A stretch of DNA of 64,000 nt from Acidovorax sp. A1169 (lineage in GTDB: Bacteria > Pseudomonadota > Gammaproteobacteria > Burkholderiales > Burkholderiaceae_C), in NCBI RefSeq assembly GCF_030704685.1, contig NZ_JAUZDX010000006.1, positions 186,001-250,000 on the forward strand, given 5' to 3'. The notes under the pieces were generated by a model. That model saw nothing but the letters and a program-made list of their open reading frames with translations. It was not told the DNA's origin and made no database searches. The position numbers and the translations under genes are program-made. The first letter of the stretch is position 1. The number at the start of each line of letters is the position of its first letter. Below, piece after piece: positions 1 to 64,000 of this stretch.

Positions 1-1379
1 GACAGCGCGGCTGGCCCACGGCCCTGGCGCACGGCGACCAGCACCACGCCCATGAGGAACAGCATGACGATGTTCGCCAGCTCGAAATAGCCGTGCAGCG
101 GCGCGGCCAGCGCCGTGGCCAGCAGGCTCCCGCCCACCGCCCAGGCATAGCGCCGCCAGCTGTGCGGCAGGCTGCTGTCCGGCTCCTCGTCCCCCACACG
201 TCGCAGGGTCTGCGCAATGCGCCGGGTGCTCGGGGTGTGGCCCACCTCCATCACGTCCAGGGCCGGCGCCAGGGTGGCCAGCTTCTGGGTCATGCCCACC
301 TGCCATGGCCAGCGGCGGCGCGCCTGGGCGCGGCGGCCTACGATCAGGGTCGCGCAGTTGAGCGCCTGGGCATGCGCCACCAGGGCCGCAGGCAGGTCGT
401 GCCCGGTGAGCACGGCGGTCTGTGCACCCAGGTCGCCCGCAAGCTGCAGCACGGCCAGGATGCGGTCGCGCTCGGCGGCTGCCAGGCGCTGCAGGCGCGG
501 CGTCTCCACATAGGCCGCATGCCAGCGCACGTTGAGCTGGCCCGCCAGCCGTGCGGCCGTGCGCACCGTCTGCTCGGCGCCCGCCTGCGGGCCGATGCAG
601 GCGAGGATGGCGCCGTCGGTGTTCCATGCCGGGGTGATGGATTGCTCGATGCGGTAGCTGCGCACGTCGTCTTCGACATGCTCGGCCGTGCGGCGCAGCG
701 CCATCTCGCGCAGCGCGATCAGGTTGCCCTTGCGAAAGAAGTTCTGCGCCGCGCGCTCGGCCTGGGGCGCCAGGTAGACCTTGCCGGCTTTCAGGCGCAG
801 CAGCAATTCGTCGGGCGTCACGTCCACCAGCACCACTTCGTCGGCGCTGTCGAGCACGGTGTCGGGCACCGTCTCGTGCACGCGGATGCCGGTGATGGCG
901 CCCACCACGCCGTTCAGGCTCTCCAGGTGCTGCACGTTGAGCGTGGTCCAGACGTCGATGCCGGCGTCCAGCAGTTCGCGCACGTCCTGCCAGCGCTTGG
1001 GGTGGCGTGAGCCTTCCACGTTGGAGTGGGCCAGTTCGTCCACCAGCAGCACGGCGGGCTGGCGTGCCAGCGCGGCATCGAGGTCGAACTCGGGCAGGGT
1101 GCGGTCCCGGTAAGGCACTTCGCGCAGGGGCAGGCGCGGCAGGCCCTGGAGCAGCTCGGCCGTCTCGCTGCGTCCATGGGTTTCCACCACGCCGGCCAGC
1201 ACATCGGTGCCTGCGCGGTGGGCGCGCTGTGCGGCGCTGAGCATGGCGTAGGTCTTGCCCACGCCGGCATTGGCACCGAAGTACACGCGCAGGCGTCCGG
1301 TGCGCGCCTGCTGCGCGTCTCGCTGGATGCTCTCCAGCAGTTCATCGGGGTCGGGTCGGCTGTCGCTGTGCAAGGCCAT
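1..1379 (-). CDS. kdpD: KdpD sensor histidine kinase, N-terminal part (cut by window edge)
   Basis: Membrane sensor kinase that with KdpE controls kdpFABC under K+ limitation or osmotic stress. The frame is open from an ATG at 1379 to the window edge (459 codons). The N-terminal KdpD domain is clear: Walker A GANAGVGKT near residue 35, a VVETHGR segment, then the Asp-rich LVDELAHSN motif. A Usp-like domain follows (IGPQAG, VGRRAQARRRWPW) and the first membrane helices begin near residue 425. The kinase core lies outside the window. The start overlaps the stop of the upstream 44-codon ORF by one base (TGATG), which suggests translational coupling. Identification rests on family motifs and on position directly after kdpC. 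Confidence 0.95.
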   Translation of the reverse strand, partial: MALHSDSRPDPDELLESIQRDAQQARTGRLRVYFGANAGVGKTYAMLSAAQRAHRAGTDVLAGVVETHGRSETAELLQGLPRLPLREVPYRDRTLPEFDLDAALARQPAVLLVDELAHSNVEGSRHPKRWQDVRELLDAGIDVWTTLNVQHLESLNGVVGAITGIRVHETVPDTVLDSADEVVLVDVTPDELLLRLKAGKVYLAPQAERAAQNFFRKGNLIALREMALRRTAEHVEDDVRSYRIEQSITPAWNTDGAILACIGPQAGAEQTVRTAARLAGQLNVRWHAAYVETPRLQRLAAAERDRILAVLQLAGDLGAQTAVLTGHDLPAALVAHAQALNCATLIVGRRAQARRRWPWQVGMTQKLATLAPALDVMEVGHTPSTRRIAQTLRRVGDEEPDSSLPHSWRRYAWAVGGSLLATALAAPLHGYFELANIVMLFLMGVVLVAVRQGRGPAAL

Positions 1380-1513
1380 CAAGGTTCCTGGGATGTGTTC
1401 ATGGGTCGCCGCTTGCTGCACGGCCGGCGGGCCACCAGCAGCCAAGCCAGCGCCAGCGGCACCAGCAGCACGGCCACCGCGCACAGGGCCGCCAGCAGGT
1501 CATCGCTGGGCAT
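1379..1513 (-). CDS. 44-aa single-helix micro-protein between kdpC and kdpD
   Basis: A small frame starts 3 bases after the kdpC stop and ends in TGATG shared with the kdpD start. The protein starts MPSDDLLAALCAVAVLLVPL and continues ALAWLLVARRPCSKRR, then ends with a short polar tail. That gives one hydrophobic segment (about residues 6-28) followed by a basic patch, the layout of an N-out, C-in membrane peptide. Its spacing on both sides is that of a real operon member. I do not recognise a family. It could modulate KdpD or stabilise the KdpFABC complex as KdpF does, or it could serve only to couple translation. Function is inference; the reading frame and overlaps are seen directly. Confidence 0.6.
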   Translation of the reverse strand: MPSDDLLAALCAVAVLLVPLALAWLLVARRPCSKRRPMNTSQEP

Positions 1514-1516
1514 GGC

Positions 1517-2089
1517 TCAGCGCAACGCGTCCAGCGCCAGGTTCAGCTGCAGCACGTTGATGCGTGCTTCGCCCACGAAACCCAGCCATGGTAGCTCTAC
1601 CTGCGATTCCACGAGGGCCGCCACCTTGTCGGCGCTCACGCCTTTGGCCTTGGCCACGCGCGCCACCTGGTAGCGTGCGGCGGCAGGGGTGATGTGCGGG
1701 TCCAGCCCGCTGGCCGATGCGGTGACCAGGTCCACGGGCACCGGCGCGGTGTTGCCGGGGTCGGCTTCGCGCAGGGCGGCGATGCGGGCGCTGACGGCGT
1801 CCTTGAGCGCCGGGTTCAGTGGCCCCTGGTTGGAGCCGCCCGAGGCGCTGGCGTTGTAGGGCATGGGCGCAGTGGCCGAAGGCCGTCCCCAGAAATGCCC
1901 GGGCGCGGTGAAGTTCTGGCCGATGAGCTCGGAACCCACGGCCGCGCCATTTTTAACGACCAGGCTGCCATTGGCCTGGTGCGGGAAGGCGGCCTGCGCA
2001 ATGCCGGTGACGACCATTGGGTAGATCACGCCCGTCGCCAGCGTGAGCGCGGCGAACAGGACCAGAGTGGGACGAAGAATATTGTTCAT
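1517..2089 (-). CDS. kdpC: K+-transporting P-type ATPase subunit KdpC
   Basis: KdpC is the single-span subunit that helps nucleotide binding by KdpB in the KdpFABC pump. The 190-residue length is normal for the family. The N-terminus ([20 protein letters not shown]) is the expected membrane anchor. Family signatures include the [17 protein letters not shown] and SASGSNQGP-type segments and the C-terminal [11 protein letters not shown]-like end (here [14 protein letters not shown]). It lies 20 bases after kdpB and is followed after 3 bases by a micro-ORF and then kdpD. Confidence 0.97.
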
Positions 2090-2109
2090 GGAGAAATGTC
2101 CTAGTGTGT

Positions 2110-4242
2110 TCAGACCAGGCCCATGGCCGAGAGCAGCAGGTCAATGGCCTTGATGCCGATGAAGGGCACGATGAGACCGCCCAGCCCGTAGATGGCCAGG
2201 TTGCGGCGCAGCAGGGCAGCGGCCCCCACGGCGCGGTAGCGCACGCCCTTGAGCGCCAGCGGAATCAGGAACACGATGACCAGGGCGTTGAAGATCACGG
2301 CGGCCAGGATGGCCGACTGCGGGCTGGCCAGCTGCATGACGTTGAGCGCCGCCAGCTGCGGGTAGGTGCTGACGAAGATCGCCGGGATGATGGCGAAGTA
2401 CTTGGCCACATCGTTGGCGATGGAGAAGGTGGTCAGCGAGCCGCGCGTCATGAGCAGTGCCTTGCCGGTCTCCACCACTTCCAAGAGCTTGGTGGGGTTG
2501 GAGTCCAGGTCCACCATGTTGCCGGCCTCCTTCGCGGCCTGGGTGCCCGAGCCCATGGCCACGGCCACGTCGGCCTGGGCCAGCGCGGGCGCATCGTTGG
2601 TGCCGTCGCCGGTCATGGCCACCAGCCGGCCTTCGGCCTGGTACTGGCGGATCAGCGCCAGCTTGGCCTCGGGCGTGGCTTCGGCAAGGAAGTCGTCCAC
2701 GCCGGCCTCGGCGGCGATCGCGGCGGCCGTGAGCTTGTTGTCGCCGGTCACCATCACGGTCTTGATGCCCATGCGGCGCAGCTGCGCAAAGCGCTCGCGG
2801 ATGCCGGTCTTGACGATGTCCTTGAGCTCCACCACGCCCAGCACCCGGCTGCCGTCGGCCACGGCCAGCGGGGTGCTGCCGCGGCGTGCCACCTCGTCGG
2901 CGGCGCGCAGCACCTCTGCGGGCATGTGGGCGCCCAGGGCCTCCACATGGCGGCGCACGGCGTCCACCGCGCCCTTGCGCAACTGGCGCACGCCGCCGTC
3001 TGCCTGGGCAATGTCCACGCCGCTCATGCGTGTCTGCGCTGTGAAGGCGATGGCGGTGACGCTGCCATCCGCAGGCACGGCCACGGGCTCGCCGGCGGCC
3101 TGCACCAGCGCCACGATGCTGCGGCCCTCGGGCGTTTCGTCGGCGGCGGATGCCTGGGCGGCGCAGGTGCCCAATTGGGCCTGCGTGACGCCCGGTGCGG
3201 GCAGCAGGGCACTGGCCTGGCGGTTGCCGTGGGTGATGGTGCCGGTCTTGTCCAGCAGCAGCACGTCCACGTCGCCTGCGGCTTCCACGGCGCGGCCCGA
3301 GGTGGCGATCACGTTGGCCTGCATCATGCGGCTCATGCCGGCCACGCCCACGGCCGACAGCAGGCCGCCGATGGTGGTCGGGATCAGGCACACCAGCAGC
3401 GACACCAGGGCCGTGAGGCTGACCACGGTGCCGGCCTGCGCGGCCTGCACGCTGTAGAGCGAGTAGGGCAGCAGGGTGACCGTGACCACCAGGAAGACGA
3501 TGGTCAGCGCCACCAGCAGGATGTTGAGCGCGATCTCGTTGGGCGTCTTCTGGCGCTTGGCGCCTTCGACCATGCTGATCATGCGGTCCAGGAACGAATC
3601 GCCCGGGTTCACGGCCACACGCACCACCAGCCAGTCCGACAGCACGCGCGTGCCGCCGGTGACCGATGAGAAGTCGCCGCCCGATTCGCGCACCACGGGG
3701 GCCGATTCGCCGGTGATGGCCGATTCGTCCACCGAGGCCACGCCTTCGATGACCTCGCCGTCCATGGGCACCATGTCGCCGGCTTCCACCAGCACCACGT
3801 CGCCCTTGCGCAGGTTTTCGGCCTGCTCGGGCAGCCAGGTGCCGCCGTGGCGGGGCTCCTTGAGCTTCTTGGCCCAGTTGCTCTTCTTCAAGGTGCGCAG
3901 CGATGCGGCCTGGGCCTTGCTGCGGCCTTCGGCCAGGGCCTCGGCGAAGTTGGCGAAGAGCACGGTGAACCACAGCCACACGGCCACCGCGAGCACGAAG
4001 CCGGCGCCCTGGTCACCCTGGCCACCCAGGGCGTTGAGCCACAGCAGCGTGGTCAGGATGCTGCCGATGTAGACCACGAACATCACCGGGTTGCGCCATT
4101 GCACGCGCGGGTTGAGCTTGGTGAAGGCGGCACGCAGGGCGGGCAGCACGAGGGCCTTGTCCATCAAGGCCAGGGCAGGGGTTGCTTGCATGGCAGGGGT
4201 ACCAATGGGGGTGGAAGGGGCAGGGTTGCGCGGGGCGTTCAT
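2110..4242 (-). CDS. kdpB: K+-transporting P-type ATPase catalytic subunit KdpB
   Basis: Catalytic subunit that hydrolyses ATP to drive high-affinity K+ import. Motifs seen: TGESAPV of the actuator domain, the phosphorylation site [10 protein letters not shown] (Asp about 331), and [10 protein letters not shown] of the hinge. The 710-residue length fits the family. I start it at the ATG at 4242 because that ATG overlaps the kdpA stop as ATGA and begins a protein with the normal KdpB N-terminus (MNAPRN...). A longer upstream extension exists in this frame, but it lies inside kdpA and is antisense-like low-complexity sequence. Confidence 0.98.
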
Positions 4243-6038
4243 GGGGCCACTCCCAGCATCAGGTGCTCGACCACGGGCCCCAGGGCCAATGCCGGCACGT
4301 AGTTCAGCAGGCCCACCAGCAGCACGGTGCCGATCAGCAGCACCACGAACAGCGGGCCGTGGGTGGGCATGGTGCCGGCCGTCACCGGCAGGCGCTTCTT
4401 GCGCGCCAGGGCGCCAGCAATCGCCAGCACCGGCACGATCACCGCGAACCGACCCAGCCACATGGCCACGCCCAGCAGCACGTTGTAGAACGGCGTGTTG
4501 GCCGACAGGCCCGCGAAGGCGCTGCCGTTGTTGTTGGCGGCCGAGCTCAGCGCGTACAGCACCTCGCTGAAGCCGTGCGGGCCGGCCTGCACCATGCCTG
4601 CGGTGCCGGAGGTGGTGGACACCGCGATGGCCGTGCCCAGCAGCACCAGCAGCGGGGTCGCCAGGATGGCCAGCGAGGCCAGCTTCATCTCGTGCGCCTC
4701 GATCTTCTTGCCCAGGTACTCGGGCGTGCGGCCTATCATCAGCCCGGCGATGAACACCGCCAGGATGGCGAACACCAGCATGCCGTACAGGCCCGATCCC
4801 ACACCGCCGAACACCACCTCACCCAGTTGCATCAGCACCATCGGCACCATGCCGCCCAGCGGTGTGAGGGAGTCGTGCATGGCGACCACGGCACCGCACG
4901 AAGCGGCTGTCGTGACCACGGCGAACAGGCCCGAGGCGGTGATGCCAAAGCGTGTCTCCTTGCCCTCCATGTTGCCGCCGGCCTGGGCCGCGCTGGCCAC
5001 CTGGTCCACGCCCAGCGGTGCGAACAGCGGGTTGCCCGCCTGCTCTGCCGGCAGGATGGCCAGCACGGCAGCCACGAACAGCACGGTCATGGCCGCCAGC
5101 ACCGCCAGGCCCTGGCGCTGGTCGCCTACGCAGCGGCCAAAGGCGAAGCACAGCGCGGCCGGGATCAGGAAGATGGCCAGCATCTGCGCCAAGTTGGTCC
5201 AGGCCGTGGGGTTCTCGAACGGGTGGGCCGAGTTGGCGTTGAAGAAGCCGCCACCATTGGTGCCCAGCATCTTGATCGCCTCTTGCGAGGCCACCGGGCC
5301 CATGGCCAGGGTCTGCGTGGGGGTGGTCAGTGCCTGCAGGACGGGCTGGCCCTGGGCGTCGAGCAGCGGAGCACCCTGGCCGTCCACGGCCGGCTGCTGG
5401 TAGCTGGTGGATTCGAGGGTGGCCACGTCGGTGTAGGCATTGAAGTTCTGCACCACGCCGCTGCCGGCCAGGAACAGGGCCAGCACCAGCGACAGCGGCA
5501 GCAGCAGCCATACGGTGATGCGCGTGATGTCCACCCAGAAATTGCCCAGCACGGCGCTGGATCGGGCCGTGAAACCGCGGATCAGCGCGAACGCCACGGC
5601 GATGCCGGTGGCGGCCGAGAAGAAGTTCTGGCCGGCCAGCGCCACCATCTGGGTGAGGTAGCTCATGGTGGCTTCACCCCCGTAGCCCTGCCAGTTGGTG
5701 TTGGATACGAAGCTGATCGCGGTGTTGAACGACGAATCGGCCGACACGGCGGGCATGGCCTGCGGGTTCAGGGGCAGCAGGCCCTGCAGGCGCTGCACGG
5801 CGTACACGAAGAGGAGGCCGGTACCATTGAACACCAGCAGGCACAGGGCATAGCGCGACCAGCCCATGCCTTGCTGCGGGTCCACACCTGCCAGGCGGTA
5901 CAGGCCGGATTCGGCCTTTTGCATCCAGGCCGGGGGCGTGCCGGTGGCGAGCACCGCCACCCAGCGACCGAGCGGCCAGGCCAGCACCATCAACAGGACG
6001 AGAAAAGAGGCCAGAAGGGCCCAGGCTGCTGCGGTCAT
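4239..6038 (-). CDS. kdpA: K+-transporting P-type ATPase channel-like subunit KdpA
   Basis: K+-binding, channel-like membrane subunit of the KdpFABC complex. The 599-residue protein has about ten membrane helices and the four selectivity-filter loops of the family. Examples are [14 protein letters not shown] for the first, [20 protein letters not shown] for the third and [10 protein letters not shown] for the fourth. The ATG at 6038 shares a base with the kdpF stop (TGATG), and the gene ends in an ATGA overlap with kdpB, so the whole cassette is translationally coupled. In-frame sequence upstream of 6038 belongs to kdpF in another frame. Confidence 0.97.
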
Positions 6039-6136
6039 CAGAATTGCTCCGCGCAGATCAGTGCGTACACCAGGTACGCGAGCAGCAGCACCGCGATCAG
6101 GCCGCTGAGCCCATACAGCAGTTCGACGGCGATCAT
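6038..6136 (-). CDS. kdpF: KdpF, small stabilising subunit
   Basis: 32-residue membrane peptide, [20 protein letters not shown] then [12 protein letters not shown]. One helix followed by the YLxYALxxxExF ending is typical of KdpF, which stabilises the KdpABC complex. Its ATG overlaps the stop of the upstream 35-residue ORF (ATGA) and its TGA overlaps the kdpA start (TGATG). Confidence 0.93.
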
Positions 6137-6240
6137 GCGCGCTCTCCTGCGGGTTTTTGTTCCAGGCGGCTGCAGCCGCGCACGAGCAGCAGGACCAGGC
6201 CCCACAGGCCGGCGGCTGCCGCGATATAGACGAAATCCAT
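6133..6240 (-). CDS. 35-aa membrane micro-protein heading the kdp operon
   Basis: First frame of the kdp transcript. It starts [20 protein letters not shown] and continues [15 protein letters not shown]: one hydrophobic helix and a charged tail. A GGAGAA ribosome site lies 9 bases before the ATG at 6240. An in-frame ATG at 6255 would swallow that site, so 6240 is preferred. The stop overlaps the kdpF start by ATGA. From memory, short ORFs of this look precede kdpF in other beta-proteobacteria, usually as hypothetical proteins, but I cannot verify that here. A second KdpF-like stabiliser is a reasonable guess. Confidence 0.7.
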
Positions 6241-6286
6241 GGTTTGCTTCTCCATTTGGGCAATGGGAGAAGTCTCGGGATCCGCG

Positions 6287-6335
6287 CGTAAAAACAGGGC
6301 ACAGACTGCGGGCCGTGCCGTAAAAAAAGCGTAAA
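6287..6335 (-). promoter_or_regulatory. Putative KdpE operator, three TTTACG half-sites
   Basis: Read on the minus strand, TTTACG occurs at 6335-6330, 6324-6319 and 6292-6287. The first two are 11 bp apart and form TTTACGCTTTTTTTACGG followed by a GC-rich stretch. This closely resembles the KdpE-binding site upstream of E. coli kdpFABC as I remember it (TTTATAC followed by TTTTTTTACA and GC-rich sequence). The third half-site lies 32 bp, about three helical turns, further downstream. The cluster ends 46 bp before the first ORF of the operon. I do not see a confident -10 box. Confidence 0.65.
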
Positions 6336-6376
6336 GAGAAGGCTCGGCGTGGCTTGGGGCGGTGCCCGCCGTGCCG

Positions 6377-6991
6377 TCAGTCGGTGTGCGTGCGCACCAG
6401 GCGGATGTGGAGTTTGCTGAACTTGGCGGCGTCGCTGCGGATGTCGCCGGTCGCCAGGTCCACGGCAAAGCGCTGGTTCACGCGCGTGGTGTCCAGGCTG
6501 TCGCCGCCCTGGCCCTGGCGCTGGGCCTTTTCCACGTTGCCGTAGTTGTACTGGTTGCCCGCCAGGCCCCCCTTGACGTTGGCGTTGACCGCCCAGTACC
6601 AGCCCGAGGGCGCGGCCGGGAACAGCCGTGCATCGAGCCCCGGCGTGCGGGCCGACTTGTCCACCAGCCGGCGCAGCTCGGCGGCGCGCGGCAGGCGCCA
6701 GGGCAGGCCCTCAGCCTTCCAGCGCGCCTGGGCGTGGGCCAGGGCCTGGGCATGATCGATCTCCAGCGGCGTGCCCGTGCAGGTGGTGCCGGTCCACTGC
6801 ATGCCCTCGACGCAGCGCGGCCAGGCCAGCCTGGCGCGCGTGTCGATCACGAGGCTGCCATCGGCCGAGAGCACCAGGGCAGCTGCAGGCTCGGTGTTCG
6901 GGGTCTGAGCCAGGCTGGGCAGGGGGGCGATGAGGCAGGCCAGCACCAGCGATGCGGTGCGGCCCGTCCGTGTGTTGGGGATGTGCGTCAT
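6377..6991 (-). CDS. Secreted Lcl_C (DUF1566) domain protein
   Basis: 204-residue exported protein of unknown role. The N-terminus has a signal peptide (hydrophobic [17 protein letters not shown]) with cleavage after about residue 30. The body carries the Lcl_C/DUF1566 signature: a [10 protein letters not shown] start with paired Cys, [17 protein letters not shown] in the middle, a WYWAVN strand and a VDLATGDI ending. Such domains occur in many secreted or surface proteins of proteobacteria and do not give a specific function. The ATG at 6991 is chosen because it places the signal peptide at the N-terminus. It is divergent from the GGDEF gene at 7158 with 166 bp between them. Confidence 0.8.
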
Positions 6992-7157
6992 ACAGGCGAT
7001 GTTCGCATGGGAGTGCGTGCAGTATGCATGGCCGCCCTGGGTGCGGGGTGCTAAAGTGCATCGCGCGCTACCCGGAACATGGACCGGGGGCCGTGCGGAC
7101 CCGCATGGCGGTGCACCGCATGTTTTTTCAGGATGCCCTGACGAGGAACCCGCACGC

Positions 7158-8186
7158 ATGCGACCGGATCGCCAGCCCCTCATCCGCCAACTTTTCGACG
7201 ACTACATCGCGCTGTACTCCACGCGCGACGAGCGCCTGATAGCGCGCCTGAGCACCCAGTTCAGCGGCTACGCCAGCCGCAGCGACCGCCTGGTGCACAC
7301 CCGCAGCGAGTGGGTGGCCGCCATCCTGCAGGACTTTGCCCTGGTGCCGCAGCACATGCGCATCGAGGTGCTCGACCTGTGCCTGCAGGACCTGGCCGAG
7401 GACGTGGTCTCGGCCACGGCGCTGGTGCATGTGCGTGGCCCCGATGCGGGCGAGACCCCGGCCGGCCAGGTGCCGGTGGCGCGCCTGGTGCTGGTGTTCC
7501 GCCTGGAAGGCGCGGAGTGGAAGATCGTGCACAGCGGCACCTCGGTGCCCTCGGGCCCTTTGCCGCAGGGGAGCTCTGCCGCCATGGTGCGCCTGCAGAA
7601 CGACCACCGCGTGCTGCAGGCCCAGTTGCAGGAGAGCGCACGGGCCCTGGCCGAGGCGCAGCAGCGCATCGACGCCATGGACCGCACCGACAGCCTCACC
7701 GGCCTGGGCAACCGGCGCCAGTTCGACCACGTGCTTCAGCAGGCCTGGGAGCGCGCCCAGCGCGCCGCCACCCCGCTGGCGCTGGTGCTGCTGGAGGTGG
7801 ATGCGCTGCGCCACTTCATGGACCGCCATGGCCACCTGGCGGGCGATGCCTGCCTGCAGACCCTGGCCGTCACGCTCACCCAGATCGTGCAGGAGCGCCC
7901 AGGCGGCCTGGTGGCGCGGTTCGCGGGCGATGCCTTTGCCCTGCTGCTGCCCGGCGCGACTTTCGATGAGGCCCAGGTCCTGGCGCAGGGCGCCGTGGTC
8001 GCGGTGCGCTCGCTGGCACTGCCCCACGAGGGCTCGGCCCTGGGCCGGCTCAGCCTGGGCGGGGGGGTGGCCGCGCTGGTGCCTGTGCGCGACCAGCGCG
8101 CCGATGAACTGGTGCGCGCCGCCAGCAGCGCCCTGGCCCGGGCACGGCAGGCCGGCGGCAACCGGGTCGAGCCACAGGCCGACTGA
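7158..8186 (+). CDS. NTF2-like domain plus degenerate GGDEF domain protein
   Basis: 342 residues. Residues 1-135 resemble a SnoaL/NTF2-like fold (hydrophobic strands ending in FRLEGAEWKIVHSGTS), a helical linker spans 140-175, and the rest is a GGDEF domain (DSLTGLGNRRQF at its start). The signature GGDEF reads AGDAF at residues 256-260, so the first Gly and the catalytic Glu are both replaced by Ala. The upstream metal-binding Asp (LLEVDALRHF) is kept. Diguanylate cyclase activity is therefore doubtful; a GTP- or c-di-GMP-sensing role is possible. No membrane segment is seen. GAGG about 11 bases upstream supports the ATG at 7158. Confidence 0.8.
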   Translation: MRPDRQPLIRQLFDDYIALYSTRDERLIARLSTQFSGYASRSDRLVHTRSEWVAAILQDFALVPQHMRIEVLDLCLQDLAEDVVSATALVHVRGPDAGETPAGQVPVARLVLVFRLEGAEWKIVHSGTSVPSGPLPQGSSAAMVRLQNDHRVLQAQLQESARALAEAQQRIDAMDRTDSLTGLGNRRQFDHVLQQAWERAQRAATPLALVLLEVDALRHFMDRHGHLAGDACLQTLAVTLTQIVQERPGGLVARFAGDAFALLLPGATFDEAQVLAQGAVVAVRSLALPHEGSALGRLSLGGGVAALVPVRDQRADELVRAASSALARARQAGGNRVEPQAD

Positions 8187-8259
8187 ACAGGTCTCCTACC
8201 TCGAAACGGCCCAGTCTGCCGATAAGGGTTTTTCCGGGTGCCCGCGACAATGGCGGGCT

Positions 8260-9471
8260 ATGCATTTTTCCCGCTTCTTCAAGATGGCCCTGATCCTGGG
8301 CCTGCTCTCGGCCATCGGCCCGTTTGCCATCGACATGTATTTGCCCGCGCTGCCCGAGATCGGGGCCAGCCTGGGTGCCTCGGTGGGGGCCGTGCAATGG
8401 AGCCTCACGGCCTTCTTCCTCTCGCTGGGGGCCGGCCAGCTGTTCTACGGCCCCGTGTCGGACATGGTGGGGCGCAAGCCGCCGCTGTACTTCGGCCTGG
8501 TCTTGTTCACCCTGGCCAGCGTGGGCTGCGCGCTGGCCACCGACATCGAGACCCTGATCGCCCTGCGCTTCGTGCAGGGCCTGGGTGCGGCGGCGGGCAT
8601 GGCCATTCCGCGCGCCGTGGTGCGCGACCTGCACACGGGCACCGATGCGGCGCGGCTGATGTCGCTGTTGATGCTGGTGTTCAGCGTCTCGCCCATCCTG
8701 GCACCGTTGGCGGGCAGCGGCGTGATCGCCCTGGCCGGCTGGCGCGGCGTGTTCTGGATGGTGGCGGTGGCTGCCGTGGCCGGCCTGGCGCTGGTGTACG
8801 GCAGCCTGGGCGAAACACGGCCTGCGGCCGATCGGGTGGAAAGCAGCCTGGGCGGGGCCCTGGGCGCTTACGGGCTGCTGCTGCGCGACTGGCATTACCT
8901 GGGCCTGGTATTCATCGGCGGCTGCGCCATGGCGGGCTTCTTCGTGTACCTGGCAGGCTCGCCCTTCGTGCTCATCAACCACTATGGCCTGACGCCCACG
9001 CAGTACAGCCTGGCGTTCTCGGTCAATGCGGCAGCCTTCATCGGCACCTCGCAGTTCACGGCCGCGTTGGGCGAGCGCTTTGGCCTGGTGCGCCTGGTCA
9101 AGGCGGCGGCCACGGGCTCGGGCGTGGTCATGGTGGCGATGCTCAGCTACTACCTGCTCGGCGGCGATGAGCTCGCGGTGCTGATCGGCCTGTACTTCGT
9201 GGCCAGCGCGCTGATGGGGCTGGTGATTCCCACCACCTCGGTGCTGGCGCTGGAAAAGCACGGCGCCATTGCGGGCACGGCCTCGGCCCTGCTCGGTACG
9301 CTGCAGATGCTCACGGGCGCGGCCGCCATGGGCGTGGTGGGCCTGTTCGCCAACGGCAAGCCGCTGCCCATGGTGATCGGCATGGCCACGGGCGCACTGG
9401 TGGGCGTGGCGCTGGCCTGGATCACGCTGGCGGGCCACAGCGACGAGTCGGTGGCCGCAGCCAGCGCCTGA
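8260..9471 (+). CDS. MFS multidrug exporter, Bcr/CflA type
   Basis: 403-residue inner-membrane proton-driven exporter with about 12 helices. Signatures: FAIDMYLPALPEIGASL in helix 1, GPVSDMVGRKPPL in loop 2-3 and RFVQGLGAAAGMAIPRAVVRD in helix 4-5, all typical of the drug-resistance Bcr/CflA group. The substrate cannot be read from sequence. The ATG at 8260 is preceded by GACAAT, 8 bases and no Shine-Dalgarno, which suggests a leaderless mRNA. It ends 4 bp before the convergent DUF72 gene, leaving no room for a terminator between them. Confidence 0.92.
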   Translation: MHFSRFFKMALILGLLSAIGPFAIDMYLPALPEIGASLGASVGAVQWSLTAFFLSLGAGQLFYGPVSDMVGRKPPLYFGLVLFTLASVGCALATDIETLIALRFVQGLGAAAGMAIPRAVVRDLHTGTDAARLMSLLMLVFSVSPILAPLAGSGVIALAGWRGVFWMVAVAAVAGLALVYGSLGETRPAADRVESSLGGALGAYGLLLRDWHYLGLVFIGGCAMAGFFVYLAGSPFVLINHYGLTPTQYSLAFSVNAAAFIGTSQFTAALGERFGLVRLVKAAATGSGVVMVAMLSYYLLGGDELAVLIGLYFVASALMGLVIPTTSVLALEKHGAIAGTASALLGTLQMLTGAAAMGVVGLFANGKPLPMVIGMATGALVGVALAWITLAGHSDESVAAASA

Positions 9472-9475
9472 TCCT

Positions 9476-10576
9476 TCAGGTCTTCTTTCGTGCGGGGGGC
9501 TGCGCAGCCACCCGTTCGGCCAGGGCGCGGATGGTGATCGGTGCCGAGCCCTCGGCGTGGTTGCTGATGCAGACATAGGCGTTCTGCCCGGCACCGGTCA
9601 CACCGGCGATCAGGCGCGCCAGCTCTTCACGGTTGTGTTGGTCGGGGTGGTGCAGCCTGTCGAAGGGCTCGTAGAGCTTTTCTGCCTCTTCATACCCATA
9701 GGGGCCGTGCACCGGGTTCAGCATCCAGCGGCAGACCAGCGGGCCGGGCCACAGGGCGCGCAGCATGTGCAATTGGTCGGCCAGCGGGGGCATCTTGGGG
9801 TGCAGGTCGATGCAGTAGGTGGCACCCGCCTCGCGCAGCACGGCCGCGAAGTCGAGGGCCATCCAGTGCGAGCTGATCCATTCGGGGTCGCGCACCTCCA
9901 CGGCCAGGATGCCGTCGGGCGCAATGGGGGCGAGCATGGGCTGGGCCAGCAGCATGGCGCGCAGGCGCTGCAGCACCTCGGGCAGGCGGTCGAGCTGGTC
10001 CATGGGCAGGGGGCTGAGCTGGAACACCAGCGCCCCGATCTTGTGCCCCAGGCCCTGCAGCGCGGGCTCCACGAACTCGGTGCGTGCCAGGTCGGCATTG
10101 AGGAAGGCGGGGTTGGGCTCGCGGCCCCGGCCATCTTCGCTGCGCACCAATGCATCGGTCACCAGGCTCGGGGCCTTGACCACGAAGCGGAAGTCGTCGG
10201 GCACCTGGCTGGCATAGCGCTCGTACTGGCTCACCGTGAGCGGGCGGTAGAAGCTGCGGTCGATGCTCACCGTGCGCAGCAAAGGGTGCTGGACGTAGAT
10301 GGACAGCCCGTTCTTGGACAGCTGTGCCGGGGAGTGCTCGCCCTCCCAAACCAGGCCCTTCCAGCCCGGGTAGGTCCAGGTGGAGGTGCCCAGGCGCAGA
10401 TGGGGCGGCAGGCTGGCGGCCAGGGCGTGCAGGGCCTCGTCCTGGGGCTGCGCGCTGACGGCGATGCCTTTCTTGCGCGGGGGCGGGGCAGGGGGCGGGT
10501 CCGCCTGCAGGGCGGGGGGCGGTACGGGTGGTGGCGGCGCAGGGGAGGCGCCGAACAGGTCGTCCTGGATGCTCAT
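9476..10576 (-). CDS. DUF72 family protein
   Basis: 366 residues. After a Pro-rich N-terminal segment (about residues 9-35) comes the DUF72 TIM-barrel-like domain: HLRLGTSTWTYPGWKG near residue 60, FRFVVKAPSLVTD, LVFQLSPLP, and the closing VCISNHAEGSAP. YecE-type members are widespread but biochemically uncharacterised. It begins 12 bases after the stop of the Kef-type antiporter gene and is probably cotranscribed with it. A role in envelope or metal metabolism has been suggested for the family, but nothing here identifies one. Confidence 0.88.
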   Translation of the reverse strand: MSIQDDLFGASPAPPPPVPPPALQADPPPAPPPRKKGIAVSAQPQDEALHALAASLPPHLRLGTSTWTYPGWKGLVWEGEHSPAQLSKNGLSIYVQHPLLRTVSIDRSFYRPLTVSQYERYASQVPDDFRFVVKAPSLVTDALVRSEDGRGREPNPAFLNADLARTEFVEPALQGLGHKIGALVFQLSPLPMDQLDRLPEVLQRLRAMLLAQPMLAPIAPDGILAVEVRDPEWISSHWMALDFAAVLREAGATYCIDLHPKMPPLADQLHMLRALWPGPLVCRWMLNPVHGPYGYEEAEKLYEPFDRLHHPDQHNREELARLIAGVTGAGQNAYVCISNHAEGSAPITIRALAERVAAQPPARKKT

Positions 10577-10588
10577 GCAGCCTTTCTC

Positions 10589-12430
10589 TCAGGCCAGTGG
10601 GGTGGCTACCGGCTGCCGTGGCTCCTCGATGGCGTCGGCCGCCTCCTCGTTGAGCGCCCGGCCTTCGCGCTGGGGCTGGGTGAGGGGTGTGGGCACCCAT
10701 TTGTCGCCGTTGAAGAAACTGCGCGCGCCGTCCTTGTCGCCGGCCAGCTCCAGTTGCAGGCGCTCGGCATCGCGGGCGCGGATGCGCTCGGCCAGCTCCG
10801 TCACTTCCTCGGCGTCCACGCCCAGGGTCTGCAGCGCCTGCATGCCAAAGCCCATGGCCGACTCGAAGGTCTCGCGCATCTGGTAGTCCACGCCCAGGCG
10901 CAGGAGTTCGATGGCATGCTGCCGGTCGAAGGCGCGGGCCAGCACCGGGATCAGCGGGCATTCGTGTTTGAGCAGTTCGACGATGCGGGTGGTGGTCCTG
11001 GCGTCGTCCACGCACACCAGGATGGATTTGGCATGGTGTGCGCCGCTGGCATGCAGTACATCGAGGCGCGTGCCGTCGCCGTAATAGACCTTGAAGCCGA
11101 ATTTCGCGGCCGCACGGATCATGTCGGTGTCGTTCTCGATGATGGCGATGTCCACCCCGCGCGCCAGCAGCAGCTGGCTGGCGATCTGCGCAAAGCGGCC
11201 GAAGCCGATGATCAGCACCGTGCCCTGGAGGCCATCGGCCGCGTCGATGCCCGCCATGTCCTGCGCGGGCTCGGGCGGCATGAGCCAGCGCAGCGAGAGC
11301 ACGGCCAGCGGCGTGAGCGCCATGGAGATGATCACGGCAGCCGTCAGCACCGCGTTCATGCGCGCCTCCACGATGCCTGCGGCAGCGGCGGCCGAATACA
11401 GCACAAAGGCGAACTCGCCGCCCTGGGCCATGAGCATGGTGCGCTGCAGCGCCTCGCCATGGGCGGCCCTGGTGAAGCGCGCCACGGCGTACACGCCGAT
11501 GCCCTTGACGGCCATGCAGGCCACCACGCCGCCCAGCAGCAGCGTCCAGTTCTCCAGTACCAGTTGCATGTCGAGCGCCATGCCCACGCCCATGAAGAAC
11601 AGGCCCAGCAGGATGCCCCTAAAGGGTTCCACATCGGCCTCGAGCTGGTGGCGGAAGGTGGATTCGGACAGCATCACCCCCGCCGCGAAGGCGCCCATGG
11701 CCATCGACAGCCCGCCCCATTGCATGGCCAGCGCCGCGCCCAGCACCACCAGCAGGGCGGCGGCGGTCATCACCTCGCGCGCCTTGGAGCGGGCCAGCAC
11801 GCTGAACAGCGGGTTGAGCAGCCAGCGGCTGACTGCGACCAGGCCGACCACGGCCGCCAGCGCCACGCCCACGGTGACCCAGCGCGAGACGGCCTCCCCG
11901 GTCGGGGCAGGCGAAAGGAAGGCGACGATGGCCAGCAAGGGCACGATGGCCAGGTCTTCGAGCAGCAGGATGGAGACGATGCGCTGGCCGCGCGGCGTGG
12001 AGGTGTCGCCGCTCTCGTCGAGCAGCTGCATCACGATGGCCGTGGACGAGAGCACGAAGCCCGAGGCCGCGATGAAGGCCACTGAGGCCGACAGCCCTGC
12101 CAGCACGCCCGTGGCGGTGAGCAGTGCGATGCAGACCAGCACCTGGGTCAGGCCCAGGCCAAAGATCTGGCGCCTGAGGTTCCACAGCCGGGTGGGCTGC
12201 ATCTCCAGGCCGATGACGAAGAGGAACATCACCACGCCGAGCTCGGCCACGTGCAGGATGGTCTGCGCATCGCTGAAGAAGCCCAGCCCGAACGGGCCGA
12301 TGGCCAGGCCCGCTGCCAGGTAGCCCAGCACCGAGCCCAGGCCCAGGCGCTTGAACAGGGGCACGGCGATGACGCCAGCGGCCAGCAGCACGACGACTTT
12401 GACGAGTTCGGTGCCTGATTCAGCAGCCAT
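10589..12430 (-). CDS. Kef-type K+/H+ antiporter with TrkA-N domain (CPA2)
   Basis: 613-residue inner-membrane antiporter. The N-terminal about 380 residues are a Na+/H+-exchanger domain (VLGYLAAGLAIGPFGLG, LFVIGLEMQPTRLW, LLLEDLAIVPLLAI). Residues about 395-515 are a TrkA-N/RCK domain with the nucleotide-binding GFGRFAQ motif and the acidic IIENDTDMI end of strand 2. It resembles KefB/KefC, which export K+ in response to glutathione adducts. GGAG 5 bases before the ATG at 12430 supports the start. Together with the kdp operon it puts K+ import and export within 12 kb. Confidence 0.9.
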   Translation of the reverse strand: MAAESGTELVKVVVLLAAGVIAVPLFKRLGLGSVLGYLAAGLAIGPFGLGFFSDAQTILHVAELGVVMFLFVIGLEMQPTRLWNLRRQIFGLGLTQVLVCIALLTATGVLAGLSASVAFIAASGFVLSSTAIVMQLLDESGDTSTPRGQRIVSILLLEDLAIVPLLAIVAFLSPAPTGEAVSRWVTVGVALAAVVGLVAVSRWLLNPLFSVLARSKAREVMTAAALLVVLGAALAMQWGGLSMAMGAFAAGVMLSESTFRHQLEADVEPFRGILLGLFFMGVGMALDMQLVLENWTLLLGGVVACMAVKGIGVYAVARFTRAAHGEALQRTMLMAQGGEFAFVLYSAAAAAGIVEARMNAVLTAAVIISMALTPLAVLSLRWLMPPEPAQDMAGIDAADGLQGTVLIIGFGRFAQIASQLLLARGVDIAIIENDTDMIRAAAKFGFKVYYGDGTRLDVLHASGAHHAKSILVCVDDARTTTRIVELLKHECPLIPVLARAFDRQHAIELLRLGVDYQMRETFESAMGFGMQALQTLGVDAEEVTELAERIRARDAERLQLELAGDKDGARSFFNGDKWVPTPLTQPQREGRALNEEAADAIEEPRQPVATPLA

Positions 12431-12534
12431 GGGGACTCCGGGACAACAAAGGGACAAAACGAACGGCGCAAACGGGGGATTCCCGGGATGGTAGCGTCAT
12501 CCGGCCACTGCATGGCCGGTTCGCCCGCGCCCTC

Positions 12535-12939
12535 TCACGAACCGGCGAACAGCCCGCCCTCGTTGAGCAGCTCGTAGGCAATCTCGGGGCGCTGGTCCAT
12601 GCCCTTCTTGATCGCAGCCGGGATGGACTGGCGCGTCTTGCGGCACAGGCCGGGCTGCTCGTGCACCAGGATGGCGATACCACGCAGGGTGCGCACTTCG
12701 TTGGGGCTCGGTGTGACGGTGATGCGGATGCCGAGCTGCTGCTCCATGCGCTCCTGCATGCGGCGCAGGTCAGACAGGCTGGCGATGTTTTCCAGCCGGG
12801 TGAGCAGCTTCTTTTCCTCGGTCTGGGTCAGCTGCAGGATGCGCGTGTCGCCATCGGGGGCCTGGAGCAGGGCGTCCCGGTCGCAGACACAGGCGCCAGG
12901 CGGGCACTCCGTGCGGACGGGGAAGGGTACAGGCTTCAT
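12535..12939 (-). CDS. Conserved hypothetical protein with CPPGACVC motif
   Basis: 134 residues, not recognised as a named family. The N-terminus has a Cys cluster, CPPGACVCDRDALL (residues 11-24). The middle is helical (QTEEKKLLTRLENIASLSDL, RRMQERMEQQLGI). The C-terminus has GLCRKTRQSIPAAIKKGMDQ and ends NEGGLFAGS. The four Cys could bind a metal or Fe-S cluster, but this is a guess. The ATG at 12939 lacks a good ribosome site; the Cys motif lies just after it. It is divergent from tex with a 168-bp gap and lies 104 bp upstream of the Kef gene on the same strand. Confidence 0.65.
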   Translation of the reverse strand: MKPVPFPVRTECPPGACVCDRDALLQAPDGDTRILQLTQTEEKKLLTRLENIASLSDLRRMQERMEQQLGIRITVTPSPNEVRTLRGIAILVHEQPGLCRKTRQSIPAAIKKGMDQRPEIAYELLNEGGLFAGS

Positions 12940-13107
12940 GGAGGGAGAGGGGGTGCGGGTCTGGCGAGCGGCGTGGTCCCTGCATTCTAAGAAGGTCCGG
13001 CATTTCCGAGGGTAAGCCAGGGCGTTGCCCCGGCTGTTACCAAAAGTGGCTGTGGCAAACTCCCGCGCTTCGCGTATTTTTTCGAGTTTCAGAGAGTTTG
13101 CCCACCC

Positions 13108-15480
<2,373 letters not shown>

Positions 15481-15601
15481 CCGTTGATGCGGCCACCGCA
15501 ACCGCCCGTGCAGGTAAGACTGCATGGGCAAAATGGGTGATGGGCTGGTGGTACGGGCAGCGCCATAATCGCCGCTTGTCCCACCAGACGCCTGATTACC
15601 C

Positions 15602-16432
15602 ATGGAGTTGAATGCCCTGCTGGCCCAGCCGGCGGCCCTGCCCAGCCTGCCGCGCACCGTTGCGCTGCTGATGAGCGAGCTGGCCCAGCCCGAGCCCAGC
15701 CTGCGGCGCATGAACCAGCTCTTCGGCACCGACCCGGCCCTGGCCGCGCGCCTGCTCGAGCTGGCCAACTCCCCCGCCTTCCAGATGCCGCGCCAGATCG
15801 CCGGCATCCCCCAGGCCCTGGCCCTGCTGGGCACCGGCCAGTTGCGCACGCTGGTCACCTCGGCGCCCCTGGGAACCACCTCGCGCTCCGTGCCCGGGAT
15901 CAACATGCAGCAGTTCTGGCGCTACAGCCTGAACACCGCCAAGCTCTCGCGCTCGCTCGCGGGCCTGGTGCACCATGACCAGATCGCTGCCTACACAGCC
16001 GGCCTGCTGCACGGCCTGGGCGAGCTCGTGATCCACCTGGCCGACCCCGAGAAGGCCCATTCGGTCAACACCCTGGTGCCGCCGCTCGACATGCGGCGCA
16101 GCAAGGTGGAGCAGCGCATCTTCGGTTACTGCTATGCCAATGTGTCGGCGGGGCTGGCCCGGCGCTGGCAATTGCCCGAGGTGGTGGTGGACGCCCTGCA
16201 GTACCAGGACGCGCCTTTCGAGAACAAGGCCTACGAGCCGCTGGCGGGCGTGATCCATCTGGCCTCCTGGCGCGCCCGCGCGCGCGAGGCCGGGCTCAAC
16301 GAGAACGAGCTGGCCGTTTCCTTCCCGGGCGAGGTGGGGCTGGTGCTGGGGCTGGACATCGACATGGTGCTGCAGCAGGATCCCATCGACTGGAACGTGC
16401 GCCCCGAGGCCGCCGCAGATTACGTGGTCTGA
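15602..16432 (+). CDS. HDOD domain protein
   Basis: 276 residues consisting of one HDOD domain (PSLPRTVALLMSELAQPEPS at the start, then TDPALAARLLELANSPAFQM). HDOD proteins are HD-related regulators, often in chemotaxis, two-component or c-di-GMP circuits; they lack the metal-binding HD residues. Here the HD-like position (AGLLHGLGELVIHL) shows no HD pair. A CATAAT box about 30 bases upstream could be its -10 region. The neighbours on both sides do not form an obvious operon with it. Confidence 0.88.
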   Translation: MELNALLAQPAALPSLPRTVALLMSELAQPEPSLRRMNQLFGTDPALAARLLELANSPAFQMPRQIAGIPQALALLGTGQLRTLVTSAPLGTTSRSVPGINMQQFWRYSLNTAKLSRSLAGLVHHDQIAAYTAGLLHGLGELVIHLADPEKAHSVNTLVPPLDMRRSKVEQRIFGYCYANVSAGLARRWQLPEVVVDALQYQDAPFENKAYEPLAGVIHLASWRARAREAGLNENELAVSFPGEVGLVLGLDIDMVLQQDPIDWNVRPEAAADYVV

Positions 16433-16458
16433 GCCTTCGCTCTGGGACAATGCCGGGC

Positions 16459-17595
16459 ATGAAAGCACTGCGCATCCACGCGGGCCCGCGCGCCCGCCAG
16501 CACCTTGAACAACACGGCCTGCAAGCGGGCGACGTGCGCGTGATCCCGGCTGCGGCCGGTGGCCCCAAGGGGCTGATTTTGGGGCCGCTGGACCGCTTCC
16601 TCTTCGGCGAATGGCTGGCCGGCTCCAGCCAGCCGGTGCATCTGGTGGGTGCCTCCATCGGCGCCTGGCGCATGGCCACGGCCTGCCTGGGGTCGTCGGT
16701 GGCCGCCTTCGAGCGGCTGGAGCACGACTACATCCACCAGAGCTATGAGCTGCCCCCGGGCAAGAAGCGCCCCCTGGCCTCCCATGTGAGCGAGCGCTTC
16801 GGCCAGAACCTGCAGGCCTTCTACGGCGGGCGGGTGGCCGAGGTGCTGAGCCACCCACGCTTTCACCTGCACATCGTCACCTCGCGCGGCCGGCATGTGC
16901 TGGCGCGCGAGCACAGGGTTGGCACGCCGTTCGGCTATCTGGGGGCCTTCCTGAGCAATACCCTGCACCGCAAAGCCCTGGGCGCCTGGCTGGAGCGCGT
17001 GGTGTTCTCGTCGCCGGATGAAGGGGCCTCGACGGGGGCGGCCTTGCCCTTCGGGACCGCCGACTTTCGTACCCGCCAGGTGCAGCTCACCGTGCAGAAC
17101 TTCATGCCGGCGCTGCAGGCCAGCTGCTCGATACCGTTCGTGCTGCAGGCGGTGCACGACATTCCGGGGGCACCGCGCGGCGCCTACTGGGACGGGGGCA
17201 TCACCGACTACCACCTGCACCTGGGCTACGACCGGGCCCAGGGCACCCCTGCGGCCGGTGCAGAAGGCGTTGCGGCGCAGGCAACGGGTGGGCTGGTGCT
17301 CTACCCGCATTTCCAGCACCAGGTGGTGCCGGGCTGGCTGGACAAGGGGCTCAAGTGGCGGCACCGTTCCACGAGCGCGCTCGATTCCATGGTGGTGTTG
17401 TCGCCCAGCGCCGATTGGGTGCGCTCGCTGCCCAACAGCAAGCTGCCGGACCGCAACGACTTCAAGCACTACGGCCTGGACAGCGCGGCCCGCGCCAAGG
17501 CCTGGCTGGCAGCCACGGCGGCCAGCCGTCAGTTGGCCGACGAGTTTATAGAGTGGCTGCACCGGCCGGACATGGAGGCCGTGCAACCGCTGTAG
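16459..17595 (+). CDS. Patatin-like phospholipase
   Basis: 378 residues. Patatin features: oxyanion loop AAGGPKG near residue 32, nucleophile elbow GASIGAW near residue 60 (GxSxG) and the dyad Asp in YWDGGITDYH near residue 240. The predicted activity is acyl hydrolysis of phospholipids. No signal peptide is seen, so it is probably cytoplasmic or delivered by another route. I choose the ATG at 16459 because GACAAT ends 7 bases before it, matching the leaderless pattern of the MFS gene. Its stop directly abuts the stop of the convergent GGDEF-EAL gene with no base between. Confidence 0.85.
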   Translation: MKALRIHAGPRARQHLEQHGLQAGDVRVIPAAAGGPKGLILGPLDRFLFGEWLAGSSQPVHLVGASIGAWRMATACLGSSVAAFERLEHDYIHQSYELPPGKKRPLASHVSERFGQNLQAFYGGRVAEVLSHPRFHLHIVTSRGRHVLAREHRVGTPFGYLGAFLSNTLHRKALGAWLERVVFSSPDEGASTGAALPFGTADFRTRQVQLTVQNFMPALQASCSIPFVLQAVHDIPGAPRGAYWDGGITDYHLHLGYDRAQGTPAAGAEGVAAQATGGLVLYPHFQHQVVPGWLDKGLKWRHRSTSALDSMVVLSPSADWVRSLPNSKLPDRNDFKHYGLDSAARAKAWLAATAASRQLADEFIEWLHRPDMEAVQPL

Positions 17596-20418
17596 TCAGC
17601 GGGTGACCGTTGGCGCCGCCTGCTGCGCGTGGTGCCTCTGCTCATAGGCTCGGGTCCAGGCCAGCACCTCGTGCGCGGGCATGGGGCGCGCAATGCCAAA
17701 GCCCTGGGCCCGCTCGCAGCCCAGCTCCAGCAGCTTGTCGCAGTGGGCCTGGGTTTCCACGCCTTCGGCGATCACGTGGCGCTTGAAGGCGCGGGCCAGG
17801 GAGATGACGGCGTTGACCAGGGTCAGGTCGTCCTCGTCGTGCAGGATGCCCTGCACGAAGGACTGGTCGATCTTGATGGTTTCCGCCGGCAGGCGCTTGA
17901 GGTAGGACAGCGACGAGAAACCCGTGCCGAAGTCGTCGAGCGCGAAGCGCACGCCCAGTGCCTGGCAGCTGTGCATCATGCTGCGCATGTACTGCATGTC
18001 CTGCAGCGCGGCGGATTCCAGGATCTCGAGTTCGAGCCGGGCGGGGGACACTTCCGGGCAGGTCAGCAGCAGGTCCTTGAGCCGGTCCACGAAGTCGGGG
18101 CGGTGAAAGTGCTGCGCAGCAATGTTCACGCTGACCTCCCACTGCACGCCCACCAGGCTCCACTGCCGCATCTGGGCCAGGGCTTCCTTGAGCACCCATT
18201 CGCCGAGTTCGGCCACGACCTCCACATCCTCCAGCAGGGGGAGCACGTGCTGGGGGCCGAGCAGGCCCTGCTCCGGGTGCTGCCAGCGCAGCAGCGCTTC
18301 CATGCCCAGCACCTCGCCGGTGCGCAGGTTCACCTTGGGCTGGTAGTACAGGCGCATCTCGCCGGCCTGCAGCCCTTGGGTCACCCGGGTCTGCAGCGAA
18401 TGCTGGGTCTGCACCGCATGGTCGAGCTGCACATCAAAGAGGTGCATGCGGTTGCGGCCCGAACGCTTGGCCTGGCACATGGCCTGGTCGGCTTGGCGCA
18501 GCAGGGTATCGGGGTTCACATTGTCCTGCGGAAAAACGGCCACTCCGATGCTGGCCGTGGTGTGCAGCATGCGGTCGTCGATGGCATAGGGCTCGGCCAG
18601 CTGCTGCATGAGCTGGCGCACATGCTCCTCGATGGCGGGCACGTCGGTCTGGTGGTTGAGCAGCAGCACGAACTCATCGCCTCCGAGGCGTGCCGCAGCA
18701 TTGCTGCCGGTGGCAAAGGCGTTCAGGCGCTGGGCCACCTCCTTGAGCAGGCGGTCGCCCATGCGGTGGCCGTGGCTGTCGTTGATGGCCTGGAAATGGT
18801 CCAGGTCCAGCATGCACACGGCCAGCAGGGTCGGGCTGCGGCCCGTCACGAACAGCGCGTGCGTGAGCCGCTCGGCCAGGGCGGCGCGGTTGAGCAGGCC
18901 GGTCAGGCCATCGTGCCGCGCATGCCAGGAGATCTGGTGGCGCAGGTGGCTGGCCTCGGTCACGTCGCGGAACACCAGCACGCAGCCCGACGCGCGCCCA
19001 CTGCCCTGGCGGATGGCCGATGCCGTGTACTCGATGGCATAGCGCTCGCCCGAGCGGTGCAGCAGCACCTCCTGCATGGCCGGGCGATGGGCGTTGGCAT
19101 GGGCCTGTTCCCCGGTGGCACGGCCGGCCGCCTGGCTCGCGGGCTCCTCGTACAGCCGGAACACGTCGTCCAGCAGTTCACCCACCGCCTGCTCGGCGGT
19201 GTAACCGGTCATGAGCTGGGCCGCCTCGTTGATGGTCTCGATGCAGCCGGCCAGGTCGGTGGTGATCACGCCATCGCCGATTGAGGCCAGCGTGACCTCG
19301 GCGCGGTCCTTCTCGTTGCGCAGCGCCTGCTCCGCGCGTTTGCGCTCGGTGATGTCCACCAGCGTGCCCACGGTGCCGGCCACGGCGCCGTTCGTGTTGG
19401 TAAAGGGCGCTTCGTAGTAGGCCATGGTGCGTGCCAGCTGGCCCGGCGGTTGCACCAGGACCTCATTGTCCTGGGACATGGCCAGTTGCCGGGACTGGGC
19501 GGGGGAGAGCAGGTGCGGCGCCGTGAGGCCCGGGAACATGCCCTGGCCCGGCAGGCCTGGGTCGCCGTTCTGGAACAGCCGTTGCCAGGCCCGGTTGGCA
19601 TCGACGAAGGTGCCATTGGCCTCGCGCACGAACACCGGCAGGGGCAGGGCGTCGATGAGCTGGCGCGTGAAGTGCAGTTGCTCGCTCTGCAGTTGCTGCG
19701 TATCGCGCAGCGAGTGCACCAGCGATTGCACCTTGCCCGCCATGTCATTGAAGGTGTTGGCCACCGCCCGTGACTCGAGGGTGCCCTTGATGTCCATGCG
19801 CGTGTCCAGGTGCCCTTGGCGGAATCGGTCCGTGGCCTCGGTCAGGCGGCGCAGCATGCGGGCGTTGGCGCGCAGGATCAGGGTCAGCAGGAACAGGATG
19901 GTGAAGATGTTCAGCGCCGAGATGCGGGCCTGCACCACCACCGTCTTCCAGACCCGGTCCACCAGGATGCCGGGATCGGCGGTGAGCGTGAGCACGCCGG
20001 CGCGCCCGTCCGCGAGCGCCTGGCCGAAGCGCTGCGTGGGCGGGGTGATGTCCAGGACCTGGGCAAACCACGCAGGGGCCTGCATGGCCACGGGGGGCGC
20101 GGTCCATTGCAGGGGCGCCTGGCCTGGGGCCTGCCACAGCAGCGACTGCACGGCCGGGCCGAAGCGCGTGGGTGTGGCCTGCAGCACGCGTGCGGCCGAC
20201 TCGCGGTTCGCCGGGTCCAGGGCCACCAGGGTGGGCAGCAGGCTGTCGCCTACACGCGCCAGTTCGGCCACGGCGCGGTCGTGGGCTTCCTGCTCTTCCA
20301 GCGACACCAGTTGCTGGTAGCGCACGGCCACGACCGCCACGATGATCACCAGGATCGCGAGGTACAGCCGGGGAATGGTTCCCTGTGTCAGCCAGGCCCT
20401 GAATTTTTCTGCGCGCAT
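17596..20418 (-). CDS. Membrane PAS-PAS-GGDEF-EAL c-di-GMP protein
   Basis: 940 residues. Order: membrane helix (about 18-37), periplasmic sensor region, second helix (about 170-190), HAMP-like segment, PAS (about 255-360), PAS (about 370-495), GGDEF (about 500-660) and EAL (about 680-930). GGDEF is intact at 579-583; there is no RxxD inhibition site before it. EAL is intact at 707-709 (EALLRW), with LDDFGTGFSSLSYL and IAEGVET also present, so phosphodiesterase activity is likely. It should set c-di-GMP levels in response to a periplasmic and a PAS-bound signal. An AT-rich double repeat at 20605-20626 may belong to its promoter. Confidence 0.93.
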   Translation of the reverse strand: MRAEKFRAWLTQGTIPRLYLAILVIIVAVVAVRYQQLVSLEEQEAHDRAVAELARVGDSLLPTLVALDPANRESAARVLQATPTRFGPAVQSLLWQAPGQAPLQWTAPPVAMQAPAWFAQVLDITPPTQRFGQALADGRAGVLTLTADPGILVDRVWKTVVVQARISALNIFTILFLLTLILRANARMLRRLTEATDRFRQGHLDTRMDIKGTLESRAVANTFNDMAGKVQSLVHSLRDTQQLQSEQLHFTRQLIDALPLPVFVREANGTFVDANRAWQRLFQNGDPGLPGQGMFPGLTAPHLLSPAQSRQLAMSQDNEVLVQPPGQLARTMAYYEAPFTNTNGAVAGTVGTLVDITERKRAEQALRNEKDRAEVTLASIGDGVITTDLAGCIETINEAAQLMTGYTAEQAVGELLDDVFRLYEEPASQAAGRATGEQAHANAHRPAMQEVLLHRSGERYAIEYTASAIRQGSGRASGCVLVFRDVTEASHLRHQISWHARHDGLTGLLNRAALAERLTHALFVTGRSPTLLAVCMLDLDHFQAINDSHGHRMGDRLLKEVAQRLNAFATGSNAAARLGGDEFVLLLNHQTDVPAIEEHVRQLMQQLAEPYAIDDRMLHTTASIGVAVFPQDNVNPDTLLRQADQAMCQAKRSGRNRMHLFDVQLDHAVQTQHSLQTRVTQGLQAGEMRLYYQPKVNLRTGEVLGMEALLRWQHPEQGLLGPQHVLPLLEDVEVVAELGEWVLKEALAQMRQWSLVGVQWEVSVNIAAQHFHRPDFVDRLKDLLLTCPEVSPARLELEILESAALQDMQYMRSMMHSCQALGVRFALDDFGTGFSSLSYLKRLPAETIKIDQSFVQGILHDEDDLTLVNAVISLARAFKRHVIAEGVETQAHCDKLLELGCERAQGFGIARPMPAHEVLAWTRAYEQRHHAQQAAPTVTR

Positions 20419-20763
20419 GGATGGATCAGCCAGTCATTTCATGGATTGGATGAAAGAGCGCACACGGCACCACCATCGGCAGGCGCCCGCCCGTTTCCGG
20501 TGGCGCAGCCGACAGCCCAGCCCGCATGCCGGCCATGCAATCCACCATGCATGCCGACTCGCTCAGCGGTGGCAACGGCCCATGGCGCCCTGCGGCGCCG
20601 CTCCGTTAATTATTTTGTTAATTATTGTTTGACAGTGCCGCAGTTTAGCTGCACGGGCGCTGTCTGTGCCCTGCCCGTATGGGGGAGGCTGCTGCAGGGG
20701 GGCGCCGCACGCGCACTGCCCCCGCCATGGAACTGGCATGGCCTGGGGCCAGTCCGTCCGGCG
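20419..20763. other. 345-bp intergenic region with AT-rich direct repeat
   Basis: No gene seen. It lies upstream of the GGDEF-EAL gene and downstream of the alcohol dehydrogenase gene, both on the minus strand. The only structured part is a sharply AT-rich patch with two copies of GTTAATTATT at 20605-20614 and 20617-20626, followed by TTGACA (20629-20634). In a GC-rich genome this looks like a promoter or regulator-binding patch. Confidence 0.5.
20605..20626. repeat. Tandem GTTAATTATT direct repeat
   Basis: Two perfect 10-bp copies with a 12-bp period in an otherwise GC-rich intergenic region. Each contains the palindromic core TTAATTA. It may be a binding site or an UP-like element for the minus-strand gene starting at 20418. 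Confidence 0.5.
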
Positions 20764-21900
20764 TTACATCGACTGCGTGAGCATGTCCCGGTATTCCTCG
20801 GGCGTGGCGATGCGCGGGTTGGTCTTGTGGCAGTGGTCGGCCAGGGCGCCCTTGATGATGTCGTCGAACATGCTTTCGGTCACGCCCATGGCCGCCAGGC
20901 CCGTGGGCAGGCCCAGGCGGGCGTTCATGTCGCGGATGGCCTCGGGGATGTCGCCCGCGCCGGCCAGACCCATGGCGTGGGCCATGCGTTCCAGGCGCTT
21001 TTCCTTTTGCACCGACTCGGCCCCGGCGTTGAAGCGGACCACCGCCGGCAGGAACATGGCGTTGAGCGTGCCGTGGTGCAGGCGCGGGTTCACGCCGCCC
21101 AGGCTGTGGCTCAGCGAGTGCACGGCGCCCAGCCCTTTCTGGAAGGCCATGGCGCCCTGCATGCTGGCGCTCATCATGTGCAGGCGCGCATCGCGGTCGC
21201 TGCCGTTGCGCGTGGCCGGCTCGATGTGTGCCCACCCGCGCGTGAGGCCGTCCAGCGCAATGCCGTCGGCCGGCGGGTTGAACGCGGCGGACATGAAGGT
21301 TTCCATGCAGTGCGCGATGGCATCCATGCCCGTGGCGGCGGTGAGCGAGGGCGGCAAGCCCAGGGTGAGCTCGGGGTCGCAGATCGCGGTCCTGGGCACC
21401 AGGTTCCAGGAGTGGAAACCGAGCTTGCGGTGGTCATCGACGATGATGATGGCGCCACGTGCCACCTCGCTGCCGGTGCCGCTGGTGGTGGGCACGGCGA
21501 TCAGCGGCGCGGCGCGCTCGGTGATGCGCGGCGAGCCGCCTTCGATGGTGGCGTAGTGGGTGAGCGGGCCTTCGTGCGTGGCGGCGATCGCGATGCCCTT
21601 GGCGCAGTCGATGGCCGAGCCGCCGCCCACGGCGATCAGGCCGTCGCAGCCCTCGCGTTTGTACACCTCCACTGCGGCGCGCACGGCGGCCTCGGTAGGG
21701 TTGGCCGGGGTCTGGTCGAACACCGCCACGGGCAGGCCGGTGAGCGCGTCGAGGGCCTTTTGCAGTACGCCCGCAGCCTTGACACCAGGGTCCGTCACGA
21801 CAAGCGGGCGGGTGATGCCCACGCGCTCGCATTCCTGCTGCAGCAGCTTCACGGCGCCGAACTCGAACTGGATCTGGGTGACGTAGTAGATGAAGGCCAT
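20764..21900 (-). CDS. Iron-containing alcohol dehydrogenase, 4-hydroxybutyrate dehydrogenase-like
   Basis: 378-residue group III (Fe-dependent) dehydrogenase. NAD-binding GGGSAIDCAKGIA near residue 95, PTTSGTGSEV near 140, metal-ligand His in MDAIAHCMETF near 195 and HSLSHSLGG near 265. The N-terminus MAFIYYVTQIQFEFGAV and the length match the 4-hydroxybutyrate dehydrogenase (gbd) of Cupriavidus necator as I remember it, so oxidation of 4-hydroxybutyrate to succinate semialdehyde is the best guess. Other short hydroxy-acid or alcohol substrates are possible. It is divergent from the esterase gene at 22106. Confidence 0.85.
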   Translation of the reverse strand: MAFIYYVTQIQFEFGAVKLLQQECERVGITRPLVVTDPGVKAAGVLQKALDALTGLPVAVFDQTPANPTEAAVRAAVEVYKREGCDGLIAVGGGSAIDCAKGIAIAATHEGPLTHYATIEGGSPRITERAAPLIAVPTTSGTGSEVARGAIIIVDDHRKLGFHSWNLVPRTAICDPELTLGLPPSLTAATGMDAIAHCMETFMSAAFNPPADGIALDGLTRGWAHIEPATRNGSDRDARLHMMSASMQGAMAFQKGLGAVHSLSHSLGGVNPRLHHGTLNAMFLPAVVRFNAGAESVQKEKRLERMAHAMGLAGAGDIPEAIRDMNARLGLPTGLAAMGVTESMFDDIIKGALADHCHKTNPRIATPEEYRDMLTQSM

Positions 21901-22105
21901 GGCGTTGCGGGAAGTTGCGTGGACGATGGTTGTCGACTTTACAACCCAGGGGGCGGCATGGCCCTGAAGCAAACCCTCATGGATGCCGCTTTTTTCGTCA
22001 CCTCCGTGACAACGGCGTGGCCGGATTTTCAGGGCGCTGCGGCATGGTGCAGGGCGTTCGGGTAGATTCGTCCCTGCCTTTTTTGAAATTGAGCGAGTTT
22101 GCCCT

Positions 22106-23074
22106 TTGACCGATCTGCACATCCACGCCAACCGCCTGACCCCCCAGATGCGCAGCGTGCTCGAACGCATGGCGCGTGCGGGCCACCCGCCGCTGTACAC
22201 CCGCACCCCGCAGGATGCCCGCACCGCCTATGCGGCCGGTGCCGATGTGCTGGAGATCCCCAAGCCCGTGCTGCCACGGGTGGAGGACTTCACCATCCTT
22301 GCGCGCGACGGCCATCCGCTGCCTGCGCGCCTGTATTCCCCCTCGCTGCAGGATGCGGGCCCGCTCCCCGTTCTGCTGTACACCCATGGCGGCGGTTTCA
22401 CCATCGGCAGCATCGCCACGCACGACATTCTGTGCCGCGAACTGGCGCGGCTGGCGGGCTGCATGGTGGTCTCGCTCGACTACCGGCTGGCGCCCGAGCA
22501 CCGCTTTCCCACCGCCACCCAAGACGCCTGGGATGCGCTGGCCTGGCTGCAGGCGAATGCAGCCGGCCTGGGTGCCGACCCGGCGCGCATCGCCGTGGGC
22601 GGTGACAGCGCGGGCGGCACGCTGGCCACGGTGAACGCCATCCTGGCGCGCGATGCGGGCCTGCCGCTGGTGCTGCAGCTGCTCATCTACCCCGGCTGCG
22701 CGGCGCACCAGGACACACCATCGCACGCCCGCTTTGCCAGCGGCCTGGTGCTCGACGAGCCGGCCATCACCTGGTTCTTCGGCCAGTACGTGACCACCCG
22801 CGAGCAGCGCGAGGACTGGCGCTTTGCGCCCCTGCATGCGAGCGACGTGGAGGGCGTGGCCCCCGCATGGATCGGTTTGGCCGAGTGCGACCCGTTGGTG
22901 GACGAGGGCGTGGACTATGCCGACAAGCTGCGTGCGGCCGGCGTGGCGGTGGACCTGGAGATCTACCGTGGCGTGACGCACGAATTCATCAAGATGGGCC
23001 GCGCGATTCCCGAGGCGCGCCAGGCCCACGCCGACGCAGCGCGCGCGCTGCGCAACGCTTTTCAATTGGAGTGA
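22106..23074 (+). CDS. Alpha/beta hydrolase, hormone-sensitive-lipase family esterase
   Basis: 322 residues. HSL-type signatures: oxyanion motif HGGGF near residue 95, LDYRLAPEHRFPTA, nucleophile GDSAGG near 173, acid in AECDPLVDEG near 260 and His in GVTHEFIKMG near 292. The predicted reaction is hydrolysis of short-chain esters. The start is TTG at 22106, just after a GAGTTTGCCC motif also found before tex; an internal ATG 14 codons later is the alternative. The thioesterase-GNAT gene starts 10 bases after its stop, so the two form an operon. Confidence 0.88.
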   Translation: MTDLHIHANRLTPQMRSVLERMARAGHPPLYTRTPQDARTAYAAGADVLEIPKPVLPRVEDFTILARDGHPLPARLYSPSLQDAGPLPVLLYTHGGGFTIGSIATHDILCRELARLAGCMVVSLDYRLAPEHRFPTATQDAWDALAWLQANAAGLGADPARIAVGGDSAGGTLATVNAILARDAGLPLVLQLLIYPGCAAHQDTPSHARFASGLVLDEPAITWFFGQYVTTREQREDWRFAPLHASDVEGVAPAWIGLAECDPLVDEGVDYADKLRAAGVAVDLEIYRGVTHEFIKMGRAIPEARQAHADAARALRNAFQLE

Positions 23075-23084
23075 GACACAAGCT

Positions 23085-23942
23085 ATGCAACGCCGTGATT
23101 TCCGTTGTTTCCACCGCCTGAGGGTGCGCTGGGCCGAAGTGGACATGCAGAAGATCGTGTTCAACGGCCACTACCTGATGTACATCGACAACGCCATGTC
23201 CGAATACTGGCGCGCCCTGGCCTTGCCTTACGAGGCCAGCATGCACGCGCTCGACGGCGAGATGTTCGTGAAGAAGGCGAGCCTCGAATACCACGCCTCG
23301 GCGCGCATGGACGATACGCTGGACGTGGGCATGCGCTGCGCGCGCGTGGGCAACTCCTCGTGCCTGTTCGAGGCGGGCATCTTCAGTGGTGACCGGCTGC
23401 TGGTCTCGGGCGAGCTGGTCTATGTGTTCGCCGACCCGGTGGCGCAGAAGTCGCGCCCTGTGCCCCAGGCGCTGCGCGACACCATCACCGCCTTCGAGGC
23501 CGGGGAGGACACGGCCGAGGTCTGGACCGGCGACTGGAATGCGCTAGGCCGTGATGCGGGCCGCTTGCGCACCGCCGTGTTCGTCACGGAGCAGGGCATT
23601 CCTGCCGAGATCGAGGCCGATGCGCTGGATGCCACTGCGCGCCATGCGGTGGTTTACAACCGGCTGGGGCAGCCGATTGCGACGGGGCGGCTGTTGCAGG
23701 AGGCACCGGGTGTGGGGCGCATCGGGCGGTTGGCGGTGGACCGGTCGGTGCGGGGGACGCGGTGGGGGCGCAAGGTATTGGATGCCTTGGTGGATGCTTC
23801 ACGGGTTCGCGGCGACCGGGAGGTGCAGTTGCATGCGCAGGGCAACGCGGAGGGGTTCTATCGGAGGGCAGGGTTTGCTGTTGTGGGGGAGCCTTATGAG
23901 GAGGCGGGGATTGCGCATGTGGTGATGGCGCGGTGTTTTTGA
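23085..23942 (+). CDS. Fusion of YbgC/FadM-type thioesterase and GNAT acetyltransferase
   Basis: 285 residues with two domains. Residues 1-140 are a hotdog acyl-CoA thioesterase: VRWAEVDMQKIVFNGHYLMY with the catalytic Asp of the 4-hydroxybenzoyl-CoA thioesterase group. Residues 150-285 are a GNAT domain of the ElaA sort (RTAVFVTEQGIPAEIE, GRIGRLAVDRSVRGTRWGRK as the acetyl-CoA loop, YRRAGFAVVGEPYEEAGIAH). It presumably acts on acyl-CoA substrates in both halves. The last 270 bases use G-ending codons (CGG, GGG, TTG) where the first half uses C-ending ones. A GGAG site lies 13 bases before the ATG. Confidence 0.85.
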   Translation: MQRRDFRCFHRLRVRWAEVDMQKIVFNGHYLMYIDNAMSEYWRALALPYEASMHALDGEMFVKKASLEYHASARMDDTLDVGMRCARVGNSSCLFEAGIFSGDRLLVSGELVYVFADPVAQKSRPVPQALRDTITAFEAGEDTAEVWTGDWNALGRDAGRLRTAVFVTEQGIPAEIEADALDATARHAVVYNRLGQPIATGRLLQEAPGVGRIGRLAVDRSVRGTRWGRKVLDALVDASRVRGDREVQLHAQGNAEGFYRRAGFAVVGEPYEEAGIAHVVMARCF

Positions 23943-24053
23943 TTTTTTGGCTTTGGGTGTCGCTTCGCTTTGATGAGGCGTGCCTTTGTTGAGGGCGCAC
24001 ACCCCGGCCTCAGCCCTTTACAGGGGCATGCGGCATGCCTGCCAACAAACGAA

Positions 24054-24971
24054 TCAGATATCGTCAAGCAAAGCGTAAGGCAACGGCTGCAACGTGAGGG
24101 CAACCCCCTCCGGCGCACCCACTTGCAGCGAGCCTTCAGCCGCCGAAATCTGCATAGAAAGGATCAGGTCGAACCCACCACCCGGTGCAGTGGCCACCTG
24201 CACCACCGTCCCGCAAGGTTGCTCCAGATCTCCGACAGCAAACACCTCCGCCCCCACCGTCACAGCATTGTCGGCATGCGCGATGTACGCCCGCCGCTTG
24301 AGCGTGCCGCGGAACTGGCTGCGCGCCACCACCTCCTGGCCGGGGTAGCAGCCCTTCTTGAAATTCACGCCACCGACGGACTCGTAATTGAGCATCTGCG
24401 GCACGAAGGCTTCGAACAAAGGCTGGGTCAAGGTAGGTACGCCGCTTTGCACCTCGCTCCACTGCCACAGGCCAGGGTCGAGCGCAGGACCTGTCGGAGC
24501 GGGTTCGGAGGAGGGCGCTATCCACAGGGCGCGCGGCTGACCGGCAGCAGGGTAGAGGTAGATCACGCTGGCGGAGCCAACGTCTGCCTTGGTCCAGGCC
24601 GGGGCCGTGCTGCCGGCCACGGCGGCGACGGTGTCGCCCACCAGGCCATACAGGGCAAAGTCGGCAGACGCATCGGTCAGCTTCGCCTTGGCACGCATCA
24701 CGAACATCGACAAACGTTTGAGCGTGGTGGCCAGCAGGTCCTGGCTGATCACGAGCAGCACCTCGGTAGTGCTGCGCTTGAGGCCGACCATGCTGGCCTG
24801 CATGCGGCCCTTGGCCGAGAGAAAGGCGGACAGGCGCGCCTCGCCCAGGCCCAGCAGGGCGTAGTCCTGCGTGAGCTGGCCATGCAGGAATTTGGCGGCG
24901 TCGTCGCCTTCCACGCGTATCACGCCAAGGTGCGACAGAGGGGCAATGCCATTCAGGGGAAGCTGGGTCAT
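24054..24971 (-). CDS. ygfZ: YgfZ/GcvT-like folate-binding protein
   Basis: 305 residues. The family-defining motif KGCYPGQE is present near residue 213 with its conserved Cys. YgfZ uses folate and supports Fe-S cluster repair or assembly (MiaB and others) in the cytoplasm. The ATG at 24971 is preceded by CATAAT and six bases with no Shine-Dalgarno, a strong candidate for a leaderless start. It is divergent from mltG with 46 bp between start codons. Confidence 0.93.
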   Translation of the reverse strand: MTQLPLNGIAPLSHLGVIRVEGDDAAKFLHGQLTQDYALLGLGEARLSAFLSAKGRMQASMVGLKRSTTEVLLVISQDLLATTLKRLSMFVMRAKAKLTDASADFALYGLVGDTVAAVAGSTAPAWTKADVGSASVIYLYPAAGQPRALWIAPSSEPAPTGPALDPGLWQWSEVQSGVPTLTQPLFEAFVPQMLNYESVGGVNFKKGCYPGQEVVARSQFRGTLKRRAYIAHADNAVTVGAEVFAVGDLEQPCGTVVQVATAPGGGFDLILSMQISAAEGSLQVGAPEGVALTLQPLPYALLDDI

Positions 24972-25017
24972 GCCTGAATTATGATGCCCGCTCCCTTTAT
25001 CTACAGGCAGCAGGGTT

Positions 25018-26007
25018 GTGCGACGCTTACTGGTTTTTGTCTTGGTGATCGTGATCGCCGCAGGTGGAGCCGCCTTCTGGTGGCTGCACCAGCCCCTGCC
25101 CATGGTTGGCAATGAGCCGCTGGAACTGGCCATCGAGCCCGGCACCACGCCGCGCGGCGTGGCCCGCGACGTGGTGGCGGCCGGTGTGCGAACCGATGCG
25201 CAATTGCTCTATGCCTGGTTCCGATTTTCGGGGCAGGACCGCATGATCAAGGCGGGCAATTACGAGATTCCGCCCGGCACCACGCCGCGCAGCCTGCTGG
25301 CCAAGCTGGTGCGGGGCGAGGAGGCGCTGCGTGCCCTGACGCTGGTGGAGGGCTGGAACTTCCGCCAGGTGCGCCAGGCCCTGGCCAATGACGACCAGAT
25401 CAAGCCCGACTCCAAGGGCCTGACCGACGAGGCGCTGATGGTGCAACTGGGCCGCCCTGGCGTGGCGCCCGAGGGCCGCTTCTTCCCCGATACCTACACC
25501 TATGCCAAGGGATCGAGCGACCTGGCGGTGCTGCGCCGCGCCCTGCACGCCATGGATCGCAAGCTCGAAGCCGCCTGGAGCCAGCGCTCGCCCGACACCC
25601 CGCTCAAGTCGGCCGACGAGGCGCTGGTCCTGGCCAGCATCGTCGAGAAGGAAACCGGCCGCGCCAGCGACCGCGCGCAGATTGCCGGGGTGTTCGTGAA
25701 CCGCCTGCGCACCGGCATGCTGCTGCAGACCGACCCCACGGTGATCTACGGCCTGGGCGAGAAGTTCGATGGTAACCTGCGCCGGCGCGACCTGCTGGCC
25801 GATACGCCCTGGAACACCTACACCCGGGGCGGCCTGCCTCCGACCCCGATTGCCATGCCGGGCAAGGCCTCGCTGCTGGCCGCCGTGCAGCCCGAGCGCA
25901 CCAAGGCCCTGTATTTCGTGGCCAAGGGTGACGGCACCAGCCACTTCAGCGCGTCGCTGGACGAGCACAACCGTGCCGTCAACCGCTACCAGCGCGGGCA
26001 GCAGTAG
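25018..26007 (+). CDS. mltG: MltG endolytic murein transglycosylase
   Basis: 329 residues with an N-terminal membrane anchor ([20 protein letters not shown]) and a YceG domain. Signatures: [31 protein letters not shown], the catalytic-Glu motif [14 protein letters not shown] near residue 206, and [17 protein letters not shown]. It cleaves nascent glycan strands and terminates their elongation. It starts with GTG at 25018. It is first in the mltG-tmk-holB-pilZ unit, a conserved order in proteobacteria. Confidence 0.96.
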
Positions 26008-26060
26008 GCTGCCTCAGCGCGCCATGCCCCCCCGCCTGCATACTCTGGACAAAGGTTTTC

Positions 26061-26744
26061 ATGTCACGACCCGGCCTCTTCATCACCTTTGAAGGCATCG
26101 ACGGTGCCGGCAAGTCCTCGCACATCGAAGGGCTGGCCTCGGCATTCCGCTCGCAAGGCCGCACGGTGACGGTGAGCCGCGAGCCCGGCGGCACACCGCT
26201 GGCCGAAAAGCTGCGCGAGATGGTGCTCAACGACGCCATGGACCCGCTGACCGAGTCGCTGCTGATCTTTGCCGCGCGCCGCGACCACCTGTGCAATGTG
26301 ATCGAGCCGGCACTGGCCCGGGGCGATGTGGTGCTGTGCGACCGCTTCACCGATGCCACCTTTGCCTACCAGGGGGCCGGGCGGGGCTTCGACCTCATGA
26401 CCTTGTCCACGCTGGAGCGCATGGCCCAGGGCGGCCTGGTGCCGGGCGCGGGTGCAGGTACCTTGCGCAACCCGGACCTGACCGTCTGGTTCGACCTGGC
26501 GCCCGAGGTGGCGGCCGAGCGTTTGGCCGGCGCCCGCGTGCCCGACCGCTTCGAGGCGCAGCCCGTGGAGTTCTTTCGCCGCGTGGCCCAGGGCTATGCC
26601 GACCGCGCCGCCGTGGAGCCCGCGCGCTTTGCCCGGCTCGATGCCGCGCTGGACCGCCACCGTGTCTGGCAGCAGCTGACCAGCGTGTTCGTGCGCAAGG
26701 GCTGGCTGTCCATCATGGTGCCCACGCCGAAGGACCTGGCATGA
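26061..26744 (+). CDS. tmk: Thymidylate kinase
   Basis: 227 residues. P-loop [12 protein letters not shown], the EPGGT motif, the DRF motif ([16 protein letters not shown]) and a [15 protein letters not shown] lid region. It phosphorylates dTMP to dTDP. Its stop overlaps the holB start as ATGA. Confidence 0.97.
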
Positions 26745-27751
26745 GCGACGCCACCACCACCCCGCTGGCGCCTTGGATCGCCGCGCAGCGCAGCACCTTG
26801 CTCGCCCAGCGCGGCCATGCCTGGCTGCTGCAGGGCCCATCGGGCCTGGGCCAGTACGCGCTGGGCCTTGAGATGGTGCGTGCCTGGCTGTGCGACCGGC
26901 CCACGCCAGATGGCGCTTGCGGCCAGTGCGGCAGCTGCCACGCCATCGAGGTGCGCACCCACGCCGACCTGTGCGTGCTGATGCCTGAGGTGCAGATGAT
27001 GGCCCTGGGCTGGCCGCTTTCCGAAAAAGCGCAGGCCGACATCGACGACAAGAAGCGCAAGGCCAGCCGCGAGATCCGCGTGGAGGCCATGCGCGATGCG
27101 GTGGAGTTCTCGCAGCGCACCTCGGCGCGCGGGCGTGGCAAGGCGGTGCTGGTGTACCCGGCCGAGCAGATGAACCACATCACGGCGAATGCCCTGCTCA
27201 AGACGCTGGAGGAGCCGCCGGGCGATGTGCGCTTCGTGCTGGCCAGCGAGGCCGCGCACCAGTTGCTGCCCACCATCCGCAGCCGCTGCCTGGGCCACAC
27301 CATGGTCTGGCCGGCCGAGGCCGAGATGCTGGCCTGGCTCAAGGGGCAGGGCATTGCCGCCGATGCGGCGCCGGCGTTCCTGCGTGCCGCAGGCGGGCGG
27401 CCCGACGATGCGCTGGCCCTGGCCCGCTCGGGCCGCAGCCCGCAGGCGTGGGCCCTGCTGCCGCAAGCCGTGGCGCGCGGTGATGCCACGGCGTTGGGTG
27501 ACTGGTCGCCCGCACAGGTGATCGACGCGCTGCAAAAGCTCTGCCACGACCTGCTGGCCGCCAGCGTGGGTGCCGCGCCGCGCTACTTTGCCCCGGCCGA
27601 CCTGCCCAAGCCACCGCCGCTGGGCCCGTTGACGCGCTGGTCCAAGGCGCTGGCCAAGGCGGCACGCACGGCCGATCATCCCTTCAATGCCGGCCTCATG
27701 CTGGAGGCGCTTGTCGCCCAGGCGCGAAACACCCTACACTCCAGGCACTGA
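26741..27751 (+). CDS. holB: DNA polymerase III delta-prime subunit
   Basis: 336 residues, clamp-loader subunit. The AAA+ fold has a degenerate P-loop ([12 protein letters not shown], no Lys-Thr), as expected for delta-prime. A zinc module [17 protein letters not shown] lies near residue 60, followed by [11 protein letters not shown] and the SRC motif (IRSRCLGH). It follows tmk with an ATGA overlap. The start is fixed by this overlap and by the normal N-terminus. Confidence 0.95.
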
Positions 27752-27767
27752 AGCCGTCCCACCCACC

Positions 27768-28127
27768 ATGAGCAGTCCATCCACCGCCCCCCGCCCCAGC
27801 GTCATGCAGCTGGCCATCAAGGAAAAGGCGGCTTTGTATGCGGCCTATATTCCCTTTTTCGTCGAAGGGGGCATTTTTGTGCCCACACAGCGCGACTACA
27901 AGCTCGGCGACGATGTGTATGTGCTGCTGACCTTGCCCGACGATACCCAGCGCTACCCCGTGGCAGGCCGCGTGGCCTGGGTGACCCCCGCCCGTGCTGC
28001 CGGCAACCGTACGCAGGGCGTGGGCATCCAGTTCCCCAAGGACGAGAAGTCGCGCCAGCTCAAGCTCAAGATCGAGGAGCTGCTGGGAACTTCGCTGGGT
28101 TCGGACCGTCCCACCCAGACGATCTGA
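27768..28127 (+). CDS. pilZ: Type IV pilus PilZ protein
   Basis: 119 residues. This is the short PilZ of pilus biogenesis, always near holB: KEKAALYAAYIPFFVEGGIF near residue 20 and GVGIQFPKDE. It lacks the RxxxR c-di-GMP motif, as the archetype does. It starts 16 bases after holB. A hairpin terminator (28146-28174) follows. Confidence 0.94.
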   Translation: MSSPSTAPRPSVMQLAIKEKAALYAAYIPFFVEGGIFVPTQRDYKLGDDVYVLLTLPDDTQRYPVAGRVAWVTPARAAGNRTQGVGIQFPKDEKSRQLKLKIEELLGTSLGSDRPTQTI

Positions 28128-28145
28128 AAGCTTGTCGCACCCTAT

Positions 28146-28174
28146 GCCGACCCGCGCAGGCTGGTCGGCTTTTT
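28146..28174 (+). terminator. Rho-independent terminator after pilZ
   Basis: GCCGACC (28146-28152), a ten-base loop, GGTCGGC (28163-28169) and five T. It separates mltG-tmk-holB-pilZ from tatD. Confidence 0.85.
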
Positions 28175-28189
28175 CCATTTTGAAACCAC

Positions 28190-28996
28190 ATGTTCGTTGA
28201 TTCGCATTGCCATCTCACCTATCCCGGGCTGGTTGACCAGCTTCCGGCCATCCGCCAGGCCATGGCCGAGGCCTCGGTGGACCGGGCCCTGTGCATCTGC
28301 ACCACCATGGAGGAGTTCGGCGATGTGCACGCGCTGGCGCTGGCGCACGGCAACTTCTGGAGCACGGTGGGCGTGCACCCCGACAACGAGGGCGTGACCG
28401 AGCCCTCGGTGCAGGACCTGCTGGACCGCGCGGACCTGCCGCGCGTGGTGGCCATCGGCGAGACGGGCCTCGACTACTACGGCATGGAAGACCGCAAGGG
28501 CGGGCGCAGCATTGCCGACCTGGAGTGGCAGCGCGAGCGCTTTCGCACCCACATCCGCGCGGCGCGCGGCTGCGCCAAGCCGCTGGTGATCCACACCCGC
28601 AGCGCGTCGGACGACACGCTGGCCATCCTCAAGGAAGAGGGCGAGGACGGCGCGGGCAACCTGGCGGGTGGCGTGTTCCACTGCTTCACCGAATCCATGC
28701 AGGTGGCGCGGGCGGCGCTGGACCTGGGCTACTACATTTCGTTCTCGGGCATCATCACCTTCAAGACCGCACAGGAGCTGCGCGACGTGGTGGCCTTCGT
28801 GCCGCTGGACCGCATGCTGATCGAGACCGACAGCCCCTACCTGGCGCCCGTGCCCTACCGGGGCAAGACCAACAGCCCTGCCTACGTGCCCCATGTGGCC
28901 AAGCAGGTGGCGCTGACCCGCGGCATCGCCGTGGAGGAGGTGGCCGAGGCCACCAGCCGCAATTTCGAGACCTTGTTCAAGGGAGTGAACGCATGA
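28190..28996 (+). CDS. TatD family metal-dependent hydrolase
   Basis: 268 residues. Metal ligands: DSHCHL at residue 4, GETGLDYY near 89, IHTRSA near 137, HCF near 164 and ETDSPYLAP near 209. TatD/YcfH proteins are DNases or deoxyribonucleases of uncertain in vivo role. It ends in an ATGA overlap with the ankyrin gene. It lies only 16 bp after the pilZ terminator; a promoter there is not obvious. Confidence 0.93.
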   Translation: MFVDSHCHLTYPGLVDQLPAIRQAMAEASVDRALCICTTMEEFGDVHALALAHGNFWSTVGVHPDNEGVTEPSVQDLLDRADLPRVVAIGETGLDYYGMEDRKGGRSIADLEWQRERFRTHIRAARGCAKPLVIHTRSASDDTLAILKEEGEDGAGNLAGGVFHCFTESMQVARAALDLGYYISFSGIITFKTAQELRDVVAFVPLDRMLIETDSPYLAPVPYRGKTNSPAYVPHVAKQVALTRGIAVEEVAEATSRNFETLFKGVNA

Positions 28997-29679
28997 CGAG
29001 CCACACGCTGCGCCGCCGCACCGCGCTGTTGGGCGCCCTGGCACTGGCCACCGGTGCCGCTACCGCCTGGGCGGGTGCCTATGAGGACTTCTTTTCGGCC
29101 GTGGAGCGCGACGACGCCGACACCGTCAACAGCCTGCTGCGCCGCGGGTTCGACCCCAACATCCGCGATCCGAAGGGGCAGGTGGGGCTGACGCTGGCGA
29201 TCCAGGCCGAGTCGCTCAAGGTGTTTGCCGCCCTCATCGCCAACCGGCGCCTGAAGGTGGAGATCCGCAACCGGCAGGACGAAAGCCCGTTGATGATGGC
29301 CGCGCTCAAGGGCAACGTCGATGCCGTCAAGGCCTTGATGGGGCGCGATGCCGACGTGAACAAGGAAGGCTGGGCGCCGCTGCACTATGCCGCCTCGGGC
29401 ATCAAGCAGGAGCACGTTCGCATCATCGGCATGCTGCTGGAGAACCATGCCTACATCGACGCCACCTCGCCCAACGGCACCACGCCGCTGATGATGGCCG
29501 CGCAGTACGGCTCCAACGATGCCGTGCAACTGCTGCTCAACGAGGGGGCCGACCCCACGCTCAAGAACCAGCTGGGCCTGACGGCCGTGGACTTCGCGAT
29601 GCGCGTGAGCCGCACGGAGGCGGCCGAGAAAATCGCCACGGCCATCCGCCGCCGCCAGCCCAACGCGGGCAAGTGGTAA
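28993..29679 (+). CDS. Exported ankyrin-repeat protein
   Basis: 228 residues. Signal peptide (TALLGALALATGAATAWA, cleaved near residue 27), then four to five ankyrin repeats (NRQDESPLMMAALKGNVDAV, GWAPLHYAASG, NGTTPLMMAAQYGSNDAVQL). Probably a periplasmic protein-binding scaffold. Translationally coupled to tatD. Its stop is 4 bp from the stop of the convergent msbA-type gene. Confidence 0.88.
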   Translation: MTSHTLRRRTALLGALALATGAATAWAGAYEDFFSAVERDDADTVNSLLRRGFDPNIRDPKGQVGLTLAIQAESLKVFAALIANRRLKVEIRNRQDESPLMMAALKGNVDAVKALMGRDADVNKEGWAPLHYAASGIKQEHVRIIGMLLENHAYIDATSPNGTTPLMMAAQYGSNDAVQLLLNEGADPTLKNQLGLTAVDFAMRVSRTEAAEKIATAIRRRQPNAGKW

Positions 29680-29683
29680 GCCC

Positions 29684-31519
29684 TTAATTGGCCGTCGTCG
29701 GCGTGCCTGCTGCCACGACAGCAGGCCTTGCCGCGGTGGCAGGGCGGCTCTGCAGGCGCGCATACAGCCCGCCTGCGGCCACCAATTGGGCGTGCGTGCC
29801 TTGCTCGGCGATGCGGCCCTGCTCCATCACCACCACGCGGTCCGCATGCTCGATGGTGGACAGGCGGTGGGCAATCACCAGCGTGGTGCGGCCCTGCATC
29901 AGCCGGTTCAGCGCGTCCTGCACCAGGCGCTCCGACTCCGTGTCCAATGCCGAGGTGGCTTCGTCCAGGATGAGGATGGGCGCGTCCTTGTAGAGCGCGC
30001 GTGCAATCGCCAGGCGCTGGCGCTGCCCGCCCGAGAGCTGGGTGGCGTTGTGCCCCACCACGGTGTGGATGCCCTGCGCGAGCGACGCCACGTGGTCCGC
30101 CAGGTTGGCGGCGGCCAGGCAGGCCAGCACCTTGCCGTCGTCCACCGCATGGCCCAGCGCCACGTTGGCGGCGATGGTGTCGTTGAACATCACCACGTCC
30201 TGGCTGACCATGGCGATCTGGGTGCGCAGGGCCGGGAGGTCCCAGTCCTGCACGGCGTGGCCATCGAGCAGCACGGCGCCCGAAGATGTGGCGATGAAGC
30301 GCGGCAGCAGGTTCACCAGCGTGGTCTTGCCGGCGCCCGAGGGGCCCACCAGCGCCACGATCTCTCCGGGTGCCACGGTAAGGCTTACGCCGTCGAGGGC
30401 CGGCGCATTGTCGGGGCCGAAGGATACGAAGACATCGCGCAGCTCCAGCGCGCCCTGGGCCCGGTCCGTGCGATAGCTGCCGCCTTGCTCGGCGCCCGTG
30501 TCGCCCAGCAGGGCCAGGCCACGCTCCAGCGCCGCCACGCCGCGCGTGATGGGGTTGGCCACGTCCGCCAGGCGGCGGATGGGGGCGATCAGCATCAGCA
30601 TGGCGGTGATGAACGAGACGAAGCCGCCCACTGTCACGTCCTTGGCGTTCAGCGTGCCACGGCTTTGCCACAGCGCAATGCAGATCACGACCGACAGCGC
30701 GGCAGCGGCCAGCAGCTGCGTGAGTGGCGTCATCGCGGCCGAGGCGATGGTGGACTTGATGGCCAGGCCGCGCAGGCTCTGGCTCAGGCCTGCAAAGCGC
30801 TTTGATTGGCCCTCTTGCGCGCCGTGTAGGCGCACCATGCGGTGGGCCAGCACGTTCTCTTCGACCACATAGGCCAGCTCGTCGGTGGCCTGCTGGCTGC
30901 TCTTGGTCAGGGTGTACAGGCGCTTGGACAGGGTCTTCATGATCCAGGCCACGCCCGGCACCACCACGGCCACGATGAGCGTGAGCTGCCAGTTCAGGTA
31001 CAGCAGGTAGCCCAGCAGCGCGAGCAGCGTGAAGCCGTCGCGCGACAGGCCCAGCAGGGCCTGCACCAGCAGCGTGGCGCCGGTCTGCACCTCGTACACC
31101 ACAGTGTTCGACAAGGCGCTGGCAGACTGGCGCGAGAACAGCCCCATCTCGGCCGCCAGCACGCGATCGAACAGCGCACGGCGCAGCAGCAGCATGCCTT
31201 CGTTGGCGATGCGCGCCAGCGCGTACTGGCCCACGAACTGCGCCAGGCCGCGCACCAGGAACACCCCCATGATGGCCAGGGGCACTGCCCACAGCGGCAG
31301 GTTGCCCTGGGTGAAGCCGCGGTCCAGCAGGGGCTGCAGCAGCGCGGGGATCAGGGGCTCCGTGGCGGCACCCACCAGGGTCGCCGCGATGGCCAGGCCC
31401 CAGGCCAGCCGCTGGTTGCCGAAATACACGGAAAGCCGCGCCAGGCGGGCGGTGAGGGTGGGGGCAGGGGGGGCGGGCGGCGCAGCGGGGCCCGTGGCGC
31501 TCGGATCGGTGGCTTGCAT
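29684..31519 (-). CDS. msbA: Lipid A exporter-type ABC transporter (MsbA)
   Basis: 611-residue half transporter: six-helix ABC membrane domain (about 30-330) and an ATPase domain with Walker [11 protein letters not shown]-loop [11 protein letters not shown], signature LSGGQRQR, Walker [13 protein letters not shown] and H-loop AHRLST. It matches MsbA, which flips lipid A-core across the inner membrane as a homodimer. Other lipid or drug exporters of the same subfamily cannot be excluded. Confidence 0.88.
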
Positions 31520-31705
31520 GTGCAGCGGATTCTAAGGCGGCGATGCGTGATGCCCCCTGGCATGCGAGAGGGCATCTCTCGCGCATGTTGGTGCTGCAGT
31601 GCAGCGATTGACCATGAGCCCCTGCACAGTTTGTCACAGCGGGTCTTCCCCAGTGTGTAACATTGGCGCTGCCAACCGGCATTTGTTCGGCTACTGCGGC
31701 TGCCA

Positions 31706-33034
31706 ATGACCACAGATCACAACACCAACTCCAACACCTCCCTCCAAGCGGCCCTGCCGCGTCCCATGCGCCGCCAGATCCTGGCGGCCGCCCTTGCATC
31801 CACCGCCTCCTTGCCCGCTCTCGCGCAGTTCCGCGTGGAAGTCACGGGCGTGGGCCTGACCCAGTTGCCGATTGCCATCGTTCCTTTCCGTGGCGAGGCG
31901 CAGGCGCCGCAGAAGATCGGCGCCATCGTGCAGGCCGATCTGGAGCGCAGCGGACAGTTCCGCGCAGTGGACACGGCCGGCGTGGTGCTCGACGAGACCT
32001 CGCGCCCCGACGTGGCCCTGTGGCGCCAGAAGACGGCCGATTCGCTGGTGACCGGCAGCGTAACGCGCACACCCGATGGCCGCTACGATGTGCGCTTTCG
32101 GCTGTGGGACGTGGTCAAGGGCCAGGACCTGGGCGGCCAGAGCTTCGCCGTGTCCCAGGCCGACCTGCGGCTGGTGGCGCACCGCATTGCCGACTTCGTC
32201 TACGAAAAGCTCACGGGCGAGCGCGGGGTCTTCTCCACCCGTATCGTCTACGTCACCAAGACCGGTAGCCGCTACAGCCTGTGGGTGGCCGATGCCGATG
32301 GCGAAAATGCGCAATCGGCCCTGTCGAGCCCCGAGCCCATCATCTCGCCGGCCTGGTCGCCCTCGGGTGGGCAGATCGCCTATGTGTCGTTCGAGTCGCG
32401 CAAGCCCGTGGTGTATGTCCACCAGGTCGCCTCGGCCCAGCGCCGGCTGGTGGCCAACTTTCGCGGCTCCAACAGCGCGCCGGCCTGGTCACCCGACGGC
32501 CGCAACCTGGCCGTGACGCTGAGCCGCGATGGCGGCTCGCAGCTCTACATGATCGACGCCAATGGCGGCGAGCCCAAGCGGCTGATGCAAAGCCCCGGCA
32601 TCGACACCGAACCCATGTTCTCTGCCGACGGCCGCAGCATCTACTTCGTGAGCGACCGGGGCGGTGCGCCCCAGGTCTACCGCGTGCCCGCCGGCGGCGG
32701 CAGTGCCGAACGCGTGACGTTCACCGGGTCCTACAACATCTCGCCCAGCATCAGCCCCGATGGCAAGTGGTTGGCCTACATTTCCCGCGTGGGCGGGGCC
32801 TTCAAACTGCATGTGATGGACTTGGCCTCAGGCACCGTCACCGCAATCACCGACACCTCGGCCGACGAGAACCCCAGCTTTGCACCCAACAGCCGCCTCA
32901 TCGTGTATGCCACGCAGCAGCAGGGCCGCGAGGCGCTCATGACCACCACGTTGGACGGAAAAATCAAGGCACGCCTGGCTGGCCAGCCTGGAGACATCCG
33001 CGAGCCCGATTGGGGCCCGTTCCAGAAGCAATGA
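31706..33034 (+). CDS. tolB: TolB, Tol-Pal beta-propeller
   Basis: 442 residues. The N-terminus has a hydrophilic stretch, then [20 protein letters not shown] as an export signal. An N-terminal TolB domain ([12 protein letters not shown]) and a six-bladed propeller follow, with repeated [15 protein letters not shown] and [15 protein letters not shown] type blades. Periplasmic, binds Pal and supports outer-membrane constriction at division. The first Met at 31706 gives a long n-region; a start at 31766 is the alternative. First gene of tolB-pal-cpoB-tcdA. Confidence 0.96.
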
Positions 33035-33078
33035 ACTTTTCAACACTTTTCACAATCTAGTTTCCAGGAGAATTTTGG

Positions 33079-33633
33079 ATGATCAGCAGCAAACTCAAGC
33101 GTTTTACCCTTGCCCTTACCGTCACCGCCCTAGTGGCCGGCTGCAGCTCTGGCGTCAAGCTCGACGATGTGCCGGTGGAAGACAAGGGCGCAAGCTCGAC
33201 CATGGGTACCAACCCAGGCGGTGCCAACACGGGCAACACCGGCCAGAGCACCGTCGCCCCCCTGGACCTGACCGGCTCCGGTGCCAATGCACAAGGCCCT
33301 GTGGGCGTGGCCCGCATCGTCTACTTCGACTACGACAGCTACGTCATCAAGTCGGAGTTCCAGTCGCTTCTGGAAGCCCATTCGCGCTTCATCAAGGCCA
33401 ACTCCGGCCGCAAGGTCATGATTGAAGGCCACACCGATGACCGCGGTGGACGCGAGTACAACCTGGCCCTGGGCCAAAAGCGTGCCGAAGCCGTGCGCCG
33501 TTCGCTGGGCCTGCTGGGCGTGCCGGATTCCCAGGTCGAAGCCGTGAGCTTCGGCAAGGAAAAGCCTGCCGCCTCCGGCAATAGCGAAGACGCACACGCG
33601 CAGAACCGCCGCGCCGAGCTGTCGTACCGTTGA
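33079..33633 (+). CDS. pal: Pal, peptidoglycan-associated lipoprotein
   Basis: 184 residues. Lipobox LVAGC with the lipidated Cys near residue 19, a Gly/Ser/Asn-rich linker, then an OmpA-like domain (ARIVYFDYDSYVIKSEF, IEGHTDDRGGREYNLALGQK, NRRAELSYR). An AGGAG site lies 8 bases before the ATG. Outer-membrane anchored partner of TolB. The stop overlaps the cpoB start (TGATG). Confidence 0.97.
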   Translation: MISSKLKRFTLALTVTALVAGCSSGVKLDDVPVEDKGASSTMGTNPGGANTGNTGQSTVAPLDLTGSGANAQGPVGVARIVYFDYDSYVIKSEFQSLLEAHSRFIKANSGRKVMIEGHTDDRGGREYNLALGQKRAEAVRRSLGLLGVPDSQVEAVSFGKEKPAASGNSEDAHAQNRRAELSYR

Positions 33634-34427
33634 TGCCCGGGTTCAGCCTTTCACAACCCCTGCGGTCCGTGGCCGCAGGCCTGGCGCTGGCCTGTGTGGC
33701 GCTGCCAGGTGCGCACGCAGCCATCTTCGAGGACGGCGAGGCGCGCCGCGCCATCCTCGAAGTGCGCCAGCGCGTGGACGCCATGCAGCAAGCCCAGCAG
33801 CGCACGGCTGACGAACTGCGCCGTGCCAACGAGGACACCGCCCAGTTGCGCCGAGGCCTGCTGGAGCTGCAGACCCAGATCGAGACCCTGCGCAGCGAGA
33901 ACGCCCGCCTGCAGGGCCAGAACGAGCAGCTGACACGTGAGGTGTCCGAGCTGCAGCGCCGGCAGAAGGACATCGCCCAAGGGGTGGACGAGCGCCTGCG
34001 CCAGTTCGAGCCCATCAAGGTCACGGTGGATGGTCTGGAGTTCCAGGCCGATGCCGCCGAGAAGAAGGACTTTGAAGCTGCGCTGGCCATCTTCCGCGCC
34101 GGCAAGTTTCCCGAGGCCAACCAGGCCTTCGGCAACCTGATCCGCCAGTACCCGCGCAGCGGCTATGTGCCGTCGGCCCGCTTCTGGCTGGGCAATGGCC
34201 AGTACGCCGCGCGCGACTACAAGGAAGCCATCAACAACTTCAAGGCCCTGCTCGCCGAGGCGCCCACGCATGCGCGTGCGCCGGAGGCTGCCCTGTCGAT
34301 CGCCAACTGCCAGGTGGAATTGAAGGACGCCAAGGCCGCGCGCAAGACGCTGGAAGATCTGGCCCGGGCCTATCCCCAGTCCGAAGCTGCCATGGCCGCC
34401 AAGGAACGCCTGGCGCGGATGAAGTGA
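33633..34427 (+). CDS. cpoB: CpoB (YbgF), coordinator of septal peptidoglycan synthesis
   Basis: 264 residues. Signal peptide (GLALACVALPGAHA), a coiled coil for trimerisation (about 30-115, heptads in RRGLLELQTQIETLRSENA) and a C-terminal TPR domain (FEAALAIFRAGKFPEANQAF, then repeats of A-x-Y-P-Q-S type). Translation is coupled to pal (TGATG) and to tcdA (GTGA). Confidence 0.95.
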   Translation: MPGFSLSQPLRSVAAGLALACVALPGAHAAIFEDGEARRAILEVRQRVDAMQQAQQRTADELRRANEDTAQLRRGLLELQTQIETLRSENARLQGQNEQLTREVSELQRRQKDIAQGVDERLRQFEPIKVTVDGLEFQADAAEKKDFEAALAIFRAGKFPEANQAFGNLIRQYPRSGYVPSARFWLGNGQYAARDYKEAINNFKALLAEAPTHARAPEAALSIANCQVELKDAKAARKTLEDLARAYPQSEAAMAAKERLARMK

Positions 34428-35302
34428 GCACTGCGGACACAACGCCCGAGGTAAAGGAACTGCTGGTCGGGAGCGAAACCGCTCCCGTGCCCATGGTTCC
34501 TTTTGCCGATGACGTGACCGATGAGGTCACACAGCGGCGCTTCGGCGGGCTCGAGCGCCTGTATGGCGTGGAAGGTGCCAAGCGCATCCGTGCCTCGCAT
34601 GTCGTGGTCGTGGGGATCGGCGGCGTGGGCTCCTGGTCCGCCGAGGCGCTGGCCCGCAGCGGCGTGGCGCGCCTCACGCTGGTGGACCTGGACCATGTCT
34701 CAGAGTCCAATATCAACCGCCAGATCCACGCCCTGTCCACCACGGTGGGGCAGGCCAAGATCGAGGCCATGCGCGACCGCATCGCGCTGATCAACCCCGA
34801 ATGCGATGTGCGCTGCATCGACGAGTTCGTGGAGCCGGGCAACTGGCCCCAGTTGCTGGGCAGCGACCCTGTGGATGCGGTGATCGACGCCTGCGACCAG
34901 ATCAAGGCCAAGACCGCCATGGCCGTGTGGGCGCGCGCCACGGGCCAGGCCTTCATCAGCGTGGGCGCGGCCGGCGGCAAGCGCCAAGCGCACAAGGTGG
35001 ACATCGACGACCTGTCGGCTACCACCCACGACCCCTTGCTGGCCCAGTTGCGCTACCAGTTGCGCAAGCACCACGGCGCCCCACGCGAGGGACGCAAGAT
35101 CGGCATCACCTGCGTCTTCAGTCGCGAAGCCGTGGCGCAGCCCGACGCCTCCTGCGCCATAGAGGGCGGCGACGGCTCGCTCAACTGCCATGGCTACGGC
35201 TCGGTGGTGGCAGTGACGGCGACCTTCGGCCAATGCGCGGCGGGCTGGGTGATCGACCGTCTGGCCCAAGGTCCGCTGAAACCCCTGAAAATCAAGCTAT
35301 AA
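34424..35302 (+). CDS. tcdA: tRNA t6A dehydratase TcdA (CsdL)
   Basis: 292 residues, ThiF/E1-like fold. Motifs: RRFGGLERLYG, nucleotide-binding VVGIGGVGSWSAEALARSG near residue 63, LVDLDHVSESNINRQ, and GSLNCHGYGS near the end. It cyclises N6-threonylcarbamoyladenosine in tRNAs. It starts with GTG overlapping the cpoB stop. The tRNA-Lys promoter overlaps its last codons. Confidence 0.94.
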   Translation: MSTADTTPEVKELLVGSETAPVPMVPFADDVTDEVTQRRFGGLERLYGVEGAKRIRASHVVVVGIGGVGSWSAEALARSGVARLTLVDLDHVSESNINRQIHALSTTVGQAKIEAMRDRIALINPECDVRCIDEFVEPGNWPQLLGSDPVDAVIDACDQIKAKTAMAVWARATGQAFISVGAAGGKRQAHKVDIDDLSATTHDPLLAQLRYQLRKHHGAPREGRKIGITCVFSREAVAQPDASCAIEGGDGSLNCHGYGSVVAVTATFGQCAAGWVIDRLAQGPLKPLKIKL

Positions 35303-35303
35303 T
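35276..35303 (+). promoter_or_regulatory. Promoter of tRNA-Lys inside the end of tcdA
   Basis: CTGAAA (35276-35281), 16 bp, perfect TATAAT (35298-35303). The -10 box includes the tcdA stop codon. Transcription would start near 35310, about 50 bases before the tRNA. Confidence 0.7.
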
Positions 35304-35358
35304 CTTAGGCTTTGCAGCAGCCAAGGTTCAGCAATGGGCAGGCGGCAGTTGCAATGTT

Positions 35359-35434
35359 GGGACGTTAGCTCAGTTGGTAGAGCAGCGGACTTTTAATCCG
35401 TTTGTCGTGGGTTCGACCCCCGCACGTCCCACCA
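35359..35434 (+). tRNA. tRNA-Lys (anticodon TTT)
   Basis: 76 bases with all four arms: acceptor GGGACGT paired with ACGTCCC, D arm GCTC/GAGC, anticodon stem GCGGA/TCCGT with loop CTTTTAA (anticodon 35392-35394), T arm GTGGG/CCCGC with TTCGACC. The CCA end is encoded (35432-35434). Confidence 0.98.
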
Positions 35435-35445
35435 GGATACGCAAG

Positions 35446-35477
35446 GCGCTACAGCTCTCAAGGCTGTAGCGCTTTTT
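35446..35477 (+). terminator. Rho-independent terminator after tRNA-Lys
   Basis: Perfect 10-bp stem GCGCTACAGC/GCTGTAGCGC, seven-base loop, five T. It also separates the tRNA from the convergent luxR-type gene. Confidence 0.93.
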
Positions 35478-35501
35478 GCATTGTGCTCTCGACGGGGTGG
35501 G

Positions 35502-36587
35502 TCATCTGCCTTGGCGCGCCGACAGCCAGGCCAGCAATTCCCCCCGGTCCTGCACGCCCAGGCTGTTGTAGAGCTGGCGGCGGTGGTAAACCACGGTGTT
35601 TGCGCTGATGTCCATGCGCGCCGCTACCTGGGATTCCGGCAGCCCGAGCGCCAGCCAGTACGCGAGCTCCTGCTGGCGCTGCGACAGCCCTTGGGCCTGC
35701 AGCAAGGCTTGCAGGCGTGCCTCCCGCGGCACGCTCTGCGTGATGTGGATCCCCACCGCCTGGCCCATACCCGAGGCGGCCTTCATGGGTGTCGCGCGCA
35801 CCGAAAAATGGCCGTGCACAGTGCGCAACTCACGGGTGGGCAGTGCCGGGAGGTGTTGTGCTTGCATGCGCTGCAGCAGTTCGTGCAGTTCCTGGGGCAG
35901 CCCTGCGCCGCGCCGCCAGCGCCAGCCGAAGGCCAGTGGCAGCAGGGTCTCGGCTTCGGGCGACAGCCACAGCAGCCGCCCCTGGGGGGTGGTGATGAGC
36001 ATGCCCTGGCTGTGCGTCTCGCTGGTTCCGCTGCCCATCTCGCCGTCTTGCAGGATGTGCGCCAGATAGGGCTCCAGCCGCGCCAGCAGCGCAGCGTCGC
36101 CGGGCCCGAAGGCCGGCGACGCCGCTTCGCGGTAGAACTTGAGCGTGCCTATCCCTTCGCAGTCGGGTGCGCGCAGTACCAGGCTCATGCAGTCCACCGT
36201 CCCCATGGGCCGCATCACCACGTTGTAGAAGTCGCTGCGCTGCAACTCAGGCATCGGTACGCGCACGAGCTGTTCGAGCAATTGAGGCCCGCGTTCGTAC
36301 CGCACCGCTTCGCTGAAATCGCGCGAGCTGCGCACCAGCACCTGGCGCTCGCTGCGCAGAATGCGCGCATCAAAATAGTCGGCCACCACCGACTGAGCGG
36401 CCGGCACCTCCATGTGCACCGCCAGTTCGCCTCCATCGGCGGGATAGACGTACGCGCTCGAGTCGAAGCCGAGAACACTGTGCAGTGTCTCCAGCAGGGG
36501 GACGATCATGGGTGGCCCGCCCGCTTCCATGCGGGTCATGTGCTGCAAGCGTGCAATGGCTTGCTGGGTGGAGCTGGGCGAGGGCAT
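35502..36587 (-). CDS. LuxR-type regulator 1 next to chitinase
   Basis: 361 residues. The C-terminal 60 residues are a LuxR helix-turn-helix (LSQRQQELAYWLALGLPESQ, then VAARMDISANTVVYHRRQLY). The N-terminal 290 residues form an unassigned sensor part with landmarks DYFDARILRSERQVLVRSSR and TTPQGRLLWLSPEAE. The protein at 39235-40329 is a clear paralogue along its whole length. Its promoter reads TTGACC (36659-36654), 17 bp, TAGATT (36636-36631), with a 32-bp imperfect palindrome centred at about -60 (36669-36700). It is divergent from the chitinase gene, so regulation of chitinase is the simplest inference. Confidence 0.85.
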   Translation of the reverse strand: MPSPSSTQQAIARLQHMTRMEAGGPPMIVPLLETLHSVLGFDSSAYVYPADGGELAVHMEVPAAQSVVADYFDARILRSERQVLVRSSRDFSEAVRYERGPQLLEQLVRVPMPELQRSDFYNVVMRPMGTVDCMSLVLRAPDCEGIGTLKFYREAASPAFGPGDAALLARLEPYLAHILQDGEMGSGTSETHSQGMLITTPQGRLLWLSPEAETLLPLAFGWRWRRGAGLPQELHELLQRMQAQHLPALPTRELRTVHGHFSVRATPMKAASGMGQAVGIHITQSVPREARLQALLQAQGLSQRQQELAYWLALGLPESQVAARMDISANTVVYHRRQLYNSLGVQDRGELLAWLSARQGR

Positions 36588-36630
36588 GTCGGCTGCGGTC
36601 CGGTGAAGCGGTGGTGGGAACAAGACCCCA

Positions 36631-36659
36631 AATCTAGGGGCGGTGCCGCGCAGGGTCAA
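36631..36659 (-). promoter_or_regulatory. Promoter of LuxR-type regulator 1
   Basis: Minus strand: -35 TTGACC at 36659-36654, 17-bp spacer, -10 TAGATT at 36636-36631. The same boxes and spacer occur before the paralogue. Confidence 0.75.
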
Positions 36660-36668
36660 CACACCGGC

Positions 36669-36700
36669 GCAACACCCTATCCGCCGAGGGTGGGGTGCGC
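36669..36700. promoter_or_regulatory. 32-bp operator shared by the two luxR-type loci, copy A
   Basis: GCAACACCCTATCC, five bases, GGGTGGGGTGCGC. It is an imperfect dyad (CACCC..CC against GG..GGGTG) and matches the copy at 40408-40439 in 25 of 32 positions, with most differences in the centre. It lies 54 bp before the chitinase ATG on one side and 81 bp before the regulator ATG on the other. Confidence 0.75.
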
Positions 36701-36754
36701 GCCGCTGCGCGCCTGTAGCCTGCGCCGTCCCCTGATCCACCAAGGAATTTGTCC

Positions 36755-39139
36755 ATGCCCACCCTTGATGCTGCGGCCCGTGGCCGCGCCCTGAAAACCT
36801 GCTTGCGACGCTGGCTGGCCGCTTCGCTCTTGCTGTTTGGCGGCAGCCAGGCCATGGCGCAGCCGCAGTGCGCGCCCGGCCAGTGGCTGGCCGAGTACTT
36901 TCCCAACACCCACCTGTCCGGGGCACCCGCGCTGCAGCGCTGTGAAACCGGGCCCATCGACCACTACTGGACGGCCCTGGGCGGCAGCCCCGACCCGGCC
37001 CGCCTGCCGGTGGACGGGTTCTCTGCACGCTGGATCGCAACGCTGCAGTTCCCCGCGGGCGCGACCCGGTTCATCACCTTCACCGACGATGGCGTGCGCG
37101 TGCTGGTCGATGGCCAGCGCGTGATCGACAACTGGACGCGGCACGGCATCACCATGGACAGCGCCACCGTGCCCCTGGCGGCCGGTCCGCACACGGTGCG
37201 CATGGAGTATTTCGAGGCCGGTGGCGAGGGCCTGGCCCAGCTGGTGATGGAGAACACCCATCCGGCGCCACCTGTGCCGCCGAACATTCTGTCCTTCGTG
37301 GCGCAGCCTGGCGCCATCGACCTGGGCGGCAGCAGCACCCTGGCCTGGAACGTGGACAACGCCACGGGCTGCACGGCATCGGGGGGCTGGAGCGGTGAGC
37401 GGCCGACCAGCGGCAGCGCCAGCGTCCGCCCCGGCACGAGCACCCACTACAGCCTGAGTTGCCGCAACGCGGCCGGTGCCACCGCGAGCGCCTCGGCCGC
37501 GGTGGCGGTGCGCAATGCCCCGCCGCAGCCACTGCCCACCATCGACAGCTTCGGCGCCACCCCTTCCCGCATCGCCCCGGGCGACAGCGCCCGCCTGGCG
37601 TGGCGGGCGAGCCATGCCGCCAGCTGCACGGCGTCGGGCGGATGGAACGGCACGCGCGCAGCCGAGGGCAGTGTGCTGGTGCAGCCCCAGGCCAGCAGGT
37701 CCTACACCTTGAGCTGCACCAACATTGCCGGGCAAAGCGTCACCGCCACGGCCCAGGTCGCGGTGGATGCCGCCAACCCCCGTCCGCCGGTGAGCGGCGT
37801 GACGGCCCGCGCCACGCCGCAGGGCGTGCGGCTGGACTGGAACCCCGTGACGAAGAGCGGCAAGTGGGTCAACGGCTACTACACCGGCTGGTTCTGGGAG
37901 CAGTTCCCGCCAGAGGCCGTGGACATGAGCACCATGACGCACTTCATCTTCGGCCGCTATGCGCCAGGCCAGGGATCGCTGCCCGGCGGCCGTGTGGGCG
38001 AGTTGATGGAGGGCGCAGGCACCGCGCACACGCAGGTGGAAGACACCCTGATCGCCAAGGCCCACGCGGCAGGCACCAAGGCCATCATGATGATCGGCGG
38101 CGAATTCGATGGCCCCGGCTTCATGGCCGCCACGGCCAACCCGCAGATTCGCGCGGTCTTCATCAAGAACATCCTCGACAAAGCCGAACAAAAGGGCTAC
38201 GACGGTGCCGACATCGACTGGGAGGAAAACCTGGACACCGAACAGGGCCGCGCCCAGGCGCTGGCACTGCTGCGCGAACTGCGCGTTGCCGCCCAGCAGC
38301 GCCCGCGCTACCAGGCCAGCCCGTTCGAGATCAGCTGGCCCGGCTTCTGGGTCAACGTCAACTTTCCGGACATCCTGCCCTGGCACGTGGAGGTGGCCCA
38401 CGCAGTGGACCGCTTCAACCTCATGACCTACAGCATGGCCGGCGACTGGGGCGGCGGCTGGCTGTCCTGGCACCACTCTCCGTTGTTTGGCGAAGCCCCC
38501 AGCCACCCCACCTCCATCGCATCCACCGTGCAGGCCTATCTGAACGCGGGCGTGCCCCGTGCCAAGCTGGGCATCGGGGTGGGCCTGTACGGCCTGTTCT
38601 ACAACAACCCCGTCACTGGCCCGCGCCAGGCCGCGACGAGCGGCTCCAACGGCGGAGACGGCGTGAACAACTACCGGCGCCTGCGGGAAGACAACGCCTT
38701 CGGCCAGCGGGGCGCCGTCTACCACTGGGACGACGTGGCCAAGCAAAGCTACATCCGGTACAGCCAACCCTGGTGGCGCGCCAGCGATGCACCCGTCACC
38801 TACCTGAGCTACGAGGACGAGCGTTCCATCGCAGAAAAGGGCAAATGGGTGCACGAGCAGGGCCTGGGCGGCACGCTGGTATGGACCATCAACTATGGCT
38901 ATCTGCCCCAGCAGGGCACCAACCCGCCGATGCAGGCCATCAAGCAGTCCTTCATTGCGGCCAGCGCCTCGGGATACCGGTTGTACCGCAATGGGGTGGC
39001 CATCGCCACCGTGACCAGCGGTGCGAGCTACACCGATGCATCGGCACCGAGCGGCAGCCACAGCTACCAGGTAGCCATGCTCGATGCAGCGGGCAACGAA
39101 GGGCCGCGGTCAGCGGCCGTGACCGTGCAGGTGCCCTGA
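36755..39139 (+). CDS. Secreted multidomain GH18 chitinase
   Basis: 794 residues. Signal peptide (RWLAASLLLFGGSQAMAQ, about 20-37), a PA14-like domain (WLAEYFPNTHLSGAP, FITFTDDGVRVLVDGQRVI), two Ig-like repeats of about 85 residues (both with CTASGGW and a second Cys), a GH18 barrel and a C-terminal fibronectin-like module (YRLYRNGVAIATVTSGASYT). The GH18 active site DGADIDWE is complete, with catalytic Glu about 490. It should hydrolyse chitin outside the cell. AAGGAA 7 bases before the ATG sets the start. The shared operator lies 54 bp upstream. Confidence 0.94.
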   Translation: MPTLDAAARGRALKTCLRRWLAASLLLFGGSQAMAQPQCAPGQWLAEYFPNTHLSGAPALQRCETGPIDHYWTALGGSPDPARLPVDGFSARWIATLQFPAGATRFITFTDDGVRVLVDGQRVIDNWTRHGITMDSATVPLAAGPHTVRMEYFEAGGEGLAQLVMENTHPAPPVPPNILSFVAQPGAIDLGGSSTLAWNVDNATGCTASGGWSGERPTSGSASVRPGTSTHYSLSCRNAAGATASASAAVAVRNAPPQPLPTIDSFGATPSRIAPGDSARLAWRASHAASCTASGGWNGTRAAEGSVLVQPQASRSYTLSCTNIAGQSVTATAQVAVDAANPRPPVSGVTARATPQGVRLDWNPVTKSGKWVNGYYTGWFWEQFPPEAVDMSTMTHFIFGRYAPGQGSLPGGRVGELMEGAGTAHTQVEDTLIAKAHAAGTKAIMMIGGEFDGPGFMAATANPQIRAVFIKNILDKAEQKGYDGADIDWEENLDTEQGRAQALALLRELRVAAQQRPRYQASPFEISWPGFWVNVNFPDILPWHVEVAHAVDRFNLMTYSMAGDWGGGWLSWHHSPLFGEAPSHPTSIASTVQAYLNAGVPRAKLGIGVGLYGLFYNNPVTGPRQAATSGSNGGDGVNNYRRLREDNAFGQRGAVYHWDDVAKQSYIRYSQPWWRASDAPVTYLSYEDERSIAEKGKWVHEQGLGGTLVWTINYGYLPQQGTNPPMQAIKQSFIAASASGYRLYRNGVAIATVTSGASYTDASAPSGSHSYQVAMLDAAGNEGPRSAAVTVQVP

Positions 39140-39161
39140 ACCACCACGCTGCGTGCAATGC

Positions 39162-39199
39162 AAAAGCCCCCGTTGCTGCCTGGCACCGGGGGCTTTTTT
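39162..39199. terminator. Bidirectional terminator between chitinase and regulator 2
   Basis: GCCCCCG (39166-39172) pairs with CGGGGGC (39187-39193), flanked by AAAA and six T, so it can serve both converging genes. Confidence 0.88.
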
Positions 39200-39234
39200 G
39201 AGTAGAGCTATTTGGTGTGCATGCGTGAATTAAT

Positions 39235-40329
39235 TCACGTTTTGCCACCAATCTGCGCCAGCAGTTCATCGCGCCCCATGACGCCCAGCCGGTTGTAGAG
39301 CTGGCGGCGGTGGTACACGGCCGTGTTGAGGCTGATGCCCATGCGCTGCGCGATCTGTGATTCGGGCAGGCCCCGCGCCAGCCACCAGGCCAGCTCGTGC
39401 TGGCGTTGCGGCAGGCCCAGCTTCTGCAGGGTCGACAGAAGCCGCACCCCGCGCGCCACGCGCCGCGTGATGTGCAGCGCCACGGCCTGGCGGTCCTGCC
39501 GCGCCTGGGGGGCGGGCGCCAGGTGCGTGGCACGCAGCGAGAACCAGCCCTGTGCCGTGAACAGCTCCAGCGTGGGCAGGGCCATCTCCTCGGGCCGCCG
39601 TGCGTTCAGCCGCCGCAGCAGTTCTTGCAGCGCGGGGGGCAGTTGGGCGCCACGGCGCCAGCCCCAGCCGAAGGCCAGGGGCATCAGCGACTCGGCCTCG
39701 GGCGAGATCCACATCAACCGCCCCTGGGGGGTGGCGACCAGCACCCCCTGACTGTGCACCTCGCTGCCCTGCGCATCGCGCTCGCCCTGCTGCAGCGCAC
39801 GCGCCAGATGGGCCTCCAGCCGGGCCAGCAGGGCCGCGTCCTGCGGCGTGAAGTCCGGGGCCGAGGCATCGCGGAAAAGGTGGATCACAGCCAGGCCCAC
39901 ACCCTGCGCGGTGCGCAGCACCAGGCTCATGTAGTCCTTGGCGCCGGTGGGCCGCATCACCGCGTCGTAATAGTCACTGCGCAGCAGCTCTGTGAGAGGC
40001 ACCGCCATCTGCTCGCGCATCAGCCTGGGGCCGTGCTCGTGGCGCACCACCTCGCCGAAATCGCGTGGGCTGCGCACCAGCACCTGGCGCTCGCTGCGCA
40101 GGATGCGTGCATCGAAGTAGTCCCGCGCCACCGACTGCATGGGCTCCTGCGCATAGTTCATCAGCTCGCCATCGCTGCCGGGGTACAGCATGCAGCCGAA
40201 GTCAAAGCCCACCACCCGGCGCAGCTCCTGCAGCAATGGCTCGATGAGCTGCATGCCACCCGCCTCCAGGCTGGCCATCCGGTGCAGGCGCGCAAGGGCG
40301 TGGCGGTCGGGTCGGAAAGGGGTGGGCAT
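39235..40329 (-). CDS. LuxR-type regulator 2, paralogue of regulator 1
   Basis: 364 residues with the same layout as the protein at 35502-36587: an unassigned N-terminal part (DYFDARILRSERQVLVRSPR, ATPQGRLMWISPEAES) and a C-terminal LuxR helix-turn-helix (LPQRQHELAWWLARGLPESQ, then IAQRMGISLNTAVYHRRQLY). I use the ATG at 40329; an in-frame TTG lies five codons upstream. Promoter TTGACC (40388-40383), 17 bp, TAGATT (40365-40360), with the shared 32-bp palindrome centred at about -70. The stop codon lies inside the 16-bp perfect palindrome CGTGAATTAATTCACG (39224-39239). Confidence 0.85.
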   Translation of the reverse strand: MPTPFRPDRHALARLHRMASLEAGGMQLIEPLLQELRRVVGFDFGCMLYPGSDGELMNYAQEPMQSVARDYFDARILRSERQVLVRSPRDFGEVVRHEHGPRLMREQMAVPLTELLRSDYYDAVMRPTGAKDYMSLVLRTAQGVGLAVIHLFRDASAPDFTPQDAALLARLEAHLARALQQGERDAQGSEVHSQGVLVATPQGRLMWISPEAESLMPLAFGWGWRRGAQLPPALQELLRRLNARRPEEMALPTLELFTAQGWFSLRATHLAPAPQARQDRQAVALHITRRVARGVRLLSTLQKLGLPQRQHELAWWLARGLPESQIAQRMGISLNTAVYHRRQLYNRLGVMGRDELLAQIGGKT

Positions 40330-40359
40330 GGCGATTGAAAACAAAAGCGGAAGGCCGCC

Positions 40360-40388
40360 AATCTAGAACCCGCCCGGCACCCGGTCAA
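40360..40388 (-). promoter_or_regulatory. Promoter of LuxR-type regulator 2
   Basis: Minus strand: -35 TTGACC at 40388-40383, 17-bp spacer, -10 TAGATT at 40365-40360. Identical boxes to regulator 1. Confidence 0.75.
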
Positions 40389-40407
40389 CGCAGCGTGCGG
40401 GCCCCCT

Positions 40408-40439
40408 GCAACACCCCATCCCATCGGGGTGGGGCGCGC
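40408..40439. promoter_or_regulatory. 32-bp operator shared by the two luxR-type loci, copy B
   Basis: GCAACACCCCATCC, five bases, GGGTGGGGCGCGC. It lies 78 bp before the regulator 2 ATG and 112 bp before the divergent secreted-protein gene. Relative to the predicted transcription start it is one helical turn further out than copy A. Confidence 0.75.
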
Positions 40440-40462
40440 CGAAAGGTTCGCGGGTAACTTGC

Positions 40463-40555
40463 ATGGCCATGAATACTTGTGCCCACTCTTCGAGCGTCAA
40501 CACGTTCTCATACCGGGCGTTTCCATCGATTCCCACTCACCAGAAACCCACGTGA
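40463..40555 (+). CDS. Possible 30-aa leader peptide upstream of the secreted HYDIN-like gene
   Basis: A short frame (MAMNTCAHSSSVNTFSYRAF, then 10 residues) ends at a TGA that overlaps the GTG start of the next gene as GTGA. No ribosome site is obvious. It may be a coupling ORF or chance. Confidence 0.3.
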   Translation: MAMNTCAHSSSVNTFSYRAFPSIPTHQKPT

Positions 40556-41243
40556 CACAGACCCTTTTTTCCCGCAAGTCCCTGGCTGCCCTGGGCGCGC
40601 TCTGCCTGGCGTGCCTGCCGGCCCATGCCCAGGTGGAGATCATCGAACCCGTGGGGGACTTCCAGTTTGGCAAGGTTGCTGTGCATTCATCCGCCACGCA
40701 AACCCTGCGGGTGGCCAACCGCGGCCCATCTCCCGTGCAATTGGGCAATGTGGTCTCATCCATCGCAGCCGTGTCACCGCTCTGTACCGGGATCGGTTGT
40801 GCGGTGGTCATTGCAAGCGACTTCACCATCCCCCCCCGGAATCGGATGGCTGCAGCAACACCTTGCTGCAGCCGGGGGCGGTTTGTTCGGCGCTGGTGCG
40901 CTTTGTGCCGTCGGGACCGGGGTCGCGCGGATCCCAGCTGAACGTTTTCATGCCCAATGCCGCTTATGTTCTGCGCGGGTTGGGTGGCACAGGCGTCTCA
41001 CAGCCGCTGGACTGTGTGCTCGACTGGGCGGAAAAAACCTTTCCCCAGTTGCTGACCACTCCTACCATGACGTCCGCCGCCGCGCCTTACTACTTGCGCT
41101 GCTATGCCAAGGGGGCGATCTGTGTCGGCGCTGATGTCGACAGCCCTACCGACGCGCCTCGGTTCGACCAGCCCAGCGTCTACGACTACGATGCCCAGGC
41201 CAAATCACCGCTCCAGCGCCTGGACTATCTGTCCTCGCTGTAG
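40552..41243 (+). pseudogene. Secreted HYDIN-like protein, frame broken at a run of eight C
   Basis: From the GTG at 40552 the frame encodes a signal peptide (SLAALGALCLACLPAHA) and the first half of a choice-of-anchor-D/HYDIN-like beta domain (FQFGKVAVHSSATQTLRVAN), then reaches eight C at 40830-40837. Downstream the domain continues in another frame (SDGCSNTLLQPGAVCSALVR, VFMPNAAYVLRGLGGTG), followed by a Cys-containing module (CVLDWAEKTFPQLL, APYYLRCYAKGAICVG) to the stop at 41243. One more C, or two fewer, restores a 230-residue protein. This can be phase variation, a true lesion or a sequencing error. Confidence 0.7.
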
Positions 41244-41322
41244 CGCCTGGTGCAGTGCCAATGATGGGATGATCCGCCTCTCGCGGCCCTGTCCTGTCTG
41301 AGGCGGGCCGGGCCGAGCTGCT

Positions 41323-42699
41323 TCAGATGTATTCCAACCCCTGGCTGCTGAGTCCGACCAGGTTGATGTGCGCGGCATTCAGGTCCAGATTGGCCGCAGC
41401 CACCGCGAACGATGCATTGGTGTAGGCGCCCGATTTGATGACGGCCGCCAGCGACTGGACCGTATTGGCATCGGCCGCGACGCCCACCAGATTGGCGTAC
41501 AACAGGCTCACCACCTGCTCCGGTGTGGCTGAGGCGCCCAGCAGCACATTGATGCCAAATTGCGCGACTTGCAAGGGGGTCGAGCCGGCGTCCACCGCCT
41601 TGAGCACGATGCCCACCACGCTGCGGTTGTTCAGGCCGGCAGGGCCGACCAGCGCACCGACCATGCGTGCGGCCGTGCCCGCAGCGCCGTCCAGGTCAAG
41701 CGCCACGAAACCATCCGTGAACTTGACCCGCTCGATCTGCAGCAAAGTGTCCACCCCATCGCGGCTGGGGACCCCGTCGCCCAGTGTCCAGCCGCCACCG
41801 TTCTTGGGTTGCAGCGAGTAGTCGCCACGGTTCCCCCGGGCGACCAGGGTGTCCAGGCCGCCCAGGCCGTTGAACGTCTCATTGGCATTGGTGCTGGTGA
41901 ACGTGTCTGCACCGGCCGTGCCCGCTGGCGTCGTGGGTGTGGTCGGGGTCGTTGGGGTGGTGGGTGTCGTGGGAGTGGTCGGCGTCGTGGGGAAGGTCAG
42001 CGTCGGGCCACTGGTCGAGTTGAACCCGTAGGTGCCTCCCAGGCCGTCACGGCCATAGATCCAGTCGAGCGCCAGCAGGTCATAGGCCTGGAAGGTGGTC
42101 TTGTACGGGCCCGCCTCAGTATAGGACATCACCGTGTTGTTGGTGTTGTCCTCGGCCGTGGGCAGCGGGCGTGGGGAGTCGAAGGGATGCGCCAGGCCCA
42201 GGGCGTGGCCCACCTCGTGCAGCAGCACTTCGTAGCCCAGGCCGCCGGCCGTGGGGGTGTTGTTGATGCTCGCGAACTCCACGTTGTCCAGGTAGACCAC
42301 CGATTCGGCGTTGAGCGACGTCAGCGTCTGGTCGGGCCCCGTGAAGCTGTAGTTGTAGAACGAGGAGTTCAACCCCGCCGTCGTGCGGCCCTGCAGGTTG
42401 GTGCCTGCAAAGTGGAGGTCTGCCTGGGACGAACTGCCCACTTCGGTGAACGTGATGCCCGTGACTTGGCTGGCGTACGCCATGATCTGGCGCGTGGCCT
42501 GCATCTGCGAGGCGTTGAATGAGGCCAGGGTGGTGCTCGAATCCCGATCGGCCACGCTGCCCGTGCTCACGTCGAAGGTGTAGTACAGCACCTTGCGGCC
42601 ATCGGGAAGGAAGTTCCACGGGGCTGGGTTTTCCAGCAGGGAATCGGCCTTGTAGTTGCCCGAGAAGCGGATGTTCTGGAGGTCGGAAACGGTAGCCAT
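41323..42699 (-). CDS. Secreted zinc metalloprotease with Thr-Pro linker
   Basis: 458 residues. Zinc motif HEVGHALGLAH at residues 161-171 and Met-turn NTVMSYTE near 190 place it with the metzincins of serralysin/matrixin type. The N-terminal part has no classical signal peptide. After the catalytic domain comes a repeated TPT linker (about 237-258), a region with GADTFTSTNANETFNGLGGLD resembling an RTX start, and a C-terminal module ending NLVGLSSQGLEYI. The lack of a signal peptide and this type of C-terminus suggest type I secretion. I use the ATG at 42699; an upstream extension lacks family features. Confidence 0.82.
   Translation of the reverse strand: MATVSDLQNIRFSGNYKADSLLENPAPWNFLPDGRKVLYYTFDVSTGSVADRDSSTTLASFNASQMQATRQIMAYASQVTGITFTEVGSSSQADLHFAGTNLQGRTTAGLNSSFYNYSFTGPDQTLTSLNAESVVYLDNVEFASINNTPTAGGLGYEVLLHEVGHALGLAHPFDSPRPLPTAEDNTNNTVMSYTEAGPYKTTFQAYDLLALDWIYGRDGLGGTYGFNSTSGPTLTFPTTPTTPTTPTTPTTPTTPTTPAGTAGADTFTSTNANETFNGLGGLDTLVARGNRGDYSLQPKNGGGWTLGDGVPSRDGVDTLLQIERVKFTDGFVALDLDGAAGTAARMVGALVGPAGLNNRSVVGIVLKAVDAGSTPLQVAQFGINVLLGASATPEQVVSLLYANLVGVAADANTVQSLAAVIKSGAYTNASFAVAAANLDLNAAHINLVGLSSQGLEYI
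41931..41996. repeat. Nine-base-period coding repeat of the TPT linker
   Basis: About seven units of a 9-bp repeat (minus strand ACC-CCG-ACC-like) encode Thr-Thr-Pro in the metalloprotease. Such tracts can change length by slippage without breaking frame. Confidence 0.75.
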
Positions 42700-42930
42700 G
42701 GTGGTGTCGAATGTCTCGGCGGTTGGATGGTGGCAACTGGCTGCCCTGTGCCCTTGGACAATGCCTCGCCGAAGTGGCACACCGCCCCGGCGGGGTTGCC
42801 TTCGGGCTGCGGTTGCAGGTGCAAGGGCATATCCCGTGCATTTGCAAGCACGGAACAGAATTTATCACCGAGGCGACCGCTGCGCTGTGACGAAAAACAC
42901 AATGTCACGATATCTGTTCGGGCCATTGAC

Positions 42931-42960
42931 GGAATGCCGGTCTAGCCCGTAAGGCATTCC
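42931..42960. promoter_or_regulatory. Inverted repeat GGAATGCC-N14-GGCATTCC
   Basis: Perfect 8-bp arms at 42931-42938 and 42953-42960 with no T-run after either arm, so a binding site or RNA hairpin rather than a terminator. Confidence 0.5.
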
Positions 42961-43042
42961 CTGCTGCCGCCGCTATGGCGCAGGGAGTGACTTCGGCAAG
43001 GGGCATGGTCGACGGCGCCGTCACCTGCGCGACCCCGCCTAA

Positions 43043-43061
43043 GTGGCATCCCCAATGCCAC
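43043..43061. promoter_or_regulatory. Operator-like inverted repeat GTGGCAT-N5-ATGCCAC
   Basis: Perfect 7-bp arms, 62 bp before the acyl-CoA ligase ATG. Size and symmetry fit a dimeric regulator. It shares the GGCAT core with the repeat at 42931-42960. Confidence 0.6.
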
Positions 43062-43123
43062 GGATGGTGCTGACCCCTAGGCTCTGGAACTGAAGGAAAG
43101 AAACCATTCTCCCCATTCCATCC

Positions 43124-44821
43124 ATGTCCACACGCCCCCACTACGCTTTCTGGCCCAGCCGGCTGCCCCATTCGATCACCTTGCCCGCCACCTCGCTGTG
43201 GGACAACCTGGCCATCAGCGCACAGCGCTACCCCGACAAGACGGCGCTGGTGTTCTTTGGCCGCCAGCTCAGCTACCGGGCCCTGGTGGAGGGCGCCGAG
43301 CGGCTGGCCGCGCGTCTGGCGCAACTGGGTGTGCAGCGCGGCGACCGCGTGGTGCTGTGCATGCAGAACTGCCCGCAGCTGGTGATGGCGCACTTCGCCA
43401 TCCTGCGTGCCAATGCCGTGGTGGTGCCGGTCAACCCCATGAACCGGGCCGAGGAGCTCAAGCACTACATCACCGACCCCGACACCAGGGTAGCGTTCAC
43501 CACGGCCGACCTCGCGCCCGAGCTGGCCAAGGCCAGCAACGCCCTGGCACCGAATGAGCGCCTGGCGCACCTGGTGGTGACGCATTTCACCGATGCCTTC
43601 GATGCCGACGTGCAGGGGGCCGACGCCCCGCCCGACGCATGGAAAGAGTGGCTGTGCACGCAGCACGCGCTGCCTGCGCTCGACAGTGGCACGGTGCACG
43701 CCTTTGCCGAGGCGCTGGCCTGCAGCGATGCGCCACCTGCGCTGGTGGTGGGCCCCGCTGACCTGGCGCTGCTGCCCTACACCAGCGGCACCACGGGCCT
43801 GCCCAAGGGCTGCATGCACCTGCACAAGAGCATCATGCACAACGCCGTGGCCAGCGCGCTGTGGGGTTCTGGCTCGGCGGACAATGTCACCCTGTCGGTG
43901 GTGCCCATGTTCCACATCACCGGCATGGTGAGCGTGCTGCACACCTCCATCTACTGCGCGGCCACCATCGTGGTCATGCCCCGCTGGGACCGGGACCTGG
44001 CCGGGCGCCTGATCTCACGCTACAAGGTGACCAACTGGACCAACATCCCGACCATGGTCATCGACTTGCTCAACAGCCCCAACTTCGCCAGCTATGACCT
44101 CTCCAGCCTGGTCTACATCGGCGGCGGCGGGGCCGCCATGCCGCAGGCCGTGGCCCAGCGCCTGCTGGAGCAGTATGGCCTGCGCTACACCGAAGGCTAT
44201 GGCCTGACGGAGACGGCCGCGCCATCGCACTCGAACCCGCCCGACCACCCCAAGCAGCAGTGCCTGGGCATCCCCTTCATGGGTACCGATGCGCGCGTGG
44301 TGGACCCCGACACGCTGCAGGAGGTGGCCGTGGGTGAGCAGGGCGAGATCATCATGCACGGCCCCGAGGTGTTCGAGGGCTACTGGAAGCGGCCCGAAGC
44401 CACGGCCAGCGCCTTCGTCGAGTTCGAGGGCAAGCGCTTCTTCCGCTCTGGCGACCTGGGGCGCATGGACGAGGAGGGCTACTTCTTCCTCACCGACCGC
44501 CTCAAACGCATGATCAATGCCAGCGGCTTCAAGGTCTGGCCGGCCGAGGTGGAGGCGCTCATGTTCCGCCACCCGGCCATCCAGGAGGCCTGCATCATCT
44601 CGGCACGCGACGCCTACCGGGGCGAGACCGTCAAGGCGGTGGTGGTGCTGCGCCCCTCGCACCAGGACACAACCGAGCAGCAGATCATCGACTGGTGCCG
44701 CGAGAACATGGCGGTGTACAAGGTGCCGCGCATCGTGCAATTCGTGAATGCCTTGCCCAAGAGCGGCAGCGGCAAGGTGATGTGGCGCACGCTTCAAGAA
44801 TCAGAGGCTGCTGCCGCGTGA
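43124..44821 (+). CDS. Fatty-acyl-CoA ligase (AMP-binding)
   Basis: 565 residues. P-loop-like YTSGTTGLPKGCMH near residue 220, YGLTETAAPSHSNPP near 365, GDLGRMDEEGYFFLTDRLKR near 445 and the catalytic Lys region PKSGSGKVMWR at the C-terminus. It activates a carboxylic acid with ATP and CoA; chain length cannot be told. It stands alone, convergent with a PilZ gene, and has an operator-like inverted repeat upstream. Confidence 0.93.
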   Translation: MSTRPHYAFWPSRLPHSITLPATSLWDNLAISAQRYPDKTALVFFGRQLSYRALVEGAERLAARLAQLGVQRGDRVVLCMQNCPQLVMAHFAILRANAVVVPVNPMNRAEELKHYITDPDTRVAFTTADLAPELAKASNALAPNERLAHLVVTHFTDAFDADVQGADAPPDAWKEWLCTQHALPALDSGTVHAFAEALACSDAPPALVVGPADLALLPYTSGTTGLPKGCMHLHKSIMHNAVASALWGSGSADNVTLSVVPMFHITGMVSVLHTSIYCAATIVVMPRWDRDLAGRLISRYKVTNWTNIPTMVIDLLNSPNFASYDLSSLVYIGGGGAAMPQAVAQRLLEQYGLRYTEGYGLTETAAPSHSNPPDHPKQQCLGIPFMGTDARVVDPDTLQEVAVGEQGEIIMHGPEVFEGYWKRPEATASAFVEFEGKRFFRSGDLGRMDEEGYFFLTDRLKRMINASGFKVWPAEVEALMFRHPAIQEACIISARDAYRGETVKAVVVLRPSHQDTTEQQIIDWCRENMAVYKVPRIVQFVNALPKSGSGKVMWRTLQESEAAAA

Positions 44822-44838
44822 CGCCGGGCGCACCGCCT

Positions 44839-44857
44839 AGGGCCTGTGAACAGGCCT
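44839..44857. terminator. Possible hairpin between convergent ligase and PilZ genes
   Basis: GGCCTG-TGAA-CAGGCC gives a 6-bp stem with a tetraloop. There is no T-run, so termination is uncertain. Confidence 0.35.
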
Positions 44858-44868
44858 TAGTGCACCGG

Positions 44869-45234
44869 TCAGTGCGAATGCGTCAACTCGGCCAGATCGC
44901 GCTCCAGCAGGGCGGGGTCGCCCAGTTGCAACTCGATCAGGCGCCGCAAGTGGGTCACGCTGTCGAGGTCGATGGAGCGGCACAGGAGGCCGGTGTGCAG
45001 CCCCTCCAGGTGCGCCACCTCGCAAGACATGCCGATGTGGTTGCCCGTGTCGTGCAGCGGGATGGTGAGCTGGCACAGCATCCCGGCGCGCACGTCCGCC
45101 TGCGCAGGCAGTGAAATCAGCGCCCCCTTGAGCGACAGGTCCTGTACATGCACGCTGAAGGCGTTGCTTGCCAGGGTGAGCAGCGCAGGGGCATCGAATT
45201 GGACACGGACGTAGTGGCGGCGTTCGTGGGGCAT
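44869..45234 (-). CDS. Single-domain PilZ c-di-GMP receptor
   Basis: 121 residues with both c-di-GMP-binding motifs: RRHYVR near residue 5 (RxxxR) and DLSLKGAL near 32 (D/NxSxxG). Unlike the pilus protein at 27768 it should bind c-di-GMP. It is divergent from the GGDEF-EAL gene at 45400, 165 bp apart, so a local enzyme-receptor pair is plausible. Its output partner is unknown. Confidence 0.88.
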   Translation of the reverse strand: MPHERRHYVRVQFDAPALLTLASNAFSVHVQDLSLKGALISLPAQADVRAGMLCQLTIPLHDTGNHIGMSCEVAHLEGLHTGLLCRSIDLDSVTHLRRLIELQLGDPALLERDLAELTHSH

Positions 45235-45399
45235 GGCTGTCTCCGAGGAGTTTGACGCATGCTAACCCAAGGCTTGAAGGCCCGTGCAAAAAAGATCCTG
45301 GGCAGGCTTTCAGCGGCATGCTTTGTTTTGGTTACGTTTTGATAAACAAGCAACCTTTGGTTAACATGGTGCTTTCGGCCACTGTGGGGATTGCCGATC

Positions 45400-48357
45400 G
45401 TGAGTTCACGCATTTTCCGGTGGCATTGCCGATGGGCGGGCTGGCTGGTGGGTGCCTTTTGGTCCCTGCTGCCGGTGGGCGCCAGCACTGCTGCGCCTGC
45501 GCGCGAGGTGCGGGTGGGTGTGTATGCCAACGAGCCCACCGTGTTCATGAACCAGCATGGCCGGCCCGCGGGCATCTTCGTGGATCTGCTCAACCTGGTG
45601 GCCGAGCGCGAGCGCTGGTCCGTGCGCTATGTGCCGTGCGAGTTGCGTGCATGCCTGGATGACCTGCACAACGGCCGCCTGGACCTGGTGCCCGACGTGC
45701 CGCGCACTCTGGCGCGCGAGGCGCAATTCGATTTCACCGCACAACCCATCGTGGACACCTGGTCCGAGGTGTACCGCCAGCCGTCCTCGCCGATCCAGTC
45801 GGTGCTGGACCTGGATGGCAAGCGCGTGGCCGTGCAGCGCGGCACGGTGCAGAAGGACCATTTCATGGCCCTCACGCGCCGCTATGGGCTGCAGGTCATG
45901 GTGGTGGAGGTGGATTCGCCCGACCAGGCCTTCAGCGCCGTGGGCAGCAAGAACGCCGAGGCGGCCATCACCAGCCACCTGTTCGGCAGTGCCCGTGCGC
46001 CGGGCCACGGTCTGGTGGATTCGGGCATTGTGCTGCAGCCAGGGGGGCTGTACATCGCCAGCGGCAAGGACCGCAACCCCGACCTGCTGGCCGCCATCGA
46101 CAAGCGGGCCGCGCAGTGGCGCGATGGGTCAGATGCGTCGTATGCGCAGGTGATGCGCAGCTGGGCGGGCCGTCCGTCCGCCAGTGGCGCGGGGCGCCCT
46201 GTTCTGTGGGCCGTTGGCGCACTGCTGCTGGCAGGTGCGCTGGCGGTGCTGGCGGCCTTCGTACTGCGCCGCCGGGGGCGAGCACGCAGCCGGCACCTGT
46301 GGACCAGCGAGCACAAGCTGCGCACCATCCTCGACAGCGTGGGCGCCTTCATATACATCAAGGACGGGGAGCACCGCTACCAGTACGCCAACCAGCACAT
46401 GCTGGCGTTGCTTCCCGATGCCGCAGGCGGCCTGATCGGGCAAGACGACAGCGCGATCTTCGACGAGGCGACTGTGCGCCAATTGACGGCCAATGACCGC
46501 CTGGTGCTGGAGCGCGGCGAGCGCATCGAGGTGGAGGAAACCAACACCTTCCACGATGGTTCGGTGCGTACCTACCTGTCGGTGAAGATGCCGCTGCGCC
46601 ACAGCGACGGCCGCATCCATGCGCTGTGCGGTATTTCCACCGACATCACCGACCACCGGGGGGTCGAGGAATCGCTGCAGATCGCGGCCATCGTGTTCGA
46701 GTCGTTCGAGGGCATGGTGGTCACCGGGCCCGACCAGCGCATCATCCAGGCCAACACGTCCTACGCGCGGCTCACGGGCTACCCGGTGGAGGAACTGGTG
46801 GGCAAGACCCCGGCGCTGCTGCAGTCCGGCCGGCACGACCAGACCTTTTACCGGACGATGCAGGAGACGCTGCAGTCGGTGGGCTCCTGGCAGGGCGAGG
46901 TCTGGAACCGGCGCAAGGACGGCGAGGTGTACCCGGCCTGGATCACCGTCACCGCCGTGCGTTCGGCGCAGGGCGCCATCACGCACTACGTGGGTACCCA
47001 GACCGACATCTCCAGCCGCAAGGCGGCCGAGGACGAGATCCGCCTGCTGGCTTTCTACGACCCGCTTACCGGCCTGCCCAACCGGCGGTTGATGGCCGAC
47101 CGGCTGCAGCACAGCCTGGCGGCCAGCGCCCGCACGGGTACCGGTGGTGCGCTGCTGTTCGTGGACATGGACAACTTCAAGGACCTGAACGACACCCAGG
47201 GCCATGAGATCGGCGACCAACTGCTGTGCCAGGTGGCGGCGCGCCTGGGCGGCTGCGTGCGCAACGGCGACACGGTGGCGCGCCTGGGCGGGGACGAGTT
47301 CGTGTTGCTGCTGGAGGGCCTGAGCGCGCTGCCGCACGAGGCGGCCTCGCAGGCCGAGATGGTGGGCCGCAAGGTGCTGCATGCGCTGGGGCAAAGCTAC
47401 CAGCTGGGCGGCCATGCGCACCACAGCTCGTGCAGCATCGGCGTGACCTTGTATGCCGACCCGCACACCACGGTGGACGAGCTGCTCAAGCGCGGCGACA
47501 TGGCCATGTACCAGGCCAAGGGGGCAGGGCGCAACACCCTGCGCTTCTTCGACCCCCGCACCCAGGCCGCCGTCACGGCGCGCACCGCGCTTGAGGCGGG
47601 CTTGCGGGAGGCGCTGCGCGAGGGCCAGTTCCTGCTGCACTACCAGCCGCAGATCGGTCAGTCGGAGGGGCTGGTGGGTGCCGAGGCCTTGCTGCGCTGG
47701 GAGCACCCGCAGCGCGGCCTGGTGTCGCCGGCCGAGTTCATCCCCGTGGCCGAGGCCTGCGGCCTCATCGTGCCCCTGGGCGCCTGGATCCTGCGCGCGG
47801 CCTGCCTGCAACTGGTGGAATGGGCGCGCAACCCGGCCTCGGCCCACTGGACGCTGGCCGTGAACGTGAGTGCGCTGCAGTTCAGGCACCCGCACTTCGT
47901 GGAAGAGGTGGTGGAGGTCCTCAAGAGCACGGGCGCCAACCCGGTGCGCCTGAAGCTGGAGCTGACCGAGTCGCTGCTGCTCGATGATGTGGAGGACATC
48001 ATTCGCCGCATGACCACGTTGCGCGCCCTGGGCGTGCGCTTTTCGCTTGACGACTTCGGCACGGGCTATTCGTCGCTCAGCTACCTCAAGCGCCTGCCGC
48101 TGGACCAGCTCAAGATCGACCAGAGCTTTGTGCGCGACCTGCTTACCGACCCCAACGACGCCGCCATCGCCCGCACCATCGTCAACCTGGCCCACAGCCT
48201 GGACCTGGGCGTGATCGCCGAAGGGGTGGAAACCCCCGAGCAGCGCGACATGCTGGCCAGCGTGGGCTGCCTGCACTGGCAGGGCTACCTGTTCGGGCGG
48301 CCGGCGCCGGCCAGTGCCTTGTTGCGCATCGCAGAGCAGGTGGCCCTGCAGCCGTGA
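45400..48357 (+). CDS. Periplasmic-sensor PAS-PAS-GGDEF-EAL protein
   Basis: 985 residues. Order: signal anchor, periplasmic SBP_bac_3-type solute-binding domain (REVRVGVYANEPTVFMNQHG, LDGKRVAVQRGTVQKD), membrane helix (about 270-293), PAS (about 305-425), PAS (about 430-550), GGDEF (about 555-715) and EAL (about 735-980). GGDEF is intact at 630-634 with an inhibition site R621-N-G-D624 five residues before it. EAL is intact (Glu about 762, LDDFGTGYSSLSYL, IAEGVET). Both activities are possible. I prefer GTG at 45400, with GGGGA 9 bases upstream, over TTG at 45391. Confidence 0.92.
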   Translation: MSSRIFRWHCRWAGWLVGAFWSLLPVGASTAAPAREVRVGVYANEPTVFMNQHGRPAGIFVDLLNLVAERERWSVRYVPCELRACLDDLHNGRLDLVPDVPRTLAREAQFDFTAQPIVDTWSEVYRQPSSPIQSVLDLDGKRVAVQRGTVQKDHFMALTRRYGLQVMVVEVDSPDQAFSAVGSKNAEAAITSHLFGSARAPGHGLVDSGIVLQPGGLYIASGKDRNPDLLAAIDKRAAQWRDGSDASYAQVMRSWAGRPSASGAGRPVLWAVGALLLAGALAVLAAFVLRRRGRARSRHLWTSEHKLRTILDSVGAFIYIKDGEHRYQYANQHMLALLPDAAGGLIGQDDSAIFDEATVRQLTANDRLVLERGERIEVEETNTFHDGSVRTYLSVKMPLRHSDGRIHALCGISTDITDHRGVEESLQIAAIVFESFEGMVVTGPDQRIIQANTSYARLTGYPVEELVGKTPALLQSGRHDQTFYRTMQETLQSVGSWQGEVWNRRKDGEVYPAWITVTAVRSAQGAITHYVGTQTDISSRKAAEDEIRLLAFYDPLTGLPNRRLMADRLQHSLAASARTGTGGALLFVDMDNFKDLNDTQGHEIGDQLLCQVAARLGGCVRNGDTVARLGGDEFVLLLEGLSALPHEAASQAEMVGRKVLHALGQSYQLGGHAHHSSCSIGVTLYADPHTTVDELLKRGDMAMYQAKGAGRNTLRFFDPRTQAAVTARTALEAGLREALREGQFLLHYQPQIGQSEGLVGAEALLRWEHPQRGLVSPAEFIPVAEACGLIVPLGAWILRAACLQLVEWARNPASAHWTLAVNVSALQFRHPHFVEEVVEVLKSTGANPVRLKLELTESLLLDDVEDIIRRMTTLRALGVRFSLDDFGTGYSSLSYLKRLPLDQLKIDQSFVRDLLTDPNDAAIARTIVNLAHSLDLGVIAEGVETPEQRDMLASVGCLHWQGYLFGRPAPASALLRIAEQVALQP

Positions 48358-48492
48358 AGGCGCCTGGGGAGTTGGGGCAGGCCTTCAGCCGGGCTGGCGC
48401 CGTTTGACCTGCATCACCCCTTGGCTGCACGGCACTGCGGGGCGTGGCCTGGGCCCGGCAGTCCCTTGCGTTAAGCCTTATGCTCGGCGGCC

Positions 48493-49257
48493 ATGGCACA
48501 AGTCACTTTCTCACCTCCTTTTACCGCGCCCTCAGAGACTGCGAATCAACTGCGCAGCGCCGGCTTTGCCGTGCTGTCGCCCGCCGATGTGGCGGCCTGG
48601 ATGGGTTGCCCGCTCTCTGACCTGCTGGAACTCAACGCCGACTGGGCGGCCCTGCCGCCCGACGATTTCCTGAAGGACGGCGGGCGCTACCGCCGCCGGC
48701 GCCACGCCTGCTTCATGGTGCAGGATGGGCAGGCGCAGCAGGTGCCGCACCGCGCGCACTGGCAGCCGGTGGAATACAACGCCCTGCACGGCGGCATGGA
48801 GCGCTGGTTTGCGCCCATGGAGCCGGCCACGGTGGCGCTGCCCGTGTGGTCGCAGCTGCTGGCTGCGCTGGCCCGCGTCTCCGACGCCGTGTTTGCCGCA
48901 CAGGGCAAGGCGCCACAGCCCTGGTTCGTGGAGGCGCACCAGTTCCGCATCGACACCGAAGGCGGCATCGGCCGGCCCACGCCCGAAGGCGCGCACCGCG
49001 ACGGCGTGGACCTGGTTGCGGTTTTTCTGGTGGGGCGCGAGGGCATCAAGGGCGGCGAGACCCGCGTGTTCGAGGCCAACGGCCCGGGCGGCCAGCGCTT
49101 CACGCTCACCGAGCCGTGGTCCCTGCTGCTGCTGGACGATGCGCGCATGATCCACGAATCCACCCCCATCCAGCCCGTGGCCCCCGGTGGCTACCGCGAC
49201 ACGCTGGTGGTCACCTGCCGGCGCGGCGCGTTCCAGGGGGCGGACGTGGTGGGATAG
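48493..49257 (+). CDS. 2OG-Fe(II) dioxygenase family protein
   Basis: 254 residues. The 2OG-Fe_Oxy_2 family (which includes L-isoleucine dioxygenase) is suggested by HRDGVDLVAVFLVGR near residue 173 (HxD iron ligands), GGETRVFEANG, and MIHESTPI near 220 with the distal His, followed by the 2OG-binding Arg (GYRDTLVVTCRR). It likely hydroxylates a free amino acid or similar. TATGCT with an 8-base gap precedes the ATG, again a leaderless-like start. Confidence 0.82.
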   Translation: MAQVTFSPPFTAPSETANQLRSAGFAVLSPADVAAWMGCPLSDLLELNADWAALPPDDFLKDGGRYRRRRHACFMVQDGQAQQVPHRAHWQPVEYNALHGGMERWFAPMEPATVALPVWSQLLAALARVSDAVFAAQGKAPQPWFVEAHQFRIDTEGGIGRPTPEGAHRDGVDLVAVFLVGREGIKGGETRVFEANGPGGQRFTLTEPWSLLLLDDARMIHESTPIQPVAPGGYRDTLVVTCRRGAFQGADVVG

Positions 49258-49342
49258 GGGTCACCATCCTTGTCGGTGGGGGCGCGGGCGTAGGACAAGG
49301 CGTCGTCTTGCTGCAGAAATCGCTGGATCGACCGCCCGCCGT

Positions 49343-49356
49343 TTGATGCGCATCAA
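49343..49356. promoter_or_regulatory. FNR/ANR-type box TTGATGCGCATCAA
   Basis: Perfect match to TTGAT-N4-ATCAA. Class II activation would put the transcript start near 49391, upstream of the repeat element and 192 bp before uspA. Confidence 0.7.
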
Positions 49357-49434
49357 GATGCGATGTATGGTGTGGGTTCACACTGTCCTTCATCGCATCG
49401 CAGGCGGCACCCGGGACCGGGGGATTGGTGGTTC

Positions 49435-49539
49435 ATACGGATTTGCATTCAATCGTATAACTAGGCGGTAAGCCGCAGACAGTGCTGTAGCACGGCAAGG
49501 CGAACCAACGAAGTTATACGGTTGAAGGAAAATCCGTAT
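49435..49539. repeat. Structured palindromic repeat, copy 1
   Basis: 28-bp imperfect inverted arms (49435-49462 and 49512-49539, starting ATACGGATTT and ending AATCCGTAT) around a core CTAGGCG...CGCAGACA, hairpin GTGCT/AGCAC, CGGCAAG, AACGA. The core recurs in copy 2 at 50092-50201 while the arms do not. Confidence 0.8.
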
Positions 49540-49582
49540 CAGGGCCTCGCCGAAGGTGCATTCAACACAAGGAGAAGACGCC

Positions 49583-50020
49583 ATGTTCAAGCACATTCTG
49601 GTTCCCATCGATGGCTCCGACATCGCCACGCTGGCGGTGTCCAAGGCGGCAGAGCTGGCCAAGACCTTTGGCAGCGCCGTGACCGCCCTGTACGTGGTGG
49701 ACCCGTATCCGTTCACCGGCGTCGGTGCCGATTTCGCCTATGGCCAGGCCCAGTACCTGAGCGCTGCCACGGCCGAGGCGAATACGGCACTGGACGCTGC
49801 TCGCACGGCCCTCACGGCGGCGGGCGTGCAGGTGACCACGGTGGTGGGCGAGGGCCATACCGTGCACGACGGCATCGTGAGCGCCGTGCTGAGCACGGGC
49901 GCCGACCTCATCGTCATGGGCTCGCACGGCCGCCGCGGGCTTGAAAAACTGGTGCTGGGCAGCGTCACCCAGCGCGTGCTGGGCGCGGTGCATGTGCCGG
50001 TGCTGGTCGTGAGGACTTGA
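49583..50020 (+). CDS. Universal stress protein UspA family
   Basis: 145 residues, single Usp domain: MFKHILVPIDGSDIATLAVS at the start and ATP-binding GSHGRRGLEKLVLGSVTQRV near residue 113. Cytoplasmic stress or anaerobic-survival protein. An AAGGAG site lies 9-14 bases before the ATG. An FNR-type box upstream and repeat elements on both sides suggest oxygen control and possible mRNA structuring. Confidence 0.93.
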   Translation: MFKHILVPIDGSDIATLAVSKAAELAKTFGSAVTALYVVDPYPFTGVGADFAYGQAQYLSAATAEANTALDAARTALTAAGVQVTTVVGEGHTVHDGIVSAVLSTGADLIVMGSHGRRGLEKLVLGSVTQRVLGAVHVPVLVVRT

Positions 50021-50046
50021 TCGCGCACCCTTTTAGCTTTTGAATG

Positions 50047-50076
50047 AAAAATGGCTCCCGAGGGAGCCATTTTCTT
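50047..50076. terminator. Bidirectional terminator after uspA
   Basis: AAATGGCTCC/GGAGCCATTTT with a CGAG loop. A very similar hairpin follows intact tctC at 54368-54398, so it may originally have belonged to the tctC copy. Confidence 0.85.
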
Positions 50077-50091
50077 TGGTGAAATGCTTCG

Positions 50092-50201
50092 GGAGTCGCT
50101 ACAAGCTCAGCGCAGCGGTCCTGGCTAGGCGTTTCGTCGCAGACAGTACTGAAAGTACGGCAAGACGGAACAACGACGCCAGGAGAGCTTTTAGCGGCTC
50201 C
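50092..50201. repeat. Structured palindromic repeat, copy 2
   Basis: Outer arms 50092-50108 and 50185-50201 (15 of 17 complementary), inner arms TCCTGGC/GCCAGGA, core CTAGGCG...CGCAGACA, hairpin GTACT/AGTAC, CGGCAAG, AACGA. It ends 7 bp before the stop of the decayed tctC copy. Confidence 0.8.
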
Positions 50202-50208
50202 TATCCCA

Positions 50209-50650
50209 TCACTCGATTTTGGTGCCGGAGGCTTCCACTATGCCCTTCCATTTGGCGTAATCGTTTTTCATCAAGGTACCGAACTGCGCAGCCGACGTGG
50301 CTTCGGGCTCGGCGCCCTGGGCCTGGATGGCGGCCTTCATGTCGGCGGTGGCCAGCAGCTTGTTGATCTCGGCGTTGAGTGCCGCGACCACGCTGGCGGG
50401 GGTGCCTGCGGGTGCGAACACGCCGTACCAGGTGCTCACGTCAAAGTCCTTGAAACCCGATTCGGCCACGGCGATCACGTCGGCCATGGTCTTGTACTTG
50501 GAGTTGGCGCTGGTGGCGATGACCACGGGCGTGTAGGCCACGTGGGCCACGGCGGTCAGGTCCTTGGTTGGGTCCCAGGGCAGCTTCTTGTACAGCCAGG
50601 GGCCGATGACCACGCTGTCCTTCTGGCCCATCACGATGGCCAGCCCTTCA
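50209..50650 (-). pseudogene. Decayed duplicate of the tctC-type binding protein gene
   Basis: The C-terminal part is nearly identical to the protein at 54416-55399 (both contain GPWLYK, then LPWDPTKDLTAVAHVAYTPV, and MKAAIQAQGAEPEA). The N-terminal about 90 residues including the signal peptide are missing. About 93 codons are deleted in frame between ADVIA and VAESGF, removing much of the ligand-binding core. It cannot encode a working exported binding protein. Confidence 0.85.
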
Positions 50651-50679
50651 CGCCGTAGGCCGGCACCCTGTCTCCAGGC

Positions 50680-50708
50680 AGCCCCTTGCCGGGCCATGGC
50701 AAGGGGCT
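50680..50708. repeat. Perfect 11-bp inverted repeat, seven-base loop
   Basis: AGCCCCTTGCC (50680-50690) and GGCAAGGGGCT (50698-50708). No T-run on either side. It lies near the 5' end of the tctC remnant and may mark a rearrangement border. Confidence 0.5.
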
Positions 50709-50783
50709 GGGCAATGTGCGCTCACGCGTACAAGCTATTTTTAACTAGGGGATTTCGCCACGACACTCAACCATCCGATTGCC

Positions 50784-52034
50784 TTGTCCACCCGCCACAC
50801 CTTTGCTGCTATGGGCTGCCTGCTGCTGACTGCGGGCGCCTCTGCCAACGCCGCCGTGTGCCGCGTGAGCAGCACCGGCTCCGAGGCCGGCGACGGCAGC
50901 ACTTGGGCTGCGGCCACGCTGCGGCAGACCGCGCTGGCCAGGCCCGGCTGCGATGAGATCTGGGTCCGGCAGGGTCCCTACAAGCCCACCGCTGGCGCAG
51001 ACCGCACCATCGCATTCGCCATCAACCGCCCGCTCAAACTGTATGGCGACTTTGCCGGCACCGAGACCACGCTGGACCAGCGCAGCGCCGACAGCCGCCT
51101 CAAGGTGCTCTCGGGCGACATCGGCACGCCAGTGGTCAGCGCCGACAACAGCCACCATGTGGTCGTGATCGGCGGCCTCGGCAACGCGGCCGGAACGGCT
51201 GCAGGCATCTACCAGCCTGCTGACACGGTGATGGATGGGCTGAGCATCGTCCACGGCCGGGAAGACGCTGCCAGCCACGCCAGCGGCGCCGGCCTGCATT
51301 GCAACGGCGCGGGCAAGGGCCAGGTGTGCAGCCCCACCATTGCCAACGTCACCTTCCGCGGCAACGGGGCGCGCGACAATGGCGGTGCGCTGTACTCGCA
51401 TGGCGCGGCTGGCGGCGTCAGCAGTCCCAGCATCACGCAGTCCACCTTCATCGGCAACGCGGTGGACGGCTACGGCGGCGCCATCGCCAGCTTCGGCCAC
51501 ACCGGCTCCAGCAGCCCCTCCATCGCGCAGTCGAAGTACATCGGCAACGCCTCGGGAGGCTACGGCGGTGCCGTCGCCAGCTATGGCAACGCCGGCACCA
51601 GCAGCCCGCGCATCACGCAGGCCACCTTCAGCGGCTATTCGTCCGGCGCCTATGGCGGCGCCATTGCCAGCTTGTCCAATTGCAGCGCTGGCGTGAGCCG
51701 CCTGGTGATCAGCCAGTCCACGCTGATCGGCAAAGCGTCCGAAGGCTACGGCGGCGCGCTGTCATCGCTCCACTTCGCGGGCGACGCGGGCCAGGTAGAG
51801 GTGGTGTTCTCCGTCATCTGGGGCAACATCTCCGTGCACAGCCAGCCGCTGGACACCCTCTACAACGGCAAGGCCATCGTGCAGGCCAGCATCCTGCAAG
51901 GCGGCTGCGCGGCCGGCCCCGACTGCGTGGGCGTGATCAACGCCGATCCCTCCCCCGGCAGCACCATGGCCGAGTGCGGCAACGGCAATCAGGCCCTGGT
52001 GCTGCTGCCAAGGACGCAGGCTGCGCTGCCCTGA
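50784..52034 (+). CDS. Secreted beta-helix protein with Pmp-like repeats
   Basis: 416 residues. Signal peptide (FAAMGCLLLTAGASANA). The middle is a right-handed beta-helix of the pectin-lyase/Pmp kind with 30-residue repeats: ITQSTFIGNAVDGYGGAIAS, IAQSKYIGNASGGYGGAVAS, ITQATFSGYSSGAYGGAIAS and a fourth unit, after an N-terminal GDGSTWAAATLRQTALA module. No autotransporter barrel or anchor is seen, so it is either released or bound by another factor. It starts with TTG at 50784; no ATG upstream is in frame. Function unknown; adhesin or polysaccharide binding is possible. Confidence 0.7.
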   Translation: MSTRHTFAAMGCLLLTAGASANAAVCRVSSTGSEAGDGSTWAAATLRQTALARPGCDEIWVRQGPYKPTAGADRTIAFAINRPLKLYGDFAGTETTLDQRSADSRLKVLSGDIGTPVVSADNSHHVVVIGGLGNAAGTAAGIYQPADTVMDGLSIVHGREDAASHASGAGLHCNGAGKGQVCSPTIANVTFRGNGARDNGGALYSHGAAGGVSSPSITQSTFIGNAVDGYGGAIASFGHTGSSSPSIAQSKYIGNASGGYGGAVASYGNAGTSSPRITQATFSGYSSGAYGGAIASLSNCSAGVSRLVISQSTLIGKASEGYGGALSSLHFAGDAGQVEVVFSVIWGNISVHSQPLDTLYNGKAIVQASILQGGCAAGPDCVGVINADPSPGSTMAECGNGNQALVLLPRTQAALP

Positions 52035-52142
52035 TACCGAGTTGCCTACAACCTTTCAAGGTCGTTGGGTCAGCCTGTAGCGCCAAAGCCCGATGTGAGG
52101 CTGCCTGACTGGTCCGCGAGGAGGCCGCCGGCTCCGCCGTGA

Positions 52143-54200
52143 CTATTCGTTCGTGGCCGCCAACACCTCGGGCAGGTCGGTCAAGCCGGCCAGAACCTTG
52201 GCGATACCGTCCTGGCGCAGCGTGGTCATGCCGGATGCCCTGGCATCGGCCTGCAGCACGGCCGCACTCTCGCGGTGGCGCACGTGGGCGCGCACGGCCT
52301 CATCGGCAAGCATCAGTTCGTGGATGCCCAGCCGACCGTGGTAGCCATGCCCGTCGCAACGGTCGCAGCCATGGCGTCGATACAGCGTGACGCGCCCGTT
52401 GGCGCTGGCGTGGCGCTGGCGCCAGTTTGACACCAGCGAGGCGCGCCGATTGGCATCGGCTGCAGCGCTGGCGCCGAGGTATTGGCAGGCGAGATCGTCT
52501 AGTTCGCCATCCGTCGCCAGGTGAGGCTCGCGGCAGTGCAGGCACAGTCGCCGCACCAGCCGCTGCGCAAGGATGGCCAGCAAGGAGTCGGAGAAGTTGA
52601 ACGGGTCCAGCCCAATCTCCAGCAGACGCGTGATGCTCTCGGGCGCCGAATTGGTGTGCAGCGTGGACAGGACCAGATGGCCGGTGAGCGAGGCTTCGAT
52701 GGCGATGCGCGCAGTCTCTTCATCGCGCATCTCGCCGATCATGATCACGTCGGGGTCTGCGCGTAGGAAGGTGCGCATGGCGTTGGCAAAGGTCCAGCCG
52801 ATGCGCGGATTCATCTGCACCTGGCGCAGGCCGTCCTGCGTGATCTCGATCGGGTCTTCGGCCGTCCATATCTTGCGGCCGTCGGTGTTGAGGTCGCGCA
52901 GCACCGAGTGCAGCGTGGTGGTCTTGCCGCAGCCGGTGGGCCCGCAGATGAGGATCAGGCCATAGGGCTTGGCTGATGCGACGCGCAGCAACCTCAGGTT
53001 GTCAGGGCTGAGGTCGATGCCGTCCAGCGGTATGGGTTTGAGCCCGCTCAGCAGACGCAACACCACGTCTTCAAGCCCGCGCGATGTGGGCACGGTGACT
53101 ACACGCAATTCGACGTGCGGGCCGCCAAACCGGGAGAAGTCGATCTTGCCATCCTGCGGCTTGCGGTGCTCGGCAATGTCGAGGTCAGCCATGATCTTGA
53201 TGCGCGCCACCACCGCAAAGCGCAGTTGCGGCGGCAGGTCGATCAATGGAACAAGTTCTCCATCGATGCGCAGGCGCACGCGCACCTGGCGTGGGGCGAC
53301 AGCGGTCTCGATGTGAATGTCGGATGCGCGGCGGGCGATGGCATCCTGGATAATGGAATTGATCATTCGCACCAGGGTGTTGTCTGACTCCGAGACCACA
53401 TCGGCATCATGCGTGCTGGTGGCATCCGCCGCCTCGCGCAGCTCGGTGGCAAGGGACTCCACCGAGGTCGACTTGCCGTCGCGTTGTGCTTCCCTGGAAA
53501 GGCGCGCTCCGTCGGCATGGGGTGCCGAATACGCACGGTGGATGGCGGGCATCAGCGTGCCGGGCACTGCCATCACCGCTACCACGCGGCGCTGCGTGAG
53601 AAAGCGCAGTTCGTCAAGCAAGGCCTTGTCCCAGGGGTCGGCCAGCAGCAGCACCAGGGCATCGTCGCGAAGCAGGAGCGGCAGCACCGACTCACGCTCG
53701 GCTACCGCGCGCGGGATCAGTGTCAGCGCTTCGGGTTCGCAAATAAGATCGCGCGGGTCGATGACCCGCACCCCCATCCATTGGGCCAGCGCCATGCGCA
53801 ATTGCACCTCCGACAAGGCCCCCAGGGTGACCAGAATCTGCCCCAGCAACCGGTGCTTTCCCGGCTGGCGTTGAAGGTCGAGTGCGCGGTGCAGGGTGTC
53901 TCCATCGATCAGCCCACTCAGGCGAAGCGCCTCGCCCAGGCGAGATGCGCTTTCGACCCTGGGGCGGGCCGACTGCAGCAAGGCCCACAGGGCTTCTGGG
54001 TTGGCGGGCTGCGCGTGTGCTTCGGCTTGGGCCTCGGGCAGCAGATCGGGACATGTCGGACGCCCATCGGATTCGGCGTCGCAAGACGGTTGCAGCTGGA
54101 CTGCCAAGAAGCTCTGCCTGCCGGCCATTCCTGTGCGTGATTCGTATGTCCCGGGCAATGGCGGCTGCGCGTCGGGCGTTGAAAATTGCGAAGGGGTCAT
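52143..54200 (-). CDS. Orphan GspE/PilB-type secretion or pilus ATPase
   Basis: 685 residues. An N-terminal MshEN/T2SSE-N domain (LGQILVTLGALSEVQLRMAL, AVAERESVLPLLLRDDALVL) precedes the ATPase: RASDIHIE, Walker A GPTGCGKTTT, Asp box EDPIEI, Walker B DVIMIGEMRDEETARIA, His box LSTLHTNSAP and a zinc CLHC...CDRC pair. No other gsp or pil structural genes lie nearby. The start is uncertain: ATG at 54200 is used, TTG at 54227 is possible. A perfect FNR-type box (54261-54274) is placed for class II activation. Confidence 0.88.
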   Translation of the reverse strand: MTPSQFSTPDAQPPLPGTYESRTGMAGRQSFLAVQLQPSCDAESDGRPTCPDLLPEAQAEAHAQPANPEALWALLQSARPRVESASRLGEALRLSGLIDGDTLHRALDLQRQPGKHRLLGQILVTLGALSEVQLRMALAQWMGVRVIDPRDLICEPEALTLIPRAVAERESVLPLLLRDDALVLLLADPWDKALLDELRFLTQRRVVAVMAVPGTLMPAIHRAYSAPHADGARLSREAQRDGKSTSVESLATELREAADATSTHDADVVSESDNTLVRMINSIIQDAIARRASDIHIETAVAPRQVRVRLRIDGELVPLIDLPPQLRFAVVARIKIMADLDIAEHRKPQDGKIDFSRFGGPHVELRVVTVPTSRGLEDVVLRLLSGLKPIPLDGIDLSPDNLRLLRVASAKPYGLILICGPTGCGKTTTLHSVLRDLNTDGRKIWTAEDPIEITQDGLRQVQMNPRIGWTFANAMRTFLRADPDVIMIGEMRDEETARIAIEASLTGHLVLSTLHTNSAPESITRLLEIGLDPFNFSDSLLAILAQRLVRRLCLHCREPHLATDGELDDLACQYLGASAAADANRRASLVSNWRQRHASANGRVTLYRRHGCDRCDGHGYHGRLGIHELMLADEAVRAHVRHRESAAVLQADARASGMTTLRQDGIAKVLAGLTDLPEVLAATNE

Positions 54201-54260
54201 GTGCTGGGCGGGGCCGGGAGCGTTCAATTCCTCAGCTTAGCGACTCCCCTTCCTGCCGAC

Positions 54261-54274
54261 TTGATACGGATCAA
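54261..54274. promoter_or_regulatory. FNR/ANR-type box TTGATACGGATCAA
   Basis: Perfect TTGAT-N4-ATCAA, centre 67 bp before the ATG at 54200. A class II start would fall near 54226, with TAAGCT (54239-54234) as a weak -10 box. Confidence 0.7.
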
Positions 54275-54367
54275 CTCGCCTGTGCACAGACAGGGCCGTT
54301 TTGGGCGCATATTCCGGCCCCGTGGCGCCAGCCGTTGGTGCCCACAGTTTGCGAGGGCGAAGTCGAC

Positions 54368-54398
54368 AAAAAATGGCCCCCATCGGGAGCCATTTTTA
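54368..54398 (-). terminator. Terminator after tctC
   Basis: Minus strand: ATGGC, one mismatch, CCC, 3-base loop, GGG, GCCAT and six T. Closely related to the hairpin at 50047-50076. Confidence 0.85.
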
Positions 54399-54415
54399 TC
54401 GGGAAGCGAACCGAT

Positions 54416-55399
54416 TTACTCGATCTTCGCGCCTGAAGCTTCCACTATGCCCTTCCATTTGGCGTAATCGTTTTTCATCAAGGTACCGAACTGCGCGGCG
54501 GACATGGCTTCGGGCTCGGCGCCCTGGGCCTGGATGGCGGCCTTCATCTCGGCGGTGGCCAGCAGCTTGTTGATCTCGGTGTTCAGGGCCGTTACCACGC
54601 TGGCCGGCGTGCCGGCGGGCGCGAACACGCCGTACCAGGTGCTCACGTCGAAGCCCTTGAAGCCCGATTCGGCCACGGTGGGTACGTCGGGCAGGGACGA
54701 GCTGCGCTTGGCCGAGGTCACGGCCAGGGCACGCAACTTGCCCGACTTGAGCTGGCCCATGGCCGAGGGCACGGAGGACATCAGCAGGTCCACGTTGCCG
54801 GCCAGTGCATCCATGAGGGCCGGGTTCGATCCCTTGTAGGGGATGTGGCTGAGCTTCACTCCCGCGGCCTTCTCGAACAGGTCGCCCGCCAGGTGGATGG
54901 AGGTGCCGTTGCCGGGCGAGCCGTAGGTGACGGTGCCGGGCGCTGCCTTGGCGGCGGCGATCACGTCGGCCAGGGTCTTGTACTTGGAGTTGGCGCTGGT
55001 GGCGATGACCACGGGTGTATAGGCCACGTGGGCCACGGCGGTCAGGTCCTTGGTGGGGTCCCAGGGCAGGTTCTTGTACAGCCAGGGGCCGATGACCAGG
55101 TTGTCCTTCTGGCCCATCACGATGTCATAGCCCGTGGGCGCGGCCTTCACGGCCTCGCCGATGCCGATGGTGCCGCCGGCGCCGGCTTTGTTGTCGGCCA
55201 CCACCGTCCACTTGGCGCTTTCGGTGAGCTTGGTGGCCACCAGGCGCGAGAGGATGTCGGTGCCGCCACCGGGCGGGAAGGGCACGATCAGGCGGATGGG
55301 CTTGTTGGGGTAGGCGGCGGCAGGGGCGGGTGCCTGCGCATGCGCGGTGGCACCCAGGGCAAGGGCCAGCGCGCTGAAGGAAATCAGGGTGCGAATCAT
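54416..55399 (-). CDS. Tripartite tricarboxylate transporter substrate-binding protein (Bug/TctC)
   Basis: 327 residues. Signal peptide (ISFSALALALGATAHAQ), then the Bug fold: YPNKPIRLIVPFPPGGGTDI, ENKAGAGG-like DNKAGAGGTIGIGEAV, YGSPGNGTSIHLAGDLF and VPTVAESGF. It is a periplasmic binding protein for carboxylates or related solutes. No TctA/TctB membrane genes are near, which is common for this family in Burkholderiales. It follows bktB by 158 bp on the same strand. Confidence 0.92.
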   Translation of the reverse strand: MIRTLISFSALALALGATAHAQAPAPAAAYPNKPIRLIVPFPPGGGTDILSRLVATKLTESAKWTVVADNKAGAGGTIGIGEAVKAAPTGYDIVMGQKDNLVIGPWLYKNLPWDPTKDLTAVAHVAYTPVVIATSANSKYKTLADVIAAAKAAPGTVTYGSPGNGTSIHLAGDLFEKAAGVKLSHIPYKGSNPALMDALAGNVDLLMSSVPSAMGQLKSGKLRALAVTSAKRSSSLPDVPTVAESGFKGFDVSTWYGVFAPAGTPASVVTALNTEINKLLATAEMKAAIQAQGAEPEAMSAAQFGTLMKNDYAKWKGIVEASGAKIE

Positions 55400-55524
55400 G
55401 GTGAAAGATGTCTCCGTCGGTTCAATGGTTGGGGCGGCCGCTTCAGGCGCGCTCCACTCTGCTGATCTGGGCCAGCACCTGTGGATGATCGCTGATCCTC
55501 CACAGGGCCGGCCTTGCCAATACG

Positions 55525-55544
55525 GGGTGGCAGCATCGCCACCC
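55525..55544. other. GC hairpin just after bktB
   Basis: GGGTGGC-N6-GCCACCC, 14 bp past the bktB stop. No T-run, so perhaps an RNA-stabilising or Rho-related structure. Confidence 0.35.
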
Positions 55545-55557
55545 GCGATGGCAGGTG

Positions 55558-56742
55558 TCAGAGGCGTTCGAAAATCGCCGCAATGCCCTGGCCGCCGCCG
55601 ATGCACATCGTCACCAGCGCATAGCGCCCCTGCACGCGCTGCAGTTCGTGCAGAGCCTTCACGGTGATCAGCGCGCCAGTGGCCCCGATCGGGTGGCCCA
55701 GCGAGATGCCCGAGCCATTGGGATTGACCTTGGCCGGGTCCAGGCCCAGGTCCTTGGTCACGGCGCAGGCCTGGGCAGCAAAGGCCTCGTTGGCCTCGAT
55801 CACGTCCAGGTCGTTCACCGTGAGGCCGGCTTTCTTGAGCGCCAGCTGCGTGGCCGGCACCGGGCCGATGCCCATGTACTTGGGGTCCACGCCTGCGTGG
55901 GCATAGGCCACCAGCCGCGCCAGGGGCTTGGCATCGCGCGCCTTGGCGGCGCCGGCTTCCATCAGCACCAGGGCGGCTGCGGCGTCGTTGATGCCCGAGG
56001 CATTGCCAGCCGTCACCGTGCCGTTTTCCTTGAGGAACACGGGCTTGAGCTTGGCCATGTCCGCGAGGGTTGCGCCGGGGCGAAAGTGCTCGTCGGTGGC
56101 GTACTGCACGTCGCCCTTCTTGCTCTTCAAGGTGACGGGCACGATCTGGTCCTTGAACAGGCCTGCCTCGGTCGCGCGCTCGGCGCGGTTGTGGCTTTCC
56201 ACGGCCAGTTGGTCCTGGTCTTCGCGGCTGATGCCCCACTTGGCGGCGATGTTCTCGGCCGTCACCCCCATGTGGATGTTGTGGAAGGGGTCGTGCAGCG
56301 CGCCCATCATCATGTCCACCATCTTCGTGTCGCCCATGCGCGCGCCCCAGCGCATGTTCAGGCTGGCAAAGGGGGCACGGCTCATGTTCTCGGCACCGGC
56401 GCCGATGGCCACGTCGGTGTCGCCCAGCAGGATGGACTGGCTGGCGTTCACGATGGCCTGCAGGCCCGAGCCGCACAGGCGGTTGACGTTGTAGGCTGGC
56501 GTGCCTTCACCGCAGCCGCCGTTGATGGCGGCCACGCGCGAGAGGTACATGTCCTTGGGTTCGGTGTTCACCACGTGGCCGAACACCACATGGCCCACAT
56601 CCTTGCCTTCCACGTTGGCGCGCGCGAGCGATTCGCGCACCACGAGGGCGCCCAGTTCGGTGGGCGGAATGTCCTTGAGGCTGCCGCCAAAGGTGCCAAT
56701 GGCGGTGCGCACTGCGCTGACGACGACGACTTCACGGGTCAT
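55558..56742 (-). CDS. bktB: Beta-ketothiolase BktB
   Basis: 394 residues. Thiolase residues: nucleophile Cys in NRLCGSGLQ near 90, GHPIGATG with catalytic His near 350, and CIGGGQG Cys near 380. The N-terminus MTREVVVVSAVRTAIGTFGG and overall sequence match BktB of Cupriavidus necator from memory. It condenses or cleaves acetyl-CoA with C4-C6 3-ketoacyl-CoA. It follows the SDR gene by 37 bp. Confidence 0.93.
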   Translation of the reverse strand: MTREVVVVSAVRTAIGTFGGSLKDIPPTELGALVVRESLARANVEGKDVGHVVFGHVVNTEPKDMYLSRVAAINGGCGEGTPAYNVNRLCGSGLQAIVNASQSILLGDTDVAIGAGAENMSRAPFASLNMRWGARMGDTKMVDMMMGALHDPFHNIHMGVTAENIAAKWGISREDQDQLAVESHNRAERATEAGLFKDQIVPVTLKSKKGDVQYATDEHFRPGATLADMAKLKPVFLKENGTVTAGNASGINDAAAALVLMEAGAAKARDAKPLARLVAYAHAGVDPKYMGIGPVPATQLALKKAGLTVNDLDVIEANEAFAAQACAVTKDLGLDPAKVNPNGSGISLGHPIGATGALITVKALHELQRVQGRYALVTMCIGGGQGIAAIFERL

Positions 56743-56779
56743 GGGAGTGTCCTTTCTTCTGGAGGGCGGTCTGTTGGTT

Positions 56780-57553
56780 CTATTGAGCGTCTCTTACATC
56801 GGCGACCGGGTTGGTGCCGAAGTCTGCGCGGTCCAGCCAGGCGAGCACGCGGGTAGCGGCGTCGGCAGGCGATGTGAGCTGGCCACCGGTCTTGAGGTTG
56901 GCGAAATTCTCGCGGTCCGGGAACGCCTCGGGGGCGGCGCCGCGAAGTTGCACCTGCATGTCGGTGTCGATCACACCGGGTGCCAAGGAGCAGACCTTGG
57001 CGCCATGGGGCTTGTGGGCCTCGTCCAGCGCCACGCAGCGCGTGAAATGGTCCATGCCGGCCTTGGCCGCGCAGTAAGCCGCCTGCGAGGCCATGGCGCG
57101 CCGGCCCAGACCCGAGGAGATGTTGAGCACCTTGCGTGCGGTGGCATCCCAACCCCCGGTGGCGCCCAGAAAGGCGGCCGTGAGCTGCATGGGCGATTCC
57201 AGGCCCACACGCAGGGCGTTGGCCAGGTCACCCGGGTCACTGTCCGATAGCGGGGCGATGCGCGGGATGGTGCCGGCGTTGTTGATCAGCGTGGCGCTGG
57301 CAAAGCGGCCCGGAGCCTGCGCGGCCAGCCAGTCTTTCAGGCGGGCGGCGGCCTGCTCGCCCTGCGACAGGTCTTGCTGCCACTGCTCCAGTGTGGCACC
57401 CGAGGCCTTGGCGGCGGCGGTCAGCGCGTCCTGGGTGTTGCGGGCCAGGCAGACGAGGGTGTTGGCCGGGCCTTGCAGCAATTGCTCGGCCATGGCCAGG
57501 CCCATGCCGCGCGAGGCGCCAGTGAGGATGAAGAGGTGTTGGGGTTGGGACAT
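56780..57553 (-). CDS. Short-chain dehydrogenase/reductase
   Basis: 257 residues. Cofactor motif TGASRGMG at residue 12, NNAG near 91, Ser in LNISSGLG near 144 and YCAAK near 159. The sepiapterin-reductase-like layout suggests NADPH-dependent carbonyl reduction; substrate unknown. The ATG is preceded by TACGAT and six bases (GGCGGG) with no Shine-Dalgarno. It lies between marR (29 bp) and bktB (37 bp) on the same strand. Confidence 0.9.
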   Translation of the reverse strand: MSQPQHLFILTGASRGMGLAMAEQLLQGPANTLVCLARNTQDALTAAAKASGATLEQWQQDLSQGEQAAARLKDWLAAQAPGRFASATLINNAGTIPRIAPLSDSDPGDLANALRVGLESPMQLTAAFLGATGGWDATARKVLNISSGLGRRAMASQAAYCAAKAGMDHFTRCVALDEAHKPHGAKVCSLAPGVIDTDMQVQLRGAAPEAFPDRENFANLKTGGQLTSPADAATRVLAWLDRADFGTNPVADVRDAQ

Positions 57554-57582
57554 CCCGCCATCGTACTGCGCCCCGCCTGGTT

Positions 57583-58101
57583 CTATGGCGCAGTCGGGGA
57601 TTCCAGCGCCGCCAACAGCAGGGTCAGCTTGGCGTCGAGCGCCGCCAGATCAGCCGTCTTGAGCGGCGCGAGGATACGGTGCTCGTTGGTCACGTGGGCT
57701 TCCACCGCGCGGTCGATCAGGGCCAGCCCTGAGGGGGTGAGCTGCACCAGCATGCTCCGCGCATCGTCGGGGTTGGGCAGGCGCACCACAAAGCCGCTGG
57801 CCTCGAGCTTGTGCATGCGGTGCGTCATGGTGCCCGAGGTAACCATCAGCGTGGAGAACAGGGTGGTCGGCGCCAGGCAATAGGGCGCGCCCGAGCGGCG
57901 CAGCGTGGCCAGCATGTCGAACTCCCAATAGCTCAGGCCGAACTCGGCAAAGGTGTCGTCGAGCCGGCGCTGCAGCAGGGCCGCGCAGCGCTTGATGCGC
58001 CCGATGGGGCCCATGGGTGCCACATCCAGGTCGGGGCGCTCGCGGTGCCACTGCGCCAGGATGGCGTCCACGGCATCGGGTGTGCGTTGGGGTGGGGGCA
58101 T
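57583..58101 (-). CDS. MarR family regulator
   Basis: 172 residues. Winged-helix core: YWEFDMLATLRRSGAPYCLA, the recognition helix region TSGTMTHRMHKLEASGFVVR and the wing NPDDARSMLVQLT. It is divergent from the EamA transporter gene with two matching 14-bp dyads in the 68-bp gap, so it probably represses both. Confidence 0.93.
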   Translation of the reverse strand: MPPPQRTPDAVDAILAQWHRERPDLDVAPMGPIGRIKRCAALLQRRLDDTFAEFGLSYWEFDMLATLRRSGAPYCLAPTTLFSTLMVTSGTMTHRMHKLEASGFVVRLPNPDDARSMLVQLTPSGLALIDRAVEAHVTNEHRILAPLKTADLAALDAKLTLLLAALESPTAP

Positions 58102-58115
58102 GGCAGCTTGAGTTG

Positions 58116-58129
58116 TCTTGATTTCAAGA
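58116..58129. promoter_or_regulatory. MarR operator site A
   Basis: TCTTGATTTCAAGA: perfect 6-bp arms with a 2-bp spacer, 15 bp before the marR ATG. Confidence 0.75.
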
Positions 58130-58149
58130 TTTTATGTTAGAGTTATTTA

Positions 58150-58163
58150 TCTTGATGTGAAGA
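58150..58163. promoter_or_regulatory. MarR operator site B
   Basis: TCTTGATGTGAAGA: same dyad with one arm mismatch, 34 bp from site A and 7 bp before the eamA ATG. Confidence 0.75.
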
Positions 58164-58169
58164 TAAAAA

Positions 58170-59072
58170 ATGCCTGAGAAAACCCACCGCATAGCCTGGG
58201 GCGATGTGCTCCTGACCGCGCTGGCGCCCACCATCTGGGGCTCCACCTACATCGTCACCACCGAGCTGCTGCCGCCGGACCGGCCCTTCACGGCCGCGCT
58301 GCTGCGCACCCTGCCTGCCGGCCTGCTGCTGGTGTTGTGGTGCCGCCAGGCGCCGGCCTTGCGCGATGGGGCCGGCTGGGCGCGCTTGCTGCTGCTGGCG
58401 GCGCTCAACATCGGCTTCTTCCAGGCGCTGCTGTTCGTTGCGGCCTACCGGCTGCCCGGTGGCGTGGCCGCTGTGGTGGGCGCGATCGGACCGCTGCTCA
58501 TGATGGGGCTGACCTGGGCGGTGGACCACCGGCGCCCGCCCGCGCTTGCCATGGGGGCCGGGGCATTCGGGGTGGCGGGCATGGCGGCGCTGCTGCTGTC
58601 GCCCGGATCGGCATGGGACATGGTGGGCGTCGCGGCCGCGCTGGCGGGCACGGTGTGCATGGCCTTCGGCACCTTTCTCGCGCGGCGCTGGCAGTCGGGC
58701 GGCCTGCCGGTGCTGGCCTTCACGGGCTGGCAATTGCTGGCCGGCGGCGCCATGCTGCTGCCCGTGGCCTGGGCCGTGGACCCGCCACTGCCCGCCCTCA
58801 CGGCCGTGCAGGTGGGCGGCTATGCCTACCTGAGCATCGCCGGCGCGCTGCTGGCCTATGCGCTGTGGTTCCGTGGCGTGGCGCGGCTGCCGTCGGTGGC
58901 CGTGTCGTCGCTGGGCCTGCTGAGCCCGCTGGCGGCTGTGCTGCTGGGTTGGGCGCTGCTCGGGCAGGCCCTGCGCGGCACGTCTCTGGTGGGCGTGGTG
59001 GTGGTGCTGGCCAGTATCCTGGCCGTGCAGTGGGCCATGGCGCGGCAGGCCCCGGTCGCCACTGCGGCTTAG
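58170..59072 (+). CDS. EamA (DMT) family exporter
   Basis: 300 residues, about ten membrane helices in two EamA repeats (PTIWGSTYIVTTELLPPDRP at the start, YAYLSIAGALLAYALWFRGV in the second half). Likely exports an amino acid or metabolite; substrate unknown. Controlled by the divergent MarR gene. Its stop overlaps the stop of the convergent pseudouridine synthase gene by 4 bp. Confidence 0.92.
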   Translation: MPEKTHRIAWGDVLLTALAPTIWGSTYIVTTELLPPDRPFTAALLRTLPAGLLLVLWCRQAPALRDGAGWARLLLLAALNIGFFQALLFVAAYRLPGGVAAVVGAIGPLLMMGLTWAVDHRRPPALAMGAGAFGVAGMAALLLSPGSAWDMVGVAAALAGTVCMAFGTFLARRWQSGGLPVLAFTGWQLLAGGAMLLPVAWAVDPPLPALTAVQVGGYAYLSIAGALLAYALWFRGVARLPSVAVSSLGLLSPLAAVLLGWALLGQALRGTSLVGVVVVLASILAVQWAMARQAPVATAA

Positions 59073-59720
59073 AAATCGGGCGCCAGATGGAACTGCAAAG
59101 GTTCGCTGGTGGCCGGGTGCGCCAGTGCCAGGTCGCTCGCATGCAGCAGCAGGCGCGGCGCCAGGGCCTGCGTGGCGGCATCGGCATACAGCGCATCGCC
59201 CAGGATGGCATGGCGCACGGCGGCCAGGTGCACGCGCAACTGGTGGGTACGGCCGGTCACGGGCTCGAGCAGAACACGCGTGGTGTTGGCCGCGGCATCA
59301 TGGGCATCGGCGCACCAGCGCGTGAGGCTGGGCTTGCCCAGAGTGGCATCGATCACCCGCAAGGGGCGGCGCTCCCAGTCGGCAGCGATCGGCAGGTCGA
59401 TCTCGGCCCAGGTGCCGTCACCGGCTTGGCCCATGTGCCCTTGCACCACCGCCACGTAGCGTTTGTGCACCTGGCGCTGCTCGAAGGCCAGGCCCAGCCG
59501 GCGTTGCGCGTCGATGTGCCGTGCCATGAGCACCAGGCCCGAGGTGGCCTGGTCCAGCCGGTGCACGATGAGCGCGCCGGGCCAGCGCTGCTGCGCGCGG
59601 GCGCTCAGGCAGTCCTGTTTGTCCGGCCCGCGGCCGGGCACGCACAGCAGGCCCGCAGGCTTGTGCAGCACCAGGATGTCCGCGTCCTCATGCACTGCGT
59701 GCACGGGCAGTGCGCCGCCT

Positions 59721-59740
<20 letters not shown>
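59069..59740 (-). CDS. RluA-family pseudouridine synthase
   Basis: 223 residues. Catalytic motif IVHRLDQATSGLVLMAR near residue 58 with the essential Asp, LVLHKPAGLLCVPG before it and LEPVTGRTHQLRVHL later. It modifies rRNA or tRNA uridines; target unknown. No S4 domain. The ATG at 59740 lies inside the 3' end of the histidine kinase gene (20-bp overlap), so the two are cotranscribed. Confidence 0.93.
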
Positions 59741-61883
<2,143 letters not shown>

Positions 61884-62048
61884 GGACAAAAAGCGATCAA
61901 CAAGGCCGGCGCACGCAAGGGGCATGCGCCATACCGGGCAGGGGGTGGAGCAATAAACAAGTGTAAGCCTCTCCCCGGAACCCCCATACCGCGCATGGAT
62001 GGGGCGATTGTTGACGGAATAGGAACAATCCTTTTCCCGTGCAGGGCT

Positions 62049-62068
62049 TACTGAACAAGCGGTCAGTA
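62049..62068. promoter_or_regulatory. Operator-like dyad TACTGA-N8-TCAGTA
   Basis: Perfect 6-bp arms upstream of the nitroreductase gene (65 bp before the ATG). Length and spacing fit a TetR-type regulator; the cognate regulator is not in the window. Confidence 0.5.
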
Positions 62069-62133
62069 CCTACAGTTCATCCACTGGCATTTCGGTGCCG
62101 CCAATCCACCTATGACACCAAGGAGCCTTTGTC

Positions 62134-62796
62134 ATGACCACAGCCACCCAGACCCCCGCAGCCAACGAACTGCTCGATAAACTGCAATGGCGCTATGCCG
62201 CCAAGAAGATGAACGCCGACAAGAAGGTCCCCCAGGACAAGGTCGAGCGCATCCTCGAAGCCGCCCGGCTGGCGCCCACCTCCAGCGGCCTGCAGCCGTT
62301 CGAGATCATCGTGGTGACCGACCCCGCAGTGCGCGCCCGCATCCAGCCAATCGCCTGGAACCAGGCGCAGATCACCGACGGCTCGCACCTGCTGGTCTTT
62401 GCTGCCTGGGACAACTACACGGCCGAGCGCATCAACATGATGTTCGACCTGACCAACGAACAGCGCGGCTTCAAGAACGAAGGCTGGGAAAACTATCGCC
62501 AGATGCTGCTGGGCATGTACCCCCAGCGCGATGCCGAAGTGAACTTCCAGCACGCCGCCCGCCAGGCCTACATCGGCCTGAGCGCTGCCCTGATCGCCGC
62601 CGCCTTCGAGGGCGTGGACTCCACGCCCATGGAAGGTTTCGACCCCAAGGCCCTGGACGAAATCCTGGACCTGGGTGCGCGCAACTTGCGCAGCGTGGCC
62701 ATCTTGCCGCTTGGCTACCGTGCCGACGAAGGCGACTGGCTGGTGAACCTCAAGAAGGTGCGCCGTCCCCGCGAACAGTTCATCACCGAGGTGTAA
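62134..62796 (+). CDS. NAD(P)H nitroreductase, NfsB-like
   Basis: 220 residues. FMN-binding nitroreductase fold: RYAAKKMNADKKVPQDKVER, LEAARLAPTSSGLQPFEIIV with the FMN contact region, AWNQAQITDGSHLLVFAAWD, and the C-terminal LPLGYRADEGDWLVNLKKVR. It reduces nitro- or quinone-type compounds. AAGGAG 9 bases before the ATG. A terminator follows at 62872. Confidence 0.93.
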   Translation: MTTATQTPAANELLDKLQWRYAAKKMNADKKVPQDKVERILEAARLAPTSSGLQPFEIIVVTDPAVRARIQPIAWNQAQITDGSHLLVFAAWDNYTAERINMMFDLTNEQRGFKNEGWENYRQMLLGMYPQRDAEVNFQHAARQAYIGLSAALIAAAFEGVDSTPMEGFDPKALDEILDLGARNLRSVAILPLGYRADEGDWLVNLKKVRRPREQFITEV

Positions 62797-62871
62797 GTCC
62801 CGCGCCTGCCCACCATGGGCCGGCCTCTCCCCGGTTGCATTTCTCTCCTCCGCCGTCTCCTTGACGTTGAT

Positions 62872-62906
62872 CCGCCCGCCACATACCGTGGTGGGCGGTT
62901 TTTTTT
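62872..62906 (+). terminator. Rho-independent terminator after nitroreductase
   Basis: 11-bp stem with one G-T pair (62872-62882 with 62888-62898), five-base loop, eight T. Confidence 0.93.
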
Positions 62907-62914
62907 GCGGTGGA

Positions 62915-64000
62915 TCAACGTGCCGCAGCGGGCGCATCGGTCACCTGGCGCAGCGGCGTGAGCACGAAGGCCAGCGCCACCAGCACCACCAGCGTGCCGC
63001 CGCTGGCCGCAAACAGCTGGGTGAGGGTGATGCTCTTCATCAGCCAGCCGGTCACCGCTGCCGAGATGGGGGCCAGGCCCATGAAGATGAACATGAACAG
63101 GCTCATCGCCCGGCCGATCAGCGCCGGGGGCACGCGCTGCTGGATCCAGGTGAACACGCGCACCTGCATGAAGCCGCCCAGCAGGCCGATGGCCAGCATC
63201 AGCGCCGCGCCCTGCCACACCGCGTTGATCATGCCCATGGGGATGAACAAGAGGCCGATGACGGCGTCGAACACCAGGATGGTCAGCCCCAGGCTGCCCA
63301 CCCGCAGGCGCGGGAACATGCCCGAGGCCACCATGCCCGCCAGCGTGCCCGCGCCATGGGCACCCAGCATGGTGCCGAAGGCGGCCGCGCCCAGCGCGGG
63401 GGTGCTGCTGGCCAGCACCGGAATTGCGATGTGGATGGGGCCCATGATGAACAGCGCGATGGCACTCCAGTAGAGGAAGCAGGTGCGCAGCTCGCGGTCG
63501 CGCCAGAAGTGCACCAGGCCCTGCGCCACGGATGCCAGCACGGCCTGCGGCACGGCAACAGGTGCTTGGGGCGAGGGCGCAGCGGCGGCCAGCGTCTGCA
63601 CCTTGGCCAGCGTCCAGGCCGAGACGCCGAAGCTCAGCGCATTGAGCGCAAAGGCCAGGCCGATGCCGGTGGCGTTGGCCCTGGAGTCGGCCGAGCTGCC
63701 GCTGCTTCCATCGCCGAACAGCACGATCAGCAGGCCCGCGAGCAGCGGGCCCAGGAACATGGCGAGCTGGCGCAGGCCCAGGGCGATGCCGTTGGCCGCC
63801 TGCAACTGTGCGCGCGGCACCACATGCGGCATCAGCGAGGTGCCGGCCGGGATGCTGAAGGCCGTGGCCAGGCCAATCGCCAGCGACAGCGCGTAGACCA
63901 TCCACAGTGTGAGCGCGCCGGTGAGCACCAGGCCGCTGAGCAGCGCCAGCAGCACCAGGTTGACGTACTTGGTGAGCATCAGCACCTCTTTGGGCGAGTG
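62915..64000 (-). CDS. MFS transporter, enterobactin-exporter-like group (partial)
   Basis: The frame is open from the window edge; 361 C-terminal residues are seen, with about nine helices. AGTSLMPHVVPRAQLQAANG, ALGLRQLAMFLGPLLAGLLI and PALIGRAMSLFMFIFMGLAP are typical of the MFS_3 (EntS-like) group. The N-terminus lies outside. Substrate unknown. It converges with the nitroreductase gene across a terminator. Confidence 0.9.
   Translation of the reverse strand, partial: HSPKEVLMLTKYVNLVLLALLSGLVLTGALTLWMVYALSLAIGLATAFSIPAGTSLMPHVVPRAQLQAANGIALGLRQLAMFLGPLLAGLLIVLFGDGSSGSSADSRANATGIGLAFALNALSFGVSAWTLAKVQTLAAAAPSPQAPVAVPQAVLASVAQGLVHFWRDRELRTCFLYWSAIALFIMGPIHIAIPVLASSTPALGAAAFGTMLGAHGAGTLAGMVASGMFPRLRVGSLGLTILVFDAVIGLLFIPMGMINAVWQGAALMLAIGLLGGFMQVRVFTWIQQRVPPALIGRAMSLFMFIFMGLAPISAAVTGWLMKSITLTQLFAASGGTLVVLVALAFVLTPLRQVTDAPAAAR

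Follow-up and report, generated by a model that had tools for sequence, protein, structure and literature searches.

Probable miniature transposable elements with a Correia-like core flank uspA in an Acidovorax genome

Introduction

The Correia elements (CREE) of Neisseria are small elements with inverted-repeat arms that hold no gene and duplicate the dinucleotide TA at their target. Their 26-bp ends read TATAG[CT]GGATTAA.., their core runs in the order AGGCG, CGCAGACAGT, hairpin, ACGGCAAGGCG and CAACG, and a long form carries a 50-bp insert. The available part of PMC2649163 gives a size of 104-108 bp for the short form, describes cleavage of CREE transcripts by RNase III, with a reported case of a Correia element located between the promoter and mtrCDE, and states, as of 2009, that Correia repeats were found only in Neisseria and that their mobiliser was undetermined. 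Among other small repeats, the Beta-proteobacterial repeat element (BRE) measures about 90 bp, is usually intergenic and occurs in Bordetella, Polaromonas, Delftia, Rhodoferax and Acidovorax (PMC3110155, partial text). The enterobacterial elements YPAL/RU-2 and ERIC are small hairpin elements as well, some of them lying at gene 3' ends and affecting transcript levels (PMC2229807 and PMC10969869, partial texts); compared by description, they differ from the elements reported here in their hosts and in their target duplications.

Here, we describe two elements on either side of uspA in Acidovorax sp. A1169, whose core has the same order of motifs as that of the CREE. They share with the CREE the inverted-repeat arms, the target duplication and the lack of a gene, and their size (103 and about 112 bp) is close to that of the short CREE. 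In contrast to the CREE, their families have unrelated ends and a 3-bp target duplication, TNA, no copy with a 50-bp insert was seen, and the host genera differ. It is unusual that the Neisseria Correia core is common to families with other ends, present in many genera and strongly biased in orientation at the ends of genes. No link of Correia elements to other genera, no description of the core letters and no stop-codon MITEs were found in the literature searched, a weak negative since the search covered mostly papers outside subscription journals.

Results and discussion

Two related elements lie on either side of uspA

The window, meaning the whole stretch of 64,000 nucleotides that was analysed, comprises positions 186001-250000 of one contig of a draft assembly in 82 contigs. 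For scoring, a covariance model of the core, R1, was built from 22 of 38 distinct cores, all of this genome. The features around uspA are as follows (window positions).

49343..49356, + strand: box TTGATGCGCATCAA upstream of uspA, which we take to be FNR-like from its motif
49433..49435, no strand: target duplication TCA, left of copy 1 (sequence reading)
49436..49538, + strand: copy 1, a probable family-1 MITE of 103 bp with left arm, core and right arm (repeat search, relatives' gaps)
49459..49515 (contig 235459-235515), + strand: core of copy 1, full-length R1 match of 79.1 bits, the core being one of the 22 used to build R1
49482..49493, + strand: apical hairpin of copy 1, GTGC/GCAC
49539..49541, no strand: target duplication TCA, right of copy 1 (sequence reading)
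49583..50020, + strand: uspA, universal stress protein, ATG at 49583 (Pfam PF00582, E 5e-37)
50048..50073, + strand: terminator-like hairpin between uspA and copy 2 (inverted repeat)
50092..50201, + strand: copy 2, a probable family-2 MITE with diverged arms of the GAGCGG...CCGCTC type
50123..50180 (contig 236123-236180), + strand: core of copy 2, full-length R1 match of 77.3 bits, this core also being among the 22
50209..50697, - strand: 3' part of a TctC-type receptor gene (Pfam PF03401, E 2e-21)

The original prediction had placed two copies of a structured repeat around uspA, with a common core and with arms that differ between the copies and yet pair within each of them. Both copies were found at these places, copy 1 being trimmed to 49436-49538. 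The common core appears as a direct repeat (49461-49487 and 50125-50151, 81% identity), and the arms, unrelated between the two copies, pair within each; those of copy 1 form an 89% inverted repeat. As had also been claimed, copy 1 is located between the FNR-like box and the ATG of uspA at 49583, in core orientation relative to this gene. An identical or near-identical box was present in all six upstream regions of uspA that were inspected among 19 relatives, and hairpins resembling the terminator-like one behind uspA were seen in several relatives. A uspA mRNA from an FNR-driven promoter would carry the long stem-loop of copy 1 in its leader, where RNase III could cut it as published for Correia elements; by analogy with the Correia element in front of mtrCDE, processing of copy 1 would be expected.

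The TctC-type gene to the right of copy 2 reads toward this element and ends, with its stop codon, 7 bases beyond the right edge of copy 2. The best PF03401 stretch in this gene corresponds to profile positions 188-273 of 274. Compared to the relative G005, about 260 bases are apparently missing (window positions 50489 and 50469 adjoin, where the matches in L276 stop at 1199 and restart at 940), and, judged from the alignment, the gene may be broken.

Both elements belong to mobile families

With copy 1 as query, 35 matches were obtained in the own genome, itself and fragments counted (E<=0.001); copy 2 gave 26, itself counted (E<=1), the weakest of which are fragments or chance matches. Copy 1 had no match in plasmids. 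Elements of family 1 start with TACGGATTTGC and finish with GCAAATCCGTA, those of family 2 start with GAGCGGCTAACAAAAC and finish with GTTTTGTTAGCCGCTC, with a short end form GAGCGGCTAAC.., and the two families carry unrelated inverted-repeat arms around the common core of about 57 nt. Both show the traits of MITEs, i.e. terminal inverted repeats, small size and many copies that lack a transposase gene. Additional families with lower core scores are present in the own genome: one is flanked by CTAG (39 bits), and another, the third family below, has ends GAACCTGTTCAAG.. and a weak core match (27.8-29.9 bits).

The flanks of the elements point to target duplications of three bases. Among 26 family-1 copies with both ends present, 17 have equal TNA triplets, and wherever TNA stands on both sides the middle base agrees (17/17, shuffle mean 12.1, p 0.0014). 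Of the 12 family-2 copies with both ends, 6 are flanked by equal TNA triplets, with agreement in 6/6 (mean 2.3, p 0.017). These flanks repeat in direct rather than inverted orientation (TCA...TCA), and are therefore target duplications that lie outside the palindrome; none was seen in the flanks of copy 2. Outside the own genome, equal TNA flanks were found in 14/21 copies of a Polaromonas-type family, 8/19 of a Variovorax-type family and 7/35 of family 2, and in a minority (17/57) of the placements in congeners. A CTNAG context surrounds 19 of the 59 copies with a TNA duplication, compared to 68 of the 1473 TNA triplets in the window. The family ends sit at TNA, in many cases inside CTNAG, and these three bases are duplicated. 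The arms probably pair since one transposase must recognise both ends.

These properties raise the question of whether the elements are the published BRE under another description. The BRE are of similar size, mostly intergenic and present in overlapping genera including Acidovorax and Polaromonas; against this, they are shorter, with 75-91 bp in Bordetella, sometimes occur in tandem arrays, and number 1 and 4 copies in two Acidovorax genomes (all from the accessible part of PMC3110155, and a comparison of descriptions rather than of sequences). We regard this identity as unlikely, albeit with a realistic chance of being correct.

Thirty-six relatives were searched for the corresponding locus, and in 19 of them uspA was obtained together with the gene upstream of it. 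As judged by a short core pattern, copy 1 is missing at uspA in 19/19. In G005, the gap in front of uspA measures 10 bases versus 116 in the own genome, the difference of 106 being the 103-bp element plus 3. The slot of copy 2, between uspA and the next gene, showed no core pattern in 18 of the 19 relatives; in the other, one short hit was found in a gap of 993 nt. The mobile palindromic family proposed as one of two readings in the original prediction is thereby borne out: the copies are numerous, their ends are inverted repeats, their targets are duplicated, and relatives have empty sites. In L283 (G014), the region upstream of uspA holds an element that is larger and of another kind, with a weakly related core (28.4 bits); as this is another species, the region has been hit more than once.

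The other reading, a cis-regulatory leader RNA of uspA such as a riboswitch or thermosensor with a second copy downstream, has in its favour that the elements are structured and covarying and that copy 1 lies between the FNR-like box and uspA. The absence of copy 1 in the 19 relatives speaks against a long-established role at uspA, dozens of copies occur elsewhere, many at the 3' ends of unrelated genes, and a scan of the window with Rfam at the gathering score gave only a tRNA and matched neither copy. Below this threshold (E<=5), six matches lie near the copies, one of them in copy 2 (Acido-Lenti-1, 17 nt, 13.9 bits, E 2.8). A leader RNA is therefore an improbable explanation, and an ancestral leader role at uspA is largely refuted.

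The core is a covarying structure shared with Correia elements

Both copies fold better than shuffled sequences on either strand, with z-scores of -7.7 (copy 1) and -5.4 (copy 2) for the + strand and -7.8 and -3.2 for the - strand, and 0/200 shuffles were as good in each case. The core consists of an inner stem and an apical hairpin with conserved internal loops between them. In the 22 own-genome cores, standard pairs make up 89.5% of the pair cells, and changes on both sides affect 55 cells compared to 23 in shuffled alignments, so the compensatory pairing that had been proposed from two copies is present in the additional ones. The exchange of GTGC/GCAC for GTAC/GTAC in the apical hairpin, from which this proposal had started, recurs at column pair 26/34, where 14 of these cores have GC and 8 have AU. 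An alignment of 39 cores, taken from 69 distinct ones of many genera and including one Neisseria CREE, gave a consistent picture: 90.2% of the cells are paired, 94 cells carry two-sided changes versus 30 after shuffling, and the covariation score is 0.497 versus 0.151 in shuffles, none of 500 shuffles being as high and slid structures reaching at most 0.086. The pair matching 26/34 is AU in 23 and GC in 16 of the 39. The invariant letters of the pattern-found cores (28 columns) are uninformative, since the search pattern had fixed nearly all of them, including two pairs of the apical hairpin, while the varying stem columns of this alignment are free of the pattern.

The original prediction suggested a search of this and related genomes with a covariance model and named a lack of further copies as a refutation; R1 gave 57 core matches in the own genome (E<=0.01), all but three of them at E<=1e-4, and this refutation failed. 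Among 60 genomes (E<=1e-4), it matched in 34 of 35 other congeners and in 3 of 24 genomes from elsewhere in the order. In larger samples, to which stricter filters were applied so that weak matches were lost, R1 (E<=1e-5) matched in 90/399 genomes and 48/159 genera of the order, the own genome included, and in 6/369 genomes of the class, of which four belong to other orders. The core pattern occurred in at least 114 stretches of named genomes. Hosts among the matches listed (80 stretches) include Acidovorax, Variovorax, Polaromonas, Rhodoferax, Neisseria, Aquitalea, Chromobacterium and Thiobacillus, as well as Herbaspirillum, Cardiobacterium, Pseudomonas delhiensis and others. The arms of these pattern-found elements vary by group.

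The CREE themselves were sampled with a lengthened pattern derived from PMC2649163, which gave 16 stretches from IMG/VR, and 11 of these were scored with R1. A short CREE of 106 bp in L263 reached 46.9 bits, with an E of 1.6e-9 in 234 kb. The nine long forms, each with the insertion, scored 17.5-22.3 bits (E 0.005-0.1), and a 69-bp form in L261 gave no R1 match.

The unrelated arms, with their 27 clusters, and the different target duplications (TNA and CTAG here, TA in the literature) would fit with separate MITE families that converged on similar loops. Two results argue against this: R1, built from a single genome and used without a letter pattern, detects the core in those 48/159 genera (E<=1e-5), and families with other arms score 45.5-79.1 bits, albeit at loci picked by the pattern. 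We thus consider convergence highly unlikely. As the core is that of the Neisseria Correia elements, both families are to be seen as Correia-type elements with other ends, and copies 1 and 2 are, with high probability, non-autonomous MITEs of two such families.

Ends of one related family belong to an insertion sequence

The IS5 family has 3-bp TNA targets. MITEs of this family resemble the elements described here in their 3-bp TNA duplications, and one weakly related core family has the ends of a PF01609 insertion sequence. This insertion sequence of 876 bp, found in the congener G022, encodes a PF01609 transposase in two reading frames, and we take it to be IS5-type. Its ends GAACCTGTTCAA.. 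are the same as the ends GAACCTGTTCAAG.. of the third core-bearing family, and TTA stands on both sides in 2/3 copies. No core was detected within it by R1 (E<=1), the sole hit at the locus (14.3 bits) lying outside the insertion sequence. In this weakly related family, the ends thus belong to an IS5-type insertion sequence and the core does not, and ends held in common with an insertion sequence devoid of the core point to mobilisation in trans. The families do not resemble simple deletion derivatives, since this insertion sequence is devoid of the core and the core is common across differing ends. We infer that the families keep the core and differ in the IS5-type insertion sequence whose ends they use; matching ends were obtained for the one weakly related family only.

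Insertion sequences with the ends of families 1 or 2 were not found in the own genome (end patterns of both), nor among 30 of 41 PF01609 matches from 6 genomes, and visual inspection of position lists from 8 congeners revealed none with family-2 ends. The remnant of a transposase gene at G000:C6:165226 was considered as a source of family 1 and rejected, as it holds an inserted family-1 copy, with half a copy beside it. This locus (L314, G000:C6:165080-165880) represents nested insertions, with one family-1 copy inside a decayed PF01609 gene and the half copy alongside.

Repeats of the REP/BIME type, which a RAYT tyrosine transposase mobilises, are likewise palindromic, extragenic and often located behind genes (PMC3733652, partial text). 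REP palindromes have a GTAG or CGTC tag and measure 20-40 bp, versus 102-112 bp in most placed copies here, and, together with the TNA duplications and the PF01609 partner of one related family, this length makes them a scarcely credible explanation.

The elements are enriched at gene 3' ends in one orientation

Every TNA triplet is TAA or TGA on one strand, so that insertion at the stop codon of a gene would presumably be harmless and would leave a long hairpin just behind the gene. In 27/44 copies of the own genome, an open frame of 100 codons or more has the triplet adjoining the element as its stop, compared to 9.5-20% of non-coding TNA in the controls. Thirty-one stop-abutting frames were listed and 30 scanned, of which 28 matched a Pfam family at E<=1e-5, one of them slightly below the Pfam cut-off; FtsZ, citrate synthase, IspD and lumazine synthase are among the abutting genes. 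Sixty further stretches from congeners yielded 57 placements in 56 stretches, with 4 unplaced, and in 46/57 the stop codon starts 1-4 bases before the edge of the element (41 on the right, 7 on the left, two on both sides); one placement in this set, L385 (+), is doubtful, and the set has a few places in common with the next one. For three families outside the own genome, stop placement was found in 44/75, 40 on the right and 4 on the left.

Since the frame at L010 looked antisense and a Pfam scan of it gave no match, a codon-position filter was added; for this one locus, the stop could not be shown to recur in relatives. With strict filtering of coding frames, 46 of the 92 unique copies that represent families 1 and 2 are at a stop, compared to 24% of non-coding TNA (p 1e-7), 40 of them on the right and 6 on the left (p 3e-7). 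No preference for the exact stop was found relative to TNA within 60 nt of gene ends (46/78 versus 58%, p 0.49), and a looser filter gave 66/105 versus 64% expected near gene ends, with an orientation of 56:10. Targeting of the exact stop codon was thus abandoned as an explanation. The enrichment at gene 3' ends and the orientation bias stand, the orientation being the robust part; the counts of 40:6, 41:7, 40:4 and 56:10 rest partly on the same copies. As near-palindromic ends and a near-palindromic target should give no orientation bias, the bias most likely reflects selection acting on some strand-specific effect.

The arms were examined for strand asymmetry. On the core strand of 144 copies, their mismatches comprise 165 G.U, 36 A.C and 293 of other kinds. 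Arranged by arm cluster (146 copies), G.U is more frequent in 21/27 clusters and A.C in 1, with 5 ties. Substitutions within families showed the asymmetry in family 1, not in family 2 or in the Polaromonas-type family, and gave no sign of a general bias of C>T over G>A mutation as its cause. Mismatches that fit neither strand outnumber G.U and A.C, so the pattern does not follow a simple rule of kept pairing. The wobble-tolerant strand is the core strand and the abutting genes are transcribed into the opposite strand, two facts that are in tension.

Taken together, the orientation bias and the excess of G.U over A.C suggest that the transcribed element may act in a strand-specific manner. We tentatively propose, as a possibility that we hold well short of probable, that the Correia core constitutes an RNA module, transmissible and strand-specific, which has moved between MITEs with the ends of different IS5-type transposons across beta- and some gamma-proteobacteria, is kept as the ends change, and is held at gene 3' ends in one orientation as its transcript acts on neighbouring mRNAs. 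If this proposal were true, the Correia elements of Neisseria would be one branch of a superfamily. A superfamily with a Correia core and other ends would make the function of the core testable by comparison across genera, IS5-type transposases would become candidate mobilisers of Correia-type elements, and the orientation bias at gene ends would offer a concrete prediction on transcripts for many bacteria.

Insertions within the elements

Some elements are themselves interrupted. In L316 (G034:C1:195500-197000), a family-2 element appears to be split by an insert with inverted ends of its own, the outer ends spanning 278 bp. In L018, a family-1 core is interrupted at its CTAG by a CTAG-type element (core 34.4 bits) that has CTAG on either side, and in L021 the CTAG of a family-1 core holds a MITE-like insert, again with CTAG on both sides and with no R1 core in the insert. 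The inserts in L018 and L021 therefore identify the core itself as an insertion target.
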